Shown here piece after piece: positions 1 to 64,000 of a DNA stretch of 64,000 nucleotides (its first letter is position 1; every line of letters starts with the position of its first letter). The stretch covers positions 248,001 through 312,000 of the forward strand of contig NZ_BBXE01000017.1 of NCBI RefSeq assembly GCF_001570565.1, given 5' to 3'. Under the pieces are notes generated by a model. The model was not told where the DNA came from, did not search any database, and worked only from the letters and a program-made list of their open reading frames with translations. The position numbers and the translations under genes were made by a program. Source of the DNA: Herbidospora yilanensis. GTDB taxonomy: Bacteria; Actinomycetota; Actinomycetes; Streptosporangiales; Streptosporangiaceae.

Positions 1-37
1 TACTCCCCCGGTCTTCACGATTACGGAAGCCGACAGC

Positions 38-1129
38 CTATTCGATCTGCTGCCACCACCCGTCCACAAGCGGCGGCTCGTCGACCGCGAACCGCTCGCC
101 GGGCCGGGGCACGGCCAGGTGGACGCCGCGGCCCTTCGCCTCGCGCCACAACCGTTCGACCGGCTCGCCCCACGAGTGGAAGGCCAGCGTGAAGGTGCAC
201 CAGTGGACCGGCACCAGCAGCCCGGCGTTCAGGTCGAGGTGGGCGCGGACCGCCTCCTCGGGCGTCATGTGGATGTCGGGCCAGCTGTCGCTGTAGGCGC
301 CGATCTGCACCAGCGCCACGTCGAACGGGCCGTGGCGGCGGCCGATCTCGGCGTACCCCTCGAAGTAGCCGGAGTCGCCGGTGTAGAAGACCTTGCGGCG
401 TTCGCCCGCCACCACCCACGAGCCCCACAGGGTGGTGTTGCGGGTGAAGGAACGGCCGGAGAAGTGGCGGGCCTCGGTGACCGTGAGGGTGAGGCCGCGG
501 ACGGTGACGCTCTCGTTCCAGTCGAGCTCGACGATCCGCGACTCGGGCACGCCCCACCGCTCCAGGTGGGCGCCCACGCCGAGGGGGACGACGAAGGGCG
601 CGTCCTGGAAGCCGGTGAGGGCCTGGACGGTCCGCATGTCGAGGTGGTCGTAGTGGTCGTGGGAGATCACGATGGCGTCGAGCCGGGGCAGCATGTCGAT
701 CGGCTGCGGCGGCCTGTGGTTGCGCCGGGGGCCGGCGAACGGCACCGGCGAGCACCGGTCGCTCCACACCGGGTCGAACAGGACCCGGCGGCCCTCGATC
801 TCGGTCAGCACGGTCGCGTGGCCGTACCAGACGACGTCGAGGTCGCTGATGGGGTCGGACGCGGGCGTGACCACGGGGATGACGCCACGCGGGCGGCGCC
901 GCTCGCCGCCGAACAAGAGGTCGCGGAGGATCTTGGCGGTCTCCTCGCGCGAGGTGACGGCCGCGGGCGCCGAGTTGGCGAACGCGGTGCCGCGGAACTG
1001 CGGGGAACGGCGGACCCTTTCGGCGCGCGCGCCGGTGGGGTCGGCGCCCATCGCCTCGGGGACGTCGCGCAGCTTCCACGCGACTCCAGCGGCCAGTGCC
1101 CCCGCGACAAGCCATCCGGTTTTTCGCAT
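38..1129 (-). CDS. MBL-fold metal-dependent hydrolase (UlaG / NAPE-PLD-like), membrane-anchored
   Basis: A 363-aa metallo-beta-lactamase-fold hydrolase. The metal-binding signature HDHYDH sits at residues 157-162, preceded by the early strand motif WYGHATVL (about 101-108) and followed by ARHFSGR, YTGDSGYF and PVHWCTF, which supply the remaining metal ligands of the fold. The order and spacing match the family of N-acyl-phosphatidylethanolamine phospholipase D and UlaG-like lactonases. The first 20 residues form one hydrophobic segment without a lipobox, so the enzyme is probably held at the membrane or exported. It is transcribed leftwards and is divergent from the zinc-ribbon gene at 1210. 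The substrate cannot be read from sequence; a phospho- or lipid-ester is the family-based guess. Confidence 0.85.
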   Translation of the reverse strand: MRKTGWLVAGALAAGVAWKLRDVPEAMGADPTGARAERVRRSPQFRGTAFANSAPAAVTSREETAKILRDLLFGGERRRPRGVIPVVTPASDPISDLDVVWYGHATVLTEIEGRRVLFDPVWSDRCSPVPFAGPRRNHRPPQPIDMLPRLDAIVISHDHYDHLDMRTVQALTGFQDAPFVVPLGVGAHLERWGVPESRIVELDWNESVTVRGLTLTVTEARHFSGRSFTRNTTLWGSWVVAGERRKVFYTGDSGYFEGYAEIGRRHGPFDVALVQIGAYSDSWPDIHMTPEEAVRAHLDLNAGLLVPVHWCTFTLAFHSWGEPVERLWREAKGRGVHLAVPRPGERFAVDEPPLVDGWWQQIE

Positions 1130-1209
1130 ACGAGGAATGGTGTCACAGCCCCTTGATCAGCCGGTCGGGAGACACCGTGTCGCGTCGTGAGTGGCTACAG
1201 TGCCAAGGG

Positions 1210-1707
1210 ATGAACCAGGAAAAATCCCGCCACGTCATGTCGACCGCGCCCTACGCGTGCAGTTGCGGGGCCGACCTGCCCGACCAGGTGTCGGCCGAAC
1301 TCCACGCCTCCGAGGCCAACCTGTGCACGGTCTGCCTCGGCACCCTCGAAGAGGAGCCCTACCCCGGCTGGCGGCGGCGCTGCCTGGCCTGCGCCGGGAC
1401 CGGCCGCCGGGGCCCGCAGCTCGTGTGGGAGCTGGCGCACGCCGAGGCCGAGACCGCCATCCCGGTCCGGGTGGTCCTGGCGCTGCTGCCGCACCGGCCG
1501 TTCCGCCTGTCCGAGCTCGCCGACCTGGTGCGCGAACGCCTCAACCTGCCGCCGGGCAGGTTGCCGGTCGGCCCCCGGGTGCGGGACATCCTGCTGCAGC
1601 TCCAGCAGGAGGGCGAGGTCGCGCTCATCTCCGCGCCCGAACAGCTTCTGGACGATTCGGGAGCGGTCCTCTATGACGACCCATACTGGGTGAAGACCGT
1701 CCGATAG
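1210..1707 (+). CDS. Small zinc-ribbon-like protein of unknown function
   Basis: A 165-aa protein from the ATG at 1210; an ATG at 1237 is an alternative and neither has a strong ribosome site. The first half holds paired cysteines (CSCG, CTVC, CLAC followed by AGTG), which look like zinc ligands. The second half (ELADLVRERLNLPPGRLPVGPRVRDILLQL is split here as ELADLVRERL and RVRDILLQLQQEG) resembles a small winged-helix or helical domain. It ends 1 nt before the MazF-like gene, so the two are probably co-transcribed. I do not recognise the family; a nucleic-acid-binding or regulatory role is inference. Confidence 0.6.
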   Translation: MNQEKSRHVMSTAPYACSCGADLPDQVSAELHASEANLCTVCLGTLEEEPYPGWRRRCLACAGTGRRGPQLVWELAHAEAETAIPVRVVLALLPHRPFRLSELADLVRERLNLPPGRLPVGPRVRDILLQLQQEGEVALISAPEQLLDDSGAVLYDDPYWVKTVR

Positions 1708-1708
1708 A

Positions 1709-2152
1709 GTGCGTATCGTGCGTGATCATGGAGAGGACCCGCGCCCGTCGCGGGGCGCCGTCCGCGAGGTCCACCGGATCGACCGGGCGGCCCGTATGGA
1801 GTACTCGCCCGACCTCGACGGCATGGCCGACCCGGGCGAGGTCGTCTGGACGTGGGTCCCCTACGAGGAGGACCCGTCACGCGGCAAGGACCGCCCCCTG
1901 CTCGTCGTCGGCCGCCACGGGCGCCGTCTGCTCGGCATGATGCTCTCCAGCAAGGGCGACGACGACTCCCGCGACTGGCTGCCGCTGGGCGTCTGGGGCG
2001 GCGACCCCCGCCCGTCCTACCTCCGCCTCGACCGCGTCTTCGAGATGAACGAGGACGACATCCGGCGCGAGGGCGCGGTGCTCGACCCGATGCGCTTCGC
2101 CCGGGTCGCGGCGGTGCTGAAGAAGACGTGGGCCTGGGCGGCCGACGGCTGA
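1709..2152 (+). CDS. PemK/MazF-like protein
   Basis: A 147-aa protein starting at GTG 1709, immediately after the stop of the zinc-ribbon gene. The segment PGEVVWTWVPYEED followed by GKDRPLLVVG is the first strand and substrate-loop region of the PemK/MazF fold (classical MazF has GDIVWVDF...GHEQAGRRPALV). Later hydrophobic strands (LLGMMLSS, SYLRLDRVFEM) also fit. The family is usually an mRNA interferase, but no short antitoxin gene lies beside it; the upstream neighbour is a zinc-ribbon-like protein. This actinobacterial subgroup may therefore be a non-toxic housekeeping protein. Confident on fold, unsure of activity. Confidence 0.7.
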   Translation: MRIVRDHGEDPRPSRGAVREVHRIDRAARMEYSPDLDGMADPGEVVWTWVPYEEDPSRGKDRPLLVVGRHGRRLLGMMLSSKGDDDSRDWLPLGVWGGDPRPSYLRLDRVFEMNEDDIRREGAVLDPMRFARVAAVLKKTWAWAADG

Positions 2153-2258
2153 CCGGTGGGCTGTAGCCAGGAATCGTAGGCGCGTAACGGACCTATCTGT
2201 AGTCCGATGAACAACCGACGGCGCCGTTCCTGCCTTCGGCACGCAAACGAGGTACGCG

Positions 2259-2780
2259 ATGTTCTCCTGGCTGGCCTCCCTTCTCGTCCCCCTGATCATC
2301 ATCGCCACCACGATCGGCGGAATCGTGGCGCTGGGAGAGCGCGCGCTGATGGACGACGACACGTCTCATCCGAACAGCGGCGTGGAGGCCACGATCAGGT
2401 TCGTCGCCATCGGCACGGGGCTGGCGGCGTTCTTCGCCCTCAAGGCCTCGGGTCTCACCGTCTTCGCGCTTCTGAAGAAGCCCATCGCCGACGACGAGAT
2501 CATGGTGTTCGTCCTGGCGGCCGTGCTGGTCCCCCTGATCATGGGGTTCCTGGTGTCCGCCTACTACATCAAGGCTCTGCGGGCACGCACCGACCTGGTT
2601 GTCAGAGTCTTCACGTTCCTGGGCGCGCTCTTCCTCGCCGAGATGATCGACATCTACGTGAACTCGTGGACGGCTTCCGGGTTCTCGCTCAGCAAGTACC
2701 TGGTGCCGAACCTCAGCCTCATCGCCGGGGTCGGTTTCTACACCTTCGTGAGGTTCGATTCCCGCCGGCAGCCGATCTGA
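2259..2780 (+). CDS. Hypothetical integral membrane protein
   Basis: A 173-aa protein starting at ATG 2259, with GAGG about six bases upstream. About four hydrophobic segments are visible (residues 1-25, 45-65, 85-110, 120-140), with a final hydrophobic stretch near 150-165. No catalytic motif or known signature was recognised. It stands alone, convergent with the CHAP protein whose stop lies 10 nt downstream. Confidence 0.6.
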   Translation: MFSWLASLLVPLIIIATTIGGIVALGERALMDDDTSHPNSGVEATIRFVAIGTGLAAFFALKASGLTVFALLKKPIADDEIMVFVLAAVLVPLIMGFLVSAYYIKALRARTDLVVRVFTFLGALFLAEMIDIYVNSWTASGFSLSKYLVPNLSLIAGVGFYTFVRFDSRRQPI

Positions 2781-2790
2781 CCACCGATCC

Positions 2791-3585
2791 CTACTCGTAG
2801 GGCCGGGAGCGGCGGCTGGAGGAGACTCGGACGGCCACCGAGGCCATCGCCCGCTCCGCCGCCTCCGGGGACGCCCCCAGCGACGGCGGCGGCTCCGCCG
2901 GGGCCGGCTTCCGCCTGCGGCGGTGGCGGCCTTCGGAGAAGGCGAGCTTCCGCACGTGGAAACCGCCGAAGACGAGGCTCACCCCCACCGCCACGACGAG
3001 CACCCCCGTCGCCATCGCCGCGACCGGGTCGACCCCGGCCGCCTGGCTCGTGGTCGCGCTGACCGCGTCGGGCCGTAACGCCAGCGACACGTCGGCCGGT
3101 TCGACCGTCAGGTCGGGCCTGACCATCCGGGGGACGCCGTAGCCGACGACCTTGCTCTCGTCGCGGACCTTCCGCTTCAGCCACACCTTGTCGACGTTCG
3201 CCTCGATCGTGTGGATCTTGCCGCCGTCGACCCTCTCGACGATGCCCACGTGGTCGATGCCCTTGATGTCGTCGCCACCCGCCCAGTCGAAGAAGACCAG
3301 GGCGCCCGGCTCGGGTTCGTCCGTCCACGCCTGGTGCTGTTCGAACCAGCGCGCGTGGGAGGGCGTCCAGGCGAAGGCGCCGACGTAGTCGGTGACTCCG
3401 GCCCGGTCCGCGGCCCAGGCGATGAACATGTCACACCACGGGGCGTTGCGGTACTGCGGATCCTTGACGGTCTCGGCGTACCACGCGCCGTATTTGGTGT
3501 GCTGTCCGGGCTTCTCCCGGTATCCGAGCTCTCGGGTGACGACGGCTAAAAGGTCGTTGGTGATCGTCTCTGGGGAACGTTCCAC
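2791..3585 (-). CDS. CHAP-domain cell-wall amidase/endopeptidase with C-terminal membrane anchor
   Basis: A 264-aa protein from GTG 3585, with GGAGG about nine bases upstream. The CHAP domain (residues about 5-155) shows the catalytic Cys in the context APWCDMFIAW and the catalytic His in GIDHVGIVERV, with the acidic partner expected in TIEAN. CHAP domains cleave peptidoglycan amide bonds. After the domain comes a linker and one hydrophobic segment (about 190-210), then a basic tail rich in Arg. There is no N-terminal signal peptide, so the topology is unusual: the C-terminal segment may anchor the protein, or the domain may be released without Sec. The gene is divergent from the DUF3152 gene. 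Confidence 0.8.
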   Translation of the reverse strand: MERSPETITNDLLAVVTRELGYREKPGQHTKYGAWYAETVKDPQYRNAPWCDMFIAWAADRAGVTDYVGAFAWTPSHARWFEQHQAWTDEPEPGALVFFDWAGGDDIKGIDHVGIVERVDGGKIHTIEANVDKVWLKRKVRDESKVVGYGVPRMVRPDLTVEPADVSLALRPDAVSATTSQAAGVDPVAAMATGVLVVAVGVSLVFGGFHVRKLAFSEGRHRRRRKPAPAEPPPSLGASPEAAERAMASVAVRVSSSRRSRPYE

Positions 3586-3741
3586 CCGCTGTGTCCTCCA
3601 TGCCTCCCGATACCTGGACTGTAATTCGGAAATCGGAAGTACGCCCCCGATTCACCAGAAAGGGCGAGCAATACCCCCCAACCGTAACTGTGCGGATGAT
3701 CTCCTCCCGTATGATCACGTTCAGTTCATTTTGGGAGGGTC

Positions 3742-4470
3742 GTGAACCACCGTGTCCTGTTCGCGGCGGCCGGGATCGCCGTGGTGGGGGCGGTGACCTG
3801 GGGTTTCGCGCTGCCCTCCGAGGAGGTCCCGGAGCCGGTGGCCCAGAGCGGGACCGTGCCACCGCCGGCCTCCCCCCGGGCGACGCTGCCGTACATCCCG
3901 CCGCCCGCCCCGACGCCGCCTCCGCCGAGGACGCCGAAGAAGGTCAAGGTGCCCGAGAAGGGCTCCGGGAAGTACCGCGTCGCCGACGGCGGGTCCGGGG
4001 CCCGGCCGGGCCGGGCGCCCGTGATCAAGTACATGGTCGAGGTCGAGAAGGGGCTCCCCTTCGACGTGGACGAGTTCGCGACGGCCGTGCACGAGATCCT
4101 GAACGACCCCCGGGGCTGGGGACGGTTCGAGCGCGTCTCGAAGGGCGCGGCCCGGCTCCGGGTCACGCTGGCCACCCCCGGCACGACCAACCGGGAGTGC
4201 CTCCCGCTGCGCACGTTCGGCCAGTTGTCCTGCTGGAACGGCCACCGGGCGGTCATCAACGCGCGCCGCTGGGCGTTCGGCGCCGACACGTACGAGGACC
4301 TCGACCTCTACCGGAAGTACGTCATCAGCCACGAGGTCGGCCACGGCCTCGGGCACGGCCACCGCGACTGCCCGGCCCGGGGGCGCGCGGCCCCGGTGAT
4401 GGTCCAGCAGACGATCTCCCTGCGCGGCTGCAAGCCCAACCCGTGGCCGAACCCCGGCCGGGAGCCCTGA
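3742..4470 (+). CDS. DUF3152 domain protein, putative secreted zinc metalloprotease
   Basis: A 242-aa protein starting at GTG 3742 behind a GGGAGGG ribosome site. Residues 1-20 are a hydrophobic signal or anchor, then a Pro/Ala-rich linker (about 30-75) leads to the DUF3152 domain. The domain starts near KYMVEVEKGLPFDVDEF and ends with HEVGHGLGHGH (about 195-205), a metzincin-like HExxH variant pattern with three His that fits zinc binding. Four Cys in the domain (ECLP, LSCW, DCPA, LRGC) could form disulfides. DUF3152 proteins are common exported actinobacterial proteins; protease activity is inferred from the motif. Confidence 0.8.
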   Translation: MNHRVLFAAAGIAVVGAVTWGFALPSEEVPEPVAQSGTVPPPASPRATLPYIPPPAPTPPPPRTPKKVKVPEKGSGKYRVADGGSGARPGRAPVIKYMVEVEKGLPFDVDEFATAVHEILNDPRGWGRFERVSKGAARLRVTLATPGTTNRECLPLRTFGQLSCWNGHRAVINARRWAFGADTYEDLDLYRKYVISHEVGHGLGHGHRDCPARGRAAPVMVQQTISLRGCKPNPWPNPGREP

Positions 4471-4596
4471 TGAACCTCCCGGCGCCCTCGACGACGGCCT
4501 GTCCGTCAGCGGCGCGGCGTGGCTGCTGGTCTTCGAGGGCGTGAACGACGTCGGCCGCCGAGGCGACCGAGGCCGCCCGCCGGCGCGGCTGGTCCG

Positions 4597-5631
4597 CTAG
4601 GCCGACTCGCGGACGACCAGTTCCGGTTCGAAGATGACCGACTTCGGCCGCCGCGACGGGTCTTCGATCTGGGACAGCAGGAGCCGGGACATCTCCGCCG
4701 ACATGTCCTCGACCGGGTGCCTTATGGTCGTCAGCGGCGGCCGGCAGGCCAGCGCGGCCGTGCTGTCGTCGAAGCCGACGACCTTGAGGTCGGCCGGGAT
4801 GCGCAGGCCGCGGGCGGCGGCGACCTCCAGGGCGCCCTGGGCCATCAGGTCGTTGGCGACGAACAGGCCGTCGATCCGCGGCTGCTCCGCCAGCAGCCGG
4901 GTCATGGCCGCCTCACCGCTCTCCTTGGTGAAGTTGCCGGCCACGCTGGGCACATAGGCGTGGCCGTGGCGGGCCATCGCCTCGCGGAAGCCCGACAGGC
5001 GTTCCATCGAGGCGAGCACGTCGAGGGGGCCCGAGATGGTGGCGACCCGTTCGCAACCGCGCGCGACCAGGTGGTCGGCGGCCATGCGCGCGCCCGCGCC
5101 GTGGGCGAGGTCGACGTACGAGATGGGGATCGGCTGGTCGGGGCGGGCGAACAGGACGACGGGGGTGCCCGACTCGGCCAGCATGGCCGGGAGGGGGTCG
5201 TCGGCGTGGGTGGTGACCAGGATCGCGCCGTCGACGTGGCCCTGCCGGACGTAGTCGACGACCTGGGCGCGCGCGTCGGCGGCCTCGGCCAGCATCAGCA
5301 CGAGGTGCACGCCGAGCGGGCGCAGGTGGCCGCTGATGCCCTCGACGACGCGGCCGAAGAAGGGGTCGGTGAAGACGCGGGCGAAGAACTGGCCCGCCCC
5401 GGAGACGATGAGCGCGATCGAGCCGGTCTTGCCGGTGACGAGCTGGCGGGCGGCCCGGTTGGGCACGTACCCGACCTCGGCGATGGCCCGGCGGACCACC
5501 TCCTGGATCGACGGGTCGACGTTGCGGATGCCGTTGATCACGCGGGAGACCGTCGCGCGGGAGACCCCGGCGGCCCGTGCCACGTCTTCCAGCGTGGGCG
5601 AAGCCACCCGATCTTCCCTCATATCCGCCAC
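4597..5631 (-). CDS. LacI-family transcriptional regulator
   Basis: A 344-aa LacI/GalR regulator. The N-terminal helix-turn-helix (TLEDVARAAGVSRATVSRVIN, given here as TLEDVARAAGVS then RATVSRVIN, about residues 12-34) is followed by the hinge and a periplasmic-binding-protein-like effector domain with VDGLFVANDLMAQGALE and VVGFDDSTAALACRPPLTTI near the C-terminus. It starts at GTG 5631 (ATG 5622 is an alternative). A 14-bp perfect palindrome lies 7 nt upstream of the GTG and probably mediates autorepression. No sugar transporter or glycosidase is adjacent, so targets are elsewhere or unknown. Confidence 0.9.
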   Translation of the reverse strand: MADMREDRVASPTLEDVARAAGVSRATVSRVINGIRNVDPSIQEVVRRAIAEVGYVPNRAARQLVTGKTGSIALIVSGAGQFFARVFTDPFFGRVVEGISGHLRPLGVHLVLMLAEAADARAQVVDYVRQGHVDGAILVTTHADDPLPAMLAESGTPVVLFARPDQPIPISYVDLAHGAGARMAADHLVARGCERVATISGPLDVLASMERLSGFREAMARHGHAYVPSVAGNFTKESGEAAMTRLLAEQPRIDGLFVANDLMAQGALEVAAARGLRIPADLKVVGFDDSTAALACRPPLTTIRHPVEDMSAEMSRLLLSQIEDPSRRPKSVIFEPELVVRESA

Positions 5632-5637
5632 TTTAGC

Positions 5638-5651
5638 GGAGAGCGCTCTCC
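5638..5651. promoter_or_regulatory. LacI-type operator (perfect palindrome)
   Basis: GGAGAGCGCTCTCC is a perfect 14-bp palindrome centred on CG, immediately upstream of the LacI gene. It shares the GAGCGCTC core with operators of actinobacterial LacI regulators such as CebR. The site would overlap the lacI promoter or leader, so autoregulation is likely. It also touches the stop-proximal end of the PucR gene (stop at 5653). Confidence 0.75.
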
Positions 5652-5652
5652 A

Positions 5653-6852
5653 TCAGAGGGGTAAGAGGCGCACGGCGTCCAAGGCGAGGGTGAGGTCCAC
5701 GATGTCGCGCGGGCGCGACAGGGAGCGGCCGGTGAGCTGCTCGATGCGGCGGATCCGGTTGATGATCGTGTTGCGGTGGCAGTAGAGGCGGCCGGCCGCG
5801 CGGGCGGCCGAGCCCTCGCACGACAACCAGGTCTCCAGTGTCGTCAGCAGCACGTCGCGGTCGGCGCCCTCCAGCGCCAGCAGCGGTCCCAGCACGCCCC
5901 CGACCAGGTGGCCCGACAACTCCGGCTGGCAGATGACCAGCACGGTGGCGAGCCGCTGGTCGAGGCGGGCGATCTCGGGCCCGGCGTCGGCGCAGGTGCG
6001 CATCGCGAGCTCGGCCAGGCGGTGGGCGTCGCCGAGGTCGACCAGGCTCTCCACCACCGGGCTCACCCCGGCCACGCCGCTGACGAGCAGGCGCAGCCCT
6101 TCGGTCAGGTCGTCGAGGGAGGCGTCGCCCAGGGCGACCACGCCGACCTCGTGACCGGTCCGCATCCGCCACATGAAGCGCATCCGGCCGATCTTCTCGG
6201 GCAGCCGCGTGCCCTCGTGGTCGTGGCGGATCGGGAAACGCACCGTCACGACCGCGAAGCGGGCCCGTTCGGGCAGGTCGAGGGCGGCCGAGGCGCCGCG
6301 CACCACGCCGGCGTCGGCGGTGCCGTCGAGGAGGGCGTCGAGCAGCGCGTTCACGCGTTCGTGGTTGCGCCCGAGCAGTTCCTGCTCCCTTCTCCGGTAG
6401 GTGTTCCCGGCGACCAGCGCCTGCCGGTCGATGGCGTGCCAGACGTGGGTGGCCACCCTGACCAGCACGCCGACGCGGCCGGGCTGCTCGCGCTCCACGT
6501 AGTCGACGATGGCCGACCACATCACCTGCGCGGCCAGCCGGTACATGCGCATCAGGGAGTCGACCGGCAGGCCCTGCTCGGCGCGGCGGCGGGCCATCGA
6601 CTCGGTGAAGGGCAGGTCGCGGCGCTCGTGCCGGTCCTGCAGGATCGTGGTGATGCCGATCCGCAGGCCCTCGCGGGTGCTCTGCCAGTGGTCGTCGGCG
6701 GGCACGAACGTGCAGTAGGCCTCGTCGCCGCCGCGGACCCGCGTCACCAGTTCGTCGGTCAGCTCGGGGAGCCGGGCCAGGAGGGCCCCGGCCGCGCCGC
6801 GCAGCAGCTCACGGACCTCCGCATCGTGGTTGGACTGCGTAAGGGAGCGCAT
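5653..6852 (-). CDS. PucR-family transcriptional regulator (CdaR/PucR C-terminal HTH)
   Basis: A protein of 399 aa when started at ATG 6852, which has GGTTGGGGAG directly upstream; the frame stays open to 6969 but that extension is not protein-like. The C-terminus (WLSCEGSAARAAGRLYCHRN then TIINRIRRIEQLTGR) is the PucR/CdaR-type helix-turn-helix; the middle is the GGDEF-related PucR domain. It is divergently oriented from the Liv transporter operon with a 22-bp palindrome in between, the classic arrangement for a local regulator of amino-acid or purine uptake. Regulation of the liv genes is inference from position. Confidence 0.85.
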   Translation of the reverse strand: MRSLTQSNHDAEVRELLRGAAGALLARLPELTDELVTRVRGGDEAYCTFVPADDHWQSTREGLRIGITTILQDRHERRDLPFTESMARRRAEQGLPVDSLMRMYRLAAQVMWSAIVDYVEREQPGRVGVLVRVATHVWHAIDRQALVAGNTYRRREQELLGRNHERVNALLDALLDGTADAGVVRGASAALDLPERARFAVVTVRFPIRHDHEGTRLPEKIGRMRFMWRMRTGHEVGVVALGDASLDDLTEGLRLLVSGVAGVSPVVESLVDLGDAHRLAELAMRTCADAGPEIARLDQRLATVLVICQPELSGHLVGGVLGPLLALEGADRDVLLTTLETWLSCEGSAARAAGRLYCHRNTIINRIRRIEQLTGRSLSRPRDIVDLTLALDAVRLLPL

Positions 6853-6911
6853 CTCCCCAACCTGCCACCCGCCCCGTTCCGGAACAAGGTTCGGTTTCGT
6901 TTCGTGACACG

Positions 6912-6933
6912 CCGTTGTGCGGTTGCACAACGG
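6912..6933. promoter_or_regulatory. Candidate PucR operator upstream of the liv operon
   Basis: Perfect 9-bp inverted arms, CCGTTGTGC and GCACAACGG, are separated by GGTT. The site sits in the 188-nt divergent region, 60 nt upstream of the PucR start and 108 nt upstream of livF. Arm length and spacing suit a dimeric regulator, and the PucR protein encoded alongside is the obvious ligand. Confidence 0.65.
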
Positions 6934-7040
6934 GGTCCCGTCATGAGTGGGCAGGGGTCGCGACTTCACCGGACGCTCTGGACGGCCGTGCGAGCGCGGG
7001 GTTTGGTGTGCACCACCGACGCACTTGGAGGAATCACGTG

Positions 7041-7811
7041 ATGGCCGATCTCGTCGTCCGCGATCTGGTGGTGGGCTACGGGCCGGTGCGGGCGCTGCGC
7101 GGGGTGTCCATGCGGGTGCCGTCCGGGTCGATCGTCGCCGTGCTCGGGGCGAACGGCGCGGGCAAGTCGACGCTGCTGCGGGCGATCTCCGGCACGCTCC
7201 GGTTCCACCGGGGCGCCTGCCGGGGCGCCGTGACCCTGGGCGACCGGCGGCTGACCGGGCTCGACGCTGCCTCGGTGGTGGCGCGCGGGGTCGTGCAGGT
7301 GCCCGAAGGGCGGCGCGTGTTCGCCCGGATGACGGTCGAGGAGAACCTGCGGGCGGGCGGTCTGGGCCGGCCGCGCCGCGACTACGCCAAGGCGCACGAC
7401 CAGGTGGTGGAGCTCTTCCCCGTGCTGAGGGACCGCGCCCGGCAGCGGGCCGGGCTGTTGTCGGGCGGCGAGCAGCAGATGCTCGCCATCGGGCGGGCGC
7501 TGATGGCCGGGCCGACGACGCTGCTGCTCGACGAACCCACCCTGGGGCTGGCCCCGCTGATGGCCGCCCGCATCGCCGAGACGATCAAGGAGATCAACAG
7601 TTTGGGCACCTCGGTCCTGCTCGTGGAGCAGAACGTGGCGATGGCCCTGTCGCTGGCGTCGCACGCCTACGTCCTGGAGGTCGGCGAGGTCGCCCTGGAG
7701 GGCGCCGCCGCCGACCTGCGGGCCGGCGACGAGGTGCGCCGCCGCTACCTCGGCGTCGCCGACGCCGTGGAGGGCACGCTCGAGACACGCACCCTGTCGA
7801 GGTGGTCGTAG
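7041..7811 (+). CDS. livF: Branched-chain amino acid ABC transporter ATP-binding protein LivF
   Basis: A 256-aa ABC ATPase. Walker A is GANGAGKST, the signature is LLSGGEQQMLAIGRALM, and Walker B is LLLDEPTLGLAP, with the switch His replaced by the LivF-typical VEQN context. LivF subunits energise uptake of branched-chain or related amino acids and amides. GGAGGA at 7027-7032 serves either GTG 7038 or ATG 7041. It is first of five genes livF-G-H-M-K, read together. As the ATPases come before the permeases and the binding protein is last, the order differs from the common livK-first operon. Confidence 0.92.
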   Translation: MADLVVRDLVVGYGPVRALRGVSMRVPSGSIVAVLGANGAGKSTLLRAISGTLRFHRGACRGAVTLGDRRLTGLDAASVVARGVVQVPEGRRVFARMTVEENLRAGGLGRPRRDYAKAHDQVVELFPVLRDRARQRAGLLSGGEQQMLAIGRALMAGPTTLLLDEPTLGLAPLMAARIAETIKEINSLGTSVLLVEQNVAMALSLASHAYVLEVGEVALEGAAADLRAGDEVRRRYLGVADAVEGTLETRTLSRWS

Positions 7812-7812
7812 C

Positions 7813-8607
7813 ATGACGACGGCATACCAACCGGACGGTATGGAACCTCTGGAAGTCCGCGACGTGACCGTGCGGTTCGCCGGGCTCACCGCCCTCGACG
7901 CCGTGAGCTTCACCGTGGCGCCCGGCACCGTGCACGCCGTCATCGGGCCCAACGGGGCCGGCAAGTCGACGTGCTTCAACGTGTTGTCGGGCGTCTACAA
8001 GGCGACCTCGGGCTCGGTCAGGTTCGGCGACGCCGAGCTCACCACGCTGAAACCGCACCGGATCGCGGCGCTGGGCGTGGCCCGCACGTTCCAGAACATC
8101 GCGTTGTCGCCCCGGCTGCCGGTGCGCGACAACCTGCTGCTGGGCCGGCACCGGCTGACGTCGTCGGGGTTCGTCTCGGCGGGGCTGCGCCTGCCCGCCG
8201 CCCGGCGGGAGGAGCGACGGCACTTCGCGCGGGTGGCGGAGATCGCCGAGTTCGTCGGGCTGACCGGCAGGCTCGCCTCGCCGGTGGGGCTGCTGCCCTA
8301 CGGCGTGCAGAAGCGGGTGGAACTGGCCCGCGCCCTGTGCATGGAGCCCCGGCTGCTGCTCCTCGACGAGCCGGTGGCCGGGATGAACAGCGGTGAGCGC
8401 CAGGAGATGGCCGAGCTCATCCTGTCGGCGCGCGACAGCCTCGGCATCTCGATCGTGCTGGTCGAGCACGACATGGGCATGGTCATGCGGCTGGCCGACC
8501 GGGTGACCGTGCTCGACTTCGGCCGGCGCATCGCCGACGGAACCCCTGCCGAGGTGCAGGCCGACCCCGCCGTCATCGGCGCCTACCTCGGGACGGAGGG
8601 CACGTGA
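7813..8607 (+). CDS. livG: Branched-chain amino acid ABC transporter ATP-binding protein LivG
   Basis: A 264-aa ABC ATPase starting one base after the livF stop. Walker A is GPNGAGKST; Walker B is LLLLDEPVAGMNSGE with the LivG-typical 'AGMN' after the Asp-Glu; the H-loop is LVEHDMGMVM. The signature loop reads LPYGVQKRVELARAL, with YG in place of the usual SG, a form common in LivG proteins. LivG pairs with LivF to form the nucleotide-binding heterodimer of the importer. The stop overlaps the livH start by 4 nt, so translation is coupled. Confidence 0.92.
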   Translation: MTTAYQPDGMEPLEVRDVTVRFAGLTALDAVSFTVAPGTVHAVIGPNGAGKSTCFNVLSGVYKATSGSVRFGDAELTTLKPHRIAALGVARTFQNIALSPRLPVRDNLLLGRHRLTSSGFVSAGLRLPAARREERRHFARVAEIAEFVGLTGRLASPVGLLPYGVQKRVELARALCMEPRLLLLDEPVAGMNSGERQEMAELILSARDSLGISIVLVEHDMGMVMRLADRVTVLDFGRRIADGTPAEVQADPAVIGAYLGTEGT

Positions 8608-9494
8608 CCACGTTCGTGGAGCTGCTCGTCAACGGGATCTCCATCGGGGCCGTGTACGCGCTCATCGCGCTCGGCTTCGTCATCATCTTCAAGGCGACCG
8701 AGGTGGTGAACTTCGCGCACGCCTCGCTGCTGCTGGCCGGCGGCTACCTGGTGGCCCGGTTGTGGCCCCTGGTGGGCTTCTGGGCCGCGCTGCTGATCGG
8801 CGTCGCGGCGGCGGCGCTGGTCGCCGCGGCCATCGAGTTCCTGGTGATCCGCCGGGCCGACGTGGCCTCCCACAGCGTGCTGGCGATCGTCACCATCGGC
8901 GTCGACATCGTGATCACGACCGAGCTGACCCGGCAGATCGGCACCGACGTGCTGGCCATGGGCGACCCGTGGGGCAGCGAGGTGGTGCGGTTCGGCGGGG
9001 TCACCCTCGCGGAGACCCGGATCGTGGCGCTCGTGACGGCGGCGGCGCTGATCACCGCGTTCCTGCTGGCGTTCAAGTACACCGGCTGGGGCGTCGCCAT
9101 GCGCGCCGCCGCCGAGGACGCCGAGACGGCCGCGCTGATGGGGGTGCGGCTCGGCCGGGTGTCGATGAGCGCGTGGGCGGTGGCGGGCGGCCTGGCGGCG
9201 GTGGCCGCGTTGTTCCTGTGCGTCTTCCCCACCCCCGGGCTCGACCGCAGCACCTCGCTGGTCGCGCTGAAGGCGTTCCCGGCCGCGATCCTCGGCGGGC
9301 TCGACTCGACCACGGGTGCGCTGGTCGGCGGCCTGGTCATCGGCGTGACCGAGTCGATGATGAGCGGCTACCAGAACGACATGGTGTTCCTCGGCCGCGG
9401 CATCGGCGACGTGGCGCCGTTCCTGGTGATGCTCGTGATCCTGCTCATCCGGCCCGCCGGGCTGTTCGGGACGAAGGAGCTGGCCCGTGTATAG
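8604..9494 (+). CDS. livH: Branched-chain amino acid ABC transporter permease LivH
   Basis: A 296-aa permease starting at GTG 8604 inside the livG stop. It opens with VELLVNGISIGAVYALIALG, the standard LivH N-terminus, and has about eight membrane segments. The cytoplasmic coupling region (MRAAAEDAETAALMGVRLGR) and the late FPAAILGGLDSTTGALVGG glycine-rich stretch are typical. It forms the heterodimeric membrane pore with LivM. Eight bases overlap with livM. Confidence 0.92.
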   Translation: MTTFVELLVNGISIGAVYALIALGFVIIFKATEVVNFAHASLLLAGGYLVARLWPLVGFWAALLIGVAAAALVAAAIEFLVIRRADVASHSVLAIVTIGVDIVITTELTRQIGTDVLAMGDPWGSEVVRFGGVTLAETRIVALVTAAALITAFLLAFKYTGWGVAMRAAAEDAETAALMGVRLGRVSMSAWAVAGGLAAVAALFLCVFPTPGLDRSTSLVALKAFPAAILGGLDSTTGALVGGLVIGVTESMMSGYQNDMVFLGRGIGDVAPFLVMLVILLIRPAGLFGTKELARV

Positions 9495-10587
9495 GTGTCT
9501 CGCCTGGACCGGCGTCGCGGCCGTGTTGTTCCTGGTGCCGTTCTACCTCGACGGCTTCTGGCTCCAGACCGGGCTGTTCGCGATGTCGGCGGCGATCGGG
9601 GCGATCGGCATCAACCTGCTCACCGGGGCGACCGGCCAGCTCTCGATGGGCCACGCGTTCTTCCTCGCGGTCGGGGCCTACGCGTACGTGTTCTTCTCCG
9701 CCGAGCCCACCGCCAAGCTGGGCGGGCTGGGCCTGCCGACGGGGCTCGCGGCGGTGCTGGCGGTCGTCGTCGCGGGCGTCGCGGGCGGGCTGTTCAGCCC
9801 CATCGCCGGACGGCTGAAGGGCGCCTACCTGGGCATCGCCACGTTCGCGCTGATCTTCGGAGGTCAGCACGTCCTGTTCAACGCCGAGCACCTGACCGGC
9901 GGCTTCAACGGCCGGGCGGTGCCGGAGCTCGACCTGTTCGGCTTCTCCTTCGGCGACACCCCGGCGCTGGTCGTCCTCCAGGTGCCGTTCGGCACGCTGG
10001 AGCGCCTGTGGTTCCTCGGGCTCGCCCTGGTGGCGCTGTCGATCGTCTTCGCCCAGGGCGTGCTGAAGGGCCGGCCCGGCCGGGCCATGAACACCATCCG
10101 CGACCACGAGATCGCGGCGGGCGTGATGGGGGTGCCGGTCGCGCGTTACCGGGCCGGGGTCTTCGTGCTCTCCAGCATGTACGGCGGCCTCGCCGGCGTC
10201 CTGCTGGCACTGGTCTTCCAGCGGACGGTGCCCGAGTACTTCGGCGTGCTGCTGTCCCTCGACTACCTGGCCATGATCGTCATCGGCGGCCTGGGCTCGG
10301 TCGGCGGCGCGGTCGGCGGCGCCCTGTTCGTGTCCCTGCTGCCGCAACTGCTCACGAAGTACAGCGACTCGATCCCGCTGGTGGCCGCCCCGGGGACGCC
10401 GGGGGGCGTCTCCCCCGCCGAGGCCGCCCGCATCCTCTACGGCGCGGCCGTCGTGACGGTCGTGCTCTTCCTGCCGGGCGGCCTGCTCGGGCTGATCCGG
10501 AAGATCCGCCTGAGACCGCCGCGCCTGCGGCTGCCCCTCTCCTCCCCCTCCCCCTCACCAGAAACCAGGAGTCCGCATGTCCCTTGA
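9487..10587 (+). CDS. livM: Branched-chain amino acid ABC transporter permease LivM
   Basis: A 366-aa permease starting at GTG 9487. It shows the LivM hallmarks GAIGINLLTGATGQLSMGHA near residue 40 and AMNTIRDHEIAAGVMGVPVA in the coupling region, followed by DYLAMIVIGGLGSVGGAVGG. About ten membrane segments are visible. The C-terminal tail is rich in Pro, Arg and Ser and overlaps the livK start by 11 nt. Together with LivH it forms the translocation path. Confidence 0.9.
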   Translation: MYRCLAWTGVAAVLFLVPFYLDGFWLQTGLFAMSAAIGAIGINLLTGATGQLSMGHAFFLAVGAYAYVFFSAEPTAKLGGLGLPTGLAAVLAVVVAGVAGGLFSPIAGRLKGAYLGIATFALIFGGQHVLFNAEHLTGGFNGRAVPELDLFGFSFGDTPALVVLQVPFGTLERLWFLGLALVALSIVFAQGVLKGRPGRAMNTIRDHEIAAGVMGVPVARYRAGVFVLSSMYGGLAGVLLALVFQRTVPEYFGVLLSLDYLAMIVIGGLGSVGGAVGGALFVSLLPQLLTKYSDSIPLVAAPGTPGGVSPAEAARILYGAAVVTVVLFLPGGLLGLIRKIRLRPPRLRLPLSSPSPSPETRSPHVP

Positions 10588-11848
10588 CAGGAAGGCCGCG
10601 ATCGTCATCGCGGCCCTGGCGCTCGCCGCGTCGGCCTGCGCCAGCGACAAGGCCACCGGCGGGGCGGCCCCGGCCACCGCGACGGGCGGCGACGGCGTGA
10701 AGACCGGGCCGGGCGTGACCGAGACCACGATCACGCTGAGCCTGCTGACCGACCTGACCGGGCCCTACGCCTCGCTCGGCAAGAGCGTCACGCAGGCCCA
10801 GCAGATGTACTTCGAGCAGCTCAACGCCGCCGGGGGCGTCTGCGGCCGGACCATCGAGACGGTGGTCCGCGACCACGGCTACGACGTGCAGAAGGCGATG
10901 GCGGCCTACGCCGAGGTCGCGCCGCGCACCGCCGCGATCCCGCAGTTCATCGGGTCGCCGATGGTGACGGCGCTGAAGGAGAAGATCACCGCCGACAAGA
11001 TCCTCACGCTCCCGAACGCGTGGGCGACCAGCCTGCTCGGCAGCGACGCGATCCAGGTCACCGGCACGACCTACGACGTCGACATGATCAACGCCGTCGA
11101 CTTCCTGACGAAGGAGAAGGGCATCAAGGCCGGCGACAGGATCGGGCACCTGTACTTCGAGGGCGACTACGGCGAGAGCGCCCTCAACGGTTCGAAGTTC
11201 GCCGCGGGAAAGGCCGGCCTCGAACTGGTCGAGCAGAAGATCAAGGCCACCGACCAGGACATGACCGCGCAGGCCACCGCCTTCAAGAAGGCCGGCGTGA
11301 ACGCGATCCTGGTCTCGGTCGGCCCCCGCCAGGCCGCCTCGCTGGTCGGCGTGGCGCTCGCCTCCGGCCTCGACGTGCCGTTCGTGGGCAGCAACTCCGC
11401 CTACAGCCCGCTGCTCCTCGACACGCCCGCCGCGCCCGCGCTGCTCAAGGACTACTACGTGGCCACGGCCGGGGCGCCGATCTCCGCGCCGCTGCCCGTC
11501 TACCAGAAGCTCATCACCGACTACGAGGCGAAGTTCCCCGGCGAGCCGCTCGACAGCGGCGTGGCCTCCGGCTACACGCAGGCCGTCATCATCGGCGACG
11601 CCCTGAAGGCCGCCTGCGCGGCCAAGGACCTCAGCCGCGCGGGCATCATCACGGCCCACCGGTCGCAGAACGCCTGGGAGGGCGGGTTCGGCGGCACCCC
11701 GATGGACTTCTCCGTGTACGACAAGCCGGCGTCGTTGTCGACGTACATCGTGAAGCCCGACAAGGAGGCGATCGGCGGAGCGGTGATCTTCAAGGAGCAC
11801 ACGATCTCCGACCTGGCCAAGGAGTATCAGGTCCCGCCGCCCGCGTAG
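10577..11848 (+). CDS. livK: Branched-chain amino acid ABC transporter substrate-binding lipoprotein LivK
   Basis: A 423-aa periplasmic-binding-type lipoprotein. The signal peptide ends in the lipobox LAASAC (Cys about residue 23), followed by a flexible Gly/Ala/Thr linker and a leucine-binding-protein fold beginning ITLSLLTDLTGPYASLG. It captures the ligand for LivHM-FG outside the membrane. The ligand could be a branched-chain amino acid, an amide or urea; sequence alone does not decide. It is the last gene of the operon and its stop is 1 nt from the stop of the convergent STAND gene; I saw no terminator in the gap. Confidence 0.9.
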   Translation: MSLDRKAAIVIAALALAASACASDKATGGAAPATATGGDGVKTGPGVTETTITLSLLTDLTGPYASLGKSVTQAQQMYFEQLNAAGGVCGRTIETVVRDHGYDVQKAMAAYAEVAPRTAAIPQFIGSPMVTALKEKITADKILTLPNAWATSLLGSDAIQVTGTTYDVDMINAVDFLTKEKGIKAGDRIGHLYFEGDYGESALNGSKFAAGKAGLELVEQKIKATDQDMTAQATAFKKAGVNAILVSVGPRQAASLVGVALASGLDVPFVGSNSAYSPLLLDTPAAPALLKDYYVATAGAPISAPLPVYQKLITDYEAKFPGEPLDSGVASGYTQAVIIGDALKAACAAKDLSRAGIITAHRSQNAWEGGFGGTPMDFSVYDKPASLSTYIVKPDKEAIGGAVIFKEHTISDLAKEYQVPPPA

Positions 11849-11849
11849 G

Positions 11850-14708
11850 TCAGCCGCCCTCCTCGGCCACCAGGTCCCTGACCAGCGGCGGGAGGGGTTC
11901 GCCGGTCAGCTCACGCCACCGGTCGCCGATCTCGCCGGGCCCGGCCGGGGCGACGCAGCGAACGACCCAGTCGAGCGCGGCCTCCGCGTCGCCCCTGGCC
12001 TCGGCGACCCGGACGAGCTGGCGGCAGGTGGCCGTCGTCATCCGCCGGTCGCCGAGACGGCCGTTCGCGTCCAGCGACCGGCGGAACCACCGCTCCGCCT
12101 CGTCGAGCCGCCCGCGTTCGCAGGCCACCCGGCCGAGCCCGTGGCAACTGCCGGCCATCACCGGCCGGTAGTCGATCTCCTCGCCGGTGGCCAGGGAGGT
12201 GCGGTACCACTTCTCGGCCTCGTCCCACTCCCCCAGTTCCTCGGTGACCCGGCCGAGCTGGTGCTGGACGGCGGCGAGCCGCGCGTCGGCGGGCCGCTCC
12301 GGGAGCGCGGCGAGCAGGTCGCGGTAGGCGCCGCCCGCCTCGGCCAGGCGGCCCGCCGCGAGGTGGCGCTCGGCGTCCCCGGCCACCAGGGCGAACCACA
12401 ACTCCCCGGCGGGGCCGTCGAGGGCCGGGGCGAGGCCGCCCGCGAACTCCAGGGCGCGGCGGCCCCGGGCGGTCCACGCCCGCCCCTCGTCGTCGAGGTC
12501 GTCGGACCAGCGTGTGGTGAGCACCGTCGCGATCCGCCGCGCGGACCGCCACTGGCGGCCGTCGAGGGCCGAGCCGAACACCCCGGCCAGGCTGTCGTAC
12601 TGGACTCGCAGCACACGGTCGGCCAGTTCGGCGTCGCCCTCGGTGAGCTGGTGGTGCAGCCGCTCGGCGAACTCGGCGGTGGCCTCCAGGAGGGCGAAGC
12701 GGGTGGTGGCGTACTCCTGGTCGAAGCCGCGCTGCCCGGCGGCCCGCCACTCCTCGACCAGGTAGGGGCGCAGGGCCGGGTGGACGGCGTACATGCCGAG
12801 CGCCATGGCCAGCGCCGGGCCGGTGCCCAGGCCCTGGGAGGTCTCGGTGCTGACGCGCACGCGGGTGAGCAGCCCGGTCGCGACGGCGCGGTCGAGCTCC
12901 GAGCGCCAGGCCGCCGGGCCGAGACCGCGGAAGGCGTCGGGGGCCGACCAGAACCGCGACAACACGGCCAGGACGTCGGTGATCACCACGCCGGGGAACA
13001 GCGCCGCGGCGCCCAGCCGCCGCCGCTCGTCGGCCGACAGGTAGGCGAGGGCGTGGTGGACGCCCGCGCCGAGCAGGTCGCGGCCGAGCCCCCGGTGGCG
13101 GAGGGCGTCGAGCAGTTCCTCGGGCTCGGTGTCGGCCAGCCGGGGCAGGATCAGCCGCATGGCGAGGGGGTGCCCCGCCAGGGCCGCCATCAGGTCGGAG
13201 AACAACCACCGCTGGCGCCGGGCCGCCGCCTGGGGGACGCCCGCCAGCAGCCGGTCGGCGTATTCGGTGGCGTCATCGGCGTTCAGCCCGGCCACCTCGA
13301 TCCGGGGCAGGTCGCCGAGGCGGGGCTCGGGGGTGCGGCTGGTGATCAGCACCGCGCCGCGCTCCGACGCGGCCACGTCGGCCACGAGGTCGCGCAGGGC
13401 GGCCGGTCCGTCGTCGAGGGAGTCGAGGGAGTCGAGGGTGTCGAGGCCGTCGAGGATCAGCAGCAGCCGCCGCTCGCCGAGGAGCCGCCGCACCAGGTCG
13501 CGGCGCCGGTCGCGGCCGGCGCGGGCGAACTCGGCGCCCAGGTGGGACAGGCCGAGTGCGGCGACGACCCCGTCGGGGCCCGAGGCGCGGTGCCGGACCA
13601 CGCCGCCGGGCTCGGCTCCGCCCGTGCGGGCCCACCAGCGGCCGAACGCCTCGGCCAGCTCGGTCTTCCCGATCCCCGGAGGGCCGTGCAGCAGCGCGGC
13701 CCCCCGGTGGTGGAGGTGGTCTTCCAGCTCGTGGAAGAGGTCGTCGCGGCCGACGAACGTCTCCCGCGCCGGGGCGGGCTCGGCCTTGTGGGCGCGCAGG
13801 CCGGGGAAGCGCGCGTCGCGGCGGAGGTGGTGGACGGGGACCAGCCAGTCGTCCAGCCGCAGCGGCCCGCGCAGGCTGGGGCGGCCGGGGCGGGCGGCCA
13901 GGCGTTCGCGGCCGGCCGTGACGGCGCCGGCGACGGTGTCGCCGGCGATCAGGCGGTCGTACAGGCAGGACAGGAAGTCGGCGGCGGCGGCCGGGTCGAG
14001 GCGGTAGGGCAGGGCCACCACCGATCCGGCGGCCCCGGCCAGCGTCGCGGCGGCCTCGGGCGGGCAGCCGTTGGCGATCACCAGCGGCACGTCGCCGAGC
14101 GCCTCGGCGACCTCCTCGGCCGGTCCCGGCAGGCCGCCGCCGTCGAAGTGGACCACGTGGAAACCGGCCGCCGCCTCGCGGAGCCGTGCCAGGGTGGGCG
14201 GGCGCAGGACGACGAGGGCGTCGCCGCCGAGCCGCTCCAGCAGCGGGCGGGCGACGATCGGGTGGTCCCCCCGGGAGAGCACCGAGAGCACCCGCAGCCG
14301 GTCGCCGGGCACGGACGCGGGCGGGCCGGGATCGGTTCCGGGCGCGGCGCGCACCACCGCGACCCCGTCGAGGACCAGGAACCGGCCACGCTCCGGGTCG
14401 CGCAGCAGCTCCCACGGCAGGCCGGCCTCCCGCCCCCGGATCACGAGCTCGACCGGGCCCCCACCGGCCCGCGCCGCCTGGTAGGCGGCCCGCCGGTCGT
14501 GCGTGGTGAGGACGGCGGCGAACAGCGCCTCGCCCCACTCCGCGAGCTCCGCGGAGACCTCGGCTCCCCGGGCGGCGCCGACGCCGTAGGGGACCCTGCG
14601 GTAGTCCTCCAGATACCACCGCAGGTCGGGCAGGTCGGGCGAGCCGGCGAAGGGGGCGGGCCCGTCATCGCCGACGTCGAACAGCAACCGATCAACCACT
14701 TCGGGCAA
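11850..14708 (-). CDS. CHAT-like domain / STAND (NB-ARC-type) ATPase / TPR protein
   Basis: A 952-aa protein from TTG 14708 (GTG 14699 is an alternative). Residues about 45-310 resemble a CHAT caspase-like domain: LVIRGREAGLPWELLRD, then FHVVHFDGGG (about 180-190), then LVIANGCPPE (about 207-216). Active CHAT domains carry HFDGHG and a Cys in LNACQSA; here the second His is replaced by Gly while a Cys remains, so activity is doubtful. Residues about 325-600 form a STAND ATPase with Walker A GPPGIGKT (about 341-348) and Walker B LLLILDGLD (about 415-423). A winged-helix-like segment and C-terminal TPR-like repeats (about 790-930, WYRTSLATGE, WFRRSLDANG) follow. The architecture is that of conflict or signalling hubs. 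Six bases separate it from the upstream 95-aa gene. Confidence 0.8.
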   Translation of the reverse strand: MPEVVDRLLFDVGDDGPAPFAGSPDLPDLRWYLEDYRRVPYGVGAARGAEVSAELAEWGEALFAAVLTTHDRRAAYQAARAGGGPVELVIRGREAGLPWELLRDPERGRFLVLDGVAVVRAAPGTDPGPPASVPGDRLRVLSVLSRGDHPIVARPLLERLGGDALVVLRPPTLARLREAAAGFHVVHFDGGGLPGPAEEVAEALGDVPLVIANGCPPEAAATLAGAAGSVVALPYRLDPAAAADFLSCLYDRLIAGDTVAGAVTAGRERLAARPGRPSLRGPLRLDDWLVPVHHLRRDARFPGLRAHKAEPAPARETFVGRDDLFHELEDHLHHRGAALLHGPPGIGKTELAEAFGRWWARTGGAEPGGVVRHRASGPDGVVAALGLSHLGAEFARAGRDRRRDLVRRLLGERRLLLILDGLDTLDSLDSLDDGPAALRDLVADVAASERGAVLITSRTPEPRLGDLPRIEVAGLNADDATEYADRLLAGVPQAAARRQRWLFSDLMAALAGHPLAMRLILPRLADTEPEELLDALRHRGLGRDLLGAGVHHALAYLSADERRRLGAAALFPGVVITDVLAVLSRFWSAPDAFRGLGPAAWRSELDRAVATGLLTRVRVSTETSQGLGTGPALAMALGMYAVHPALRPYLVEEWRAAGQRGFDQEYATTRFALLEATAEFAERLHHQLTEGDAELADRVLRVQYDSLAGVFGSALDGRQWRSARRIATVLTTRWSDDLDDEGRAWTARGRRALEFAGGLAPALDGPAGELWFALVAGDAERHLAAGRLAEAGGAYRDLLAALPERPADARLAAVQHQLGRVTEELGEWDEAEKWYRTSLATGEEIDYRPVMAGSCHGLGRVACERGRLDEAERWFRRSLDANGRLGDRRMTTATCRQLVRVAEARGDAEAALDWVVRCVAPAGPGEIGDRWRELTGEPLPPLVRDLVAEEGG

Positions 14709-14714
14709 CCCGGC

Positions 14715-15002
14715 TCAGTTCGCGAACTTCCGGGCCGTGTCGCGTGCCCGCGTCGCGGCCTCGCCTGCCTCGGCGGGGGTGACGACCGAGCCCGTCATCC
14801 GGCTCAGGCGCTCGACCTGGCCGGCGTAGCGCCGGTGCCCGGCGGCGGCGTGCTCCCGGCCGGGCAGGCAGGTCAGGCTCTCGGGCCGGATCGACGTCAG
14901 CGCGTGGGGCGCCTGGACGCCCCAACCGGTCGACGACACGAGCAGGTTGCGGTAGGCCGCGCCCGCCTCCAGGATCTTTCGGTCAACGTGAGTGTGAGAC
15001 AT
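14715..15002 (-). CDS. Small protein upstream of the CHAT-STAND gene
   Basis: A 95-aa protein from ATG 15002 (starts MSHTHVDRK). It is polar, mostly helical in appearance, has one Cys (LTCLPG) and no membrane segment or known motif. Its stop is 6 nt upstream of the CHAT-STAND start, so both are almost certainly one transcript. In CHAT and STAND systems a small co-encoded protein may be a substrate, adaptor or sensor; that role is inference. It starts 12 nt after the end of the liv remnant. I do not recognise the family. Confidence 0.6.
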   Translation of the reverse strand: MSHTHVDRKILEAGAAYRNLLVSSTGWGVQAPHALTSIRPESLTCLPGREHAAAGHRRYAGQVERLSRMTGSVVTPAEAGEAATRARDTARKFAN

Positions 15003-15013
15003 CGCAAGTCCGA

Positions 15014-15358
15014 TTAAACCGCCTCCCACCCCGAGTCGCCGAACCGGAACACCCGCAGGTCCTCCACGGGGTAGGGGTCGCCGGGGCCGGTCGAGACGGT
15101 GACGCCGGGCAGCAGGGTGCCGATCTCGACGTCCCGCAGATCCCGGGCCGCCGCCATCAGGCCCTCCCGCGACGGGCACTCCATCCGTTCCAGCGCCGCC
15201 GCGAAGGCCGCCGCCGACGTCCAGCCGAACATCACCTGGGAACTGGACGGGTCGGCGTCGGGGACGTGCCGCCGGACGGCCGTCAGGCCGACGGCGTCGA
15301 GTGCGGTGACTCCGCCGAAGCGCACGGTCAGCCGGCCGATTTCCAACATGGGCACCAT
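15014..15358 (-). pseudogene. Deletion scar: start of livG fused to the end of livK
   Basis: In one frame from ATG 15358 the first about 25 residues (LEIGRLTVRFGGVTALDAV) are the N-terminus of a LivG ATPase, ending before Walker A. The following about 85 residues (from HVPDADPSSSQVMFGWTSAA to VEDLRVFRF) are the C-terminal part of a LivK substrate-binding protein. The join is near 15280-15290. It lacks Walker motifs, signal peptide and most of the binding fold, so no transporter function is possible. A deletion that removed the rest of a second liv cluster explains it. The sequences are not copies of the intact livG or livK at 7.8-11.8 kb. Confidence 0.75.
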
Positions 15359-15550
15359 CGCCTTGTCGCCGCCTTGTCTCCGCCTCGTCGCGTGCCGACG
15401 GAACGGTGCACGAGTCTTGGCAGCGGTGACCGGGTCGCGCATCGGTGAAATCACCAGTCCTTCCCTGCGCGCCGCAGGTGACGAAAGGTGTCGCGACTTT
15501 TCCGGCATATCCCTCTTTCAGGGAAGTCAGGTGGCCGTAACACTGAGGAG

Positions 15551-18283
15551 ATGCCGGCAGCCCATCACGTCACACCCGCCCCCCTGAGGGGCCGTGCGGC
15601 CGAACTGGCCGCGTTGCGGGAGGCGCAGGCCGGCGCGCGGGCCGGGTCGGGCGGCGCCCTCCTTCTCGTCGGCGCGGCGGGAACGGGCAAGTCGGCGCTG
15701 CTCGACCTCGCCGCCGCCGAGGCCGGCGACCTGCTGGTGCTCCGCGCGCGGGGGGTGGCGTGCGAACGCGACCTGCCCTACGCCGGGCTGCACGGCCTGC
15801 TGCGCCCGCTGCGCGACCGGCTGGCGGCGCTGCCGAAGGCGCAGGGCGAGGCGCTGACCGAGGCCCTCGACCTGGGCACGCCGACGGGCCGCCTGGTCGT
15901 CCCGGCCGCCGTGCTCACGCTGCTGTCGCTGGCGGCGGCCGACCGTCCGGTCGTCGCGGTCGTGGACGACCTGCACCAGCTCGACGCGCCCAGCCGCGAG
16001 GCCCTGCTGTTCACCGCCCGGCGCCTGGCCGGTGAACCCGTGGCCCTGGTGGCCGCCGCGCGCTCCGACGTCTGGGCGGGCGCGGTGCCGGTCCGGCAGC
16101 TCGACGACCTCGACGAACGGGCCGCCAGGGAGCTGACCGACGACCTGGTGCCCGGCGGGCTGCCCGACGACCTTCGGGCCGCGCTCGACCAGATCGCCCG
16201 GGGCAACCCGCTGGCGCTCACCGAGCTCGCCGCCGCCCTCACGCCCGGACAGCTCGCCGGGACGGCCGCCCCTCCGGCGGCCCTGCCGCGCGAGGGGCGG
16301 TTGTGGCGGGCGTACACCGACCAGATCGACGACCTGCCCGCCCCGACGCGGGACCTGCTGCTCCTGCTGGCCGCCGATCCGCGCCTCGACACGGCCACGC
16401 TGGTGCGGGCGTTCGACGGCGACCCGTTCACCGCGCTGGAGGCGGCCGAGGAGGCCGGGATCGTCGAGGTCGCGGGCGACCGGTTCCGGTTCCGCGACCC
16501 GGCGGCCGGGCCGGTGGTCTACCACGGCGCGTCGCTGCTGGCCCGCCGGGGCGCCCACCGGGCACTCGCCGGAGCGCTGGCCCATCACCGGCTCCGGCGG
16601 GCCTGGCACCGGGCCGCCGCCCTCGACGGGCCGCCCGAGGACCTGGCCGACGAGCTGGAGGCCGCCGCCACCGCGACCGGTTCGCCCTGCCCGTTCCCGG
16701 AGTTGTCGCTGGCCTACGAGCGGGCCGCCGAGCTGAGCACCCGCGGCGACGTCAAGGCGACCCGGCTGGCCGCCGCCGCCCAGTACGCCCGCCTCGAAGG
16801 CCGCCCCCACCGCGCGCACGCCCTGCTCGACCGGCTGCGCAGCGGCGCGGTCTCGGCCGAACTGCGGCAGCAGGCCGAGAGCATCCGGGCCCGGCTGGAG
16901 TTACGCGGCGGCGAGACCAGCTTCGCCCGCGACGAACTCCTCGCGGTCGCCTCGTCGCTGCTCGACCGCGACCGCACGATGGCGGTCAGGGCGCTGGTGC
17001 GGGCCGCCGAGGCCAGTTACCTGGCGGGCGACCACCACCGGTTCGTCGTCATCGCCCGCGACGCCCTGACGCTGCGGCGCGACGACGACCCGCCCGCGAT
17101 CCGGCTGATGTTCGAGTACCTGACCGGCATGGCCGCCTCGTTCCGCGGCCGCCACGACGAGGCGGCCGGCCCGCTGCGCCGGGTCGTCGAGCTGGCGCCC
17201 CACGTGCACAGCCCGTCGGTGCTGGTCTGGGCGGCCGTGTCGAGCCTGATGCTGGGCGACGACGCGCAGGCGTTCCGGCTCTCCACCCGCGCGGTCGAGA
17301 CGGCCCGCGCGCTGGGCGCGGTGGCGACCGTGCCGCAGGTGCTGGAGTTCGCGATCAACAGCGAGTTCTGGCTCGGCCGGTTCGCCTCGGCCGCCGCCAA
17401 CGCCTCGGAGGGCCTGCGGCTGGCGCGGGAGACCGGCCAGCGCGGCAGCGCCGGGCAGCACCTGGGCTGGTTGTCGATGATGGCCGCCGTCCAGGGCGAC
17501 GAGGAGACCGTCCAGACGCGGGCCCGCGCCGCGATCGAACTGGCCGGCGCCCACGGCGTGAGCATCGCCGGGGCCCTGGGCAACTGGGCGCTGGCCCAGA
17601 TCGACCTGGCCTCGGGCCGCCCGGCGGCGGCGGTGCAGCGGTTGCGGCCGACCACGCGGGCCGACGTGCGCAACACCCATCTGGTCGTCCAGGTGACCGC
17701 GACCCCGCACTTCGTCGAGGCCGCCGCGCGGACCGGCGAGCGCGACCAGGCGGCCCGCGCCCTGCGCGTCTTCCAACGCTGGGCCGACAGCACGGCCAGC
17801 CCCGACCGGCGGGCGCTCGCCGTGCGCTGCCGCGCCCTGCTCGCCCCGCCGGGCGAGGCCGACGAACTGTTCCGCGCCGCGCTCGACCTGCATCACCAGG
17901 GCTTCTCCGAGTTCGAGACGGCCAGGACCGAGTTGCTGTACGGCTCCGCCCTGCGCCGCGACCGCCGTCCGGGCGCGGCGCGGGAGCACCTGTACAGCGC
18001 CCTCGACACGTTCGAGCGCTACGGGGCCCGGCTGTGGGTCGACCAGGCGCGGAGCGAACTGCGCGCGGCCGGCGAGCCGGTGCGGACGACCCGGCCGAAG
18101 GCGGCCGAGGAGCTGACCGCCCAGCAGTTCCAGATCGCCCGCATGGTCGCCGACGGCGCGACGAACAGGGAGGTCGCCGCCCAGCTCTACCTGAGCCCCC
18201 GGACGGTCGAGCACCACCTGCGCAACATCTTCGCCAAGCTCGACATCAGGTCCCGGGTCGACCTGGTGCGGTTGCTGACCTGA
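15551..18283 (+). CDS. LAL-type LuxR-family transcriptional regulator with N-terminal AAA ATPase
   Basis: A 910-aa regulator from ATG 15551, with GAGGAG immediately upstream. Residues about 10-60 start with LRGRAAELAAL and Walker A LLVGAAGTGKSALL; Walker B is RPVVAVVDDLHQLD. A long TPR-like helical middle follows, and the last 65 residues are a LuxR helix-turn-helix (LTAQQFQIARMVADGATNRE, then AAQLYLSPRTVEHHLRNIF). LAL (MalT-like) regulators usually activate secondary-metabolite or transport operons. It is divergent from the liv scar and might once have governed that lost cluster; this is inference. Its present target is unknown. Confidence 0.9.
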   Translation: MPAAHHVTPAPLRGRAAELAALREAQAGARAGSGGALLLVGAAGTGKSALLDLAAAEAGDLLVLRARGVACERDLPYAGLHGLLRPLRDRLAALPKAQGEALTEALDLGTPTGRLVVPAAVLTLLSLAAADRPVVAVVDDLHQLDAPSREALLFTARRLAGEPVALVAAARSDVWAGAVPVRQLDDLDERAARELTDDLVPGGLPDDLRAALDQIARGNPLALTELAAALTPGQLAGTAAPPAALPREGRLWRAYTDQIDDLPAPTRDLLLLLAADPRLDTATLVRAFDGDPFTALEAAEEAGIVEVAGDRFRFRDPAAGPVVYHGASLLARRGAHRALAGALAHHRLRRAWHRAAALDGPPEDLADELEAAATATGSPCPFPELSLAYERAAELSTRGDVKATRLAAAAQYARLEGRPHRAHALLDRLRSGAVSAELRQQAESIRARLELRGGETSFARDELLAVASSLLDRDRTMAVRALVRAAEASYLAGDHHRFVVIARDALTLRRDDDPPAIRLMFEYLTGMAASFRGRHDEAAGPLRRVVELAPHVHSPSVLVWAAVSSLMLGDDAQAFRLSTRAVETARALGAVATVPQVLEFAINSEFWLGRFASAAANASEGLRLARETGQRGSAGQHLGWLSMMAAVQGDEETVQTRARAAIELAGAHGVSIAGALGNWALAQIDLASGRPAAAVQRLRPTTRADVRNTHLVVQVTATPHFVEAAARTGERDQAARALRVFQRWADSTASPDRRALAVRCRALLAPPGEADELFRAALDLHHQGFSEFETARTELLYGSALRRDRRPGAAREHLYSALDTFERYGARLWVDQARSELRAAGEPVRTTRPKAAEELTAQQFQIARMVADGATNREVAAQLYLSPRTVEHHLRNIFAKLDIRSRVDLVRLLT

Positions 18284-18289
18284 ACGCTC

Positions 18290-19444
18290 TCAGGCCACTG
18301 TGTCGAACCCCGGGTCGAACCCCGGGTCGAACAGGTAGCGGTGGTCGCGGGCCAGGTGGAGGAAGCCGTCGGCGTCCAGGTGGCCGCGCTCGCCCGTGCG
18401 CAGCACCCCGCGCAGGTCGTCGCCCCGGGCCAGGTCACGCGCCGAGCGGGCCGGGCCCATGCCGACCGTGTCGCCCTCGTAGACGACCTCGCCGCGCACG
18501 ATCGACAACCGCCCGCCGGGCAGCGCCGGGCCGACGGAGCCGGGGCGGGCCCGGCCGGGCGGGGTGGCGGCGACCCCGTACAGGAGAGAGGCGAAGCCCT
18601 CCGGCGGGGCGCCGCCGACCATGGTGAGCGTGCGCAGGGAGCGGTGCCGGACGGGCGCCCAGCCGAGCCGGTGGAGCAGCGCGAAGACGCGCGGGGAGGC
18701 GGCGAACGACCCGCACGCCCACCGTTCGGCGGCGGCCCAGAACTCCGCGCCCGCGACCGAGCCCTCGGCGGCGACGACGGCCGCCCCGGCCGCGAGGTGG
18801 GCGTTGAGGAGCGCGAGCCCGGCCCCGGTGAAGAGGGGCGGGCTGGTCAGCGTGGCCTCGCCGGAGCGGATGCGCAGCGCCCGCGCCACCGCCTCACCCT
18901 CGGCCTGTACGGCCCGGCGGGACAGTCGCATCCCGCCGGGCCCGTCGAGGAGCACCACCGCCAGGTCGGGGTGGACCGGGGCGCCGGGGTCCGTGCGCAC
19001 CCATGCCCGCCCGTCGGCGCGGTATCCGGGCGGCGGTGCCCCCGGCGCCCCGAGCAGGGCGGCCGGTGCGAACCGGGTCACGAGGTCGCCCGCGCGGGAC
19101 CGGACGAGCCGGGGATCGAGCGGCGCGACCGGACGCCCCGCGCGCAGCGCGGCCAGGTAGGTGACGATCACCTCGGCGGTCGCGGGCGCGGCCAGCATCA
19201 GCAGCCCGCCGGGCAGCCGCGACAGCCGCAGCGCGGCCCGCTGGACGGCCCCCCGCAGCACGGGCCCGTAGAGGATCTCGTCGGTCCGGGCGTCGATCAC
19301 CCGGGTGTCCCGCGCGTCGGGCGCGGGACCGTCCTGGCCGGGCCCGCCCGGCCGCGCGGATGCCCGGCCGCGTGGCGGATTCGGGGCGGGCCCGGACAGG
19401 CGTCGGGGGTGGGGGATCGCGGCGCAGATCCGCTGCGGAGGCAT
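18290..19444 (-). CDS. Truncated, degenerate AMP-binding (adenylate-forming) protein
   Basis: A 384-aa protein from ATG 19444, with GAGGAG six bases upstream. The fold is recognisable from ALRAGRPVAPLDPRLV (A2-like), TLTMVGGAPPEGF (A5-like) and VLRTGERGHLDADGFLHLAR (A7, normally TGDLG). The P-loop A3 (normally TSGTTGxPK) reads LLDGPGGMRLSRR, and the protein ends about 10 residues after A7, so the C-terminal swivel domain with the catalytic Lys (A10) is absent. It is unlikely to be a complete acyl-CoA ligase. It lies downstream of the IclR gene, with a palindromic site between. It could be a pseudoenzyme or need a partner. Confidence 0.65.
   Translation of the reverse strand: MPPQRICAAIPHPRRLSGPAPNPPRGRASARPGGPGQDGPAPDARDTRVIDARTDEILYGPVLRGAVQRAALRLSRLPGGLLMLAAPATAEVIVTYLAALRAGRPVAPLDPRLVRSRAGDLVTRFAPAALLGAPGAPPPGYRADGRAWVRTDPGAPVHPDLAVVLLDGPGGMRLSRRAVQAEGEAVARALRIRSGEATLTSPPLFTGAGLALLNAHLAAGAAVVAAEGSVAGAEFWAAAERWACGSFAASPRVFALLHRLGWAPVRHRSLRTLTMVGGAPPEGFASLLYGVAATPPGRARPGSVGPALPGGRLSIVRGEVVYEGDTVGMGPARSARDLARGDDLRGVLRTGERGHLDADGFLHLARDHRYLFDPGFDPGFDTVA
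18302..18332 (+). repeat. 12-bp tandem repeat at the end of the AMP-binding gene
   Basis: The unit GTCGAACCCCGG occurs twice plus seven further bases. On the coding strand it encodes DPGF repeated just before the stop. Slippage here could alter or shorten the C-terminus. Confidence 0.7.
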
Positions 19445-19523
19445 GGGGCGCTCCTCGGTCGGAGAGGGGGGCGTGCTCTCGAACCGAGAGCGTAAGTCGG
19501 GCTTTTTCCGGGACGCCACGACA

Positions 19524-19542
19524 TGTTCCAAATATTGGAACA
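19524..19542. promoter_or_regulatory. Candidate IclR-family operator
   Basis: Eight-base perfect inverted arms TGTTCCAA and TTGGAACA flank ATA. It is 80 nt upstream of the AMP-binding start and 70 nt downstream of the IclR stop, in an AT-rich island. IclR-family sites are short palindromes of this kind (TGGAAAT-type), so the neighbouring IclR regulator probably controls the AMP-binding gene here. Confidence 0.6.
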
Positions 19543-19611
19543 AATGGCCTCTAAGCCGGAACCGCGAAGGACGTGCTCCATCCGCCGGGAGACGTCCGGG
19601 ACGGCGGCGGT

Positions 19612-20358
19612 TCATCCCGCCAGCCGGGCCGTCCGCAGGGTGACCGCGAGCTCGTGGCCGGCCCGCCGCACCGCGGCCTCCGCCGGGCCGGCCTGCAGCA
19701 GCCTGATCGGGCCGGACACGCAGACCGCCACCACCCCGAAGTTGGGCACCCCCGGCACGGGGACCGCGATGGCGCTGAGCCCCGGGACGTACTCCTCCAC
19801 GCACCACGCCACCCCCTGGCGGCGGACCACGGCGAGCTGGCGTTCGAGCACGCCGGGGTCGGTGATGGTCCGGTCGGTGTGGCGGCGCAGCGGGACCCGC
19901 AGGTCGGGCGGGCCGCCCTGGTAGGCCAGCAGCACCTTCCCGGCCGCCGTGCAGTGGGCGGGCGCGAGTTCGGCGGTCCGCCACAGCGCCTTGGCGTGGG
20001 TGCGCGGGCAGAGCGTCATCACGTACTCGGCCTGCCGGTCGGTCAGCACTGCGATGGAGACGATCTGGCGGGTGTGCTCGTAGAGCTCCAGCAGGTGGGG
20101 CGTGGCCATGCGGCGCAGCCACTGGAAGTGGCGGACCCGTTCGGGCTGCGCGTAGGGGCGCAGCGTGGCGGCGACGCGGTAGTCGGCCCCGGTGCGGCCC
20201 ACGAGATCGTCGGCCTCCAGGGCGGCGAGCAGCCGGTGGACCGTGGACTTGGGCATCTGGACCTGGCGTGCCAGGGTGGTGAGGCTGACCGGCTCCGGCG
20301 ACGTGGCCAGAGTGCGCAGCACGATCATGGCCTTGGCCAGCGTGCCGATCCGTTCCAT
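19612..20358 (-). CDS. IclR-family transcriptional regulator
   Basis: A 248-aa regulator from ATG 20358, with AAGGAG six bases upstream. The N-terminal winged helix reads LTTLARQVQMPKSTVHRLLA after VSL, and the effector domain contains HCTAAGKVLLAYQGG and AIAVPVPGVPNFGVVAVCVSG, both family hallmarks. It usually senses small aromatic or aliphatic acids. It precedes the AMP-binding gene on the same strand with a palindrome between. A TATAAA-like element about 65 nt upstream, on the same strand, may be its -10 box. Confidence 0.88.
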   Translation of the reverse strand: MERIGTLAKAMIVLRTLATSPEPVSLTTLARQVQMPKSTVHRLLAALEADDLVGRTGADYRVAATLRPYAQPERVRHFQWLRRMATPHLLELYEHTRQIVSIAVLTDRQAEYVMTLCPRTHAKALWRTAELAPAHCTAAGKVLLAYQGGPPDLRVPLRRHTDRTITDPGVLERQLAVVRRQGVAWCVEEYVPGLSAIAVPVPGVPNFGVVAVCVSGPIRLLQAGPAEAAVRRAGHELAVTLRTARLAG

Positions 20359-20464
20359 GACGGCTCCTTCAGCGCGTTGGACGTCCCCGAAAAAAACCGA
20401 CCGGAATGTATTTTTATAGGGCCGACCCGGGGCGAACTGAAGGGGAGACAGCAGAACCTGTCGC

Positions 20465-21064
20465 TCAGGTGAGGGCGAGCGCCTCGGCCCGGCGGACGGT
20501 GGTCCGCGGCGAGGGTTCGGCCTGGATGCCGAACAGCACGACGCGCCACATCTCGCGCAACCGCTCCTCGGTGTCGGCCCGGCCGAGCGTGTCGCTGACC
20601 TGGAAGACCCCGAAGAACGAGCTGACGACCACCCGCGCCGCCTTCTCTGCGGTGACGCCCTCGGCGAGCTCGCCGGCCCGCTCGGCCGGCTGGAGCACCT
20701 GCGTGAACGCGGCCTCCCAGGCGCCCACGTTGCGGTCGAGGGCCAGCCGCGCCCCCGCGCGCATGACCGGTTCGTCGCGGAAGGCCCGGGTGATGGCGAA
20801 GGTCAGCGCGACGACCACCACGACGGGGTCGGACTCCTCGCCGCAGAACCGTTTCACGAGGGCGGGCCAGCGTTCGAGCTGGCGCTCGACGATCGCCTCG
20901 GCCACCGACTCCTTGTTCGGGTAGTGGAAGTAGATCGCGCCCTTGGTCACCCCGGCCCGCTCGTGGATCTCGGTCAGGCTGGTCCCGGCGTACCCGTTGG
21001 CCGCGAAGATCTCGGCGGCCGCGCGGAGCAGCCGTTCACGGGTCGCCAGTGCACGCTGCTGCAC
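20465..21064 (-). CDS. TetR/AcrR-family regulator (gamma-butyrolactone-receptor-like)
   Basis: A 199-aa regulator from ATG 21064. The N-terminal HTH is RERLLRAAAEIFAANGYAGT then SLTEIHERAGVTKGAIYFHY, matching ScbR/ArpA-type receptors, which carry AAEVFDERGY and TKGALYFHF at these places. The C-terminal ligand domain (residues about 80-190) is Ala/Val rich. It is divergent from the encapsulin locus across 266 nt, so control of that locus is plausible. Ligand identity is not visible; an ordinary TetR is the alternative. Confidence 0.82.
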   Translation of the reverse strand: MQQRALATRERLLRAAAEIFAANGYAGTSLTEIHERAGVTKGAIYFHYPNKESVAEAIVERQLERWPALVKRFCGEESDPVVVVVALTFAITRAFRDEPVMRAGARLALDRNVGAWEAAFTQVLQPAERAGELAEGVTAEKAARVVVSSFFGVFQVSDTLGRADTEERLREMWRVVLFGIQAEPSPRTTVRRAEALALT

Positions 21065-21218
21065 GGCCCTCGCCTCCTACGGGCCCCGACCCCACAGACG
21101 TGGCCCTTTCAGAGGTTAACACGGGAAGAATCTACCAAAACGGGTAACAGACCCACTACGGATAATCACGGTCTATTTCGTTATTTTGTGGTCGGGTCAT
21201 TCGAATGCAAACTCGTAA

Positions 21219-21248
21219 TTGACACTCCGAAGATCGCCCCTGCATTAT
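21219..21248 (+). promoter_or_regulatory. Candidate sigma-70-type promoter for the encapsulin locus
   Basis: TTGACA (21219-21224), an 18-bp spacer and CATTAT (21243-21248) give a perfect -35 and a 4/6 match -10. It lies 82 nt upstream of the first shell gene in an AT-rich stretch between the TetR gene and the shell gene. Spacing is 1 bp longer than ideal. Confidence 0.5.
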
Positions 21249-21330
21249 TGATCCGTTCGGCCAGCCCAATGAGGTTTCTCGCGCGGGCCCCCTGAATTTT
21301 TTTCGCTTCGCCGCAGGAACAGGAGTCGAG

Positions 21331-22707
21331 TTGACCGTTGAGAACGAGCAATTGAGCCTGGGCACGGCGGCGGCCAGAAAACTGGCCACCACCACCAAAA
21401 CCGTCCCCCAGATGCAGGGCATCAGCAGCAGGTGGCTGCTGAAGGTCCTGCCCTGGGTCCAGGTCTCCGGCGGCGCCTACCGCGTCAACCGCCGCCTGTC
21501 CTACGCCGTCGGCGACGGCCGGGTCACCTTCACCGTCCAGTCGGGCCAGGTCCGGGTCATCCCCGCCGAGCTCACCGAACTCCCCCTGCTGCGCGGTTTC
21601 GACGACCCCGACACGCTGACCGCCCTGTCCGAGCGCTTCACCCAGCGCGACTTCTCCTCGGGCGACGTCATCGTGGAGGCCGGCCAGCCCGCCGACCAGG
21701 TGATCCTGGTGGCCCACGGCAAGCTGACCAAGATCGGCACCGGCCCCTACGGCGACCAGGTCGCCCTCGGCCTGCTCGCCGACGGCGACCACGTCGGCGA
21801 CCAGACCCTGCTGACCCCCGGCACCTGGGACTACACGGTCAGGGCCACCACGGCGGGCACCGTGCTGACCCTCCCCCGCAGTGAGTTCGAGCGGCTCGTC
21901 GACCAGTCCGACGCGCTCCGCGCCCACGTCGAGTCCTACCAGGCCGGCTCGGGCCGCCCGCAGGACGAATACGGCGAGGCCGCCATCGAGGTCTCCTCCG
22001 GCCACCACGGCGAGCCCTCGCTGCCCGGCACGTTCGTCGACTACGAGACCTCCCCGCGCGAATACGAGCTGAGCGTCGCCCAGACCGTCCTTCGGGTGCA
22101 CTCGCGCGTCGCCGACCTCTACAACGACCCGATGGACCAGATCGAGCAGCAGCTCCGGCTGACCATCGAGGCGCTGCGCGAACGCCAGGAACACGAGATC
22201 GTCAACAACCGCGAGTTCGGCCTGCTCGCCAACGCCGACCTCAAGCAGCGCACCCACACCCGGTCGGGCCCGCCGACCCCCGACGACGTCGACGAGCTGC
22301 TGTCGCTGGTGTGGCGGGAGCCGTCGTACATCCTGGCCCACCCGCTGGCCATCGCGGCCTTCGGGCGGGAGTGCAGCGCCCGCGGGGTCTACCCGACCAG
22401 CGTCGACGTCGGGGGCCACCACTTCCCGTCGTGGCGCGGGGTGCCGATCCTGCCCTGCAACAAGATCCCGGTGACCGACACCCGCACCTCCTCGATGATC
22501 GTGATGCGGCTCGGCGAGGAGAAGCAGGGGGTGGTCGGCCTCCACCAGGTCGGCATCCCCGACGAATACCAGCCGAGCCTGTCGGTGCGCTTCATGGGCA
22601 TCGACGAGAAGGCCATCATCAAATATCTGGTGAGCGCCTACTATTCGGCCGCGATCCTCGTCCCCGACGCCCTCGGAATTCTGGAGAACGTCGAAGTCGG
22701 TCATTGA
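21331..22707 (+). CDS. Family 2B encapsulin shell protein 1 (with inserted cNMP-binding-like domain)
   Basis: A 458-aa shell protein from TTG 21331, with AGGAG five bases upstream. The N-arm and first HK97-fold segment (residues 8-85, e.g. [20 protein letters not shown]) precede an inserted cyclic-nucleotide-binding-like domain (about 86-205, including [17 protein letters not shown]). The rest is the HK97-type shell ([50 protein letters not shown]). Family 2B encapsulins self-assemble into protein nanocompartments. The phosphate-binding Arg expected in a cAMP-binding cassette is not evident, so nucleotide binding is uncertain. A perfect intrinsic terminator follows the stop, ahead of a second shell gene. 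Confidence 0.88.
21354..21610 (+). repeat. Near-identical 257-nt tract, copy 1 (paired with 22798-23054)
   Basis: This tract encodes shell 1 residues 8-93. By eye it differs from the matching tract in shell 2 at only about four bases, including third-codon positions, and is colinear with it at an offset of 1444. Flanking parts of the genes diverge much more. Recent gene conversion fits. Confidence 0.75.
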
Positions 22708-22722
22708 CGAATGGTTCCCCCA

Positions 22723-22759
22723 GGGCGGCCCGTGCGGAAATTCTCGGGCCGCCCTTTTT
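22723..22759 (+). terminator. Rho-independent terminator between the two shell genes
   Basis: Perfect 10-bp stem GGGCGGCCCG / CGGGCCGCCC with a 12-nt loop, followed directly by TTTTT. It lies 16 nt after shell gene 1 and 25 nt before shell gene 2. It would separate or attenuate expression of the downstream shell and cargo genes. Confidence 0.85.
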
Positions 22760-22783
22760 AATTCCCACCAGTAAGGGAGTGCC

Positions 22784-24151
22784 GTGAACGATCAACTGAG
22801 CCTGGGCACGGCGGCGGCCAGGAAACTGGCGACCACCACCAAAACCGTCCCCCAGATGCAGGGCATCAGCAGCAGGTGGCTGCTGAAGGTCCTGCCCTGG
22901 GTCCAGGTCTCCGGCGGCGCCTACCGCGTCAACCGCCGCCTGTCCTACGCCGTCGGCGACGGCCGGGTCACCTTCACCGTCCAGTCGGGCCAGGTCCGGG
23001 TCATCCCCGCCGAGCTCACCGAACTCCCCCTCCTGCGCGGTTTCGACGACCCCGAGGCCCTGGAGGCCCTCGCGGGCCGGTTCTCCCAGCGCGACTTCGC
23101 CGCCGGCGACGTCATCGCCGGGGAGGGCGACCAGGCCGACGAGGTCATCCTGGTCGCGCACGGCAAGCTCACCAAGGTCGGCACCGGCGCCTACGGGGGC
23201 GAGACCGCGCTCGGCCTCCTCGGCGACGGCGACCACGTCGGCGACCACGCCCTGCTCGCCCCCGGCACGTGGGACTTCACCGTGAAGGCCACGACGGCGG
23301 GCACGGTGCTGACGCTGGGCCGGCGCGCGTTCGAGGAGCTGGCCGACCGGTTCGAGACGCTGCGGGCCCACGTGGAGGCCTACCGGAGCAGTCCCGAAAG
23401 GCCGCAGGACCGGCACGGGCAGGCGGAGATCGCGCTCGCGGCCGGGCACCACGGCGAGGCGGCGCTGCCCGGCACGTTCGTCGACTACGAGACCTCGCCC
23501 CGGGAATACGAGCTGAGCGTGGCGCAGACCGTGTTGCGGGTGCACTCGCGGGTCGCCGACCTCTACAACGACCCGATGGACCAGGTCGAGCAGCAGCTCC
23601 GGCTGACCATCGAGGCGCTGCGCGAACGCCAGGAACACGAGATCGTCAACAACCGCGAGTTCGGCCTGCTCGCCAACGCCGACCTGAAGCAGCGGCTCCA
23701 GTCGCGGTCGGGCCCGCCGACCCCCGACGACATGGACGATCTGCTCTGCCGCCGCCGCAAGACGCAGTACTTCGTGGCCCACCCCCAGGCCATCGCCGCG
23801 TTCGGCCGCGAGTGCACCAAGAGGGGCGTCTACCCGACCAACGTGGAGGTCGAGGGGGTGCGCCTGACGGCCTGGCGGGGGGTGCCGATCCTGCCGTGCA
23901 ACAAGCTGCCCATCAGCGAGACCCGCACCACCTCGATCATGGCGATGCGGCTCGGCGAGGAGAACCAGGGCGTGGTGGGCCTGCACCAGACCGGCATCCC
24001 GGACGAATACCAGCCCGGCCTGAACGTGCGGTTCATGGGCGTCGACGACCGAGCGGTGATCAACTATCTGGTCAGCGCCTACTACTCGGCCGCGATCCTG
24101 ATCCCGGACGCGCTCGGCGTCCTGGAGAACGTGGAACTCGGCCATCGATGA
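22784..24151 (+). CDS. Family 2B encapsulin shell protein 2
   Basis: A 455-aa paralogue of the preceding shell protein from GTG 22784, with AAGGGAG five bases upstream. Domain order is the same: N-arm, inserted cNMP-binding-like domain, and HK97 shell. The N-terminal 86 residues are almost identical to shell 1; the inserted domain ([18 protein letters not shown]) and the A-domain tip ([18 protein letters not shown] vs [18 protein letters not shown]) have diverged. The two proteins could co-assemble into a mixed shell, with divergence at pores or exposed faces. The stop overlaps the polyprenyl synthase start by 4 nt, so shell 2, not shell 1, is translationally coupled to the cargo. Confidence 0.88.
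22798..23054 (+). repeat. Near-identical 257-nt tract, copy 2
   Basis: Counterpart of the tract at 21354-21610 in shell gene 2. A second strongly conserved block at the same offset of 1444 covers the region from about 23555 to 23690 (22111-22246 in shell 1). Confidence 0.75.
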
Positions 24152-25182
24152 CGACGACCGAGACGGGGGCTCGCGACGTCGCGGAGGTGCTCTCCTGGAG
24201 CCGCGACCTGGTGCAGCCGGCGATCCGGGAGGCGGCCGAGACCCTGCCGGCCTCGATGCGGCACATCTCCGGCTATCACATGGGCTGGTGGGACGAGCGG
24301 GGCCGCCCGATCACCACCGGCGCCGGCAAGTCGGTGCGTCCGGCGCTGGCGCTGCTGGCCGCCGAGGCGGTGGGCGGATCGGCCGAGGGGGCGCTGCCGG
24401 CCGCGGTGGCGGTCGAGCTCGTCCACGATTTCTCGCTGCTGCACGACGACGTGATGGACGGCGACGCCACCCGGCGTCACCGCCCCACGGCGTGGCGGGT
24501 GTTCGGGGTGAGCCAGGCGATCCTGGCCGGTGACGCGCTGGTGTCGCTGGCGTTCGCCCGGCTGGCCGAGAGCGGCCATCCGCTGGCCCACGAGGGGGCG
24601 CGGCTGCTGAACGCGACGGTCCTCGACCTGCTCGACGGGCAGAGCGCCGACGTCGGGTTCGAAGACCGGGCCGACGTGACGCTGCCCGAGTGCATCCGGA
24701 TGGCCGGGTCGAAGACCGGCGCGCTCATCGCGTGCGCGTGCGCGCTCGGCGCCCTCTACGGGGGAGCCGACGCGCGGGTGATCGAGCGCCTGCGGACCTT
24801 CGGCGCCGAGCTCGGGCTGGCCTTCCAGCTCGCCGACGACCTGCTCGGCATCTGGGGCGATCCGGAGGTGACCGGCAAGCCGGTCTTCTCCGACCTCGCC
24901 AACCGCAAGAAGTCGCTGCCGGTGGTGGCCGCGCTCACCTCCGCGACCGGGGAGGCCGCGGAGCTGGCCGAGATCTACCGGTCGGGCGCCGTCCTGTCGG
25001 ACGCCGAGCTGGCCAGGGCCGCCGACCTGGTGGAGCGGGCCGGGGGCCGCGACTGGTGCCGCGAGACCGCCGACGGCCTGCTCGCGCGGGCCCCCGCCCA
25101 CCTGGCGGAGGCGGGCTGCGCGGCCCGCCCGGCGGCCGAGCTGACGGCGCTGTCCACGCTGATGGCCCGGCGCACCCTCTGA
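24148..25182 (+). CDS. Polyprenyl diphosphate synthase, likely encapsulin cargo
   Basis: A 344-aa trans-isoprenyl diphosphate synthase. The first Asp-rich motif is DDVMD (residues 100-104) followed by [10 protein letters not shown]; the second is DDLLGIWGD (230-238). [10 protein letters not shown] carries the substrate-binding Lys/Arg. Phe at five residues before DDVMD suggests a short product (about C15-C20), an inference from chain-length rules. Only about eight disordered residues precede the fold, so a long targeting tail as seen in some family 2 cargos is absent here. ATGA overlap with shell gene 2 places it in the encapsulin operon. No terpene cyclase lies next door, so the end product is unknown. 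Confidence 0.88.
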
Positions 25183-25186
25183 GGCG

Positions 25187-25222
25187 GCGGTGCTGGGCGG
25201 CGTCGAGGACGCCCAGCACCGC
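25187..25222. terminator. Bidirectional hairpin between convergent genes
   Basis: A perfect 13-bp stem, GCGGTGCTGGGCG / CGCCCAGCACCGC, with a 10-nt loop sits in the 48-nt gap between the polyprenyl synthase stop and the TSUP permease stop. There is no T-run, but the placement suits termination from both sides. Confidence 0.7.
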
Positions 25223-25230
25223 TCACGCGC

Positions 25231-25953
25231 TCACGTGTAGGTGTCGAAAGCGAGCTTGACCGCGACGATCAGCCCCGCCACCGCGGTCAGCACCCGCAGC
25301 GACTGGCCCGGCAGCCGCCGGGCGATCAGCGGCCCGATCCAGCCGCCGACGATCATGCCGGCCGACAGCGGGACGACCACGTCCCACCGCACCGGCCCGA
25401 ACAGGGCGAACCCGAGGGCGGCCACGCCGTTGGAGGCCATCGCGATCACGTTCTTGACCGCGTTCACGCGGGCCGGGCTCTGGTCGAGGGCCGCCGTCAG
25501 GATGGCGAACATGATCACCCCACCGGCCGCCCCGAAGTAGCCGGTGTAGATCGCGACGGCGTACACGCCCAGATAGAACGCCCACCCGCGCAGCGCCGCG
25601 GCCCTGGGAGCCCGCAGCAGCACCAGCGACGCGCCCGCGACCAGCACCGGCGCGACCAGTTCGAACGCCTTCGGCGGGGTCAGCAGCAGCAGGGCCGCCC
25701 CGGTGGCGCCGCCGAGCGCGGTCACCGCGCACAGGCGCAGCACCAGGGGCGCCTGGCCCCTGAGCTCCGGCCGCGACGCCGCGGCCGACCCGACCCCGGT
25801 GAACGTGAGCGACACCGTGTTCGTGACGTTGGCCGCCAGCGGCGGCAGCCCGAAGGCGAGCAGAGCCGGGTAGGAGACGATCGAGGCGAGCGACACGACC
25901 GTGCTCACGATCCCCGTCGCGACCCCCACGAGGGCAAGGACGAGGATCTCCAC
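25231..25953 (-). CDS. TSUP-family (TauE/SafE) membrane transporter
   Basis: A 240-aa protein from GTG 25953 with about eight membrane segments. The duplicated TSUP pattern is visible in GIVSTVVSLASIVSYPALLA FGLPP (spaces mine) with NVTNTVSLTFTGVGSA, and again in GYFGAAGGVIMFAILTA with NAVKNVIAMASNGVAA. Family members export sulfite, sulfoacetate or other organosulfur anions. No sulfur metabolism gene is adjacent, so the substrate is open. Confidence 0.85.
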   Translation of the reverse strand: MEILVLALVGVATGIVSTVVSLASIVSYPALLAFGLPPLAANVTNTVSLTFTGVGSAAASRPELRGQAPLVLRLCAVTALGGATGAALLLLTPPKAFELVAPVLVAGASLVLLRAPRAAALRGWAFYLGVYAVAIYTGYFGAAGGVIMFAILTAALDQSPARVNAVKNVIAMASNGVAALGFALFGPVRWDVVVPLSAGMIVGGWIGPLIARRLPGQSLRVLTAVAGLIVAVKLAFDTYT

Positions 25954-25979
25954 GCACCGAACTCAACCACAAGATCGTT

Positions 25980-26456
25980 TCAGTACGCCGCCGGGGCGGA
26001 CGCCACCGCCTTGGGGGTCACCCGGTGGTCGGTGAGGTGCAGGTCCCCGCCCAGGTCGGTGCGCAGCTTGTCGAGGGTCTCCCGGGTGCCGAGCACGGTC
26101 CAGAGCCGGCCCACGAGATGGGGGTTGTATTCCGGCGCCTGGTCCATCCAGGCGTCCTTGCCCTTCTCGGTGGCGAAGGTGTTGACGAAGAACTCCCCGG
26201 CCTCGGTCGAGCAGGCGCCGGTGCGCAGTTCCTCGGCGTCGACCTGGATCTTCACCTTGCAACCGACCTTGGCGGCGAGTTCCTCGACGGTCGGGGCGGG
26301 CCCGGCCTCGACGGGCGCGGCGGCCGCGGCCGGAGCCGGATCGGATACCTGGTAGGCGCCCCCGGCGGGCGCGGAAGAGCCGCCCGAGCAGGCGGACAGC
26401 GACACGACGGCCAGAGCGGCGGCGGCGAGGGCGGCATGGCGCGAAACAGTCAGCAC
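25980..26456 (-). CDS. Hypothetical secreted lipoprotein
   Basis: A 158-aa protein from GTG 26456. The signal peptide ends in the lipobox LSAC (Cys about 23), followed by a Gly/Ser/Ala/Pro linker. The mature domain (about 55-150) contains two Cys (GCKVKI and GACSTEAGEFFVNTFATEKG) that may form a disulfide, and reads like a small solute- or protein-binding domain. The start is unsupported by a strong ribosome site. It is divergent from the 39-aa gene at 26546. Confidence 0.7.
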   Translation of the reverse strand: MLTVSRHAALAAAALAVVSLSACSGGSSAPAGGAYQVSDPAPAAAAAPVEAGPAPTVEELAAKVGCKVKIQVDAEELRTGACSTEAGEFFVNTFATEKGKDAWMDQAPEYNPHLVGRLWTVLGTRETLDKLRTDLGGDLHLTDHRVTPKAVASAPAAY

Positions 26457-26545
26457 GCCCGGGGATACGCGGCGTGGACGAGAGCGGTTCAATCCGGTGA
26501 ACCGAAGTGACCCCTGGGGCGTCATGTCTGGCAAGGGAGGCCCGT

Positions 26546-26665
26546 ATGGACGTCCTGGACAACCTCCTCGACGGAGATCTCCGGCTGGAGCTCGTCCTCG
26601 TGGAGGCCCTCCATTGGGAAGCCGATCGGCTGGCCGCCCCGGCCGATCGCGAAAGGCACCACTGA
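26546..26665 (+). CDS. 39-aa small protein with strong ribosome site
   Basis: An ATG at 26546 with GGGAGG five bases upstream opens a 39-codon frame encoding MDVLDNLLDGDLRLELVLVE followed by ALHWEADRLAAPADRERHH. It is acidic, Leu-rich and probably one amphipathic helix. A perfect 10-bp hairpin follows 9 nt after the stop. Codon use looks normal. Function unknown; a leader peptide for the D-amino-acid oxidase gene is possible but has no codon run to support it. Confidence 0.5.
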   Translation: MDVLDNLLDGDLRLELVLVEALHWEADRLAAPADRERHH

Positions 26666-26674
26666 AACTGCGGT

Positions 26675-26702
26675 CCCGCCCCTCGATCAGGTGAGGGGCG
26701 GG
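26675..26702 (+). terminator. Perfect hairpin downstream of the 39-aa gene
   Basis: Stem CCCGCCCCTC / GAGGGGCGGG with an 8-nt loop. No T-run follows, so termination is likely but not certain. It separates the small gene from the oxidase gene. Confidence 0.5.
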
Positions 26703-26768
26703 GCTCGTGCATGCGGGCCCCTTTTGCGGGAAGTTCCGCACCATTCGCTTTGAGGGAGGTCGTCGTCG

Positions 26769-27737
26769 ATGGCGCAGCGTGCCGATGTCGTCGTGGTGGG
26801 GGGAGGCGTCGTCGGTCTCACGACCGCGATCGCCCTGAACGAGGCCGGGATCCGGGCGGTCGTGTGGACCGCCGAGGTCCCCCGGCTGACCACCTCCGCC
26901 GTCGCGGGCGCCCTGCTGGGCGGCCCGGTCATGAGCGAGCCCCGCGCCGACGCGGTCCGCTGGCAGAAGACGGGCCTGGAGATCTTCGGCGAGCTGGCCA
27001 CCCACCCGCACACCGGCGTGACCGCCGCGCGCGGCCGGCTGGTCACCCGCCTCGACGGCGGCACCCCGCCGTGGGCCCGCGACCTGCCCGGCTTCGCCGA
27101 GTGCTCCCCCGAGGAGCTGGCCGGGTTCAAGGCGGGCTTCTGGATCACCAGCCCGATCGCCGACATGCCCTGCTACCTCGACTACCTCGTCGACCGGTTG
27201 TGCCGGTCGGGCGGCGACATCGAGGTGTGCACGGTGGCCTCCCTGGAACAGCCGACCTCCCACGCGCCGGTCGTGGTCAACTGCGCCGGGGTGGCCGGGG
27301 CCACGCTGGCCTGCGACGACTCGGTGACCCCCGTACGCGGGCAGCACGTCGTCGTCGAGAACCCCGGCCTGACCGAGTTCTTCTACGAGGGCGGCGCCGA
27401 CGACGACTGGACGGGCTTCTTCCCGCACGGCGACCGCGTCGTCCTGGGCGGCAACGCCCGCAAGGGCGACTGGAACCTCGAACCCGACGAGGCGCAGAGC
27501 GCCGACATCCTCCGGCGCTGCGCCGAGGTCGAGCCCCGCCTTGCCGACGCCCGCGTGGTCAAGGTGGACGTCGGCCTGCGGCCCGGCCGCCCGTCGATCC
27601 GCGTGGAGGAGCAGCAGGTCGAGCACGGGCGGCTCATCCACAACTACGGGCACGGCGGCGTGGGGGTCAGCATGAGCTGGGGCTGCGCGCTCGACGTCGT
27701 GAAGATGGTGTCAGGGCACGCGCCAGAGCAGCCGTGA
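26769..27737 (+). CDS. FAD-dependent D-amino-acid oxidase
   Basis: A 322-aa DAO-family flavoenzyme from ATG 26769, with GGGAGG seven bases upstream. It begins with the Rossmann motif VVVVGGGVVGLTTAIALNEAG; NCAGVAG marks the second FAD contact; the C-terminal HNYGHGGVGVSMSWGCA is the DAO signature containing the loop that contacts flavin and substrate. RPGRPSIRVE includes the substrate-carboxylate Arg position. It oxidises D-amino acids to oxo acids, ammonia and peroxide. The 322-aa length matches bacterial DAOs. Confidence 0.88.
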   Translation: MAQRADVVVVGGGVVGLTTAIALNEAGIRAVVWTAEVPRLTTSAVAGALLGGPVMSEPRADAVRWQKTGLEIFGELATHPHTGVTAARGRLVTRLDGGTPPWARDLPGFAECSPEELAGFKAGFWITSPIADMPCYLDYLVDRLCRSGGDIEVCTVASLEQPTSHAPVVVNCAGVAGATLACDDSVTPVRGQHVVVENPGLTEFFYEGGADDDWTGFFPHGDRVVLGGNARKGDWNLEPDEAQSADILRRCAEVEPRLADARVVKVDVGLRPGRPSIRVEEQQVEHGRLIHNYGHGGVGVSMSWGCALDVVKMVSGHAPEQP

Positions 27738-27927
27738 GGTCGCGAGGGTGGGCATGGTCTCCACGACCGGCCCGAACCCACCGGCCTTTCGCACGCATGC
27801 CGGGAGACCGGAACGTAAACGGCGTTTCTTCCGGGAACACCCTCCCGACTAACAGGTGGCGGATTTCCACCGGGCCGGGGACGATATACGCGGGGAAAGC
27901 CGGAATGCGGTCCGTGGGGATGGGTTC

Positions 27928-28953
27928 ATGTCGGTCGAGAACGGCGCGGGCGATTCCCGCAGGCCACCCTGGACGGAACGGTTCTCGTGGCTGCGCGACG
28001 AGCCCGAGGTGGTCATCGCGTTCCTGATCGCCGTGGGCGTCGCCATCTACGGCCTCACGGACAACGTGACCCAGCCGGTCCAGGAGGCCACGCTCGTCGT
28101 CCTCGCGCTGATCGCCAGCACGCTGGTGCGCAGCCGGATCCGCACCGGCGCCGTCGAGACGGAGCTCCGGCGGGCGCTGACCGACTCCGGCGAGGCGCTG
28201 CACCAGGTGCCCGAGCGGCTCGGCGAGGTCACCGAATTGCTGGAGAGGTCGCGGCAGGCGATCGACCAGATGTCGGTCGTCTCGCTGCTGCCGGGGGCGC
28301 AGGTGCGGGCCGAGCTCGTGGCGGCGACCCAGCACACCAACACCTGGGTCTTCAAGGGCGGCACCGGCACCTTCATCCGCGCCTTCACCCTGCCCGAGTG
28401 CGTGGAGAACTCGCGGGCCGCGCGCCGCCAGCTCCAGGTGCAACTGGAGATCATCGACCCGGAGAACGACACCGCCTGCGCGGTGTACGCCCGGTTCCGC
28501 CAGTCGCTCGTGACCGGCCGCGCCGACCCCTGGACGGCCGACCGGACCCGCAAGGAGTCGTACGCGACGATCCTGGCCGCGAGCTGGTACCGGCGGCACA
28601 ACGACTTCCTCACCGTCCGGGTCGGGTTGTCGTCGACGATGACGACCTGCCGGTGGGACATGTCGGCCTCGCGCGTCATCGTCACCCGGGAGGATCCCAC
28701 CGCGCCGGCGCTGGTGGCCTACCAGGGCAAGCTCTACTACTCCTGGTGTGAGACCGAGCTGAACAGCAGCTACGCGCAGTCGAGGAGGCTGCCCGTGGAG
28801 AACGTTCTGATGGTGCCGCTCGGCGACGAGCCGACGGTCGACGAGGTGCGCGACCTCTTCGAGGTGCTGGGGTTGCCGCTCGACTCCCTCGACGACTCCG
28901 AGGTGGCCGACGTGACCCGCCGGGCGCTGCGGCCCGCGGAGCCCTACCGGTGA
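27928..28953 (+). CDS. Unrecognised membrane protein with two TM segments and a conserved soluble domain
   Basis: A 341-aa protein from ATG 27928 (the frame is open from 27856). Two hydrophobic segments (about residues 29-46 and 52-70) are followed by a helical, coiled-coil-like stretch (about 75-120) and a C-terminal soluble domain (about 125-335). That domain starts ATQHTNTWVFKGGTGTFIRA and has LQVQLEIIDPEN, a pattern that vaguely recalls phospholipase-D-like folds, but no HKD motif is present. It is the first gene of a tight operon with a cupin protein (20-nt gap) and an IMPase-like enzyme (12-nt gap). A membrane effector or sensor role is inference. Confidence 0.6.
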   Translation: MSVENGAGDSRRPPWTERFSWLRDEPEVVIAFLIAVGVAIYGLTDNVTQPVQEATLVVLALIASTLVRSRIRTGAVETELRRALTDSGEALHQVPERLGEVTELLERSRQAIDQMSVVSLLPGAQVRAELVAATQHTNTWVFKGGTGTFIRAFTLPECVENSRAARRQLQVQLEIIDPENDTACAVYARFRQSLVTGRADPWTADRTRKESYATILAASWYRRHNDFLTVRVGLSSTMTTCRWDMSASRVIVTREDPTAPALVAYQGKLYYSWCETELNSSYAQSRRLPVENVLMVPLGDEPTVDEVRDLFEVLGLPLDSLDDSEVADVTRRALRPAEPYR

Positions 28954-28973
28954 GATGACCACAGAGGGGCGAC

Positions 28974-29624
28974 ATGCGCTACTCCGATCTACGGCACGAG
29001 ATCGACCAGGGCACCGCCGTCCCGGCGATCCCGGCGTGGGCCGGGTCGGTGCTCCAGGCGGTCGCCGCCGGGGCGCTGCGCATCCCGGCGGTGCGGCATC
29101 CGCTCGGGTTCTTCTGCCTGCCCGTCGAACGCGACGGCGACCTGGGCGTCTGCCTGCACGTCTGGTCGCCGCAGCTCACCACCTCGGGCAGCAGCACCTC
29201 GCTGGTGCACTGTCACAGCTGGGACCTGCTGAGTTTCGTCCTGTACGGCCGGATCTCCAACGTGCTCGGCCGGATCTCCGACGGGACCGTCCACCGGCTC
29301 TTCGAGGTGACCGGCGGCGACGACGAGGACACCATCAGGGCCACCGACCGGGTGGTCGACTACCGGCCCGAGCGCCTGGAGCGGTTCGGCGCGGGCGAGA
29401 GCTACTCGCTGGCCTCGGGCGTCTTCCACAGCACGGTGATCGAGGGGTCGGGCGAGGCGGCGACGGTCGCGCTCGGGCGGATGGTCCGCCCGGGTTCCGA
29501 CCTGTCGCTCGGGCCGCTCGACGCGCCCAGCCACACCCAGCGCCGGCACGTGTGCGGCGACGCCGAGTCGGCCAGGGCCGCCGCGGTCGCGACGGCCGGC
29601 CTGGCCGCCCAGTACACCTACTGA
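28974..29624 (+). CDS. Cupin-like protein (putative metal-binding)
   Basis: A 216-aa protein from ATG 28974. HCHSWDLLSFVLYG (about residues 80-93) gives the HxH pair of a cupin metal site and VFHSTVIEG (about 148-156) the third His, an arrangement like cysteine-dioxygenase-type cupins, though no Glu is clear. LGVCLHVWSPQLT precedes it. The enzyme or sensor role is unknown. It lies between the two-TM protein and the IMPase-like gene in one operon. Confidence 0.65.
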   Translation: MRYSDLRHEIDQGTAVPAIPAWAGSVLQAVAAGALRIPAVRHPLGFFCLPVERDGDLGVCLHVWSPQLTTSGSSTSLVHCHSWDLLSFVLYGRISNVLGRISDGTVHRLFEVTGGDDEDTIRATDRVVDYRPERLERFGAGESYSLASGVFHSTVIEGSGEAATVALGRMVRPGSDLSLGPLDAPSHTQRRHVCGDAESARAAAVATAGLAAQYTY

Positions 29625-29636
29625 AGGGACCCCGCT

Positions 29637-30413
29637 GTGGACGTCTCGGCGGAACTGGCGGTGGCCGTGGCCGCCGCGGAGGCGGCGGGCACGCTGCTGC
29701 GGCGCGAGCCCGCGTGGATCAGCGCCAAGGGCGCGGGCGGCGATCTCAGCACCGACCTGGACCTCCGTTCGGAGGAGCTGATCGTGAGCCGGGTCAGGGC
29801 CGCCTATCCCGACGACCGGATCGTGGCCGAGGAGTCGGGCGCGGCCGGCGCCGAGGGCGACCGCGTCTGGTTCGTCGACCCGCTCGACGGCACCAACAAC
29901 CTCGCGATCGGCCTGCCCGTCTACGCGGTGGGCATCGCCTTCTGCGTGGCCGCGCGGCCCGTGGCCGGGGTGGTGCACGACCCCGTCAGCGGCGGCACGT
30001 GGTCGGCGGTGCGGGGCGCCGGCGCGCGGGGGCCGGGGCTGCCCGCCGAGGTGACGCCGAGCGCGCGGCCGCCGCTGCTGGCCTGGACGCAGGGGCACGG
30101 CCTGGCCGCCGATCCGGCCACCGGCGCCCTGCGCACCGCCGTGGAGGCGCGGTCCGGCCGGCTGCTGCAGCTCTGGGCGCCGCTGGTCGCGTGGATCATG
30201 CTGGCCCGGGGGCGGATCGACGGCATGGTCGGCTACCGGGCCGAACTCGTCGACTTCCCGGCGGGCGCGCTGATCGCGGCCGAGGCGGGGGTGGAGATCC
30301 ACCGGTTCGACGGGCGGCCGTTCGACCTGCGGGTCGACCTGCCGGAGTCGGAGCGGAACTTCGTCGCCTGCCGGGCCGGGCAGTTCGCCCGGATCTGGCC
30401 CTCAGGCGGCTGA
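29637..30413 (+). CDS. Inositol-monophosphatase-family phosphatase
   Basis: A 258-aa enzyme from GTG 29637. The metal motifs are VAEESG (about 65-70), WFVDPLDGTNN (about 80-90, canonical WxVDPIDGTxN) and LVDFPAGALIAAEAGVEI near the C-terminus (canonical WDxAAGxLIxxEAGG, with W missing but the metal Asp kept). It should hydrolyse a phosphate monoester, whether inositol phosphate, a nucleotide such as PAP, or fructose bisphosphate. Its partners in the operon are not those of a housekeeping SuhB, so a specialised substrate is likely. The stop overlaps the convergent 2H gene by 12 nt. Confidence 0.85.
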   Translation: MDVSAELAVAVAAAEAAGTLLRREPAWISAKGAGGDLSTDLDLRSEELIVSRVRAAYPDDRIVAEESGAAGAEGDRVWFVDPLDGTNNLAIGLPVYAVGIAFCVAARPVAGVVHDPVSGGTWSAVRGAGARGPGLPAEVTPSARPPLLAWTQGHGLAADPATGALRTAVEARSGRLLQLWAPLVAWIMLARGRIDGMVGYRAELVDFPAGALIAAEAGVEIHRFDGRPFDLRVDLPESERNFVACRAGQFARIWPSGG

Positions 30414-31046
30414 GCCGAGCCCGACGGTCTCGACGACCTCGACGCAGGTGCCGTGGTCGCCCATCACGCACAACGCGAGGGTGCGGAAGACGTCGTCGAA
30501 CGTCCGGGCCGGCGGCAGCAGGCCGGCGGGCACCCGCAGGCCGCGGTCGCGGAACCGGGTCATCGTGATGTGGGGGCGGAACAGCCCGCCGATCTCGTCG
30601 TAGCCGTGGCGGTCGAGGTTGGCGCGGGCCTCCGGCGGCGCGACGAGGCGGTGGTCGGCCAGCACCCGGCCGACCGGGTCGAGTTCGCGCAACCCGGTGC
30701 GCAGCGGGCCGAGCCCGGCGACGAGGTCGTTCTGGAGCCGGGTGACGGCGGCGGTCTTCCGGTAGAACAGCTCGAACATGCCCTGGTCGTTGGCGGCGAA
30801 ATGGCCGCCCTCCAGCGGGATCTCGGCGGTTCGCCCCGCGACCCGGCGAAGCGCCTCCCGCGCCTGGCCGAGGCGCGCGGATTCGAAATTCGCCATGTAA
30901 AGCGAGATGTGCGGATAGAGCGAACCGCTCCGCAGCGTGAATTCGACCGGCGCGAATTCCGCGCACCACGCGCTCAACCGCACCGAACGCTCCTCGACAT
31001 CGGCGCCCGGTAACAGCACCGCGTCGTAAACCGGAAGACCCGACAT
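30402..31046 (-). CDS. 2H phosphoesterase superfamily protein (2'-5' RNA ligase-like)
   Basis: A 214-aa protein from ATG 31046. The two HxS/T motifs that define the superfamily are present: YPHISLYM (about residues 44-51) and FRPHITMTRF (about 164-173). Members hydrolyse or ligate 2'-phosphodiester or cyclic phosphate bonds in RNA and nucleotides. It follows the permease gene by 14 nt on the same strand, so they are probably co-transcribed. It is convergent with the IMPase-like gene. Confidence 0.82.
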   Translation of the reverse strand: MSGLPVYDAVLLPGADVEERSVRLSAWCAEFAPVEFTLRSGSLYPHISLYMANFESARLGQAREALRRVAGRTAEIPLEGGHFAANDQGMFELFYRKTAAVTRLQNDLVAGLGPLRTGLRELDPVGRVLADHRLVAPPEARANLDRHGYDEIGGLFRPHITMTRFRDRGLRVPAGLLPPARTFDDVFRTLALCVMGDHGTCVEVVETVGLGSAA

Positions 31047-31060
31047 GCGCCCACTCTATT

Positions 31061-32296
31061 TCAGGTGAGCGCCAGCACCCAGACGACGGAAGGGAGCAGG
31101 AGAATGGCGAGCAACGCGCCGGTCAGCACGAATTTCCCCATGGGCACCCTGACGCCCCGGCGGCGGCACCATTCGAACCAGAGCAGCGTGGCCAGCGAGG
31201 CCCAGGGCGTGACGACCGAGCCGACATTGGTGCCGACGAGAAGGGCCAGCAACTGGTCGAGATTGTCCGCGGGCACGACCTGTTCGCCCGCGACGTAGGC
31301 CGGCAGGTTGTTGACCGTGTTCGACAGGCCCGCGCCCGCCGCGGCCGTGCGCAGCAGCCCGGCGAACCCCTCTCCCGCGCCGATGAGCAGGCTCATCAGG
31401 TCGTTGAGGCCGTGGCGCATCAGCGTCGGCACCACCAGGAACAGGCCGGTGACGAACACGAGGAGCTGCCAGGGGATCAGCGAGGGGCGCAGCGACCGGC
31501 GGTCGCGGACGAGGTAGGCGGTGACGGCCAGCGCGGCGGCGACGATCGCCGCGACCTCGATCTGCAGCCCGGCGAGGATGGCCGCGATGAACAGCAGGCA
31601 GGCCGCGCCGGTGCCCCAGAACAGCACCGGGTCCTTGACCGGCTCGGGCTGGGCGGGCTCGTAGCGGTCGGCTCCCCGCACGCTCCGCCGCCAGTAGAAC
31701 ACCCACAGCAGCGCCATCGTGACCGCGATCGCGACCGTCTGCGGGAGCCACATGCGGACCGCGAACTCCGGCGCCGACAGGCCCACCTTGTTCAGCGCCA
31801 GCAGGTTGGTCAGGTTGCTCACCGGGAGCAGCAGGCTGGCGGTGTTGGCCAGCCACACCGTGGTCATCGCCAGGGGGAGCGGCGCGATCTTCGCGCGCGG
31901 CGCGAGGGCCAGCATGACGGGCGTGAGCAGGACCGCCGTGGTGTCGAGGTTGAGGAAGACCGTGGTGGCCGAGGCGAACGCGACGCACAGCAGGAACAGC
32001 GCCGGATAGGCCCCCCGGCCGAGCAGCGCCAGCCGGGCCGCGATGACGTCGAACACCTGCGCCTGTTTGGTCAATTCGGCCAGCACGATAACGCTGACCA
32101 GAAACACCATGAGGGGAGCTATTCGCTCGACACTCGCCCGCGCCTCCGCAATCGGCAGCAGACCCGTCAATACGCAACCGACGCCGATGAAAAGCAGGCC
32201 GATTCGAATCCAGTCGAGTACACTCGGTGCTCGTACGGCCCGTTTCCACAACGGCACGGACGGTGACCCTTCGTCGCCCACGGTAGAAAATATCAT
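31061..32296 (-). CDS. ArsB/SLC13-like anion permease
   Basis: A 411-aa protein from ATG 32296 with about eleven membrane segments. TTVFLNLDTTAVLLTPV is the signature of ArsB/SLC13-type ion transporters, and LVGTNVGSVVTPWASLATLLW near the C-terminus is its inverted-repeat partner. Substrates of the family include arsenite, dicarboxylates and sulfate. No arsR, arsC or other arsenic gene is present, so arsenite specificity is not supported. It is upstream of the 2H gene on the same strand. Only 35 nt lie between it and the divergent TIR gene, so their promoters overlap coding sequence. Confidence 0.82.
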   Translation of the reverse strand: MIFSTVGDEGSPSVPLWKRAVRAPSVLDWIRIGLLFIGVGCVLTGLLPIAEARASVERIAPLMVFLVSVIVLAELTKQAQVFDVIAARLALLGRGAYPALFLLCVAFASATTVFLNLDTTAVLLTPVMLALAPRAKIAPLPLAMTTVWLANTASLLLPVSNLTNLLALNKVGLSAPEFAVRMWLPQTVAIAVTMALLWVFYWRRSVRGADRYEPAQPEPVKDPVLFWGTGAACLLFIAAILAGLQIEVAAIVAAALAVTAYLVRDRRSLRPSLIPWQLLVFVTGLFLVVPTLMRHGLNDLMSLLIGAGEGFAGLLRTAAAGAGLSNTVNNLPAYVAGEQVVPADNLDQLLALLVGTNVGSVVTPWASLATLLWFEWCRRRGVRVPMGKFVLTGALLAILLLPSVVWVLALT

Positions 32297-32331
32297 GGCT
32301 TCATTCCGGCGAGGTGGGTGATACCGGCGTC

Positions 32332-35300
32332 ATGGAGCGGCCGATCGACATTTTCATCAGCTACTCTCCGGCCGACGAACGCTGGGCGTCCTGGCTGGGC
32401 TGGGAACTCGAGGCAGCAGGATACCGCACCATGCTGCAGGCCTGGGATTTCGTCCCCGGCACCAATTTCGTCGACTTCATGGACCGGGGCGTCCGGGAGG
32501 CCGCGGTCGTGCTGGCCCTGCTGACCGAGAATTATCTGGGTTCCCGTTACGGGAAACTCGAATGGCAGGCCGCGCTCCGCGCCAATCCGGATAATCCAGA
32601 AAACAAACTCATCACCGTGCGAATCGAGGACTGCCGGGTCGACGGGCTCCTCTCGAACATCACCTGGGTCGACCTCGTCGGGGTGACCACTCCCGACCAC
32701 GCGCGGGGGCTCGTCCTCACCCGCATCCGCGAGGCGCTGGCCGGGCGGGCCAAGCCCGAGTTACGCCCCGCCTTCCCCACCGGGTCCGACGCCCGGCCGC
32801 CCGCGCCGCTCACCTCGCCCCGGCCGACCGTGCCGACCGGGCATCGGCGGGCCCGCCGGGTGCCGGTGGTGCCGCCGGGATATCCGGCCGACTTCGAGCC
32901 GCCCGCCCGGCGCGACAGCCTGAGCGTGCTCCACGTGGCGGGCCCCCGGTTCGGCCGGACGATGGGGGCCGAGCCGCCCCTGAGCCCGGCCGGGCTGCAG
33001 TCCCACATCTTCGCCGAGCTGACCCGGCTGACCGACGCGGGGGTGCCCCGGCCCGAGCTGATGGTGGTGGCCGGCGACCTGACGGCGGCGGGCAGCCGCA
33101 GGCAGATGACCGACGCGCTGACCTTCCTCACCGGGCTGCGCGCGCTCGCCGGGCTCGAACCCCAGCGGGTGGTGCTGGTGCCGGGCGCGCGTGACGTGAA
33201 CCTGGCCGCCTGCGAGGCCTACTTCAACGACTGCAAGGCCGACGACGAACGCCCCGAGGCGCCCTACTGGCCGAAGTGGCGCCACTTCGCGTCGTTGTTC
33301 CGCGAGTTCTACCAGGGCGTCGACTCGGTCATGTTCGACAGCGCCCAGCCGTGGACGCTCTTCGCGATCCCCGAGATCAAGGTCGTGGTGGCCGGGCTCA
33401 ACTCCACGATGGCGATCAGCCACCGGACCGAGCACCGGTTCGGCCTGGTCGGCGAGTCGCAGGCCGCGTGGTTCGCCGAGCGGGTCCGCGCTTTCGAGCG
33501 GGAGGGCTGGTTGCGCCTCGGCGTGGTCCACCACGGCCTGACGCCGGGGCACCCCGACTCGCTCACCGACGCGGGCGTCGTCGAGGGGCTGCTCGGCGGG
33601 AAGCTCCACACGATCCTCCAGGGCGGCGGCCGCGACGGCGACCCGGCTCCGCTGGGGGCCGGGGCGCTCGTGCTGCCCCCGCTGGAGCCCGGCCGTCAGC
33701 AGGTGCTGGAGTTCACGCCCGACGGCCTGGTCGTCCACCGGACCACCGCGCCCCCGGCCACGATCGAGCGGCGCTGGATCTCGGCCGGCGGGATCTTCCC
33801 CGCGCCGGGGGCCGTGCCCGAGCCGCTGGCCGTCGGCGGGCCCGAGCCCGACCGGCAGCCCCCGGCGCGGGCGCAGGGGCCCCGGGCCCAGCTCCTCGAC
33901 CGGGTCGCCGAGGCCTGCGAGACCCGCTTCGACCACGCCGTCATCCGGACCGTCGACGACGACCCGCCCCACCTGCGGGTGAGCTACCGCGACGGCGGGT
34001 TCGTGCGCGAGTTCTGGGTCGGCGTGATCGTCGGCGAGCCGACCGAGGGCGAGGTCGACGAGTTCGTGCGCCACGTCCACGCGGGCCACATGGGGCAGTC
34101 GGCCGAGCTGGTCTACCTCGGCCCGACCCCGCCGCGCAGCCTGCGCGAGGACGCCGCCCGGCGGGGCGTGCGGCTGCGCAGCCTGATCGAGTTCCAGGGC
34201 CTGGTCGACCTGTCGGGCTACGTCGCGGCCCAGACCCGGCGGCTCAACGCCGACCCGACCTACCCCGCCCACCTCTACGTCACCCAGGACTACCGCGAGC
34301 TCGACCCGACCGGCGGCGAGGTCCGCCACGACCTGGCCGGTGAGCTGATCTCCCAGCTCCACGGCGACCAGGGCAGGTTCGTGCTGGTGCTGGGCGACTT
34401 CGGCCGGGGCAAGACGTTCGTGCTGCGCCAGGTCGTGCGGCGCATGGCCACCGAGACGCCCCATCTGACGCCGGTCCTGATCGACCTGCGCACGCTCGAC
34501 AAGGCCCACTCGGTCGAGACGCTGATCGCCGCCCACCTGGCCAACCACGGCGAAGACCAGATCGACCTGAAGGCCGTGCAGTACATGCTCCGGCAGGGCC
34601 GGATCGTGTTGTTCTTCGACGGGTTCGACGAACTGGTCACCCGGGTCACCTACGACCGGGCCGCCGACCATCTCGAGACGCTGCTCCAGGCGGCGCAGGA
34701 CCAGGCGAAGATCGTCGTGGCGAGCCGCACCCAGCACTTCAAGTCCGACGCCCAGGTGTTCACCAAGCTCGGCGAGATGGTCGGCATCCTGCCGCAGCGG
34801 CGGGTCTTCAGCATCGAGGGCTTCTCGACCGAGCAGATCCTGGCCTACCTGATCAACGCCTACGGCGACCGGGCCCTGGCCGAGGAACGGCTGCGGCTGC
34901 TGCGCAGCATCCAGGACCTGAGCGGGCTGGCCCGCAACCCCCGCATGCTGACCTTCATCGCCGACCTGGCCGACGACCGGCTGCGCGCGGTCGCGCACGC
35001 CCACCGCACGGTCAGCGCCGCCACGCTCTACCAGGAGATCCTCGGTTCCTGGTTGCGCTACGAGCAGCGGCGGCTGGGCGACCAGCGCGGCGCGCAGGCC
35101 GGGCTCGACGAGGCCGACCTGTGGCACGCCGTGCGCACGCTGGCGATGCGGTTGTGGGAGACCAACGAGCCCTACCTGCGGCTGGCCGAGCTGGCCGAGG
35201 TCGCCGAGACGCTCTCGGGCCTGGCCGACGGGCGCATGTCGGGCGAGCAGGCCACCCACACCGTGGGCACGGCGAGCCTGCTGGTGCGGACCTACGACGG

Positions 35301-38031
35301 CCTGTTCGGGTTCATCCACGGGTCGGTGGCCGAGTGGCTCGTCGCCCACTTCATCGCCGACGAGTTCGGCCGCGACCGCGCCGACCCGACCGCGCTGAGC
35401 CGCCGGGAGTTGTCGCAGCTCACCGTCGACTTCCTGTGCGACCTGGCCGAGGCGCACGACTGCCAGCTCTGGGCCGACCGGGTGCTGGCCGACCCCGGGG
35501 CGGGGAACACCGCGCGCAAGAACGCCCTCAAGATCATCACCAGGCTGCGCACCCCCGCCCAGACGAGCCTGCGGGGCGCGCGGCTGCGCGGGGAGGACCT
35601 CTCCCACCGCGACCTCCAGGAGGTCGACCTCACCGACGCCGACCTGACCGACGCCCGGCTGGTGGGCACCAACCTGTCGCGGGCGATCCTGCGGGGCACC
35701 AAGCTGGCCGGAGCCTGGCTCGACGAGGCCCGGCTGACCGGCGCCGACCTGCGCGGGGCCGACCTGACCCGGGCCCGGCTGGCCAGAACCGACCTGCGCG
35801 ACGCGGTCGTCTCCGGCAGCCGGTGGACCCGCGCCACGCTGGTCAACGTGGTGGCGGGCGAGCGCGTGCTGCGCGCCCCCGAGCTGCGCGACGCCGCCGT
35901 GGTGCCGGGGTCCTCGATCGAGGTGCAGGTCGCTCCCCCGGCGGTGGGCGTGCCCTACGGGTTCGACCCGCTGACGACCCGGTTGCCCAACCCGATCGCC
36001 TACAACACCGACGGGCAGATCTTCGCCGTGGGCTGCGACAACGGCGGGGTGATGGTCTTCGAGGCGCCGTCCGGGCGGCCGATCCGCACCCTGTGGGGGC
36101 ACCGAGACCGGGCCTACGCCCTGGCCTTCGGCGCACAGGACCTGCTGGCCACCGGGTCGGCCGACGGCGACGTGCGCATCTGGGACACCGCGACCGGGGA
36201 GTGCGCCCACGTGCTGCGGGTGCATCCCAAGGGGGTCTGGCCGCTGCTGTTCGACGAGGGCGGCACCCTCCTGGCGGCCGGTTCGCCCGACGGCACGCTG
36301 ATGGTGTGGGACACCGCGACCGGGGCGCTGCGCTGCGAGCTGCCGGGGCACGCCCCGCCGGTCTACACGGCGGTGTTCGGCCCCGACGGCACCAGCCTGA
36401 TCACCGGCGACGCCTCCGCCAACGTCCGGGTCTGGGATCTGACCACCGGCGAGTTGCGGGTGGTGTTGTCGGAGGGCACCGGCCCGGTCTACCGGCTGGC
36501 CCTCAGCCCCGACGGGTCGCTGCTGGCCGCCGGCGACCACTACGGGCTGATCCGCCTGTTCGAGACGGCGAGCGGGCGGGTCGTGCACGAACTGCGCGGC
36601 CATCCCGGGCGGGTCTACGCCGTCGACTTCCATCCCGAGGGCACCCATCTGGCCACGGGCGACACGATGGGCACGATCCGGGTCTGGAACCTGCGCGCCC
36701 CGCTGGTGCCGCGTCAGCTCGCCGGGCACACCGGGGCCGTCTACCAGGTGTCGTACACCCCCGACGGGAAGAACCTCATCAGCGTCGACAGCAACGGGTC
36801 GCTCCGCATGTGGCAGGGCGAGCTGGGGCAGCCGAGGCCGGGGCTGGCGGGGCACCGGGGGTCGATCTGGCCGTTCGCGATCCATCCCGACGGCACGCAG
36901 CTCGCGACGACCAGCAACGACGACTCGATCCGGTTGTGGGACCTGGGCACCGGCCAGCTCACCCGCACCCTGCGCGGGCACGGCCGCCGGGTCACCTCGG
37001 TCGGCTTCAGTCCTGACGGGACCATGCTGGCCAGCAGCGGCAACGACGGGGCGGTCCGGATCTGGGAGCCGCCGACCGGGCGGCTGATCAAGGAGTTCAG
37101 CGGGGTCAACGACCAGCTCACCTCGGCGGTGTTCAGCCCCGACGGCGAGCGCATCGCCACCACGACCAACGACGGCGCGGTGCACCTGCGGCAGACCGCG
37201 GGCTGGGACTTCGAACGCGAGCTCGACACCAACACCGAGTCGGTGTGGGCGCAGGCCTTCAGCCCTGACGGCAAGGTGCTGGCCACCGCCAACGACGACG
37301 ACACGCTCCAGCTCTGGTATCGCACCAGCAACACCCACGTCACCCGGCCGGCCCCCCACCAGGGCCGGGTGCGCTCCATCGACTTCAGCCCCGACGGGCG
37401 CCTGGTGGCGACGGGCTGCGACGACCGGCTGGTCCGGGTCTGGGACGCCACCACGGGCGAGTGCCTGCGCATCATGTCGGGGCACACCGACCGCGTCTAC
37501 CGGGTGGTCTTCAACCCGATGGGCACGGCGCTGGCCAGCATCGGCAACGACGGCGTGGCCCGGATCTGGGACCACACCACCGGCCGTGAACTCCAGGCGC
37601 TCGACGCGGGGTCGGGCCGCCTGTGGACGGGCGACTTCAGCACCGACGGCTCGATCCTGGCGACGGCGGGCGACGACCGGCTCGTCCGTCTGTGGGACGT
37701 CGCCACCGGCCGTCACCTGCACACGTTGCCGGGCCATTCCCGCCGGGTCGTGTCAGTGGCGTTCAGCCCGGCCGGGCCGCTGCTCGCCTCGGCCGGGAAC
37801 GACGGCATGATCATCCTGTGGGACCTGTCGGGCCCCGAGCCGGCCCGCAAGGTCACCCTGCTCGGCCTGCCCGGCGGGTGGGCCTCCTTCGCCCCCGACG
37901 GGCGTTACAAGCAGGAGGGCAACGTGCACGGCGAGTTCTGGTTCGCCATCGCCATGTGCCGCTTCGACCCGGGCGAGCTCGACCCCTACCTCGACGACGT
38001 GCGGCTCATGAGGCGGCAGGAGGAGTTCTGA
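32332..38031 (+). CDS. TIR / pseudo-metallophosphoesterase / NACHT / pentapeptide / WD40 protein
   Basis: About 1899 aa from ATG 32332 (GTG 32314 adds six). Residues 5-140: TIR domain (DIFISYSPADERWASWLGWE) with the putative NADase Glu77 in YGKLEW. About 200-480: calcineurin-like phosphoesterase fold with GDLT kept but the metal motifs lost (AGPRFG for SDLHFG, PGARD for PGNHD, GGGR for GHxH). About 520-660: a linker domain I do not recognise, possibly nuclease-like. About 688-900: NACHT ATPase, Walker A GDFGRGKT, Walker B FFDGFDEL. About 1080-1170: pentapeptide repeats (ADLTDARLVGTNLSRAILRG). About 1230-1840: fifteen WD40 repeats of about 42 aa. WD40 repeats usually act as the sensor, NACHT as the switch and TIR as an NAD-degrading effector, as in STAND immune proteins; antiphage or self-nonself function is inference. 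The first about 320 nt are less GC-rich than the rest. Confidence 0.88.
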   Translation: MERPIDIFISYSPADERWASWLGWELEAAGYRTMLQAWDFVPGTNFVDFMDRGVREAAVVLALLTENYLGSRYGKLEWQAALRANPDNPENKLITVRIEDCRVDGLLSNITWVDLVGVTTPDHARGLVLTRIREALAGRAKPELRPAFPTGSDARPPAPLTSPRPTVPTGHRRARRVPVVPPGYPADFEPPARRDSLSVLHVAGPRFGRTMGAEPPLSPAGLQSHIFAELTRLTDAGVPRPELMVVAGDLTAAGSRRQMTDALTFLTGLRALAGLEPQRVVLVPGARDVNLAACEAYFNDCKADDERPEAPYWPKWRHFASLFREFYQGVDSVMFDSAQPWTLFAIPEIKVVVAGLNSTMAISHRTEHRFGLVGESQAAWFAERVRAFEREGWLRLGVVHHGLTPGHPDSLTDAGVVEGLLGGKLHTILQGGGRDGDPAPLGAGALVLPPLEPGRQQVLEFTPDGLVVHRTTAPPATIERRWISAGGIFPAPGAVPEPLAVGGPEPDRQPPARAQGPRAQLLDRVAEACETRFDHAVIRTVDDDPPHLRVSYRDGGFVREFWVGVIVGEPTEGEVDEFVRHVHAGHMGQSAELVYLGPTPPRSLREDAARRGVRLRSLIEFQGLVDLSGYVAAQTRRLNADPTYPAHLYVTQDYRELDPTGGEVRHDLAGELISQLHGDQGRFVLVLGDFGRGKTFVLRQVVRRMATETPHLTPVLIDLRTLDKAHSVETLIAAHLANHGEDQIDLKAVQYMLRQGRIVLFFDGFDELVTRVTYDRAADHLETLLQAAQDQAKIVVASRTQHFKSDAQVFTKLGEMVGILPQRRVFSIEGFSTEQILAYLINAYGDRALAEERLRLLRSIQDLSGLARNPRMLTFIADLADDRLRAVAHAHRTVSAATLYQEILGSWLRYEQRRLGDQRGAQAGLDEADLWHAVRTLAMRLWETNEPYLRLAELAEVAETLSGLADGRMSGEQATHTVGTASLLVRTYDGLFGFIHGSVAEWLVAHFIADEFGRDRADPTALSRRELSQLTVDFLCDLAEAHDCQLWADRVLADPGAGNTARKNALKIITRLRTPAQTSLRGARLRGEDLSHRDLQEVDLTDADLTDARLVGTNLSRAILRGTKLAGAWLDEARLTGADLRGADLTRARLARTDLRDAVVSGSRWTRATLVNVVAGERVLRAPELRDAAVVPGSSIEVQVAPPAVGVPYGFDPLTTRLPNPIAYNTDGQIFAVGCDNGGVMVFEAPSGRPIRTLWGHRDRAYALAFGAQDLLATGSADGDVRIWDTATGECAHVLRVHPKGVWPLLFDEGGTLLAAGSPDGTLMVWDTATGALRCELPGHAPPVYTAVFGPDGTSLITGDASANVRVWDLTTGELRVVLSEGTGPVYRLALSPDGSLLAAGDHYGLIRLFETASGRVVHELRGHPGRVYAVDFHPEGTHLATGDTMGTIRVWNLRAPLVPRQLAGHTGAVYQVSYTPDGKNLISVDSNGSLRMWQGELGQPRPGLAGHRGSIWPFAIHPDGTQLATTSNDDSIRLWDLGTGQLTRTLRGHGRRVTSVGFSPDGTMLASSGNDGAVRIWEPPTGRLIKEFSGVNDQLTSAVFSPDGERIATTTNDGAVHLRQTAGWDFERELDTNTESVWAQAFSPDGKVLATANDDDTLQLWYRTSNTHVTRPAPHQGRVRSIDFSPDGRLVATGCDDRLVRVWDATTGECLRIMSGHTDRVYRVVFNPMGTALASIGNDGVARIWDHTTGRELQALDAGSGRLWTGDFSTDGSILATAGDDRLVRLWDVATGRHLHTLPGHSRRVVSVAFSPAGPLLASAGNDGMIILWDLSGPEPARKVTLLGLPGGWASFAPDGRYKQEGNVHGEFWFAIAMCRFDPGELDPYLDDVRLMRRQEEF

Positions 38032-38032
38032 G

Positions 38033-38332
38033 TCAGCCGAGGCGGCGTTCCACCGACGCCACCTTCTCCTCCATCCGCCCGGGTCCGCCGGTCCGGATGT
38101 CGGCCTTCAGCACCAGGCTCACCCGGTCGCACCGGGCCTCCACGGCGGCCACCGCCGCCTGGACGACGGCCATCACCTGATCCCAGCTCTCCCCCTCGAC
38201 CGTGGTGAACATCGCGTCGGTCCGGTTCGGCAGGCCGGAGGCCCGGACCACCCTGACCGCCTCGGCGACGTACTCCCCCACCTCCTCGCCCTTGCCGATG
38301 GGGGTGACGCTGAAAGCGACGAGTACGGACAT
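38033..38332 (-). CDS. Thiamine-binding / MTH1187-family protein
   Basis: A 99-aa protein of the YkoF/MTH1187 type (begins [20 protein letters not shown], with [16 protein letters not shown] and [16 protein letters not shown]). Family members are small ferredoxin-like homodimers, some of which bind thiamine-like ligands. It is divergent from the LLM gene and convergent with the TIR gene, whose stop lies 1 nt away. No riboswitch was seen upstream. Confidence 0.85.
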
Positions 38333-38367
38333 GGCCTGACCTGCTTCCTTTGGTACCGTGGACCAAC

Positions 38368-39801
38368 GTGGGCGATCTTGGGCATGAGTTGTGGTTCGGA
38401 GTGGGGCCGGAGCCCCGGGCGGACGGCCCCGCGCGGCTGGTCGAGCTCGCCGTCCTCGCGGAGGAGGCCGGGCTCGACCTCCTCGCCCTCCAGGATCATC
38501 CTTATCAGCCCCGCCATCTCGACGCGCTGACGGCCCTGGGCCAGATCGGCGCCCGCACGGAGCGGATCCGGCTGCTGCCCAACGTGGTGAACCTGCCGCT
38601 GCGCCCGCCTCAGGTGCTGGCCAAGGCCGTGGCCAGCCTCGACCTGATGACCGGGGGCCGGGTCGAGCTGGGGCTCGGGGCCGGGTTCCTCTGGGACGCC
38701 GTCGCCTCCTACGGCGGCGCCCGGCGGTCGCCGAAAGAGGCGGTGGACGCCGTCGCCGAGGCCCTCGACGTCATCCGGCTGTTGTGGACGCCGGGCGGCC
38801 CCGTCTCCTACGACGGCGCGCACCACCGGCTCGACGGCGCCCGGCCGGGGCCGTTCCCGGCGCATCCGGTGGGGATCTGGGTGGGGGCGTACCGGCCCCG
38901 GCTCCTGGAGGTCACCGGGGCCAAGGCCGACGGGTGGATCCCGTCGAAGGGCCACGTGTCCCGCGAGGAGCTGCCCCGGCTGAGCCGGATCGTCGACGAG
39001 GCGGCCGGGGAGCGCACGATCAGGAAGGCGTTCAACCTCAGCGGGAGCTTCGACCCGCGCGGCACCGGCTGGTTCGAGGGCCCGCCGGAGTCGTGGGCCG
39101 AGCAGCTCGCCGAACTGGTGCTCGACCTGGGGATGAGCGTCTTCGTCCTCGGCACGTCCGACGAACGCCAGCTCAAGGTCTTCGCCGCCGAGGTGGCCCC
39201 GAGGGTGCGCGAGCTCGTCGCGGCCGAACGCCCCGCGGCGGCTCCCCCGGTCGCGCCGGTCATCGACGACGCGTCGCGTCCCCGGTCGGCCAAGCGCGAC
39301 TTCGCCCTGCTGTCGCCGCGCCAGCGGGAGATCGGCAACCGGCTGGTCCTCATCCACGACCACCTCCGGCAGGAGCTCGCCCGCATCGGCGACGCCGTCG
39401 ACCAGGTCGCGCGGGGCCGGGCCGAGGCGGCGGCGGTCCGGTCGATGATCAACGACCTGACCATGCGGCAGAACTACTGGACGCTGGGCGGCTTCTGCGC
39501 CTCCTACTGCCGCGTCCTGACCGCCCACCACTCGATCGAGGACGCCCACATGTTCCCCGGCCTGGTCACGGCCGAGCCGTCGCTGGCCCCGGTCATCCGG
39601 CGGCTGGAGGAGGAGCACGAGGTCATCGCGGAGATCCTCACCGGCCTCGACGCGGCCCTGGTCGCGATGGTGACCGACCCGTCGGGCCTCGACGAGGTGC
39701 GCCGCCGGGTGGGCACCCTGACCGAGGCGCTGCTGTCGCATCTGGCGTACGAGGAGGAGGAACTCGTCGAGCCGCTGTCGCGCCTGGAACTCGACGTCTG
39801 A
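38368..39801 (+). CDS. LLM-class oxidoreductase fused to a hemerythrin-like domain
   Basis: A 477-aa protein from GTG 38368 (TTG 38350 is an alternative; no strong ribosome site). Residues about 5-280 are a luciferase-like TIM barrel ([37 protein letters not shown]), of the type that uses F420 or FMN. The C-terminal about 150 residues form a hemerythrin HHE domain: [32 protein letters not shown] and [13 protein letters not shown] supply the di-iron ligands. The two-domain fusion could couple oxygen or redox sensing to hydride transfer. Fusion is continuous, with no frameshift. Confidence 0.85.
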
Positions 39802-39803
39802 CC

Positions 39804-40511
39804 TCAGCCGCCCGCCGCCCACGCGGCCAGCAGCACCAGGGCCGCCACCACCAGGGCGACCGCGCCCGCCCGCTGCCACCACGGCCCGGACCCGCGCGAG
39901 GGCCGGGCGATCCGGGCCAGCATCTCCTCCCGCATGCCCGGCAGCAGCACCGGCACCAGGCCGGGCAGGTGGCGGCGCACCGCCTCCCCGGCCGTCTTCT
40001 CGCACGGCTCGCACGTCTTCAGGTGCCGTCCGACGGCCAGCCGGACCTGACGGGTGAGGACCATGCGGTCCCAGCCCGCGAGGTCGAGGCAGGTGGGCGC
40101 CTCCCGGGCCAGCAGGAGGAGCCGGAGCCCGCCGGTCAGCGCGCCGCGCAGGTCGCGCAGCAGCAGCCCCGCCCGGGGCAGGTCGACGCAGCGCGCCTCG
40201 GCGACCTCGCGACCACCCGCGCCGCGCCGGACGACCAGGTCGTAGAGCCGCCGGTCCCGCGCCGGCAGGCCGGCCGCCACCTGGTCGAGGAGGCGGCGGA
40301 CCTGGTCGTCGGACGGCCCCGGCGACGGCGGGCAGCCCGCGTGTGCCGGCCAGGGGGCCCAGGGGGCCCAGGGGGCATGGTCGTGGTAGGCGGCGATCAG
40401 GTGCTCGTGGAGGTCTTCGACGTCCACCTGGCCGCAGCGGCAGGTGGCGATCCCCCGGACCTGCCGGTCGTAGATCGCGGTGAACGCGCGCTCGCGCGGG
40501 GATCGGTCCAT
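39804..40511 (-). CDS. Sigma-factor-like / zinc-finger membrane protein
   Basis: A 235-aa protein from ATG 40511. The N-terminal part (RAFTAIYDRQVRGIATCRCG; EDLHEHLIAAYHDHAPWAPW) and the following RDRRLYDLVVRR region recall an ECF-sigma-like layout, and RHLKTCEPCEKTAGEAVRRH resembles the HxxxCxxC zinc-binding anti-sigma motif. One transmembrane segment (about 210-232) closes the protein. A (APW)x3 stretch comes from a 9-bp tandem repeat. The mix of regulatory parts suggests a membrane-bound transcriptional regulator, but I do not recognise a named family. Confidence 0.5.
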   Translation of the reverse strand: MDRSPRERAFTAIYDRQVRGIATCRCGQVDVEDLHEHLIAAYHDHAPWAPWAPWPAHAGCPPSPGPSDDQVRRLLDQVAAGLPARDRRLYDLVVRRGAGGREVAEARCVDLPRAGLLLRDLRGALTGGLRLLLLAREAPTCLDLAGWDRMVLTRQVRLAVGRHLKTCEPCEKTAGEAVRRHLPGLVPVLLPGMREEMLARIARPSRGSGPWWQRAGAVALVVAALVLLAAWAAGG

Positions 40512-40626
40512 CCCTCCCAGCGTGCGGCCCCCGGACCGGCGGTTTCCGTTCGTGTACGAATCTTTCCGCCGCCAAGCCGGCTCGAAAGGAGGAAGATTGC
40601 GTCATACCCGCATGAAAGGAGTTTCC

Positions 40627-41133
40627 ATGGAGGTCACACTTCGCCCGGTCCGGGCCAAGGATCTCGAGCTCTTCGAGCGGGAGCGCGCCGACCGCGAGGG
40701 CACCGGCCCCCACCAGTGGTTCGGGCACCGCCCGCCGCAGCCGTTCCACCGCGAGTTCGCCGAGAACGGGTTCCTCGGGCCCGACTCCGGCCGGATGACC
40801 ATCGAGGGCGACGGCGTGCCGGTCGGGTGGGTGTCGTGGTGGATGAACTCCTGGGGGCCCGACCTGACCTCCTGGTGCTGGTCGACGGGGATCTGCGTGT
40901 TCTCCGGCTACCGGGGCAAGGGCATCGGCACGCAGGCGCAGGCCCAGCTCGCCGCCTACCTGTTCGCGCACACCCGCGCCGAGCGCATCCAGTCGTTCAC
41001 CGACGCCGAGAACCTCGCCGAGCAGCGGGCCCTGGAGAAGGCCGGGTTCGTCCGCGAAGGGGTGATCCGCCGGGGGCAGTGGCGCGAGGGGGCCTGGCAC
41101 GACCAGGTGCTCTACTCGGCCCTGCGGCCCTGA
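40627..41133 (+). CDS. GNAT-family N-acetyltransferase
   Basis: A 168-aa GNAT acetyltransferase from ATG 40627, with AAAGGAG six bases upstream. CVFSGYRGKGIGTQAQAQLA (about 95-114) is motif A with the acetyl-CoA loop RGKGIGT; AEQRALEKAGFVREGVIRR is motif B and the RimJ/RimL-like tail. Substrate unknown; similar proteins acetylate ribosomal proteins or aminoglycosides. Its stop lies 22 nt inside the convergent MFS gene. Confidence 0.85.
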   Translation: MEVTLRPVRAKDLELFERERADREGTGPHQWFGHRPPQPFHREFAENGFLGPDSGRMTIEGDGVPVGWVSWWMNSWGPDLTSWCWSTGICVFSGYRGKGIGTQAQAQLAAYLFAHTRAERIQSFTDAENLAEQRALEKAGFVREGVIRRGQWREGAWHDQVLYSALRP

Positions 41134-42266
41134 AAGGCCCCGATCAGCGTGTACGGCACCGCGAGCACGGCGAACAGCAGCCACGACGGCGCGAGCTCCG
41201 ACCCGAGACCGTAGAAGGCGAAGGTCAGCACCGCCATGACCTCGGTGCCCAGGCCCGCCATCGAGGTCACCGTCGCGCGTGACCGGTCCGGCAGGCCGTG
41301 CTGGAGACGGGCGTCGGCCGCGGTGATCGCCCACTGGATCACCCCGAACGCGGCGGCGACGAACACGAACCCCCACGGGCTGCGCACCGCCGCCCCGGCG
41401 ATCAGCAGCAGGCCGCCGGCGCAGGTGATCGGGCCGGCCCACCGCAGGCCGCGCCCGGCCAGGAGACCGCCCGCGGCGAACCCGGCCGACACGAGCACCA
41501 TCAGCGGCGGCACCCACGCGTCGCCGACGCCGGTGCCCTGGGCCAGGAGCGGCAGGTACTCGTCGAAGGCGCTCAGCCCGGTCACGGCCGAGACCAGCAG
41601 CAGCCGCCGCCCGAGCGTCCTGGAGCCGCGCACCTCGCGGAAGCCCGCCTTCAGCACGCCGAGGTAGCCGTCGTCGTCGCCGGGCTCCTCCCGGGTCTCG
41701 GGGAGGGTGCGGGCGACCAGGGCGGCGGCGACGAGACTGGCCATGGAGGCGACGCCGGCCGCCTGGTAGCCGCCCCAGGCCATGGCCGGGGCGGCGACCC
41801 CGCTCGCGATCATCATGGCGGTGGTGCCGACGGCCTCGGCGCGGCCGGTGACGCGGGGGTAGGCGTCGGCGGCGTCCAGCCGGGCCAGTTCCTCGTAGAC
41901 GAGGGCCTCGGCGGTGCCCGAGCCGATCGCGGTGGCGACTCCCCACAACACGAAACCGGCCGCGAACGACCAGTAGCCCGGCAGGAAGGTCCACAGGCCG
42001 AAGCCCGTGGCGGTGAGCAGCGGCGACGACACCAGCAGGCGGCGGCGCGAGAACGCGTCGGCCCACGCGCCCGACGGGATCTCCAGCAGGAAGGAGGTCA
42101 GCGACCAGATGACGAAGAGCGTGGAGATCTGGCCCGGTGAGAGCCCGTGGTCGGCGAACAGGAGCGCGTAGACGGGATAGAGGAGGACGAACTCCTCGAA
42201 GAACGCCAGGGCGTAGAGACGCCGGGCGAATCTGGACGCAGGTGTGGATCAATGTCGCCAGGTCAT
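41112..42266 (-). CDS. MFS transporter with an in-frame TGA at codon 6 (possible pseudogene)
   Basis: A 12-TM-like MFS permease. In the frame starting ATG 42266 (CGGAG just upstream) the first codons read M-T-W-R-H and then TGA at 42251-42249, after which the frame is open to 41112 and encodes FARRLYALAFFEEFVLLYPV, the usual MFS N-terminus. No ATG, GTG or TTG occurs between the TGA and GTG 42032, which would drop the first two membrane helices. So either the gene is inactive, or it uses an unusual start or readthrough. The remaining protein (FRRRLLVSS..., YPRVTGRAEAVGTTAMM) looks conserved, suggesting a recent lesion. Substrate unknown. Confidence 0.7.
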
Positions 42267-42524
42267 GTCTCCGACCATAACGGGTCACCATGGACCGGCG
42301 CACGCGGGTTTCCGCCGCCGGAGGGCCTCGCGGCGAGGGGTCCGCGGGGGTGGTGCCATCGTGACGCGGTGGCCCGTCTCTCGTCGCGGCACGGGTGGGG
42401 CCGTCGTGTGGTGGCCGGTGGCTCGTCGCGGCGTGGGACCCGGGCGGCCGGTTGCCGCCGGGTGCGGAGCGGGCCCTGGGCGGCGGGGGGTGCGGGGGTG
42501 GGCGGAGCCGTAACGGAGGAATGT

Positions 42525-43229
42525 CTATCGAGGGCCCGGGGCGCGGCGGAAGGCGAAGGGTTCGCTCGGGCGGCCGGGGACCACGAACCAGCACTCGCCG
42601 GTGCCCTCGCTCGCGACGACCTTCTCGAAGGCGTCGACGACCTCGTCGACCTCCATGATCGGGAAGCCCTCGGCTTCGAGCAGGACGCGGGCGTCGCCGA
42701 GGATCGCGGTGTCGGCGAACGACGGGCAGAGGGCCTGGACCCGGATGCCGTCGGGGGCCAGGGCCACGCCCAGGGAGCGGATCAGGCCGACGACGGCGTG
42801 TTTGTTGGCCGCGTAGATCGGGTCGAGCGGGATGCCGACGATGCCGGCCATGGACGCGGTCGCGACGATGACGCCGCCACCGGAGGCCTTCAGCGCGGGG
42901 ATCGCGGCGTGCGCGCCGAAGACGACGCCGTCGAGGTTGACGCCCATCGCGCGGCGGTAGAGGGCCACGTCGAAGTCCTCGCCCACGCCGCAGCCGGAGG
43001 CCACGCCGGCGTTCAGGAAGGCCAGGTCGAGGCGGCCGTGCTCCTTCATCACGTAGTCGACGGCCCTGAGGTTGTCGTCGAGGACGGAGACGTCGCACCG
43101 CACGTCGGCGGGTTCGGCGATGTCGGCGACGACGACCTTGACGCCGGACGCGGCGAGGCGGCGGGCGACCCCGGCGCCGATGCCGCTGCTCCCTCCGGTG
43201 ACCAGTGCGACCTTCACGGTGTCACTCAC
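42525..43229 (-). CDS. SDR-family NAD(P)-dependent oxidoreductase
   Basis: A 234-aa short-chain dehydrogenase from ATG 43229. The cofactor motif is VTGGSSGIGAGVARRL (residues about 10-25), with VADIAEPADVRCDVSVLDD after it and LNAGVA. The catalytic YxxxK reads YAANKHAV (about residues 138-145), with the catalytic Ser in TASMAG. Start overlaps the stop of the acyl-CoA dehydrogenase gene by 4 nt, so they are translationally coupled and probably act in the same degradation pathway. The canonical Rossmann fold is complete. Confidence 0.9.
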   Translation of the reverse strand: MSDTVKVALVTGGSSGIGAGVARRLAASGVKVVVADIAEPADVRCDVSVLDDNLRAVDYVMKEHGRLDLAFLNAGVASGCGVGEDFDVALYRRAMGVNLDGVVFGAHAAIPALKASGGGVIVATASMAGIVGIPLDPIYAANKHAVVGLIRSLGVALAPDGIRVQALCPSFADTAILGDARVLLEAEGFPIMEVDEVVDAFEKVVASEGTGECWFVVPGRPSEPFAFRRAPGPR

Positions 43230-44443
43230 AGCGGCAGTCCTCCCGTCGCGGCCCGCGTCGAGCCGGTGTCACGATAGGCGGCGATGACGCGTTCGGCGAT
43301 GCGCATCTGGTGGATCTCGTCGGCGCCGTCGGCGAAGCGGGCCCAGCGGGCGTGCTGGAACATGCTCGCCAGCGGGGTGTCGGTCGAGTAGCCGAGCGCG
43401 CCGTGGACCTGGATCGCCCGGTCGACGATGCGGTTCAGCGAGTTCGCGACGAAGTGTTTGGCCATGGAGACCTCGGTGCGGAAGTCGTCGCCCTTGTCGA
43501 TCTTCGAGGCGGCGTGCAGGACCATGAGCTTGCACTGGTAGAGCTCCATCGCCGAGTCGGCGATCAGCCACTGCACACCCTGCTTGTCGGCCAGCAGCGA
43601 GCCGTGGCTGTAGCGGTTGAGCGCCCGGTCGACCATCATGTCGAGCGCCGTCTCGGCCTGGGAGATCCACCGCATGCAGTGGGCCAGCCGGGCGGGCCCG
43701 AGACGATGTTGCCCCAGGCGGTGGCCGTTGCCCCGGCCGCCGAGGATCTGCGACTCCGGCAGGCGCAGGTCCTCGATGAGGATCTCGCTGTGGCCGGTCG
43801 AGCCGTGCATCGTCTCGACCTCGCGCACGTCGGTCCAGCCCGGCGAGGGGATGTCGACCAGGAACGCCGTGGTGGCGCCCCGCTGTCCCGCCGGCACGTC
43901 TGGTTCGGTGCGCGCGATGAGGATCGCGAAGTTCGCCCGGCGGGCGTTGGAGATGAACCACTTGTGCCCGTTGACGACCCATTCGTCGCCGTCCTGTACG
44001 GCGATCGTCCGGATCAGCGTGGGATCGGACCCGGCCACCTCGGGTTCGGTCATCGCGAAGCACGACATGGCCCGCCCCTCCAGCAGCGGGCGGAGGTACT
44101 TCTCCTTCTGCTCCTCGGTGGCCCAGTGGTGCAGCGTGTGCATGTTGCCCTCGTCGGGCGCCTGGCAGTTGAGCACCCACGGCCCGAGCCGCGTCTTGGC
44201 CGCCTCCGACTGGACCATCGCGAGCGCGACGTGCCCCAGCCCCATGCCCCCGGCCTCCACCGGCATGTGCGGCAACCACAACCCCTCGGCCCTGGCCCTC
44301 TCCCGGAGGCCGAAGATCGTGCGGAGGTAGTCGTCGCGCGGCAGGCCCTCGGTCTTCGCGGGGACGATGACGTCCTGGACGAAGGCGCGGACCCGGCGGC
44401 GGATCTCCTCGTGCTCGGGAGCGAGCGTGAAGTCGATGGCCAT
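43226..44443 (-). CDS. Acyl-CoA dehydrogenase (ACAD10/11-like)
   Basis: A 405-aa flavin-dependent acyl-CoA dehydrogenase from ATG 44443. CFAMTEPEVAGSDPTLI and VVNGHKWFISNARRANF are the middle-domain signatures, and FADGADEIHQM near the C-terminus holds the catalytic Glu position and FAD contacts. It introduces an alpha-beta double bond into an acyl-CoA. It is coupled to the downstream SDR gene and divergent from a TetR gene with a clear operator between, so the pair is probably induced by an acyl-CoA ligand. Confidence 0.9.
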   Translation of the reverse strand: MAIDFTLAPEHEEIRRRVRAFVQDVIVPAKTEGLPRDDYLRTIFGLRERARAEGLWLPHMPVEAGGMGLGHVALAMVQSEAAKTRLGPWVLNCQAPDEGNMHTLHHWATEEQKEKYLRPLLEGRAMSCFAMTEPEVAGSDPTLIRTIAVQDGDEWVVNGHKWFISNARRANFAILIARTEPDVPAGQRGATTAFLVDIPSPGWTDVREVETMHGSTGHSEILIEDLRLPESQILGGRGNGHRLGQHRLGPARLAHCMRWISQAETALDMMVDRALNRYSHGSLLADKQGVQWLIADSAMELYQCKLMVLHAASKIDKGDDFRTEVSMAKHFVANSLNRIVDRAIQVHGALGYSTDTPLASMFQHARWARFADGADEIHQMRIAERVIAAYRDTGSTRAATGGLPL

Positions 44444-44452
44444 GGGCCGTAT

Positions 44453-44472
44453 ATTAATGCGATCGCCTTAAT
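44453..44472. promoter_or_regulatory. TetR-type operator in the acyl-CoA dehydrogenase/TetR divergent region
   Basis: ATTAA-T-GCGATCGC-C-TTAAT is a 20-bp palindrome with a single mismatched pair. It fills the 47-nt gap between the acyl-CoA dehydrogenase start (44443) and the TetR start (44491), so a bound repressor would shut both promoters. Confidence 0.75.
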
Positions 44473-44490
44473 CCGCACAGGGGGTGGACC

Positions 44491-45117
44491 GTGGACGGCC
44501 GTCTGCGGCTGATGCTGGCCGCCGAGGAACTGTTCGCCGACCGGGGCATCGACGCCGTGTCGCTCCGGGAGATCAACGCCGCCGCCGGGCAGCGCAACGC
44601 CTCGGCGCTGCAATATCACTTCGGCGACCGGGAGGGGCTGCTCAAAGCGGTCCTGGCCCGGCACCACCCGTCGGTCGAGGCCGCCCGGCACAACCTCCTC
44701 GACGCCTTCGAGGCCGCGCCGCCCCCGGAGCCGCTGCGGCCCCTCGCCGGGGCCTTCGTGCGTCCGCTCGCCGCCCACCTGGCCGAGCCCGGCGGGCGGC
44801 GTTACCTGCGGCTGCTCGACCAGGTGGTCCGCCGGGCGTCCCCCGGCGCGCTGCGCGCCTCGACCCAGGAGCCGACCAGCGTCAACCGGTGGCGGGACCT
44901 CGTCGGGCCGCTGCTGCCCGAGATCGCCGTGACGCGGCTGCACCGGCGGTTCACGGCGATCCGGGTGACGTACACGGAACTGGCCCGCCGCGCCGAGACC
45001 GGCGCGGACCGCGACGAACGGCTCTTCACCAGCCACCTGATCGACGTCGTCGCGTCGGTGCTGGCCACGCCGGTGTCGGAGGAGACGGCCGGCCTGCTGG
45101 CCACGTCACGGGAGTGA
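44491..45117 (+). CDS. TetR-family regulator of the acyl-CoA dehydrogenase/SDR genes
   Basis: A 208-aa TetR protein from GTG 44491. The N-terminal HTH is AAEELFADRGIDAVSLREIN followed by AAAGQRNASALQYHFGDREG, a form typical of TetR regulators of fatty-acid or aromatic degradation. The C-terminal ligand domain is Arg- and Leu-rich. It is divergent from the acyl-CoA dehydrogenase gene and a 20-bp palindrome fills the gap, so autoregulation and repression of the neighbours are likely. Confidence 0.87.
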   Translation: MDGRLRLMLAAEELFADRGIDAVSLREINAAAGQRNASALQYHFGDREGLLKAVLARHHPSVEAARHNLLDAFEAAPPPEPLRPLAGAFVRPLAAHLAEPGGRRYLRLLDQVVRRASPGALRASTQEPTSVNRWRDLVGPLLPEIAVTRLHRRFTAIRVTYTELARRAETGADRDERLFTSHLIDVVASVLATPVSEETAGLLATSRE

Positions 45118-45160
45118 CGGCCCGAACGCATCCGCGACCGGCTCCGGCCAGGAGGGGCCG

Positions 45161-46132
45161 CTAACCGCCGATCCAGGCCTTGACCCAGGCGAGCTGCACC
45201 GGGAGGTGGGCGTCGGCGCCGCCCTCGTGGTCGTTGAAGGCGTACTCCTCCATGTGCTTGGCCGCGCCGGCGTAGGCGTTGTAGGCGGCGTAGACGGTCG
45301 AGGGCAGGCAGATCTCGTCCATCAGCCCGACCGAGAACAGGGCCGGGGCGGCGGCGCGCTTGGCGAAGTTGACGCCGTCGAAGTAGGACAGGGTGCGCTC
45401 GACCCGCTCGACCTCGGTGCGGTGGATCTTCAGGTAGCGGGCGATCTCGGTGTACGGGTCCTTGCCCGTCACCCGGATCGACCGGGGGAAGTCCGACAGG
45501 AACGGCACGTCCGGCATGGCCGCCGCGACGTCGGGGAGCAGCGCCGACACGGCGAGGGTGATGCCGCCGCCCTGGCTGCCGCCGGTGATCGCGACCCTGG
45601 CCGGGTCGACCAGCGGATGTCGCCGCACCGTCTCGACGGCCCGCACGGCGTCGCTGAAGACGCGGCGGTAGTAGTAGGTCGCCGGGTCGCCGATGCCCCG
45701 GGTCATGTAGCCCGGGTGCGCCGGGGCCGAGCCCTCGGGGTCGGGGGTGTCGCCGAGGGACCACCCGCTGCCCTGGCCGCGGGTGTCCATGACGAGCAGG
45801 GCGTAGCCGGCGCTCGGCCAGTAGAGCCACTGGTGCGGCAGCCCCCGGCCGCCGCCGTAACCCTGGTACTGCACCACGCAGGGCAGCGGCCCCCCGGCGC
45901 CGGCCGGGACGAGGAACCAGCCCCGCACCGGCTGCCCGGCCCATCCCTGGAACACCACGTCGAAGACGTCGACCGTGGTCAGGCCCGTGGTGACGGGCGA
46001 GAAGACGGGGGCGAGCCCGTGGGAGCGGGTCTCGGACAGGGTCGCGGCCCAGAAGTCGTCGAAGTCGTCGGGCTCGGCGACGGAGGAGACGTAGGTGCGC
46101 AGTTCGGGCAGCGGCAGATCAAAATACGGCAT
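45161..46132 (-). CDS. Acetylxylan esterase / cephalosporin-C deacetylase-like alpha/beta hydrolase
   Basis: A 323-aa AXE1-family esterase from ATG 46132 (46141 and 46144 are alternatives). It starts PYFDLPLPELRTY as family members do. The nucleophile elbow is GGSQGGG (Ser), the acid is in LMDEICLPSTVY, and the His is in NDHEGG. VMDTRGQGSGWSLGDTPD is the typical oxyanion-region motif. It removes acetyl groups from xylan, oligosaccharides or cephalosporins; a secretion signal is absent, so intracellular action is expected. It is separated from the CoxS gene by 95 nt, same strand. Confidence 0.87.
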   Translation of the reverse strand: MPYFDLPLPELRTYVSSVAEPDDFDDFWAATLSETRSHGLAPVFSPVTTGLTTVDVFDVVFQGWAGQPVRGWFLVPAGAGGPLPCVVQYQGYGGGRGLPHQWLYWPSAGYALLVMDTRGQGSGWSLGDTPDPEGSAPAHPGYMTRGIGDPATYYYRRVFSDAVRAVETVRRHPLVDPARVAITGGSQGGGITLAVSALLPDVAAAMPDVPFLSDFPRSIRVTGKDPYTEIARYLKIHRTEVERVERTLSYFDGVNFAKRAAAPALFSVGLMDEICLPSTVYAAYNAYAGAAKHMEEYAFNDHEGGADAHLPVQLAWVKAWIGG

Positions 46133-46227
46133 GAAGCCCATCATCTGGGGTTTCGTCCCTAATTGGCGATCGGTCTCGCCATGTGAACCCCGGTGCGGCA
46201 ACCCTGGTTGCGGGCGATCTACGATCG

Positions 46228-46719
46228 CTACTGCCTGCGGTCGTGGAACTGGCCGTTCTGGTGATCCCGGGCCGCCCTCGTGATGGCGCGGCGGATGGGC
46301 TCGTAGCCCGTGCAGCGGCAGAGGTTCGACCCGACCAGGGCCGCCACCTCCTCCTCGCCGAGTGCCGGGTCGTGCTCCAGCGCCCCGGCCGCGAGCATCA
46401 GGAAGCCCGGGGTGCAGAAGCCGCACTGGAGGCCGCGTTCGGCGGAGAAGGCGCGTTGCAGGGGGTGCGGTTCGCCGTCCGCGCCGGCCAGGCCCTCGAC
46501 GGTGCGGATCGGGACGCCGTCGCACTGGACGGCCAGCATCAGGCACGACCGCACCGCCTCGCCGTCGACCAGGACCGTGCACGCGCCGCAGACGCCCTGT
46601 TCGCAGCCCAGGTGGGTGCCGGTGAGGCCGCAGTCGTCGCGGAGGGCGTCGGCGAGCACCCGGCGGGGTTCGACGTCGAGCGGGTAGGCGGCGTCGTTCA
46701 CGGTGAGGGTGATCTTCAT
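46228..46719 (-). CDS. Molybdenum hydroxylase small subunit, 2x[2Fe-2S] (CoxS-like)
   Basis: A 163-aa iron-sulfur subunit from ATG 46719. CEQGVCGACTVLVDG holds the plant-ferredoxin-type cluster ligands (residues about 39-53) and GFCTPGFLML with NLCRCTGYEPI holds the second cluster. It passes electrons from the molybdenum subunit to FAD. It is the last gene of a coupled trio (large, medium, small), overlapping the medium-subunit stop by 4 nt. Confidence 0.92.
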   Translation of the reverse strand: MKITLTVNDAAYPLDVEPRRVLADALRDDCGLTGTHLGCEQGVCGACTVLVDGEAVRSCLMLAVQCDGVPIRTVEGLAGADGEPHPLQRAFSAERGLQCGFCTPGFLMLAAGALEHDPALGEEEVAALVGSNLCRCTGYEPIRRAITRAARDHQNGQFHDRRQ

Positions 46720-47570
46720 ACCGGGGTGGCCTCTCTCAGCGTTCGGGCGACCAGGACGGCGATGACGTGGCGGCGGTAGTCGACGTCGGCGTAGGGCTCC
46801 GGCACGGGGGCGGCGTCGTGGGCGGCGGCGGCCTCGCCCGCCGCGGCGAACAGGAGCGGCGAGGGCCCGGCCCCGACGACGGCCCGTTCGGCGGCGTGGG
46901 CCCTCAGGGGGCGGTCGGCGCAGTTGGCCAGGCCTATCCGCGCCCCGGCGATCACGCCGTCCCGGACGGTGAGCGCGGCCCCGACGGCCACCTGGGCGAA
47001 GGAGAAGCCGGTGCGGCGGTGCTCGGTGAAGGCGACGCCGGTGTCCGGGCCGAGCAGGGGGTAGCGGACGGCGGTGAGGAGTTCGTCCGGTTCCCTGGCG
47101 GTCTGGAAGGGGCCGCGGAAGTAGTCTCCGGCCGGGATCTCCCGCGTGCCCCGGGTGCTGCGGACCTCGACGACGGCGTCGAGGGCGACCGCCAGGGCGC
47201 ACCACTCCGAGGCCGGGTGGGCCCACGCCAGGCTGCCCACCATGGTGCCCCGCGCGCGGATCGGCGGGTGGGCGATGTAGCCCACGGCCCGGCCGAACAG
47301 GTCGCCGAGCGGGCCGGGGACCGCGCCGGGTGATCCGAAGGTCCGGTGGCGGACCAGCGCGCCGACCGTGAGCGTGCCATCGGCGACGGTCAGGGCGTCG
47401 AGGCCGGGGACGTGGTTGATGTCGGCGACCACGGCGGGGCGGGCGCGCTGGAGGTGCATCTCCAGCAGGAGGCTCTGGCCGCCGGCGAGCACCTGCGCTC
47501 CGGCGCCGAGCGCGTCGACGGCCTCGGCGACCGTGTGCGGCGCGAGGTAGTCGAACGCGGCGGGCTTCAC
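46716..47570 (-). CDS. Molybdenum hydroxylase FAD-binding medium subunit (CoxM-like)
   Basis: A 284-aa subunit from GTG 47570. The FAD-binding motif is QVLAGGQSLLLEMHLQ (canonical AGGQSL) and TMVGSLAWAHPASEWCALAV (canonical TIGGsLaHADPaaDlpa, here with VGSLAWAHPASEW). It carries electrons to the final acceptor. Start and stop overlap both neighbours by 4 nt, so the three subunits are made together. Confidence 0.9.
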   Translation of the reverse strand: MKPAAFDYLAPHTVAEAVDALGAGAQVLAGGQSLLLEMHLQRARPAVVADINHVPGLDALTVADGTLTVGALVRHRTFGSPGAVPGPLGDLFGRAVGYIAHPPIRARGTMVGSLAWAHPASEWCALAVALDAVVEVRSTRGTREIPAGDYFRGPFQTAREPDELLTAVRYPLLGPDTGVAFTEHRRTGFSFAQVAVGAALTVRDGVIAGARIGLANCADRPLRAHAAERAVVGAGPSPLLFAAAGEAAAAHDAAPVPEPYADVDYRRHVIAVLVARTLREATPV

Positions 47571-49771
47571 GCCGCCGCCCGCCAGACCACGTCGGGGGTG
47601 AGGGGCATCTGGAGCCGCTCGGGGTGGTCGAGCCGCAGGGCGTCGGCCACGGCGTTGACGATCGCGGGCGGGGTGCCGATGCAGCCCGACTCCCCCGCGC
47701 CCTTCGCGCCCAGCGGGGTGCGCGGGGTCGGGGTGCGGGTCTCCCCCAGTTCGATGGGCGGGATCTCGGCGTACGTCGGCAGCAGGTAGTCGAGCAGCCC
47801 GTCGCCCAGCAGCGGGACGCCGTCGTCGCCGAACGGCACGCCTTCGTAGAGCGCCTGGCCGAGTCCCTGGACGACCGAGCCGAACGCCTGTCCCCGGACC
47901 ACGGCCGGGTCGAGGGCGCGGCCGCAGTCGTCCACGGCGACCAGCCGCAGCACCCGGACGGCGCCCAGGTCGGGGTCGACCTCCACCACGGCCGCGTGGG
48001 TGCCGAACGGGAAGGCCATGTCCGCCTCGTAGCGTTCGTCGATGCGCAGCGGGCCGGTGCGCTTGACCAGTTCGGACAGGCCCATGGCGGCGGTGCCGCG
48101 GACGGGGTGGACGGCGCCGTCGGACCAGGCGGTCTCCTCGACCGGGAGGTCCCACAGACGCGCGGCCCGTTCCCTGGCCTCCTCGATGAGGAGGGTGGCG
48201 GCGTGCTGGAGGCCCGCGCCGTCGATCTGGGCCGACCGGCTGCCGAAGGAGCCGACGCCGCCGGGCAGTTCGTCGGTGTCGCCCTCGATCAGGCGGACCC
48301 GGGCCGGCTCGACGCCGAGGGTCTCGGCGACGAGCGCGGGGAAGACGGTCGCGTGGCTCTGGCCGCTGGACGCGGCGCCGCAGCGGGCGACGACACCGCC
48401 GTCCTCGCCCGCCTCGACGCCGACGTAGTCGTGGAGGGAGCCCTTCTCGCCGCCGGACCGCTCGACGTAGCAGGACAGGCCGATGCCCACGGGCGGCGCG
48501 GCGGGGTCGGCGCGGCGGCGGGCCTGCTCGGCGCGCCAGCCGTCGTAGTCGAGGGTGCGCAGCGCCAGGTCGAGGGCGGCGACGTGGTCGCCGCTGTCGT
48601 AGGTGCGGCCCGTGGGGGTGCGGTAGGGGAACCGCTCCGGCGGGATGAGGTTGCGGCGGCGCAGCTCGGCCGGGTCGAGGTGCAGGCGGGTGGCCAGCAC
48701 GTCCATCGTGCGTTCGAGGGGGCTGGTGGCCTCGGGCCGGCCGGCGCCCCGGTAGGGGTAGGTGACCATGGTGTTGGTGAGCACCGAGCGGACCGTGGCG
48801 TGCACCTGGGGTGTGGTGTACGGGCCGGTCGCCATCCACGCGGTCTGCATCGGGAAGGCGACGCCGAGATGGGGGTAGGCGCCCACGTCGGCCTCGACGG
48901 TCAGCTCGTAGGCGAGCAGCCGCCCGTCGGCGTCGGCGGCCAGCCGGACGTGCTGGTCCTGGCCCCGGCCCCGGGTGGCGACCAGCAGGGACTCCCGCCG
49001 GTCCTCGATCCAGCGGACCGGGCGGCCGAGCCGCACCGCGAGCCAGGCGACGGTGATGAACTCGGGGAACACGGCGCTCTTGGAGCCGAACGCGCCGCCG
49101 GTGTCCGGCACGACGACCCGGACGCTCTCCTCCGGCCGGTCGAGCAGCCGGGCCAGCTCGCTGCGCAGCCGGTGGGGCGCCTGGTGGCCCGACCAGACGG
49201 TCAGCCGGTCGCCCCCGGGCACGCACAGGATGGTCCGGCACTCCATCGGCGAGGGCATCAGCAACTGCTGCCGGTAACTGCTCTCGACCACGACGGCCGC
49301 CTGCTCCCACACCTCGTCGTCGATCGGCCGCCCGGCCTCGCCGCGCAGGGCGACGTGGCCGAGACCGGCCGCCTCCTGCGCCGTCACCACGGCGGGCAGC
49401 GGGTCGATCCGCGAGCGGACCCGGGCGGCGCCGTCCTCGGCCCGGTAGCGGTCGTCGCCGAGCACGACCGCCAGCGCCTCGCCGGGGTAGCGCACCCGGT
49501 CCCGGACGAGCGAGGGCCACTCACGGGTGGCCGCTCCCTCGCGGGCGTCCGGCATCGGCGGCAGGCCGGGCAGGTCGGCGGCCGACCACGCCCCGGCGAC
49601 GCCCGGCACCTCACGGGCGGCCGAGCAGTCGACCTCCCGCAACACGCCGTGCGCGACCTCGCTCCGGGCGAAGACGGCGTCGAGGCAACCGTCCACACGC
49701 AGGTCGGCGACGAAGCGGCCCGCCCCGGTGAGCAGCCGCTCGTCCTCGCGTCTCAGCCAGCGATCCACCAT
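47567..49771 (-). CDS. Molybdenum hydroxylase large subunit (form II CoxL / xanthine-dehydrogenase family)
   Basis: A 734-aa molybdopterin subunit from ATG 49771. [14 protein letters not shown] and [11 protein letters not shown] are substrate- and cofactor-binding motifs; the AYRGAGR-type sequence is that of form II enzymes, not the VAYRCSFR of true CO dehydrogenase. The catalytic Glu lies in GAKGAGESG near the C-terminus. It hydroxylates a heterocycle or aldehyde; no nearby gene suggests which. No cofactor-insertion gene is present. Confidence 0.9.
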
Positions 49772-49823
49772 TCGGACACTAGCCGCCCGACTTCAGCCGA
49801 AAGAGCAGGCTTTATCCGGATTT

Positions 49824-51464
49824 TCAGGCGGTGAGAGCGGCCGAGACCACAGTCTTTGCCTCGCGCTGAACCTCGGCCAGGTGCTCCGGCCCGAGAAACG
49901 ACTCGGCGTAGATCTTGTAGACGTCCTCGGTCCCCGACGGCCGGGCCGCGAACCACGCGCTGGCCGTCTCGACCTTCAGGCCGCCGAGCGCCGCGCCGTT
50001 GCCGGGGGCGTGGGTGAGCACGTTGGTGATCGGCTCGCCCGCCAGGCTGCCGGCCGTCACCTGCCCGGCCGAGAGCCTCGCCAGCACCGCCTTCTCCTCC
50101 CGCGAGGCCGGGGCGTCGACCCGGGCGTAGGCGGGGTCGCCGAAACGTTCGGTCAGGTCGCGGTAGTGGGCGCCGGGCGACCTGCCGGTCACGGCGGTGA
50201 TCTCCGAGGCGAGCAGCGCCAGGATGATGCCGTCCTTGTCGGTCGTCCAGACGTGGCCGTCGCGGCGCACGAAGGAGGCTCCCGCGCTCTCCTCGCCGCC
50301 GAAGCCGAGCGAGCCGTCGAGCAGGCCGGGGACGAACCACTTGAAGCCAACCGGGACCTCGACGAGGCGGCGGCCAAGGCCGGCCACCACGCGGTCGATC
50401 ATGCTGCTGCTGACCAGCGTCTTGCCGACGCCCGCGTCGGCCCGCCAGCCGTCGCGGTGGGCGTACAGGTAGGAGATGGCGACGGCCAGGTAGTGGTTGG
50501 GGTTCAGCAGGCCGCCGTCGGGGGTGACGACGCCGTGGCGGTCGCTGTCGGCGTCGTTGCCCGTGGCGACGTCGTAGGCGTCCTTGGACGCGATCAGCGA
50601 GGCCATCGCGTAGGGCGAGGAGCAGTCCATACGGATCTTGCCGTCCCAGTCGAGCGTCATGAAACGCCACGTCGGGTCGGTGAGCGGGTTGACGACCGTC
50701 AGGTCGAGGTGGTGGCGGTCGGCGATCTCGCCCCAGTAGGCCACGCTCGCGCCGCCCAGGGGGTCGGCCCCGATCCGGACGCCCGCGGCCCTGATCGCGT
50801 CGAGGTCGACCACCGAGGGGAGGTCGGCCACGTAGGAGCCCATGAAGTCGTAGCGCCCGGTGGTGTCGGCCTTCAGGGCACGATCGAACGGGATGCGGCG
50901 GACCTCCTTCAGGCCGCCGGCGATCAGCTCGTTGGCGCGGTTCTGGATCCAGCCGGTCGCGTCGGTGTCGGCGGGGCCGCCGTTGGGCGGGTTGTACTTG
51001 AAGCCGCCGTCCTGCGGCGGGTTGTGCGACGGGGTGACGACGATGCCGTCGGCCAGGCCCGAGGTCTTGCCCCGGTTGTGGGTCAGGATGGCGTGCGAGA
51101 TCGACGGAGTGGGCGTGAAGCCGTCGTGGACGTCGATCAGCACCCGGACCTCGTTGGCCGCCAGCACCTCCAGCGCCGACACCCGCGCGGGCTCCGAGAG
51201 CGCGTGGGTGTCGATGCCGAGGAACAGCGGCCCGTCGATCCGCTGCGCGTGCCGGTATTCGCAGATGGCCTGGGTGGTGGCCAGGATGTGGTCTTCGTTG
51301 AAGGCCGTGTTCAGCGACGAACCCCGGTGGCCCGAGGTGCCGAAGGCGACCCGCTGTGCGGGCTGCTCCACGTCGGGGCGCAGCGCGTAGTAGCTGGTCA
51401 GAAGGCGGGGGACGTCGACCAGGTCGGTCGGCAGCGCGGGCTGCCCAGCTCGCTGATGCACCAT
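49824..51464 (-). CDS. pgm: Phosphoglucomutase (alpha-D-glucose phosphate-specific)
   Basis: A 546-aa phosphoglucomutase from ATG 51464. The phosphoserine loop is [13 protein letters not shown], the metal-binding loop is [12 protein letters not shown], and sugar-specificity loops [11 protein letters not shown] and [14 protein letters not shown] follow. It begins [11 protein letters not shown], the N-terminal phosphate-contact motif. It interconverts glucose-1- and glucose-6-phosphate in glycogen and cell-wall metabolism. The four-domain protein is complete. Confidence 0.94.
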
Positions 51465-51511
51465 AGGCCTAAGTTTGCCGCACTATGCCCCACTAACAGA
51501 TCACCAGGGGC

Positions 51512-52210
51512 TCAGAAATGGTCCACGAGTTCGGTGAACCGTCCCAGGGTCAGCACGCCGCCGTCGAGCGGGTCGAGCTCGGCGTGCTCCAGCACCCACG
51601 TGTGCTCGTGGGGGATGAACACCGCGCCCATCCCGGCCTGGCGGGCCGGCCGGATGTCCGACTTCGGGGAGTTGCCGATCATCCACGTGCGCTCGACGGC
51701 GAAACCCGAGTCGGCCGCCAGCTTCCGGTAGACCTCCGCGTCCTTCTCCCGCACGATGTGGGTCGTGCGGAACCACGCCGCCAGCCCCGAGGCGTCGATC
51801 TTGCGCTGCTGCTCCTCGGGGTCGCCCTTGGTCAGCAGGAACAACTCGTGCCGCGACGCGAGGTCGGCCAGGGTGTCGGCGACGCCGGGGATCAGGTCGA
51901 CCTCGCCCCTGACCAGACGATCCGCCAGACGGTCGATGCGCTCCCTTTCCGCCAGGGACGCGGGCCGCTCCTGGAGCCGCTCGAAGGTCTCGTGCAGGTT
52001 CCGCAGGAAGACCCGGCTGCCGTAGCCGTGGGTGACCGCGTTGGCCCGCTCGATGTCGTTGAGGATCTGCCGGATCTGGACCCGGTCGAGCGTCGGATGG
52101 GCGGCCCAGTCGAGGAAGTCGTCGATCACCCGCTCGAAGAAGACGTTGTTCTCCCACAGGGTGTCATCCGCGTCGAAAATCAAGGTCTGTCCGGTACGTC
52201 GCATTGGCAC
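51512..52210 (-). CDS. HAD-family hydrolase
   Basis: A 232-aa haloacid-dehalogenase-type phosphatase from ATG 52210. Motif I is LIFDADDTLWENN (nucleophile and acid Asp), motif II is LLTKGD, motif III Lys follows in the RKIDASG region, and motif IV is MIGNSPKSDIRPARQAGM. The helical cap (residues about 20-95) is of the C1 type. Substrate unknown, probably a small phospho-metabolite. Divergent from the LLM gene; 48 nt downstream of it lies pgm. Confidence 0.87.
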   Translation of the reverse strand: MPMRRTGQTLIFDADDTLWENNVFFERVIDDFLDWAAHPTLDRVQIRQILNDIERANAVTHGYGSRVFLRNLHETFERLQERPASLAERERIDRLADRLVRGEVDLIPGVADTLADLASRHELFLLTKGDPEEQQRKIDASGLAAWFRTTHIVREKDAEVYRKLAADSGFAVERTWMIGNSPKSDIRPARQAGMGAVFIPHEHTWVLEHAELDPLDGGVLTLGRFTELVDHF

Positions 52211-52305
52211 AGCCTCCCATGACAGAGATACTTGCGGCGCGGAATAAGTTGGTGCCGGACCACGCTACAGCGGCGGTAACCCGAGACCGAGGAGGATGAG
52301 CAGAG

Positions 52306-53397
52306 ATGCAGTTCGGGATCTTCACCGTCGGTGACGTCACCACGGACCCGACGAACGGCGCCACCCCCACCGAGGCCGAGCGCATCAAGGCCATGGTGAC
52401 GATCGCGCTGAAGGCCGAGGAGGTCGGGCTCGACGTCTTCGCGACGGGCGAGCACCACAACCCTCCCTTCGTGCCCTCCTCGCCGACCACGATGCTCGGG
52501 TACATCGCCGCCAGGACCGACCGGCTCATCCTCTCGACGTCCACCACCCTGATCACCACCAACGACCCGGTGAAGATCGCCGAGGACTACGCGATGTTGC
52601 AGCACCTGGCCGACGGCCGGGTCGACCTGATGATGGGCCGCGGCAACACCGGCCCGGTCTACCCGTGGTTCGGGCAGGACATCCGCAACGGCATCGCCCT
52701 GGCCATCGAGAACTACGCGCTGGTGCACCGCCTGTGGCGGGAGGACGTCGTCGACTGGGAGGGCAACTTCCGCACCCCGCTCCAGGGCTTCACCTCGACG
52801 CCCCGGCCGCTCGACGGCGTGCCGCCGTTCGTGTGGCACGGCTCGATCCGCAGCCCCGAGATCGCCGAGCAGGCCGCCTACTACGGCGACGGCTTCTTCG
52901 CCAACAACATCTTCTGGCCGAAGGAGCACTTCATGCGGCTGATCGAGCTCTACCGGCAGCGCTACGCCCACTACGGGCACGGCACGCCGGAGCAGGCGAT
53001 CGTCGGCCTGGGCGGTCAGGTGTTCATGCGGAAGAACTCCCAGGACGCGGTCCGCGAGTTCCGCCCCTACTTCGACAAGGCCCCCGTCTACGGCAACGGC
53101 CCGTCGCTGGAGGACTTCACCGAGCAGACCCCGCTGACCGTCGGCAGCCCGCAGGAGGTCATCGACCGCACGCTGACCTTCCGCGAGTCCTTCGGCGACT
53201 ACCAGCGCCAGCTCTTCCTGATGGACCACGCCGGGCTGCCGCTGAAGACCGTGCTGGAGCAGCTCGACCTGCTCGGCGAGGAGGTCGTGCCGGTGCTGCG
53301 CAAGGAGTTCGCCGCCCGCCGCGCCGAAGGCGTGGCCGAGGCCCCCACCCACGCGGCCCGCGTCGCCGCCCGCGACGCGGCCCTCGTCGCCAACTAG
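52306..53397 (+). CDS. LLM-class flavin-dependent oxidoreductase (alkanal monooxygenase-like)
   Basis: A 363-aa luciferase-like monooxygenase from ATG 52306, with GGAGG about ten bases upstream. It opens with MQFGIFTVGDVTTDP and has AEEVGLDVFATGEHHNPPF and LADGRVDLMMGRGN, family signatures of the flavin-binding barrel. It is followed after 15 nt by an FMN reductase gene, which would supply reduced flavin. The two genes are commonly paired in actinobacteria. The substrate is unknown. Confidence 0.9.
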   Translation: MQFGIFTVGDVTTDPTNGATPTEAERIKAMVTIALKAEEVGLDVFATGEHHNPPFVPSSPTTMLGYIAARTDRLILSTSTTLITTNDPVKIAEDYAMLQHLADGRVDLMMGRGNTGPVYPWFGQDIRNGIALAIENYALVHRLWREDVVDWEGNFRTPLQGFTSTPRPLDGVPPFVWHGSIRSPEIAEQAAYYGDGFFANNIFWPKEHFMRLIELYRQRYAHYGHGTPEQAIVGLGGQVFMRKNSQDAVREFRPYFDKAPVYGNGPSLEDFTEQTPLTVGSPQEVIDRTLTFRESFGDYQRQLFLMDHAGLPLKTVLEQLDLLGEEVVPVLRKEFAARRAEGVAEAPTHAARVAARDAALVAN

Positions 53398-53412
53398 TCC
53401 CAGGAGACCCCC

Positions 53413-54018
53413 GTGACCGTCATCGCCGTCGTCTCGGCCGGGCTGAGCCAGCCCTCCTCCACCAGGTTGCTGGCCGACCGCCTGGCCGAGGCCGCCGGCC
53501 GCCACCTCGCCGGCGCGGAGATCCGCGTCGTCGAGCTGCGCGGCCTGGCCGTCGACATCGCCAACAACCTCGTGACCGGGTTCCCCTCCCCCGCGCTCAA
53601 GGAGGCGCTGGAGACGGTGGAGCGCGCCGACGGCCTGATCGCGGTCACGCCGATCTTCACGGCGTCGTACAGCGGGCTGTTCAAGTCGTTCTTCGACGTG
53701 CTCGACAACACCGCCCTCCAGGGGACCCCGGTGCTGATCGCCGCGACCGGCGGGACCGCCCGGCACTCCCTGGCCCTGGAGCACGCGCTGCGGCCGATGT
53801 TCACCTACCTGCGCGCGGTCGTCGTGCCGACGGCGGTCTACGCGGCCTCGGAGGACTGGGGCGCGACGTCGGGCGACGGGCTGGCCTCCCGGGTCGACCG
53901 GGCCGCGGGCGAACTGGCCGCGCTGCTCTCCCGCACCCCGCGGAAACGGCCCGCCGAGGCGCCGCTCATCCCGTTCGAGCAGCAACTGGCCGCCCTGCGG
54001 CCGTTCACAACCGGCTGA
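53413..54018 (+). CDS. NAD(P)H-dependent FMN reductase (CE1759-like)
   Basis: A 201-aa flavodoxin-like reductase from GTG 53413. It begins VIAVVSAGLSQPSSTRLLAD, and has VTPIFTASYSGLFKSFFDVL, the FMN-loop signature of the family. It provides FMNH2 to the LLM oxygenase encoded 15 nt upstream. Its stop overlaps the convergent GNAT gene by 14 nt. Confidence 0.88.
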   Translation: MTVIAVVSAGLSQPSSTRLLADRLAEAAGRHLAGAEIRVVELRGLAVDIANNLVTGFPSPALKEALETVERADGLIAVTPIFTASYSGLFKSFFDVLDNTALQGTPVLIAATGGTARHSLALEHALRPMFTYLRAVVVPTAVYAASEDWGATSGDGLASRVDRAAGELAALLSRTPRKRPAEAPLIPFEQQLAALRPFTTG

Positions 54019-54514
54019 ACGGCTCGGCGTAGGCGAACGGGCCCTTCTCCCCCCGGTACGCCGACAGGGGCCGCGCCTGGAAATAGCGGCCCCACTGCGG
54101 GTCGGGAGAGACGATCCCGAGGTCGGAGGCGGGGCGGAAGCCGTACCGCGAGTAGTAGTCGGGGCTGCCCAGCAGGACCACGACGGGCTCCCCGAGCGCG
54201 TCGGCGGCCCCGAGGACCGCGTGCATCAGCGCCAGCCCGACGCCCCGGCGCTGCCACTCGGGCGCGACCGCGAGCGGGCCGAGGCCGAGCGCGGGCGCTC
54301 CGCCGAGGTCGGCGCGGGTGCAGACCACGTGACCGGCCACCGCGCCGCCGATCTCGGCGACCATCGACAGGGCCGGGATCCAGCCCGCGTCGGCGCGCAG
54401 CTCGTCGACCAGCGGGGACTCGACCGGGTCGGGGACGTCCGGTCCGGCGAAGGCCCGCCGGACGACCTCGCGGATCGCGGCCACGTCGTCGGGGGCCTCA
54501 CGTCGGATCAGCAT
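54005..54514 (-). CDS. GNAT-family N-acetyltransferase (YhbS-like)
   Basis: A 169-aa GNAT protein from ATG 54514 (an upstream in-frame ATG at 54592 lies inside the divergent gene's leader and is unlikely). It begins MLIRREAPDDVAAIREVVRR and carries APEWQRRGVGLALMHAVL (acetyl-CoA loop) and SPDYYSRYGFRPASDLGI, both typical of the YhbS/YhbS-like subgroup. Substrate unknown. It is divergent from the RibD-like gene, with only 64 nt between. Confidence 0.87.
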   Translation of the reverse strand: MLIRREAPDDVAAIREVVRRAFAGPDVPDPVESPLVDELRADAGWIPALSMVAEIGGAVAGHVVCTRADLGGAPALGLGPLAVAPEWQRRGVGLALMHAVLGAADALGEPVVVLLGSPDYYSRYGFRPASDLGIVSPDPQWGRYFQARPLSAYRGEKGPFAYAEPFSRL

Positions 54515-54578
54515 CAGGTCAGTGTGATCACGCGAGCCGACCCCGGCAACCGGTTTACCCTCGGCTACGCTCGGTGAC

Positions 54579-55199
54579 ATGCCGGCCGACACGCCCTATG
54601 TGGTCGCCCACCTGGGCGTCTCGCTCGACGGGAAGACCGACGGGTTCCCTCGCGACGAGACCCGGTTCCACCAGCTCGTCGGCACCACCTGGCACGAGGA
54701 CGTCACCCTGGCCGGGTCCGACACCGTCCTCGCCCGGGAGCCCGCCATGGCCCCCGGTCCCGGGCCGCGCGACCCGGGCCCGCTGCTGGCCGTGGTCGAC
54801 GGCCGCGCCCGGGTCACCCGCTGGCAGGAGCTCCGCGACGCCGGCCACTGGTCGGAGGTGCTGGCCCTGCACTGCCGCGCCACCCCGCCGCGCCCCGTCG
54901 GCCGCTACGTCCCCGAACTCGTCGTCGGCGACGACCGGGTCGACCTGGCGGCGGCGCTGCGCGCGCTCGGGCGGCGGCCGGGCGTCGCGGTGGTGCGCGT
55001 GGTCAGCGGCGGGCGGCTCGTCGGCCGGCTGCTGGCCCGGGGGCTGGTCGACGAGGTCAGCCTGCTGGTCCACCCGGTCATGGGCGTCGGCTCCCGCGAC
55101 TGGTGGGGCGAAGCGCCGCCGCCCGCGCGGTCGCTCCAGCTCATCGAGAGCGACACGTTCGGCCGGGGCCTGGTGTGGCTGCGTTACCGTGTCGCGTGA
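54579..55199 (+). CDS. RibD C-terminal / dihydrofolate-reductase-like protein
   Basis: A 206-aa protein from ATG 54579. VVAHLGVSLDGKTDG (residues about 8-22) is the start of the RibD_C fold, and LLARGLVDEVSLLVHPVMG (about 150-168) its second conserved motif. Members reduce a ribosyl-pyrimidine in riboflavin synthesis or unrelated substrates. No rib genes are nearby, so a different reductase is likely. It is complete and well preserved. Confidence 0.85.
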   Translation: MPADTPYVVAHLGVSLDGKTDGFPRDETRFHQLVGTTWHEDVTLAGSDTVLAREPAMAPGPGPRDPGPLLAVVDGRARVTRWQELRDAGHWSEVLALHCRATPPRPVGRYVPELVVGDDRVDLAAALRALGRRPGVAVVRVVSGGRLVGRLLARGLVDEVSLLVHPVMGVGSRDWWGEAPPPARSLQLIESDTFGRGLVWLRYRVA

Positions 55200-55219
55200 G
55201 CGACGTCCCGCCTGACGCC

Positions 55220-56155
55220 TCAGAGCCACCTCAGCCAGGAGCCGTGCGGGTCGGTGACCGCCTTCGGGACGCCGTCGAGGGCGGTCACGAACGCCAGGCG
55301 GTCAGCGGGGACCACGCCGTCGGGGACCGCCAGCCGAGGGAGGCGCGTGGCGCCCTCGTTGGAGATCCACCGCACGCCGAGGCCGGTGACCAGGCCGACG
55401 AAACGGTCGCGGGCCTCGGAGGTCAGGTAGGGCAACATCGCCGAGTGGAAGACGACCACGGTGCCGTGCGCCCCCGCCTCCTCGACCAGGCCGGGCAGGG
55501 CCTCGGCGGCGTCGCCGCGCACCAGGCGGGGCGGGCGCTCGGCGGCGAGGGCGAGGGCGGCGCGCAGGCGGTCGCGGCGGGCGTCCTCGCCGGGCCAGAC
55601 GAGGCATTCGAGCCAGCGGCGCTCGCCGGGGTCGGTGACGTCGACGGGGGCCAGGTCGACGCCCGCCCGCCAGGCGACGTCGGGGACCGCGCCGGGGACG
55701 GGCGGGTCGCCCTCGGTCACGCAGGTCAGGGTCACGGGGCCGGGGCCGAAGGGGTCGCGCCGGTCGTAGGCGTACCGGTAGCGGTCGAGCTGGAGGCAGA
55801 GACCGGCCGAGGCGCCGACCTCGATGAGGGCGAGCGGGCCGGGGATCTGGGCGAGGACCGGCAGGAGGCTGGCGCAGCGGCCGGCCTCGTTGGTCTGGGT
55901 GCGGCGGGCCAGGACGGTCCTCTCGACGCGGGGCCAGTGCTCTGCGGCCCACGCGCGGAAGCCGCCCTCCTCGGTCTCCGGGCCGCCCGCGAACCGGACC
56001 GCGGCCAGGACCAGGTTCGGCTGGCGTTTCGGCGGCGGGAGCGTGTCGATGAGGGCGATCAGAGCGGGGTCGGCCGCGATCGCGACGGCGAGGTCCCGGT
56101 AGGCGCCCCGGGCCTCGCGGATGCCGAAGGTTCGGTAGACGTCGGCGGTGTCCAT
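55220..56155 (-). CDS. DUF2332 family protein
   Basis: A 311-aa protein from ATG 56155. It starts YRTFGIREARGAYRDLAVAI and has LIEVGASAGLCLQLDRYRYA (a SAM-methyltransferase-like G-rich motif), HGTVVVFHSAMLPYLTSEAR and WISNEGATRLPRLA, all typical of DUF2332. The fold suggests a methyltransferase-related protein but no activity is known. It is convergent with the RibD-like gene (20 nt gap). Confidence 0.85.
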   Translation of the reverse strand: MDTADVYRTFGIREARGAYRDLAVAIAADPALIALIDTLPPPKRQPNLVLAAVRFAGGPETEEGGFRAWAAEHWPRVERTVLARRTQTNEAGRCASLLPVLAQIPGPLALIEVGASAGLCLQLDRYRYAYDRRDPFGPGPVTLTCVTEGDPPVPGAVPDVAWRAGVDLAPVDVTDPGERRWLECLVWPGEDARRDRLRAALALAAERPPRLVRGDAAEALPGLVEEAGAHGTVVVFHSAMLPYLTSEARDRFVGLVTGLGVRWISNEGATRLPRLAVPDGVVPADRLAFVTALDGVPKAVTDPHGSWLRWL

Positions 56156-56199
56156 GCCCGCATCCTCTCCGGGCGGCCGGGATGCGGTTCACTGGGGGT

Positions 56200-56585
56200 G
56201 TGGAGGAGCGGATCGTCATCGGGGCCCGGTTCAACGGGCCGCCCGCCTCGGCCAACGGCGGCTACGCCGCCGGGCTGGCCGCCGCGTTCGTCGACGGCCC
56301 GGCGCGGCCGTCGCGGACCACGGTGTGGTGCGGCCGGAGATCCTGGGGGCGGCGCTCGACTGCGTCGGCTATCCGCCGTTCGCCCAGGGCACCGGCGTCA
56401 TCGCCCTGCTGGGCACGATGGAGGCCCGGATCGGCCGCGAGGTCCGGGCCGGGGAGCGCCTGGTGGCCGTGGGATGGCCGCTGGGGTCGTCGGGGCGGAA
56501 GTTGTTCAGCGCCTCGGCTCTGCTGTCGGCGGACGAGGTCGTCGCGAGCGCCCGCGCCACCTGGATCACGGTGCCCGGCCCGTAG
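56200..56585 (+). pseudogene. Hotdog thioesterase-like remnant (internal deletion and frameshift)
   Basis: From GTG 56200 about 35 codons (ARFNGPPASANGGYAAGLAA) match the start of a hotdog/thioesterase-like protein. In a second reading frame the following sequence (VRPEILGAALDCVGYPPFAQ, then GERLVAVGWPLGSSGRKLFS and RATWITV, stop 56585) matches the C-terminal part. About 100 central codons of the usual protein are missing and the two parts are out of frame; the join is near 56300-56325. The gene is therefore dead. The C-frame extends to 56148 upstream only in non-homologous sequence. Confidence 0.7.
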
Positions 56586-56595
56586 GGTGACGCCC

Positions 56596-57255
56596 ATGGA
56601 TGCGCTACCTCTGGCTTGGAAAGAAGGCGGGCCGCCGGGAGACGTCCCGGTCGTCCTCATCCACGGGCTGACCGGCACCTCCGCCACGTGGGACCCGATC
56701 GCCCCCTGCCTGGGGCGGCACTGGATCGCCCCCGACATGCGCGGACACGGCGCCAGCCCTCGTCACCCCGACTACAGCCTCGGCCTGATGGCCGCCGACA
56801 CCCTGGCGTTCCTCGACGCCCGGGGCCTCACGAAGATCGACCTGGTCGGCCACTCGATGGGCGGGCGGGTGGCCCTGCTGGTCGCCCGCGAGCGGCCCGG
56901 CCTGGTCCGGCGGCTGGTGCTGGAGGACTCGTTCCCGGCGCCGCACGAGCCGCAGGTCATCGAGCCCTACGTCGCGACCGGCGAGGAGGTCGACCACGAC
57001 CCGGCCGTGATCGACGTGATCAGGGCCGGGGTGCGCGCGGTCGACCCCGCCTGGTGGGCGCGGCTGGGCGAGCTGACCATGCCGGTGCTGGTCGTCGGGG
57101 GCGCGTACAGCGAACTGGTGCCGCAGGAGGCGCTGGCCGAGTTCACCGCGGCGCTGCCCGACGGGCGGCGGGTGGTGCTGGGCGCCGGGCACAGCGTGCA
57201 CGCCGAGGATCCCGACGGGTTCGTGAAGGAGGTCGCGGCCTTCCTCAACCGGTGA
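56596..57255 (+). CDS. Alpha/beta hydrolase
   Basis: A 219-aa alpha/beta hydrolase from ATG 56596, 10 nt after the thioesterase remnant. PVVLIHGLTGTSATWDPIAP is the oxyanion-hole region (HG), VGHSMGGRVAL is the nucleophile elbow (Ser), LGAGHSVHAEDP supplies the catalytic His, and the acid is expected in the strand near LVVGGAYSELV. It lacks a large cap, so small esters or lactones are plausible substrates. Its stop overlaps the convergent CGNR gene by 11 nt. Confidence 0.87.
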   Translation: MDALPLAWKEGGPPGDVPVVLIHGLTGTSATWDPIAPCLGRHWIAPDMRGHGASPRHPDYSLGLMAADTLAFLDARGLTKIDLVGHSMGGRVALLVARERPGLVRRLVLEDSFPAPHEPQVIEPYVATGEEVDHDPAVIDVIRAGVRAVDPAWWARLGELTMPVLVVGGAYSELVPQEALAEFTAALPDGRRVVLGAGHSVHAEDPDGFVKEVAAFLNR

Positions 57256-57811
57256 GGCCGCGGCGGTGGCGGCTGGCCTTCTCCCGGTTGCCGCAGACGC
57301 TCATGCTGCACCAGCGGCGCCGGCCGCCCCGCGAGGAGTCGAGGAACAACCAGCCGCACCGGCCGCACGCCCTGACCCGGGCGGGCGGAAGGGTGAACAC
57401 GGCCTCGACGGCCGACAACGCCAGCGCGGCGGGGATCGCCCCGGGCGAAGCCCACCCGGCGGCGGCCCGGCCGGCCCGCAGGCCCTTCCCGGCCCGTTCG
57501 AGCAGCGCGCCGAAGGGCCCGGCCGGCGCGGCCTCGCCCCGGGCGATCGCGTCGAACACCGCCCAGGCCTGCTCGCGGACGGTCCGCGTCTCCGCCACGA
57601 CACCACTCGCGAGCGACTCGGGCGCCTCGTCGAACAACCCGGCGGAGAGGCACCAGCTCAGCACGTCGGAGGGGGATCTGAGCAGTTCGACGTCCTCTCC
57701 GGCCGGGAGCGTCCGGTCGAAGACGGTGTTCGCGAGGTCGAGGACCAGGTGGCCGCCGATGAAGTGGGCGTCCTCCCAGGGCGGCCTGACCCGCGACGTC
57801 AGAGTAACCAT
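57245..57811 (-). CDS. CGNR zinc-finger protein (ABATE domain), probable regulator
   Basis: A 188-aa protein from ATG 57811. The N-terminal ABATE domain begins DAHFIGGHLVLDLANTVFDR; the C-terminal CGNR zinc finger is ACGRCGWLFLDSSRGGRRRW followed by CSMSVCGNREKASRHR, with four Cys. CGNR proteins are DNA-binding regulators associated with stress or secondary metabolism. It abuts the MFS gene (its start is 1 nt before the MFS stop), so it is the last gene of the NRPS operon. Confidence 0.88.
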   Translation of the reverse strand: MVTLTSRVRPPWEDAHFIGGHLVLDLANTVFDRTLPAGEDVELLRSPSDVLSWCLSAGLFDEAPESLASGVVAETRTVREQAWAVFDAIARGEAAPAGPFGALLERAGKGLRAGRAAAGWASPGAIPAALALSAVEAVFTLPPARVRACGRCGWLFLDSSRGGRRRWCSMSVCGNREKASRHRRGLTG

Positions 57812-59245
57812 TTAACGCACTATATCTGGTTCCCCCTTGAGCCGTCGCCGGAGCAGGACCGTCACGACGGCCGCCACCGCCGCGAACACCACCGAGCACC
57901 AGAGGGCCCAGCGCCAGCCGGCCGATTCGCCGCCCGGCCCGGTGGCGAAGTGGGCCGCCACCGACGTCACGACGCCGACCCCGACGGCCAGCCCGAGCTG
58001 CTGCGAGACGTTGATCAGGGCTCCGGCCGTGGCACGGCGCCCCTCCTCGGCGCCGTTCGTGCCGGCGATGCTCGTCGTGATCAGGGCCAGGATGTGGCCG
58101 AAGGCGTTCACCGAGGTGCCCGCCAGCACGAGCACGAGCCCGTGGTCGTCCGGCAGGCCCACCATGACCAGGATGCCGATCGTCTCGATCACGATCCCGC
58201 CCAGCAGCACGCGGTAGAGCCCGAACCGCTCGACGAGCCGTCCCGCGTAGACGCCGGTCACGACCGCGACCGCCCCGGAGAGGGCGAACGCCAGGCCGGT
58301 CGCGAGCGCGCCCAGGCCGAGGCGGGTCTGCAGGTAGAGCGTGAGGATGAAGAGCATGCCGCCGTACGAGCAGATCAGCAGGACGGTGATCAGGTTGGCC
58401 GCGCCGATGGCGGCGGTGCGGAAGATGGAGATCGGCACGAGCGCCTCCCGCCGGCGCGACTCCACCCAGACGAACAGGGCCGCGGCCGGCACCGCGACGC
58501 CCGCCGCCAGCAGGATCGGGGCCGACGTCCAGCCGTACTCCTCCCCCTCGGTCAGGGCGAAGACGAAGGCGGCCATGCCCGTGGCCGCCAGGACGACCCC
58601 GGCGAGGTCGAGGCGGCGGGAGGCGTGCGTGTCGCGGCTCTCGCCGAGGTGGATCCCGGCCAGGACGCCGAAGAGCACCACGAGGGGCACGTTGACCAGG
58701 AAGACCGACCGCCATCCGGCGTACTCGGTGAGGATGCCGCCGAGCACCATGCCGGAGACGAACCCGGCCGACAGCGCCGCCCCGTACACGCCCAGGGCGC
58801 GTTCCCGCCGGGGCCCTTCCGGGACGGTCGCCTGGAGCAGCCCCAGGCCCGCCGGGGCGATGAACGCCGCGGCCACCCCCTGCAGGGCGCGGCCCGCGAT
58901 GAGCGCGGCGGGCGACCAGGCCAGGCCCGCCAGGAGCGAGGCCAGGCCGAAGGCGGCCAGGCCCCAGACGAACACCCGCTTGCGGCCGTAGAGGTCGGCG
59001 ACCCTGCCCCCGAGGAGGAGGAAGCCGCAGAAGGTGAGCGGGTAGGCCGACAACACCCAGGCGACGCCGCCGCCGGGCCCGAAGTCCATGCCCTCGCGGA
59101 TGCTCGGGGCGGCCACGTTGATGATCGAGTAGTCGACGGCGATCAGGAACTGGGTGCCGCAGATGACGGCGAGCGGCCAGAACCGCCGCGATCGGGTCGT
59201 GCCGCCGGCCCTGCCGGGATCGTGCGTCGCCAGGTTCATGCCCAT
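57812..59245 (-). CDS. DHA2-type MFS transporter (EmrB/QacA-like), probable product exporter
   Basis: A 477-aa MFS protein from ATG 59245 with about 14 membrane segments. VDYSIINVAAPSI is the motif of DHA2 drug exporters, and GGRVADLYGRKRVFVWGLAA holds the GxxxDrxGRkr loop. It lies 10 nt downstream of the aspartate kinase gene and precedes the CGNR regulator. In an NRPS cluster it probably exports the peptide and gives self-resistance. Confidence 0.88.
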   Translation of the reverse strand: MGMNLATHDPGRAGGTTRSRRFWPLAVICGTQFLIAVDYSIINVAAPSIREGMDFGPGGGVAWVLSAYPLTFCGFLLLGGRVADLYGRKRVFVWGLAAFGLASLLAGLAWSPAALIAGRALQGVAAAFIAPAGLGLLQATVPEGPRRERALGVYGAALSAGFVSGMVLGGILTEYAGWRSVFLVNVPLVVLFGVLAGIHLGESRDTHASRRLDLAGVVLAATGMAAFVFALTEGEEYGWTSAPILLAAGVAVPAAALFVWVESRRREALVPISIFRTAAIGAANLITVLLICSYGGMLFILTLYLQTRLGLGALATGLAFALSGAVAVVTGVYAGRLVERFGLYRVLLGGIVIETIGILVMVGLPDDHGLVLVLAGTSVNAFGHILALITTSIAGTNGAEEGRRATAGALINVSQQLGLAVGVGVVTSVAAHFATGPGGESAGWRWALWCSVVFAAVAAVVTVLLRRRLKGEPDIVR

Positions 59246-59255
59246 GCCTTTCGGT

Positions 59256-60455
59256 TCAGCCGGGGGTCAGAAACAGGCCGTGCAGTCGCGTCACCGCCTT
59301 CAGCACGTCGGGCTCGGGACAGGTGACGGAGATCCGCCGGGGGCGGACCGTGAGGTCTCGCACCTGGACGCCGGCGGCTCTGAGCGTGTCGGGGAGCAGG
59401 CGCACCCGCGGGTGGTTCGGGCGGAACCCCCGGCCGACCAGCGACACCGTGCCCATGGGCGGCGACCAGTACGATCCGGCGCAGGCGCCGGCCGCGCGCA
59501 GGCCGGCGAGCAGCTCGTCCACCTGGTCGCGGTCGGCGGCGTCCACCGTGAACCGCAGGGTGTAGCCGGTCCCGGCGGTGAGGTGGTCGAGCACGTCGAC
59601 GGGCGGCGGGAGATCGGCCAGGGCGGCGGCGATGGTGGTCAGCGCGGCCGGGTCGACCCCGTCGAGCCGGCAGCGGAGCCGGCCGGTCCGGTGGGCGACG
59701 CCGACGGCGGCGAACCGCCCGTCGTCCGGCGGGGCCGAGGTCACCCAGGTCCCCATGCCGTCGGTCGTGCTCGACCGCACGTGGACGGGCACGCGGTGGG
59801 CGCCGGCGAGTTCGACGCTGGAGTGGGCGAGCACCGTGGCTCCCCCGGCGGCCAGTTCGGCCATGTCCTCATAGGAGAGGCGGTCGAGCTTGCGGGCGTC
59901 GGCGACGTGCCGGGGATCGGCGGTGAACACGCCCTCCACGTCGGTGAAGATCTCGCAGGCCTCGGCCCGCAGCGCCGCCGCCAGGGCGACGGCGGTGGTG
60001 TCGGAGCCGCCCCGGCTGAGCGTGGTCAGCTCGCCGCTCCCGGCGGCGATGCCCTGGAACCCGGCCACCACGGGCACGTAGCCGGTCCGCACGCACTCGC
60101 GGATCAGTTTCGGCCGGACGTTGACGATGCTCGCGCAACCGTGGACGCCGTCGGTGACGATGCCGCCGTCGCGGGCGTTGAACGAGCGGGCCGGCACGCC
60201 CAGCTCGTGCAGCGCCATGGCGAGCGCGGCGGCGGAGGCCTGTTCACCGGTGCTGAGCAGCAGGTCCAGTTCCCGGGCGTGCGGGTTGCCGGTGAGCTCG
60301 CGGGCCAGGCCGAGCATCGCGTCGGTGGTGCCGCCCATCGCGGAGACGACGGCCACCACCGACCCCTGCGCGGCGGCGATGCGCTTCGCCGCGTGACCGA
60401 TCTTGTCCACGTCCCCCAGTGATGTGCCGCCGTACTTCTGGATCACCAGGTTCAT
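59256..60455 (-). CDS. Aspartate kinase, cluster-associated
   Basis: A 399-aa aspartate kinase from ATG 60455. MNLVIQKYGGTSLGDVDKIG is the N-terminal KYGGTS motif, TTLSRGGSDTTAVALAAAL is the ATP/Asp site, and IFTDVEGVFTADPR follows. The C-terminal region (about 245-399) would hold the ACT domains, but it is atypical and its usual feedback-site residues are not obvious, so it may be feedback-insensitive. It should raise the supply of Asp-family amino acids (Thr, homoserine, diaminobutyrate or Lys) for the NRPS. This cluster role is inference. Confidence 0.9.
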   Translation of the reverse strand: MNLVIQKYGGTSLGDVDKIGHAAKRIAAAQGSVVAVVSAMGGTTDAMLGLARELTGNPHARELDLLLSTGEQASAAALAMALHELGVPARSFNARDGGIVTDGVHGCASIVNVRPKLIRECVRTGYVPVVAGFQGIAAGSGELTTLSRGGSDTTAVALAAALRAEACEIFTDVEGVFTADPRHVADARKLDRLSYEDMAELAAGGATVLAHSSVELAGAHRVPVHVRSSTTDGMGTWVTSAPPDDGRFAAVGVAHRTGRLRCRLDGVDPAALTTIAAALADLPPPVDVLDHLTAGTGYTLRFTVDAADRDQVDELLAGLRAAGACAGSYWSPPMGTVSLVGRGFRPNHPRVRLLPDTLRAAGVQVRDLTVRPRRISVTCPEPDVLKAVTRLHGLFLTPG

Positions 60456-60458
60456 CGG

Positions 60459-61343
60459 TCACTCCTGCGGCTGCGGGAGCCGGACCGACTCGGCCGCCGC
60501 CCTCCGGTAGTAGAGCTGCGCGTCGTCGTCGGACCGCATGCCCGCCGCACCGTGGATCTGCATGGTCTGGACGGTGACCGTGCGGGCCAGGTCGGCGGCC
60601 TCGGCGAGGGTGGCCGCCGCGTGCGCGGCGGCGTCGCGGTCGTGGACGAGCAGGCGGGCCGCGTCGACGCGCATCGACATCTCGGCGAGCCGGAAGGACA
60701 ACGCCTGGTTGGCGCCGATGGCGCGGCCGAACTGGCGGCGCGTCTTCGCGTAGCCGACGGCGTGGTCGATCGCCGCCTGGGCCAGGCCCACGAGATAGGC
60801 CGCCTGGCGCACCCGCGCGGGCGCCCAGTCGACGGGGCCGGCCCAGGTCGTCACGGGCGTGTCCGTGAAGTCGACCCGGTGGAGCTCGCCCCGGCCGGTC
60901 TCCTCGTGCCGCCGCGTCGTGATGGACGGATGGCCGGCCCGGACGAGCGCCGACCGGTCCCCGCCGACGACGGCGAAGTGCTCGACCTCGTCCGCGAACC
61001 CGACGAAGTCGCACCGGGCGGTGATCGTCTCGTCCTGGCCGGAGTACGACCCCGCCGCGAGCGCCACCGGCGCGTGGCCGAGATCGGCGTCGGGGAACAG
61101 TTCGCGCGCGGTCAGGGTGTCGAGGAGCGGGCCCTGGTAGAGGACCGATCCGAGGAGCTCGGCCAGGCCGGCCGCGTCGCCGTCGTCGAGGGCGCCGAGG
61201 CCGGTCAGGCCCTCCCACACCATCGCGCGGGTCTCGCGGCGGTCGTCGTCGGTGTCCCCGCCCTCGCCGCGCGGGCGGTCGGCCATCCGCCGGACCAGCG
61301 GGGCCAGGTCTCCTTCGAAGAACTCGGCGATCGTGGTGGTCAT
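60459..61343 (-). CDS. Short acyl-CoA dehydrogenase-like protein (likely non-catalytic partner)
   Basis: A 294-aa ACAD-fold protein from ATG 61343. It has the helical C-domain (RRQFGRAIGANQALSFRLAE; MQIHGAAGMRSDDDAQLYYR) but lacks the usual middle-domain motif and its end has no catalytic Glu in a QGSSEI-like context. It overlaps the next ACAD by 4 nt. Actinobacterial ACADs can work as alpha2beta2 pairs with one catalytic-poor partner; that model fits. It would act on a PCP- or CoA-bound acyl or aminoacyl group. Confidence 0.8.
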   Translation of the reverse strand: MTTTIAEFFEGDLAPLVRRMADRPRGEGGDTDDDRRETRAMVWEGLTGLGALDDGDAAGLAELLGSVLYQGPLLDTLTARELFPDADLGHAPVALAAGSYSGQDETITARCDFVGFADEVEHFAVVGGDRSALVRAGHPSITTRRHEETGRGELHRVDFTDTPVTTWAGPVDWAPARVRQAAYLVGLAQAAIDHAVGYAKTRRQFGRAIGANQALSFRLAEMSMRVDAARLLVHDRDAAAHAAATLAEAADLARTVTVQTMQIHGAAGMRSDDDAQLYYRRAAAESVRLPQPQE

Positions 61344-62476
61344 GACGGCAACCCCAGTTTCGATGTGGCGACGAAATAGAGCATGATCTCCGAGGAGCCC
61401 TGGGCCAGCGTGAGGCCGGGCGCCTCCCGGAACGCGGCGTCGAAGACGCCGTCGGCGATCGCGTCGGGGTCGCGCGCGTCGAGCAGCGCCCGCGGTCCGA
61501 GCAGCTCGACCGCGGCCACCGACACCTCCTTGGCCGTCTCGGACGTGTACCACTTGGCGGTCGCCGAGTGGATCTCGTCGGGCTTGCCCTCGTGCAGGTT
61601 GGCGATGCACCGCCAGGCCAGCAGCCGGGCCGCGCGCACCCGGGTCTCCAGGCGCGCCAGGCGTTCCCCACTCCCCGGCGGCGCGTGCTCGCGCAGCGCG
61701 GCCAGCGTGCGTTCGGCCTTGGCGGAGTGGTCGAGCCCGGTGCGCTCGAACGGCAGCACCCGGTTCAGCACCTGCCAGCCGTCGTCGACCTCGCCGAGCA
61801 CGTCCTCGCGGCCGATCCGGATCCCGTCGAGCGTGATCAGGTCGAAGCGCTCCTCCGACAGGTTCCACACCGGCTCGATCACGGTGCCCAGGGTGTGCAG
61901 CGGGACCAGGAACAGCGTGATCCCGGCGTAGTCGACCGGGCCGGTCGAGGTGCGGGCCGCGCACAACGCGAAGTCGCTGTGCTGCGCCTTCATGTTGTAG
62001 ATCTTCCGGCCCGTCAGGCGGTGGCCGTCGCCGTCGGGCTCGGCGCGGGTGGCGAGCGAGCCCAGGTCGGATCCGACGTCGGGCTCGCTGAACAGCACGT
62101 TGGCCGTGGTCTCGCCGCGCGCCAGGCCCGGCAGGTAGCGCTCCTTCTGCTCGTCGGTGCCCATCAGGTTGATGGCGTTGCCGACGATGTCGACGCCCAG
62201 GGAGTGCACGTTCTCGGGCACGCCGTGGCGGATCATCTCCTCGGTGACGATCGCCTTCTCGACGATCGTGGCCCCCGAGCCGCCGTACCGTTCCGGCCAG
62301 TTGATCGCGAGCCAGCCGAGCTTGCCCAGCCGCCGGTGGACGTCGAGCAGCCCGCTCTCCTCCCCGTACGGCGTCCGCCGCGACTGGGCGATCTCGGCGC
62401 GCACAACGTCCTCGCACAGCAGCGCGCAGACCTTCTCCCGGAAGCCCTCCTGTTCGGGCGTGAAGACCGGCGTCAT
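61340..62476 (-). CDS. Acyl-CoA dehydrogenase, catalytic partner, cluster-associated
   Basis: A 378-aa acyl-CoA dehydrogenase from ATG 62476. NVLFSEPDVGSDLGSLATRA (middle-domain) and LTGRKIYNMKAQHSDFALCA are preserved, and LTLAQGSSEIMLYFVATSKL carries the catalytic Glu position. It probably introduces a double bond into an NRPS-bound or CoA-bound building block. It overlaps the thioesterase gene and the short ACAD gene by 4 nt each. Confidence 0.87.
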   Translation of the reverse strand: MTPVFTPEQEGFREKVCALLCEDVVRAEIAQSRRTPYGEESGLLDVHRRLGKLGWLAINWPERYGGSGATIVEKAIVTEEMIRHGVPENVHSLGVDIVGNAINLMGTDEQKERYLPGLARGETTANVLFSEPDVGSDLGSLATRAEPDGDGHRLTGRKIYNMKAQHSDFALCAARTSTGPVDYAGITLFLVPLHTLGTVIEPVWNLSEERFDLITLDGIRIGREDVLGEVDDGWQVLNRVLPFERTGLDHSAKAERTLAALREHAPPGSGERLARLETRVRAARLLAWRCIANLHEGKPDEIHSATAKWYTSETAKEVSVAAVELLGPRALLDARDPDAIADGVFDAAFREAPGLTLAQGSSEIMLYFVATSKLGLPS

Positions 62477-63267
62477 CGCACACTCACCTCGCTGAACCTC
62501 TCGCGCATCACGGCGGCGAGCGCCTCGGCGCGCGCCGCCTGGAGCATGGTGTAGTGGTCGCCCGCCACCACCTGGACGTCGTCGGCGTAGGGCCGCCACC
62601 GGTCGAGCTTGGCCGGTTCGCAATCCTCGGCGCAGAGCAGGACCACCCGGCCCTCCACCCGCGTGGGGCGGAAGGCCAGGAGCCCGCGGACGTTCGCCGC
62701 GAACACGGGGAACCGCCGGGCCCGTTCGGCCTCGTCGAGTTCCGCGCCCATCGCGGCGAGGTCGGCGTCGAACCACGCGGCCAGCTCGTCGTCGCCGGGC
62801 CTCGACGGCTCGTCGGCGACGCCGGTGTCGAGCAGGAACGTCAGGGCGGCGCCGCCGTCGAGGCGGGCCATCTCCAGCGCCACCGCCCCGCCGACCGACC
62901 AGCCGCCCAGATACAGCGGCCCGTAGGGCCGGACCGCGCGGACCTCGGCCAGGTAGACGGCCGCCAGTTCGGCCAGCCCCCGGTCGCCGGGCACGCCGTC
63001 GTGCAGTCCCGGGTCCTCCAGGGCGTACACCGGCCGGTCGCGGCCCAGGATCGCGGCCAGCGCGACGTAGGGGGCGACCGAGCCGCCGGCGGCGTGCACC
63101 AGGAACAGCGGCGGCTCCTCCAGGCCCATGCCGCCGAGCGGGACCAGCGGGGACTCCGGCGGCCGGCCGGGATCCGGGAGGCACTCCTCCCGCCTGCGGC
63201 GCAGCTCCATGCGCAGCACCGCCTGCCGTTTCTCCTCCAGGCGTTTCTCCTCCAGGGTGGCGTCCAT
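62473..63267 (-). CDS. Thioesterase (NRPS/PKS type II or release domain)
   Basis: A 264-aa thioesterase from ATG 63267. PPLFLVHAAGGSVAPYVALA is the oxyanion-hole region, LYLGGWSVGGAVALEMA is the GxSxG elbow (GWSVG, Ser), and VVAGDHYTML supplies the catalytic His. The first 40 residues are charged and helical (LEEKRLEEKRQAVLRMELRR) and could be a docking region to the NRPS. The start ATG overlaps the NRPS stop TGA by 1 nt. Confidence 0.9.
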   Translation of the reverse strand: MDATLEEKRLEEKRQAVLRMELRRRREECLPDPGRPPESPLVPLGGMGLEEPPLFLVHAAGGSVAPYVALAAILGRDRPVYALEDPGLHDGVPGDRGLAELAAVYLAEVRAVRPYGPLYLGGWSVGGAVALEMARLDGGAALTFLLDTGVADEPSRPGDDELAAWFDADLAAMGAELDEAERARRFPVFAANVRGLLAFRPTRVEGRVVLLCAEDCEPAKLDRWRPYADDVQVVAGDHYTMLQAARAEALAAVMRERFSEVSVR

Positions 63268-64000
63268 CAGCTCTGCTCTTTCAGCAGCCGGTCGAGTTCC
63301 TCCTCGGACAGGTCGGCGACCTGCGCCTCCAGCTTCGCCACCTCGTCGTCGCCGAGCAGCGCGCGCTGCGCGTCGTCGACCTGGGCGGAGAACTGGCTGA
63401 GCAGCGGGTAGCTGAACAGCCGCCGGGGGTCGAGGGTCACCTGGAAGGCGTCGCGCACCCGGGAGATCATCTGGGTGACCTGCAGCGAGTTGCCGCCCAG
63501 GACGAAGAAGTTGTCCTGCGCGCCGACGGTGCCGGGCTCCAGGCTCAGCAGGCCGGTCCAGATCTCGGCGATGCGGCGCTCGGTGTCGGTGGTCAGCTCG
63601 ACCTTGCCCGCGCCGCCGTCGGGGCGGGGGTCGGGCAGCTTCCGGTGGTCGACCTTCCCCGCCGGGGTCAGCGGGAGCTGGTCGAGGTGGACGTAGTCGG
63701 TCGGCACCATGTGCATGGGCAGCCGCCCGGCCAGGTGTTCGCGCAGGGCCTCGTGGTCGACGTCGCCGACCACGTAGGCGGCCAGCCACGCCGAGGGCGT
63801 GCCCTGGTCGCGCACGGTCACGACGCACTGCCGGACGCCCTCGAAGCCCTCGACGGCGTGCTCGATCTCGCCGAGCTCCACGCGCAGGCCGCGCAGCTTC
63901 ACCTGGCGGTCGGCCCGGCCGAGGAACTCCAACTGGCCGTCGGCGTTCCAGCGGGCCAGGTCGCCGGTGGCGTACATGCGCTCGCCGGGCCCGGTGGCGA
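63267..64000 (-). CDS. NRPS, C-terminal part (end of adenylation domain and PCP); runs off the window
   Basis: The visible 244 codons, which continue beyond position 64000, start inside an adenylation domain: YATGDLARW (A7), GRADRQVKLRGLRVELGEIE (A8), LPLTPAGKVDHRKL (A10, with the catalytic Lys). The carrier domain follows: DNFFVLGGNSLQVTQMISRV with the phosphopantetheine Ser in GGNSL. The protein ends soon after with a charged tail (LSEEELDRLLKEQS), with no condensation, epimerase or reductase domain behind the PCP. The specificity-conferring A3-A6 region is outside the window, so the monomer cannot be inferred. Confidence 0.93.
   Translation of the reverse strand, partial: ATGPGERMYATGDLARWNADGQLEFLGRADRQVKLRGLRVELGEIEHAVEGFEGVRQCVVTVRDQGTPSAWLAAYVVGDVDHEALREHLAGRLPMHMVPTDYVHLDQLPLTPAGKVDHRKLPDPRPDGGAGKVELTTDTERRIAEIWTGLLSLEPGTVGAQDNFFVLGGNSLQVTQMISRVRDAFQVTLDPRRLFSYPLLSQFSAQVDDAQRALLGDDEVAKLEAQVADLSEEELDRLLKEQS

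Follow-up and report, generated by a model that had tools for sequence, protein, structure and literature searches.

Two kinds of Family 2B encapsulin system described in print resemble the locus analyzed here. In Streptomyces lydicus, according to the cited passages of PMC12407261, Enc1 fails to assemble alone and co-assembles with Enc2 into mixed shells. The structures reported there place diagnostic motif 1 at a protomer interface, beside the N-arm, while motif 2 faces the lumen; the discussion allows all protomer pairings and offers roles for the two diagnostic motifs as suggestions. The second kind is the prenyltransferase-type operon, with 900 reported examples, of which Actinobacteria account for 888. 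The survey passages drawn on here (PMC8346489) describe prenyltransferase cargo as having a disordered N-terminus of 50–100 residues, and the support they give for its role as cargo is genomic. Two-shell operons in print number 503, and the Herbidospora locus is an additional example of a locus type already described.

Organization of the locus

The window, a 64-kb stretch of Herbidospora yilanensis DNA, carries the three genes of interest on the + strand. Enc1 (positions 21331–22707, TTG start, 458 aa) and Enc2 (22784–24151, GTG start, 455 aa) encode Family 2B encapsulin shell proteins that are 79% identical overall; in an alignment, motif 1 is of the LVWR type in the former and of the RRRK type in the latter. 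The third gene (24148–25182, ATG start, 344 aa; PF00348, 203 bits) encodes a trans-prenyl diphosphate synthase, the putative client enzyme. Model NF041163 (‘family 2B encapsulin shell protein’) was matched over nearly its full length by both shells, each with 774 bits against a cut-off of 400, and NF041169 (‘family 2 encapsulin cargo, polyprenyl transferase’) was matched by the synthase with 473 bits against a cut-off of 450. Pfam agreed, with SrpI-like and cNMP_binding domains in Enc1 and Enc2 and polyprenyl_synt in the third gene. The SrpI-like HK97-fold domain (PF19307) scored 458 and 466 bits in the two shells, and ahead of its main match, at residues 106–192 and 103–189, lies a cNMP-binding-like domain (PF00027), a putative E-loop insertion. 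The pair has the features by which two-component Family 2B systems are recognized: two shell genes less than 10 kb apart, with SLVWR upstream and CRRRK downstream. An earlier note on this DNA had named two different Family 2B shells with an adjoining trans-prenyl diphosphate synthase, and these annotations bear it out. Its statement that no terpene cyclase is nearby also holds for PF19086, with eight matches in the genome and none in the 64-kb window; the nearest, on the same contig but outside the window, lie ∼61 kb downstream of the operon.

Seven Herbidospora loci were compared, the window locus and those of six relatives. All seven have the Enc1–Enc2–synthase set, and in all seven the ATG of the synthase overlaps the stop codon of Enc2 (ATGA). 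Because of this overlap, translation of the synthase is probably coupled to that of Enc2.

The locus resembles Sl-Enc1/Sl-Enc2 of S. lydicus, as presented in the cited passages of PMC12407261, in gene order, diagnostic motif types and domain make-up. Enc1 matched the solved chain 9bje_A (E = 5.6e-206), and the closest solved chain to Enc2 was 9bix_A (E = 2.2e-207); judging by their motifs, we take the two chains to be Sl-Enc1 and Sl-Enc2, respectively. S. lydicus has a system of the xylulose-kinase type, whereas in Herbidospora a prenyl diphosphate synthase follows Enc2. Further differences from S. lydicus are an N-terminal stretch of 81 residues without a single mismatch between the two shells of the window and a terminator-like hairpin separating their genes. 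With the prenyltransferase-type operons, as far as the cited part of PMC8346489 and model NF041169 describe them, the locus shares the synthase family and its linkage to shells. Yet the Herbidospora synthase is without the 50–100 residue disordered N-terminus of that cargo.

The synthase as a putative client

Linkage and family name point to the synthase as a likely client of the shell. Among 536 synthase relatives found, 80 were kept, and 70 of these had at least one shell match in the compared stretch. The other 10 were shell-free there, and nine of the 10 genomes have shells elsewhere. When open reading frames of the 80 relatives and the window locus were clustered, the same-strand clusters seen in most genera, judged by eye, were the shells and the synthase only. 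A terpene-cyclase-looking cluster was present in nine loci, and many other clusters, again by eye, were frame shadows of shell or synthase genes.

The AlphaFold2 model of the synthase (mean pLDDT 93) has ∼10 flexible residues, with the first helix starting at residue 11, where prenyltransferase cargo would have a disordered N-terminus of 50–100 residues. A paralogue encoded in the same genome on a shell-free contig (L022) has the same kind of N-terminus. A hidden N-terminal extension was considered and rejected: the frame is open through Enc2, but in the six Herbidospora relatives the upstream 40 codons offer no start besides the overlapping ATG. In about ten other relatives, a stop codon lies within 15 codons upstream of the synthase match. 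The earlier proposal that the shell holds the synthase is thus backed by linkage and cargo family name but not by the N-terminus, and because a long disordered N-terminus is lacking, encapsulation is only plausible. If the enzyme is encapsulated, something besides a long N-terminal tag must bring it into the shell.

Tag mimicry was rejected as the means of loading. An LxTxAAR-like stretch is found at the N-termini of 161 of 170 shells and resembles the terpene-cyclase motif given in the cited part of PMC8346489. Our own LGTxAAR-type pattern matched 11 of 38 terpene cyclases versus 0 of 75 synthases; since none of these synthases carries the stretch, mimicry cannot explain synthase loading here. 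Long low-complexity stretches were seen upstream of the synthase match in several single-shell loci.

Alternatively, the synthase may not be cargo; it could be co-expressed and act outside, for instance supplying prenyl diphosphate elsewhere, or dock on the shell exterior. We regard this as a real possibility, though on the unlikely side. It would suit the absence of a tag-like N-terminus, the similar N-terminus of L022 on a shell-free contig, the 10 of 80 relatives with no shell in the compared stretch and the genomic nature of the published support for prenyltransferase cargo (PMC8346489, cited part), but not the strong linkage (70/80) or the start–stop overlap with Enc2 (7/7 Herbidospora loci). 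Nor does it sit well with the finding that, across most genera, nothing else is conserved beside the shell pair (clusters judged by eye), or with the match above cut-off to a dedicated NCBIfam cargo model, NF041169. We keep the synthase as a likely client.

A first DDxxD motif without insertion, together with an aromatic residue five positions before the first aspartate, is typical of GGPP-type enzymes. The synthase has DDVMD at residues 100–104, F95 at –5 and S96 at –4, all fully or almost fully conserved across 33 sequences. Against the IdsB model it scored 350 bits, below the cut-off of 475. The enzyme would produce a trans-prenyl diphosphate of short chain length, perhaps C20, for enzymes whose genes lie elsewhere. 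The closest solved chain is 3nf2_A, a putative polyprenyl synthetase (292 bits), whose sequence around the first aspartate motif is almost that of the synthase (HNFSLLHDDLMD).

Diagnostic motifs of the shell proteins

In Enc1, motif 1 (SLVWREPS, residues 325–332) is encoded at 22303–22326 and motif 2 (residues 357–366) at 22399–22428. The Enc2 counterparts are CRRRKTQ at 23747–23767 and a 10-residue motif 2 at 23840–23869, again on the + strand. Motif 1 was compared in 76 tandem pairs. Upstream copies read VWK or VWR (Enc1-type) in all 76, and downstream copies read [RK]R[RK] (Enc2-type) in all 76. Of these pairs, 24 (after de-duplication) were chosen by eye among the matches listed; duplicates (L145, L150 and L160) and loci without two near-full-length shells were dropped, and L018 and L159, whose second shell lacks the CBD, also lie outside the 76.

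Shell matches were listed for 115 of 394 genomes, with up to four candidates scored per genome. All listed genomes with exactly one match at E < 1e-180 were taken as single-copy loci, and among these matches listed the shell is Enc2-type (RRR or MRR) in 46 of 46, 45 by pattern and one (L199) by eye. Synthase loci with one near-full-length shell number 16, all Enc2-type, but five of these loci (L040, L059, L065, L070 and L093) either sit at the edge of a contig or include an incomplete second shell. Not counted here are L032, L047 and L083, whose shells are partial. The L047 shell reads Enc2-type and that of L083 Enc1-type; the latter is the sole shell match beside its synthase, and the contig ends there, making a second shell possible. 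Motifs 1 and 2 seem to define Enc1 as an obligate partner, and these two short motifs may keep the shell partners distinct.

Gene conversion between Enc1 and Enc2

Gene-conversion tracts were called in 32 of the 76 tandem pairs, representing 22 of 53 clades, versus 0 of 580 cross-clade control pairs. Tract positions vary among clades, and one tract is present in L156, from a genome (G161) that is a single contig. For the window pair, the tract called spans codons 1–85 and takes in nearly all of a 5′ block, codons 8–88 (Enc1, 21352–21594; Enc2, 22796–23038), in which the two genes agree at 239 of 243 nt and the proteins at all 81 aa. Codons 241–300 of Enc1 (22051–22230) form another block, matching Enc2 at 170 of 180 nt and 59 of 60 aa; here a tract was called for L025, alone among the seven Herbidospora loci, and not for the window pair. 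Across Herbidospora, concerted sites numbered nine in codons 9–88 and four in codons 233–300, versus one in the CBD, one in the A-domain and none in the C-terminus. Fixed paralogue differences were absent from both of the former regions, versus 46, 40 and 16 in the CBD, A-domain and C-terminus, respectively.

The longest stretch that no tract covers in the 76 pairs is codons 326–366, which spans motif 1 to motif 2, with the motifs at its upstream and downstream edges. This interval came from the data themselves; the fair test is to roll for any empty stretch of at least 41 codons; such a stretch arose in 1 of 20 000 random rolls. The same stretch was obtained under five parameter settings, with 0–1 of 300 controls positive. 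The first target interval, 311–375, was discarded as too wide, because tracts of 14 clades touched it.

DNA segment trees of 53 loci gave 29 label changes for the N-terminus, 25 for the CBD, 38 for codons 233–300, 13 for the C-terminus and 1 for codons 318–372. With the motif columns removed, codons 318–372 needed 24 (36 codons), and codons 333–356 alone needed 27. Because label changes jump without those columns, it is the motif columns, rather than the stretch as a whole, that carry the paralogue signal, and the idea of the entire 41-codon segment as its carrier is weakened.

We infer that selection preserves the difference between Enc1 and Enc2 at the two A-domain motifs (325–332 and 357–366), causing the gap, while repeated conversion of much of the remaining gene would keep the assembling surfaces compatible. 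The uncovered segment could instead be a mechanical recombination barrier, with the motif 1 mismatch block and one-codon indel stopping strand exchange and selection playing no part. Motif 1 does differ across consecutive residues and by one codon, and of the tracts overlapping codons 240–300 (23 loci), 20 end at 308–325, directly before motif 1. Yet the CBD, itself rarely converted (2–5 clades), is more diverged than codons 301–457 (median nucleotide identity in Enc1–Enc2 comparisons across genera, 63% versus 74%) and is nevertheless nearly identical between paralogues in two clades (L044 from Sphaerisporangium album and L085 from Microtetraspora, 361/363 nt). Tracts are also found beyond the segment, within 367–458, in five clades, and the motif types are kept in 76 of 76 pairs. 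A barrier therefore seems doubtful, and selection on the motifs is the reading we follow.

Gene conversion amounts here to a natural domain-swap experiment on Enc1 and Enc2. Differences in the N-terminus, the core and, in two clades, nearly the whole CBD have sometimes been erased in this sample, and those at motifs 1 and 2 never. The erased and the kept differences narrow the question of why some encapsulins have two shell proteins to a short list of testable swaps. A further consequence is that trees of entire Enc1 and Enc2 proteins blend different histories.

Predicted assembly of the shell

By analogy with S. lydicus, the most likely outcome in Herbidospora is a single mixed T=1 shell built from Enc1 and Enc2 together. 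The earlier note had proposed a mixed shell, and the analogy supports it well: the Enc1 motif is upstream and the Enc2 motif downstream, the types that co-assemble in S. lydicus, and gene conversion has kept portions of the assembling HK97 core near-identical between the two proteins. Enc2 would be a self-sufficient building block and Enc1 its obligate partner. Two separate homomeric shells, a point that the cited part of the 2021 survey leaves open (PMC8346489), appear improbable given that S. lydicus Enc1 does not self-assemble and co-assembles with Enc2 (PMC12407261, cited passages), that Enc1-type shells occur in 0 of 46 single-copy loci among the matches listed, and that the shared segments are homogenized. 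That the high 5′ identity reflects recent duplication or strong codon constraint rather than conversion might be thought of two adjoining genes with 79% identity overall, but is very hard to credit when identity is so uneven (239/243 nt in codons 8–88, 356/456 in codons 89–240), species-specific states are common to both paralogues at nine sites in codons 9–88, tract positions vary by clade, a tract is seen in a single-contig genome (L156), and the pair with both motif types is common to many genera and the duplication therefore old.

We think it probable that the locus is jointly explained by a mixed T=1 Enc1/Enc2 shell, motifs preserved by selection, homogenization of the rest, the synthase as client and a leaky terminator (see below). 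More tentatively, partner identity may reside in the two selection-protected motifs, with Enc1 a derived obligate partner whose luminal motif 2 would be a second docking surface that loads the tag-less synthase, and with the leaky terminator setting the Enc1:Enc2 ratio. This ratio could in turn govern cargo load and pore state in Herbidospora, and the nucleotide-binding-like domains of the two shells need not differ. For engineering, the locus may be useful as a source of two shells whose N-terminal arms are nearly identical.

Intergenic hairpin and upstream region

A terminator-like hairpin followed by a T run lies between Enc1 and Enc2 (22722–22755, + strand), with an 11-bp G+C-rich stem and a 12-nt loop. 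The stem is kept and the loop variable in 7/7 Herbidospora loci. Its fold has a z-score of –2.56, and an equally good fold arose in 2 of 200 shuffles. A consensus terminator scan, which covers loops of 3–8 nt only, reported none. A looser pattern of our own matched 8 of 65 intergenic regions versus 5 of 325 mononucleotide shuffles, and is nearly confined to the genus (seven Herbidospora loci, and 1 of 58 other intergenic regions). To judge from these sequence features, Enc1 transcript in Herbidospora is probably more abundant than Enc2 transcript, owing to a leaky terminator.

Upstream of Enc1, a promoter-like element, TTGACA-18-CATTAT (21219–21248, + strand), falls within a 60-column block identical in all seven Herbidospora loci. 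A divergent gene (20465–21064, – strand) encodes a TetR regulator of the ScbR (gamma-butyrolactone receptor-like) type (NF041196, 181 bits against a cut-off of 150), a possible regulator of the locus. Among the compared loci, this gene is found in the Herbidospora ones only.

A two-shell operon and its neighbours

The earlier note had claimed two differing encapsulin genes beside a trans-isoprenyl diphosphate synthase, and all three were found at 21331–25182, matching their family models. In profile searches with concordant Pfam assignments, the shells Enc1 (21331–22707, + strand) and Enc2 (22784–24151, +) scored far above the Family 2B cut-off. The trans-prenyl diphosphate synthase (24148–25182, +), whose ATG overlaps the Enc2 stop, passed the Family 2 prenyltransferase cargo model. 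The window belongs to a Herbidospora genome: synthases of H. solisilvae and H. galbida are 97% identical to it, in a search perhaps excluding own-genome records. The locus is real and mostly of a known type. According to PMC12407261, 503 two-shell operons have been counted, with prenyltransferase among five cargo types; in S. lydicus, Enc1 assembles together with Enc2 but by itself forms no shells. By alignment, the Herbidospora pair matches the S. lydicus pair in its diagnostic motif types and in their order. By this analogy, the mixed shell that the note also proposed is likely right, and packaging of the synthase inside it is plausible. The paired shell genes are informative on what makes a two-component shell two-component.

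A divergent TetR gene of the ScbR type (gamma-butyrolactone receptor-like; 20465–21064, – strand) and an IclR gene lie upstream of the operon, and a TauE-type gene lies downstream. Each occurs in 7/7 Herbidospora loci (six relatives and the window's own) and, apart from a partial TauE match in one locus (L031), in none of the other loci compared. The conserved divergent regulator hints at autoregulator control of the shell operon. Farther upstream, the gene at 15488–18283 (+) encodes a large regulator of the LuxR type that includes an AAA ATPase domain (PF13191, PF00196).

Between Enc1 and Enc2 (22722–22755) is a terminator-like hairpin whose 11-bp stem precedes a T run. Its stem (10 or 11 bp) is retained in 7/7 Herbidospora loci, with a variable loop, and the 91-nt region here folds with a z of –2.56 (equally good folds in 2/200 shuffles). 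The Enc2 start lies just 28 nt beyond the stem, which leaves scant promoter room and so implies read-through. Beyond Herbidospora, our own hairpin pattern matched 1/58 intergenic regions. A 60-column block upstream of Enc1, identical in 7/7 Herbidospora loci, contains the sequence TTGACA-18-CATTAT.

Enc1 and Enc2 types among relatives

Among the 80 relatives of the synthase that were retained, 54 had two shell matches nearby (some partial, at contig ends) and 16 had one. No shell was seen in the other 10 within the fetched stretch (≤6 kb each side of the synthase); nine of these 10 genomes encode shells elsewhere. We assembled 76 unique tandem pairs among the matches listed, 52 from the synthase set plus the window's locus and 24 from further genomes. 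Motif 1 (residues 325–332) read VWK or VWR in all 76 upstream copies and [RK]R[RK] in all 76 downstream copies. Among the matches listed in a class-wide sample, single-copy shells were Enc2-type (RRR or MRR) in 46/46 cases (45 assigned by pattern, L199 by eye), though copy loss via tandem-gene recombination would in any case be apt to leave a 3' half of Enc2 type. The single-copy result agrees with the finding in S. lydicus that Enc2, not Enc1, can assemble alone, and suggests that Enc1 occurs solely as partner of another shell. Two loci call for caution: at L083, a truncated locus, the sole shell match beside the synthase is a partial Enc1-type, and at L018, a second locus in the window's genome, the partner of a VWK-type shell is one lacking the cNMP-binding-like domain (CBD).

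Gene conversion spares the motif region

Within the window, Enc1 and Enc2 are nearly identical in codons 8–88 (239/243 nt) and 241–300 (170/180 nt), versus 356/456 nt in codons 89–240 and 369/468 nt from codon 301 to the end. Across the seven Herbidospora loci, sites at which paralogues agree within a species and species differ numbered nine in codons 9–88, four in 233–300, one each in the CBD and A-domain, and none in the C-terminus. Fixed paralogue differences numbered 0, 0, 46, 40 and 16 in the same segments. Such a pattern amounts to concerted evolution.

We then scored all 76 pairs for third-position mismatches below 0.2 of the cross-clade expectation. Nine loci fell under this level in the N-terminus, two in the CBD, 20 in 233–300, none in 305–400 and five in 401–456. 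A two-state decoder found tracts in 32/76 pairs, representing 22/53 clades, and in 0/580 cross-clade control pairs. One tract (211–325) is in L156, from a single-contig genome (G161), which argues against assembly artefact as a general cause. In L044 (Sphaerisporangium album) and L085 (Microtetraspora), the two shells are nearly identical over roughly the first 320 codons, a stretch that takes in the CBD (361/363 nt in each); CBD divergence is therefore not required for keeping a pair.

No decoder tract in the 76 pairs covered codons 326–366. When tracts were rolled at random, an equally long empty stretch arose in 1/20000 trials, and the 41-codon gap was unchanged under five parameter settings (0–1 of 300 controls scored positive). 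It spans motif 1 to motif 2 (357–366) as published for S. lydicus. The phrase 'gene conversion' is absent from the accessible text of PMC12407261, and a search of an open-licence library for papers with both this phrase and 'encapsulin' yielded a single one, on giant viruses.

Segment trees (DNA, one locus per clade, 53 loci) gave 29 changes of Enc1/Enc2 label for the N-terminus, 25 for the CBD, 38 for 233–300, one for 318–372 and 13 for the C-terminus. For 233–300, the 38 changes are close to what free shuffling of labels gives (mean 35.5, range 29–42), yet fewer than when labels are swapped within each locus (mean 45.6, range 41–49), so a slight paralogue signal persists there. Removing the motif columns from 318–372 raised its count to 24, and 333–356 alone gave 27. 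The lasting difference between Enc1 and Enc2 thus resides in the motif columns, not in the whole stretch between them; these columns also top a specificity scan, whose ten best residues were 326–332, 363 and 366, plus residue 213. A live rival to selection is that motif mismatches themselves build a barrier to recombination, and with it the gap.

A second encapsulin locus

By profile matches, L018 (8847–13074 on contig C30 of the same genome) encodes a 2B shell of the VWK type, a terpene cyclase with two domains (10271–12202) and the CBD-less shell, a protein of 295 aa scoring 343 bits against NF041163, the Family 2B model (cut-off 400), and 278 bits as SrpI-like. A comparable locus, L159, occurs in another genome of the genus (G275). 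The combination of a 2B shell with a CBD-less shell is not among the operon types described in the consulted sections of the literature. SLGTAAAR, present in both N-termini of the window's shells (21355–21378 and 22799–22822), resembles the published terpene-cyclase motif GPTGLGTSAAR, and the L018 cyclase carries GLGTSAAR between its two domains. Cargo may mimic the shell's own N-terminal arm, competing for the arm's binding site.

The synthase and its paralogues

The nearest solved relative of the window's synthase is 3nf2_A. Across 33 sequences there is little or no variation in DDVMD or in the residues at –5 (F95) and –4 (S96), a context that, by general chain-length rules, points to a putative product of about C20. 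1wy0_A, named a GGPP synthase, is similar, with Y rather than F at –5 and likewise S at –4. The predicted structure has a mean pLDDT of 93, falling to ~70 for residues 1–10, 75 for 51–60 and 60 over the final few residues; its first helix begins at residue 11. Synthases of several single-shell loci have long low-complexity stretches upstream of the family match, in agreement with the literature on such cargo.

Besides this synthase, the genome has three PF00348 genes. For two of them the best match is a mycobacterial model, nonaprenyl-type and farnesyl/geranyl-type respectively, both below cut-off. L022 (3536–4450 on contig C50, which carried no shell matches) is related to the cargo family but shorter, at 303 bits against a cut-off of 450. 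With its second aspartate motif altered to DDLRS, L022 is possibly an inactive enzyme or a partner subunit. On the operon's own contig, ~61 kb downstream and outside the window, one open frame (G000:C17:334277–335944) has two adjacent matches to terpene synthase domains.
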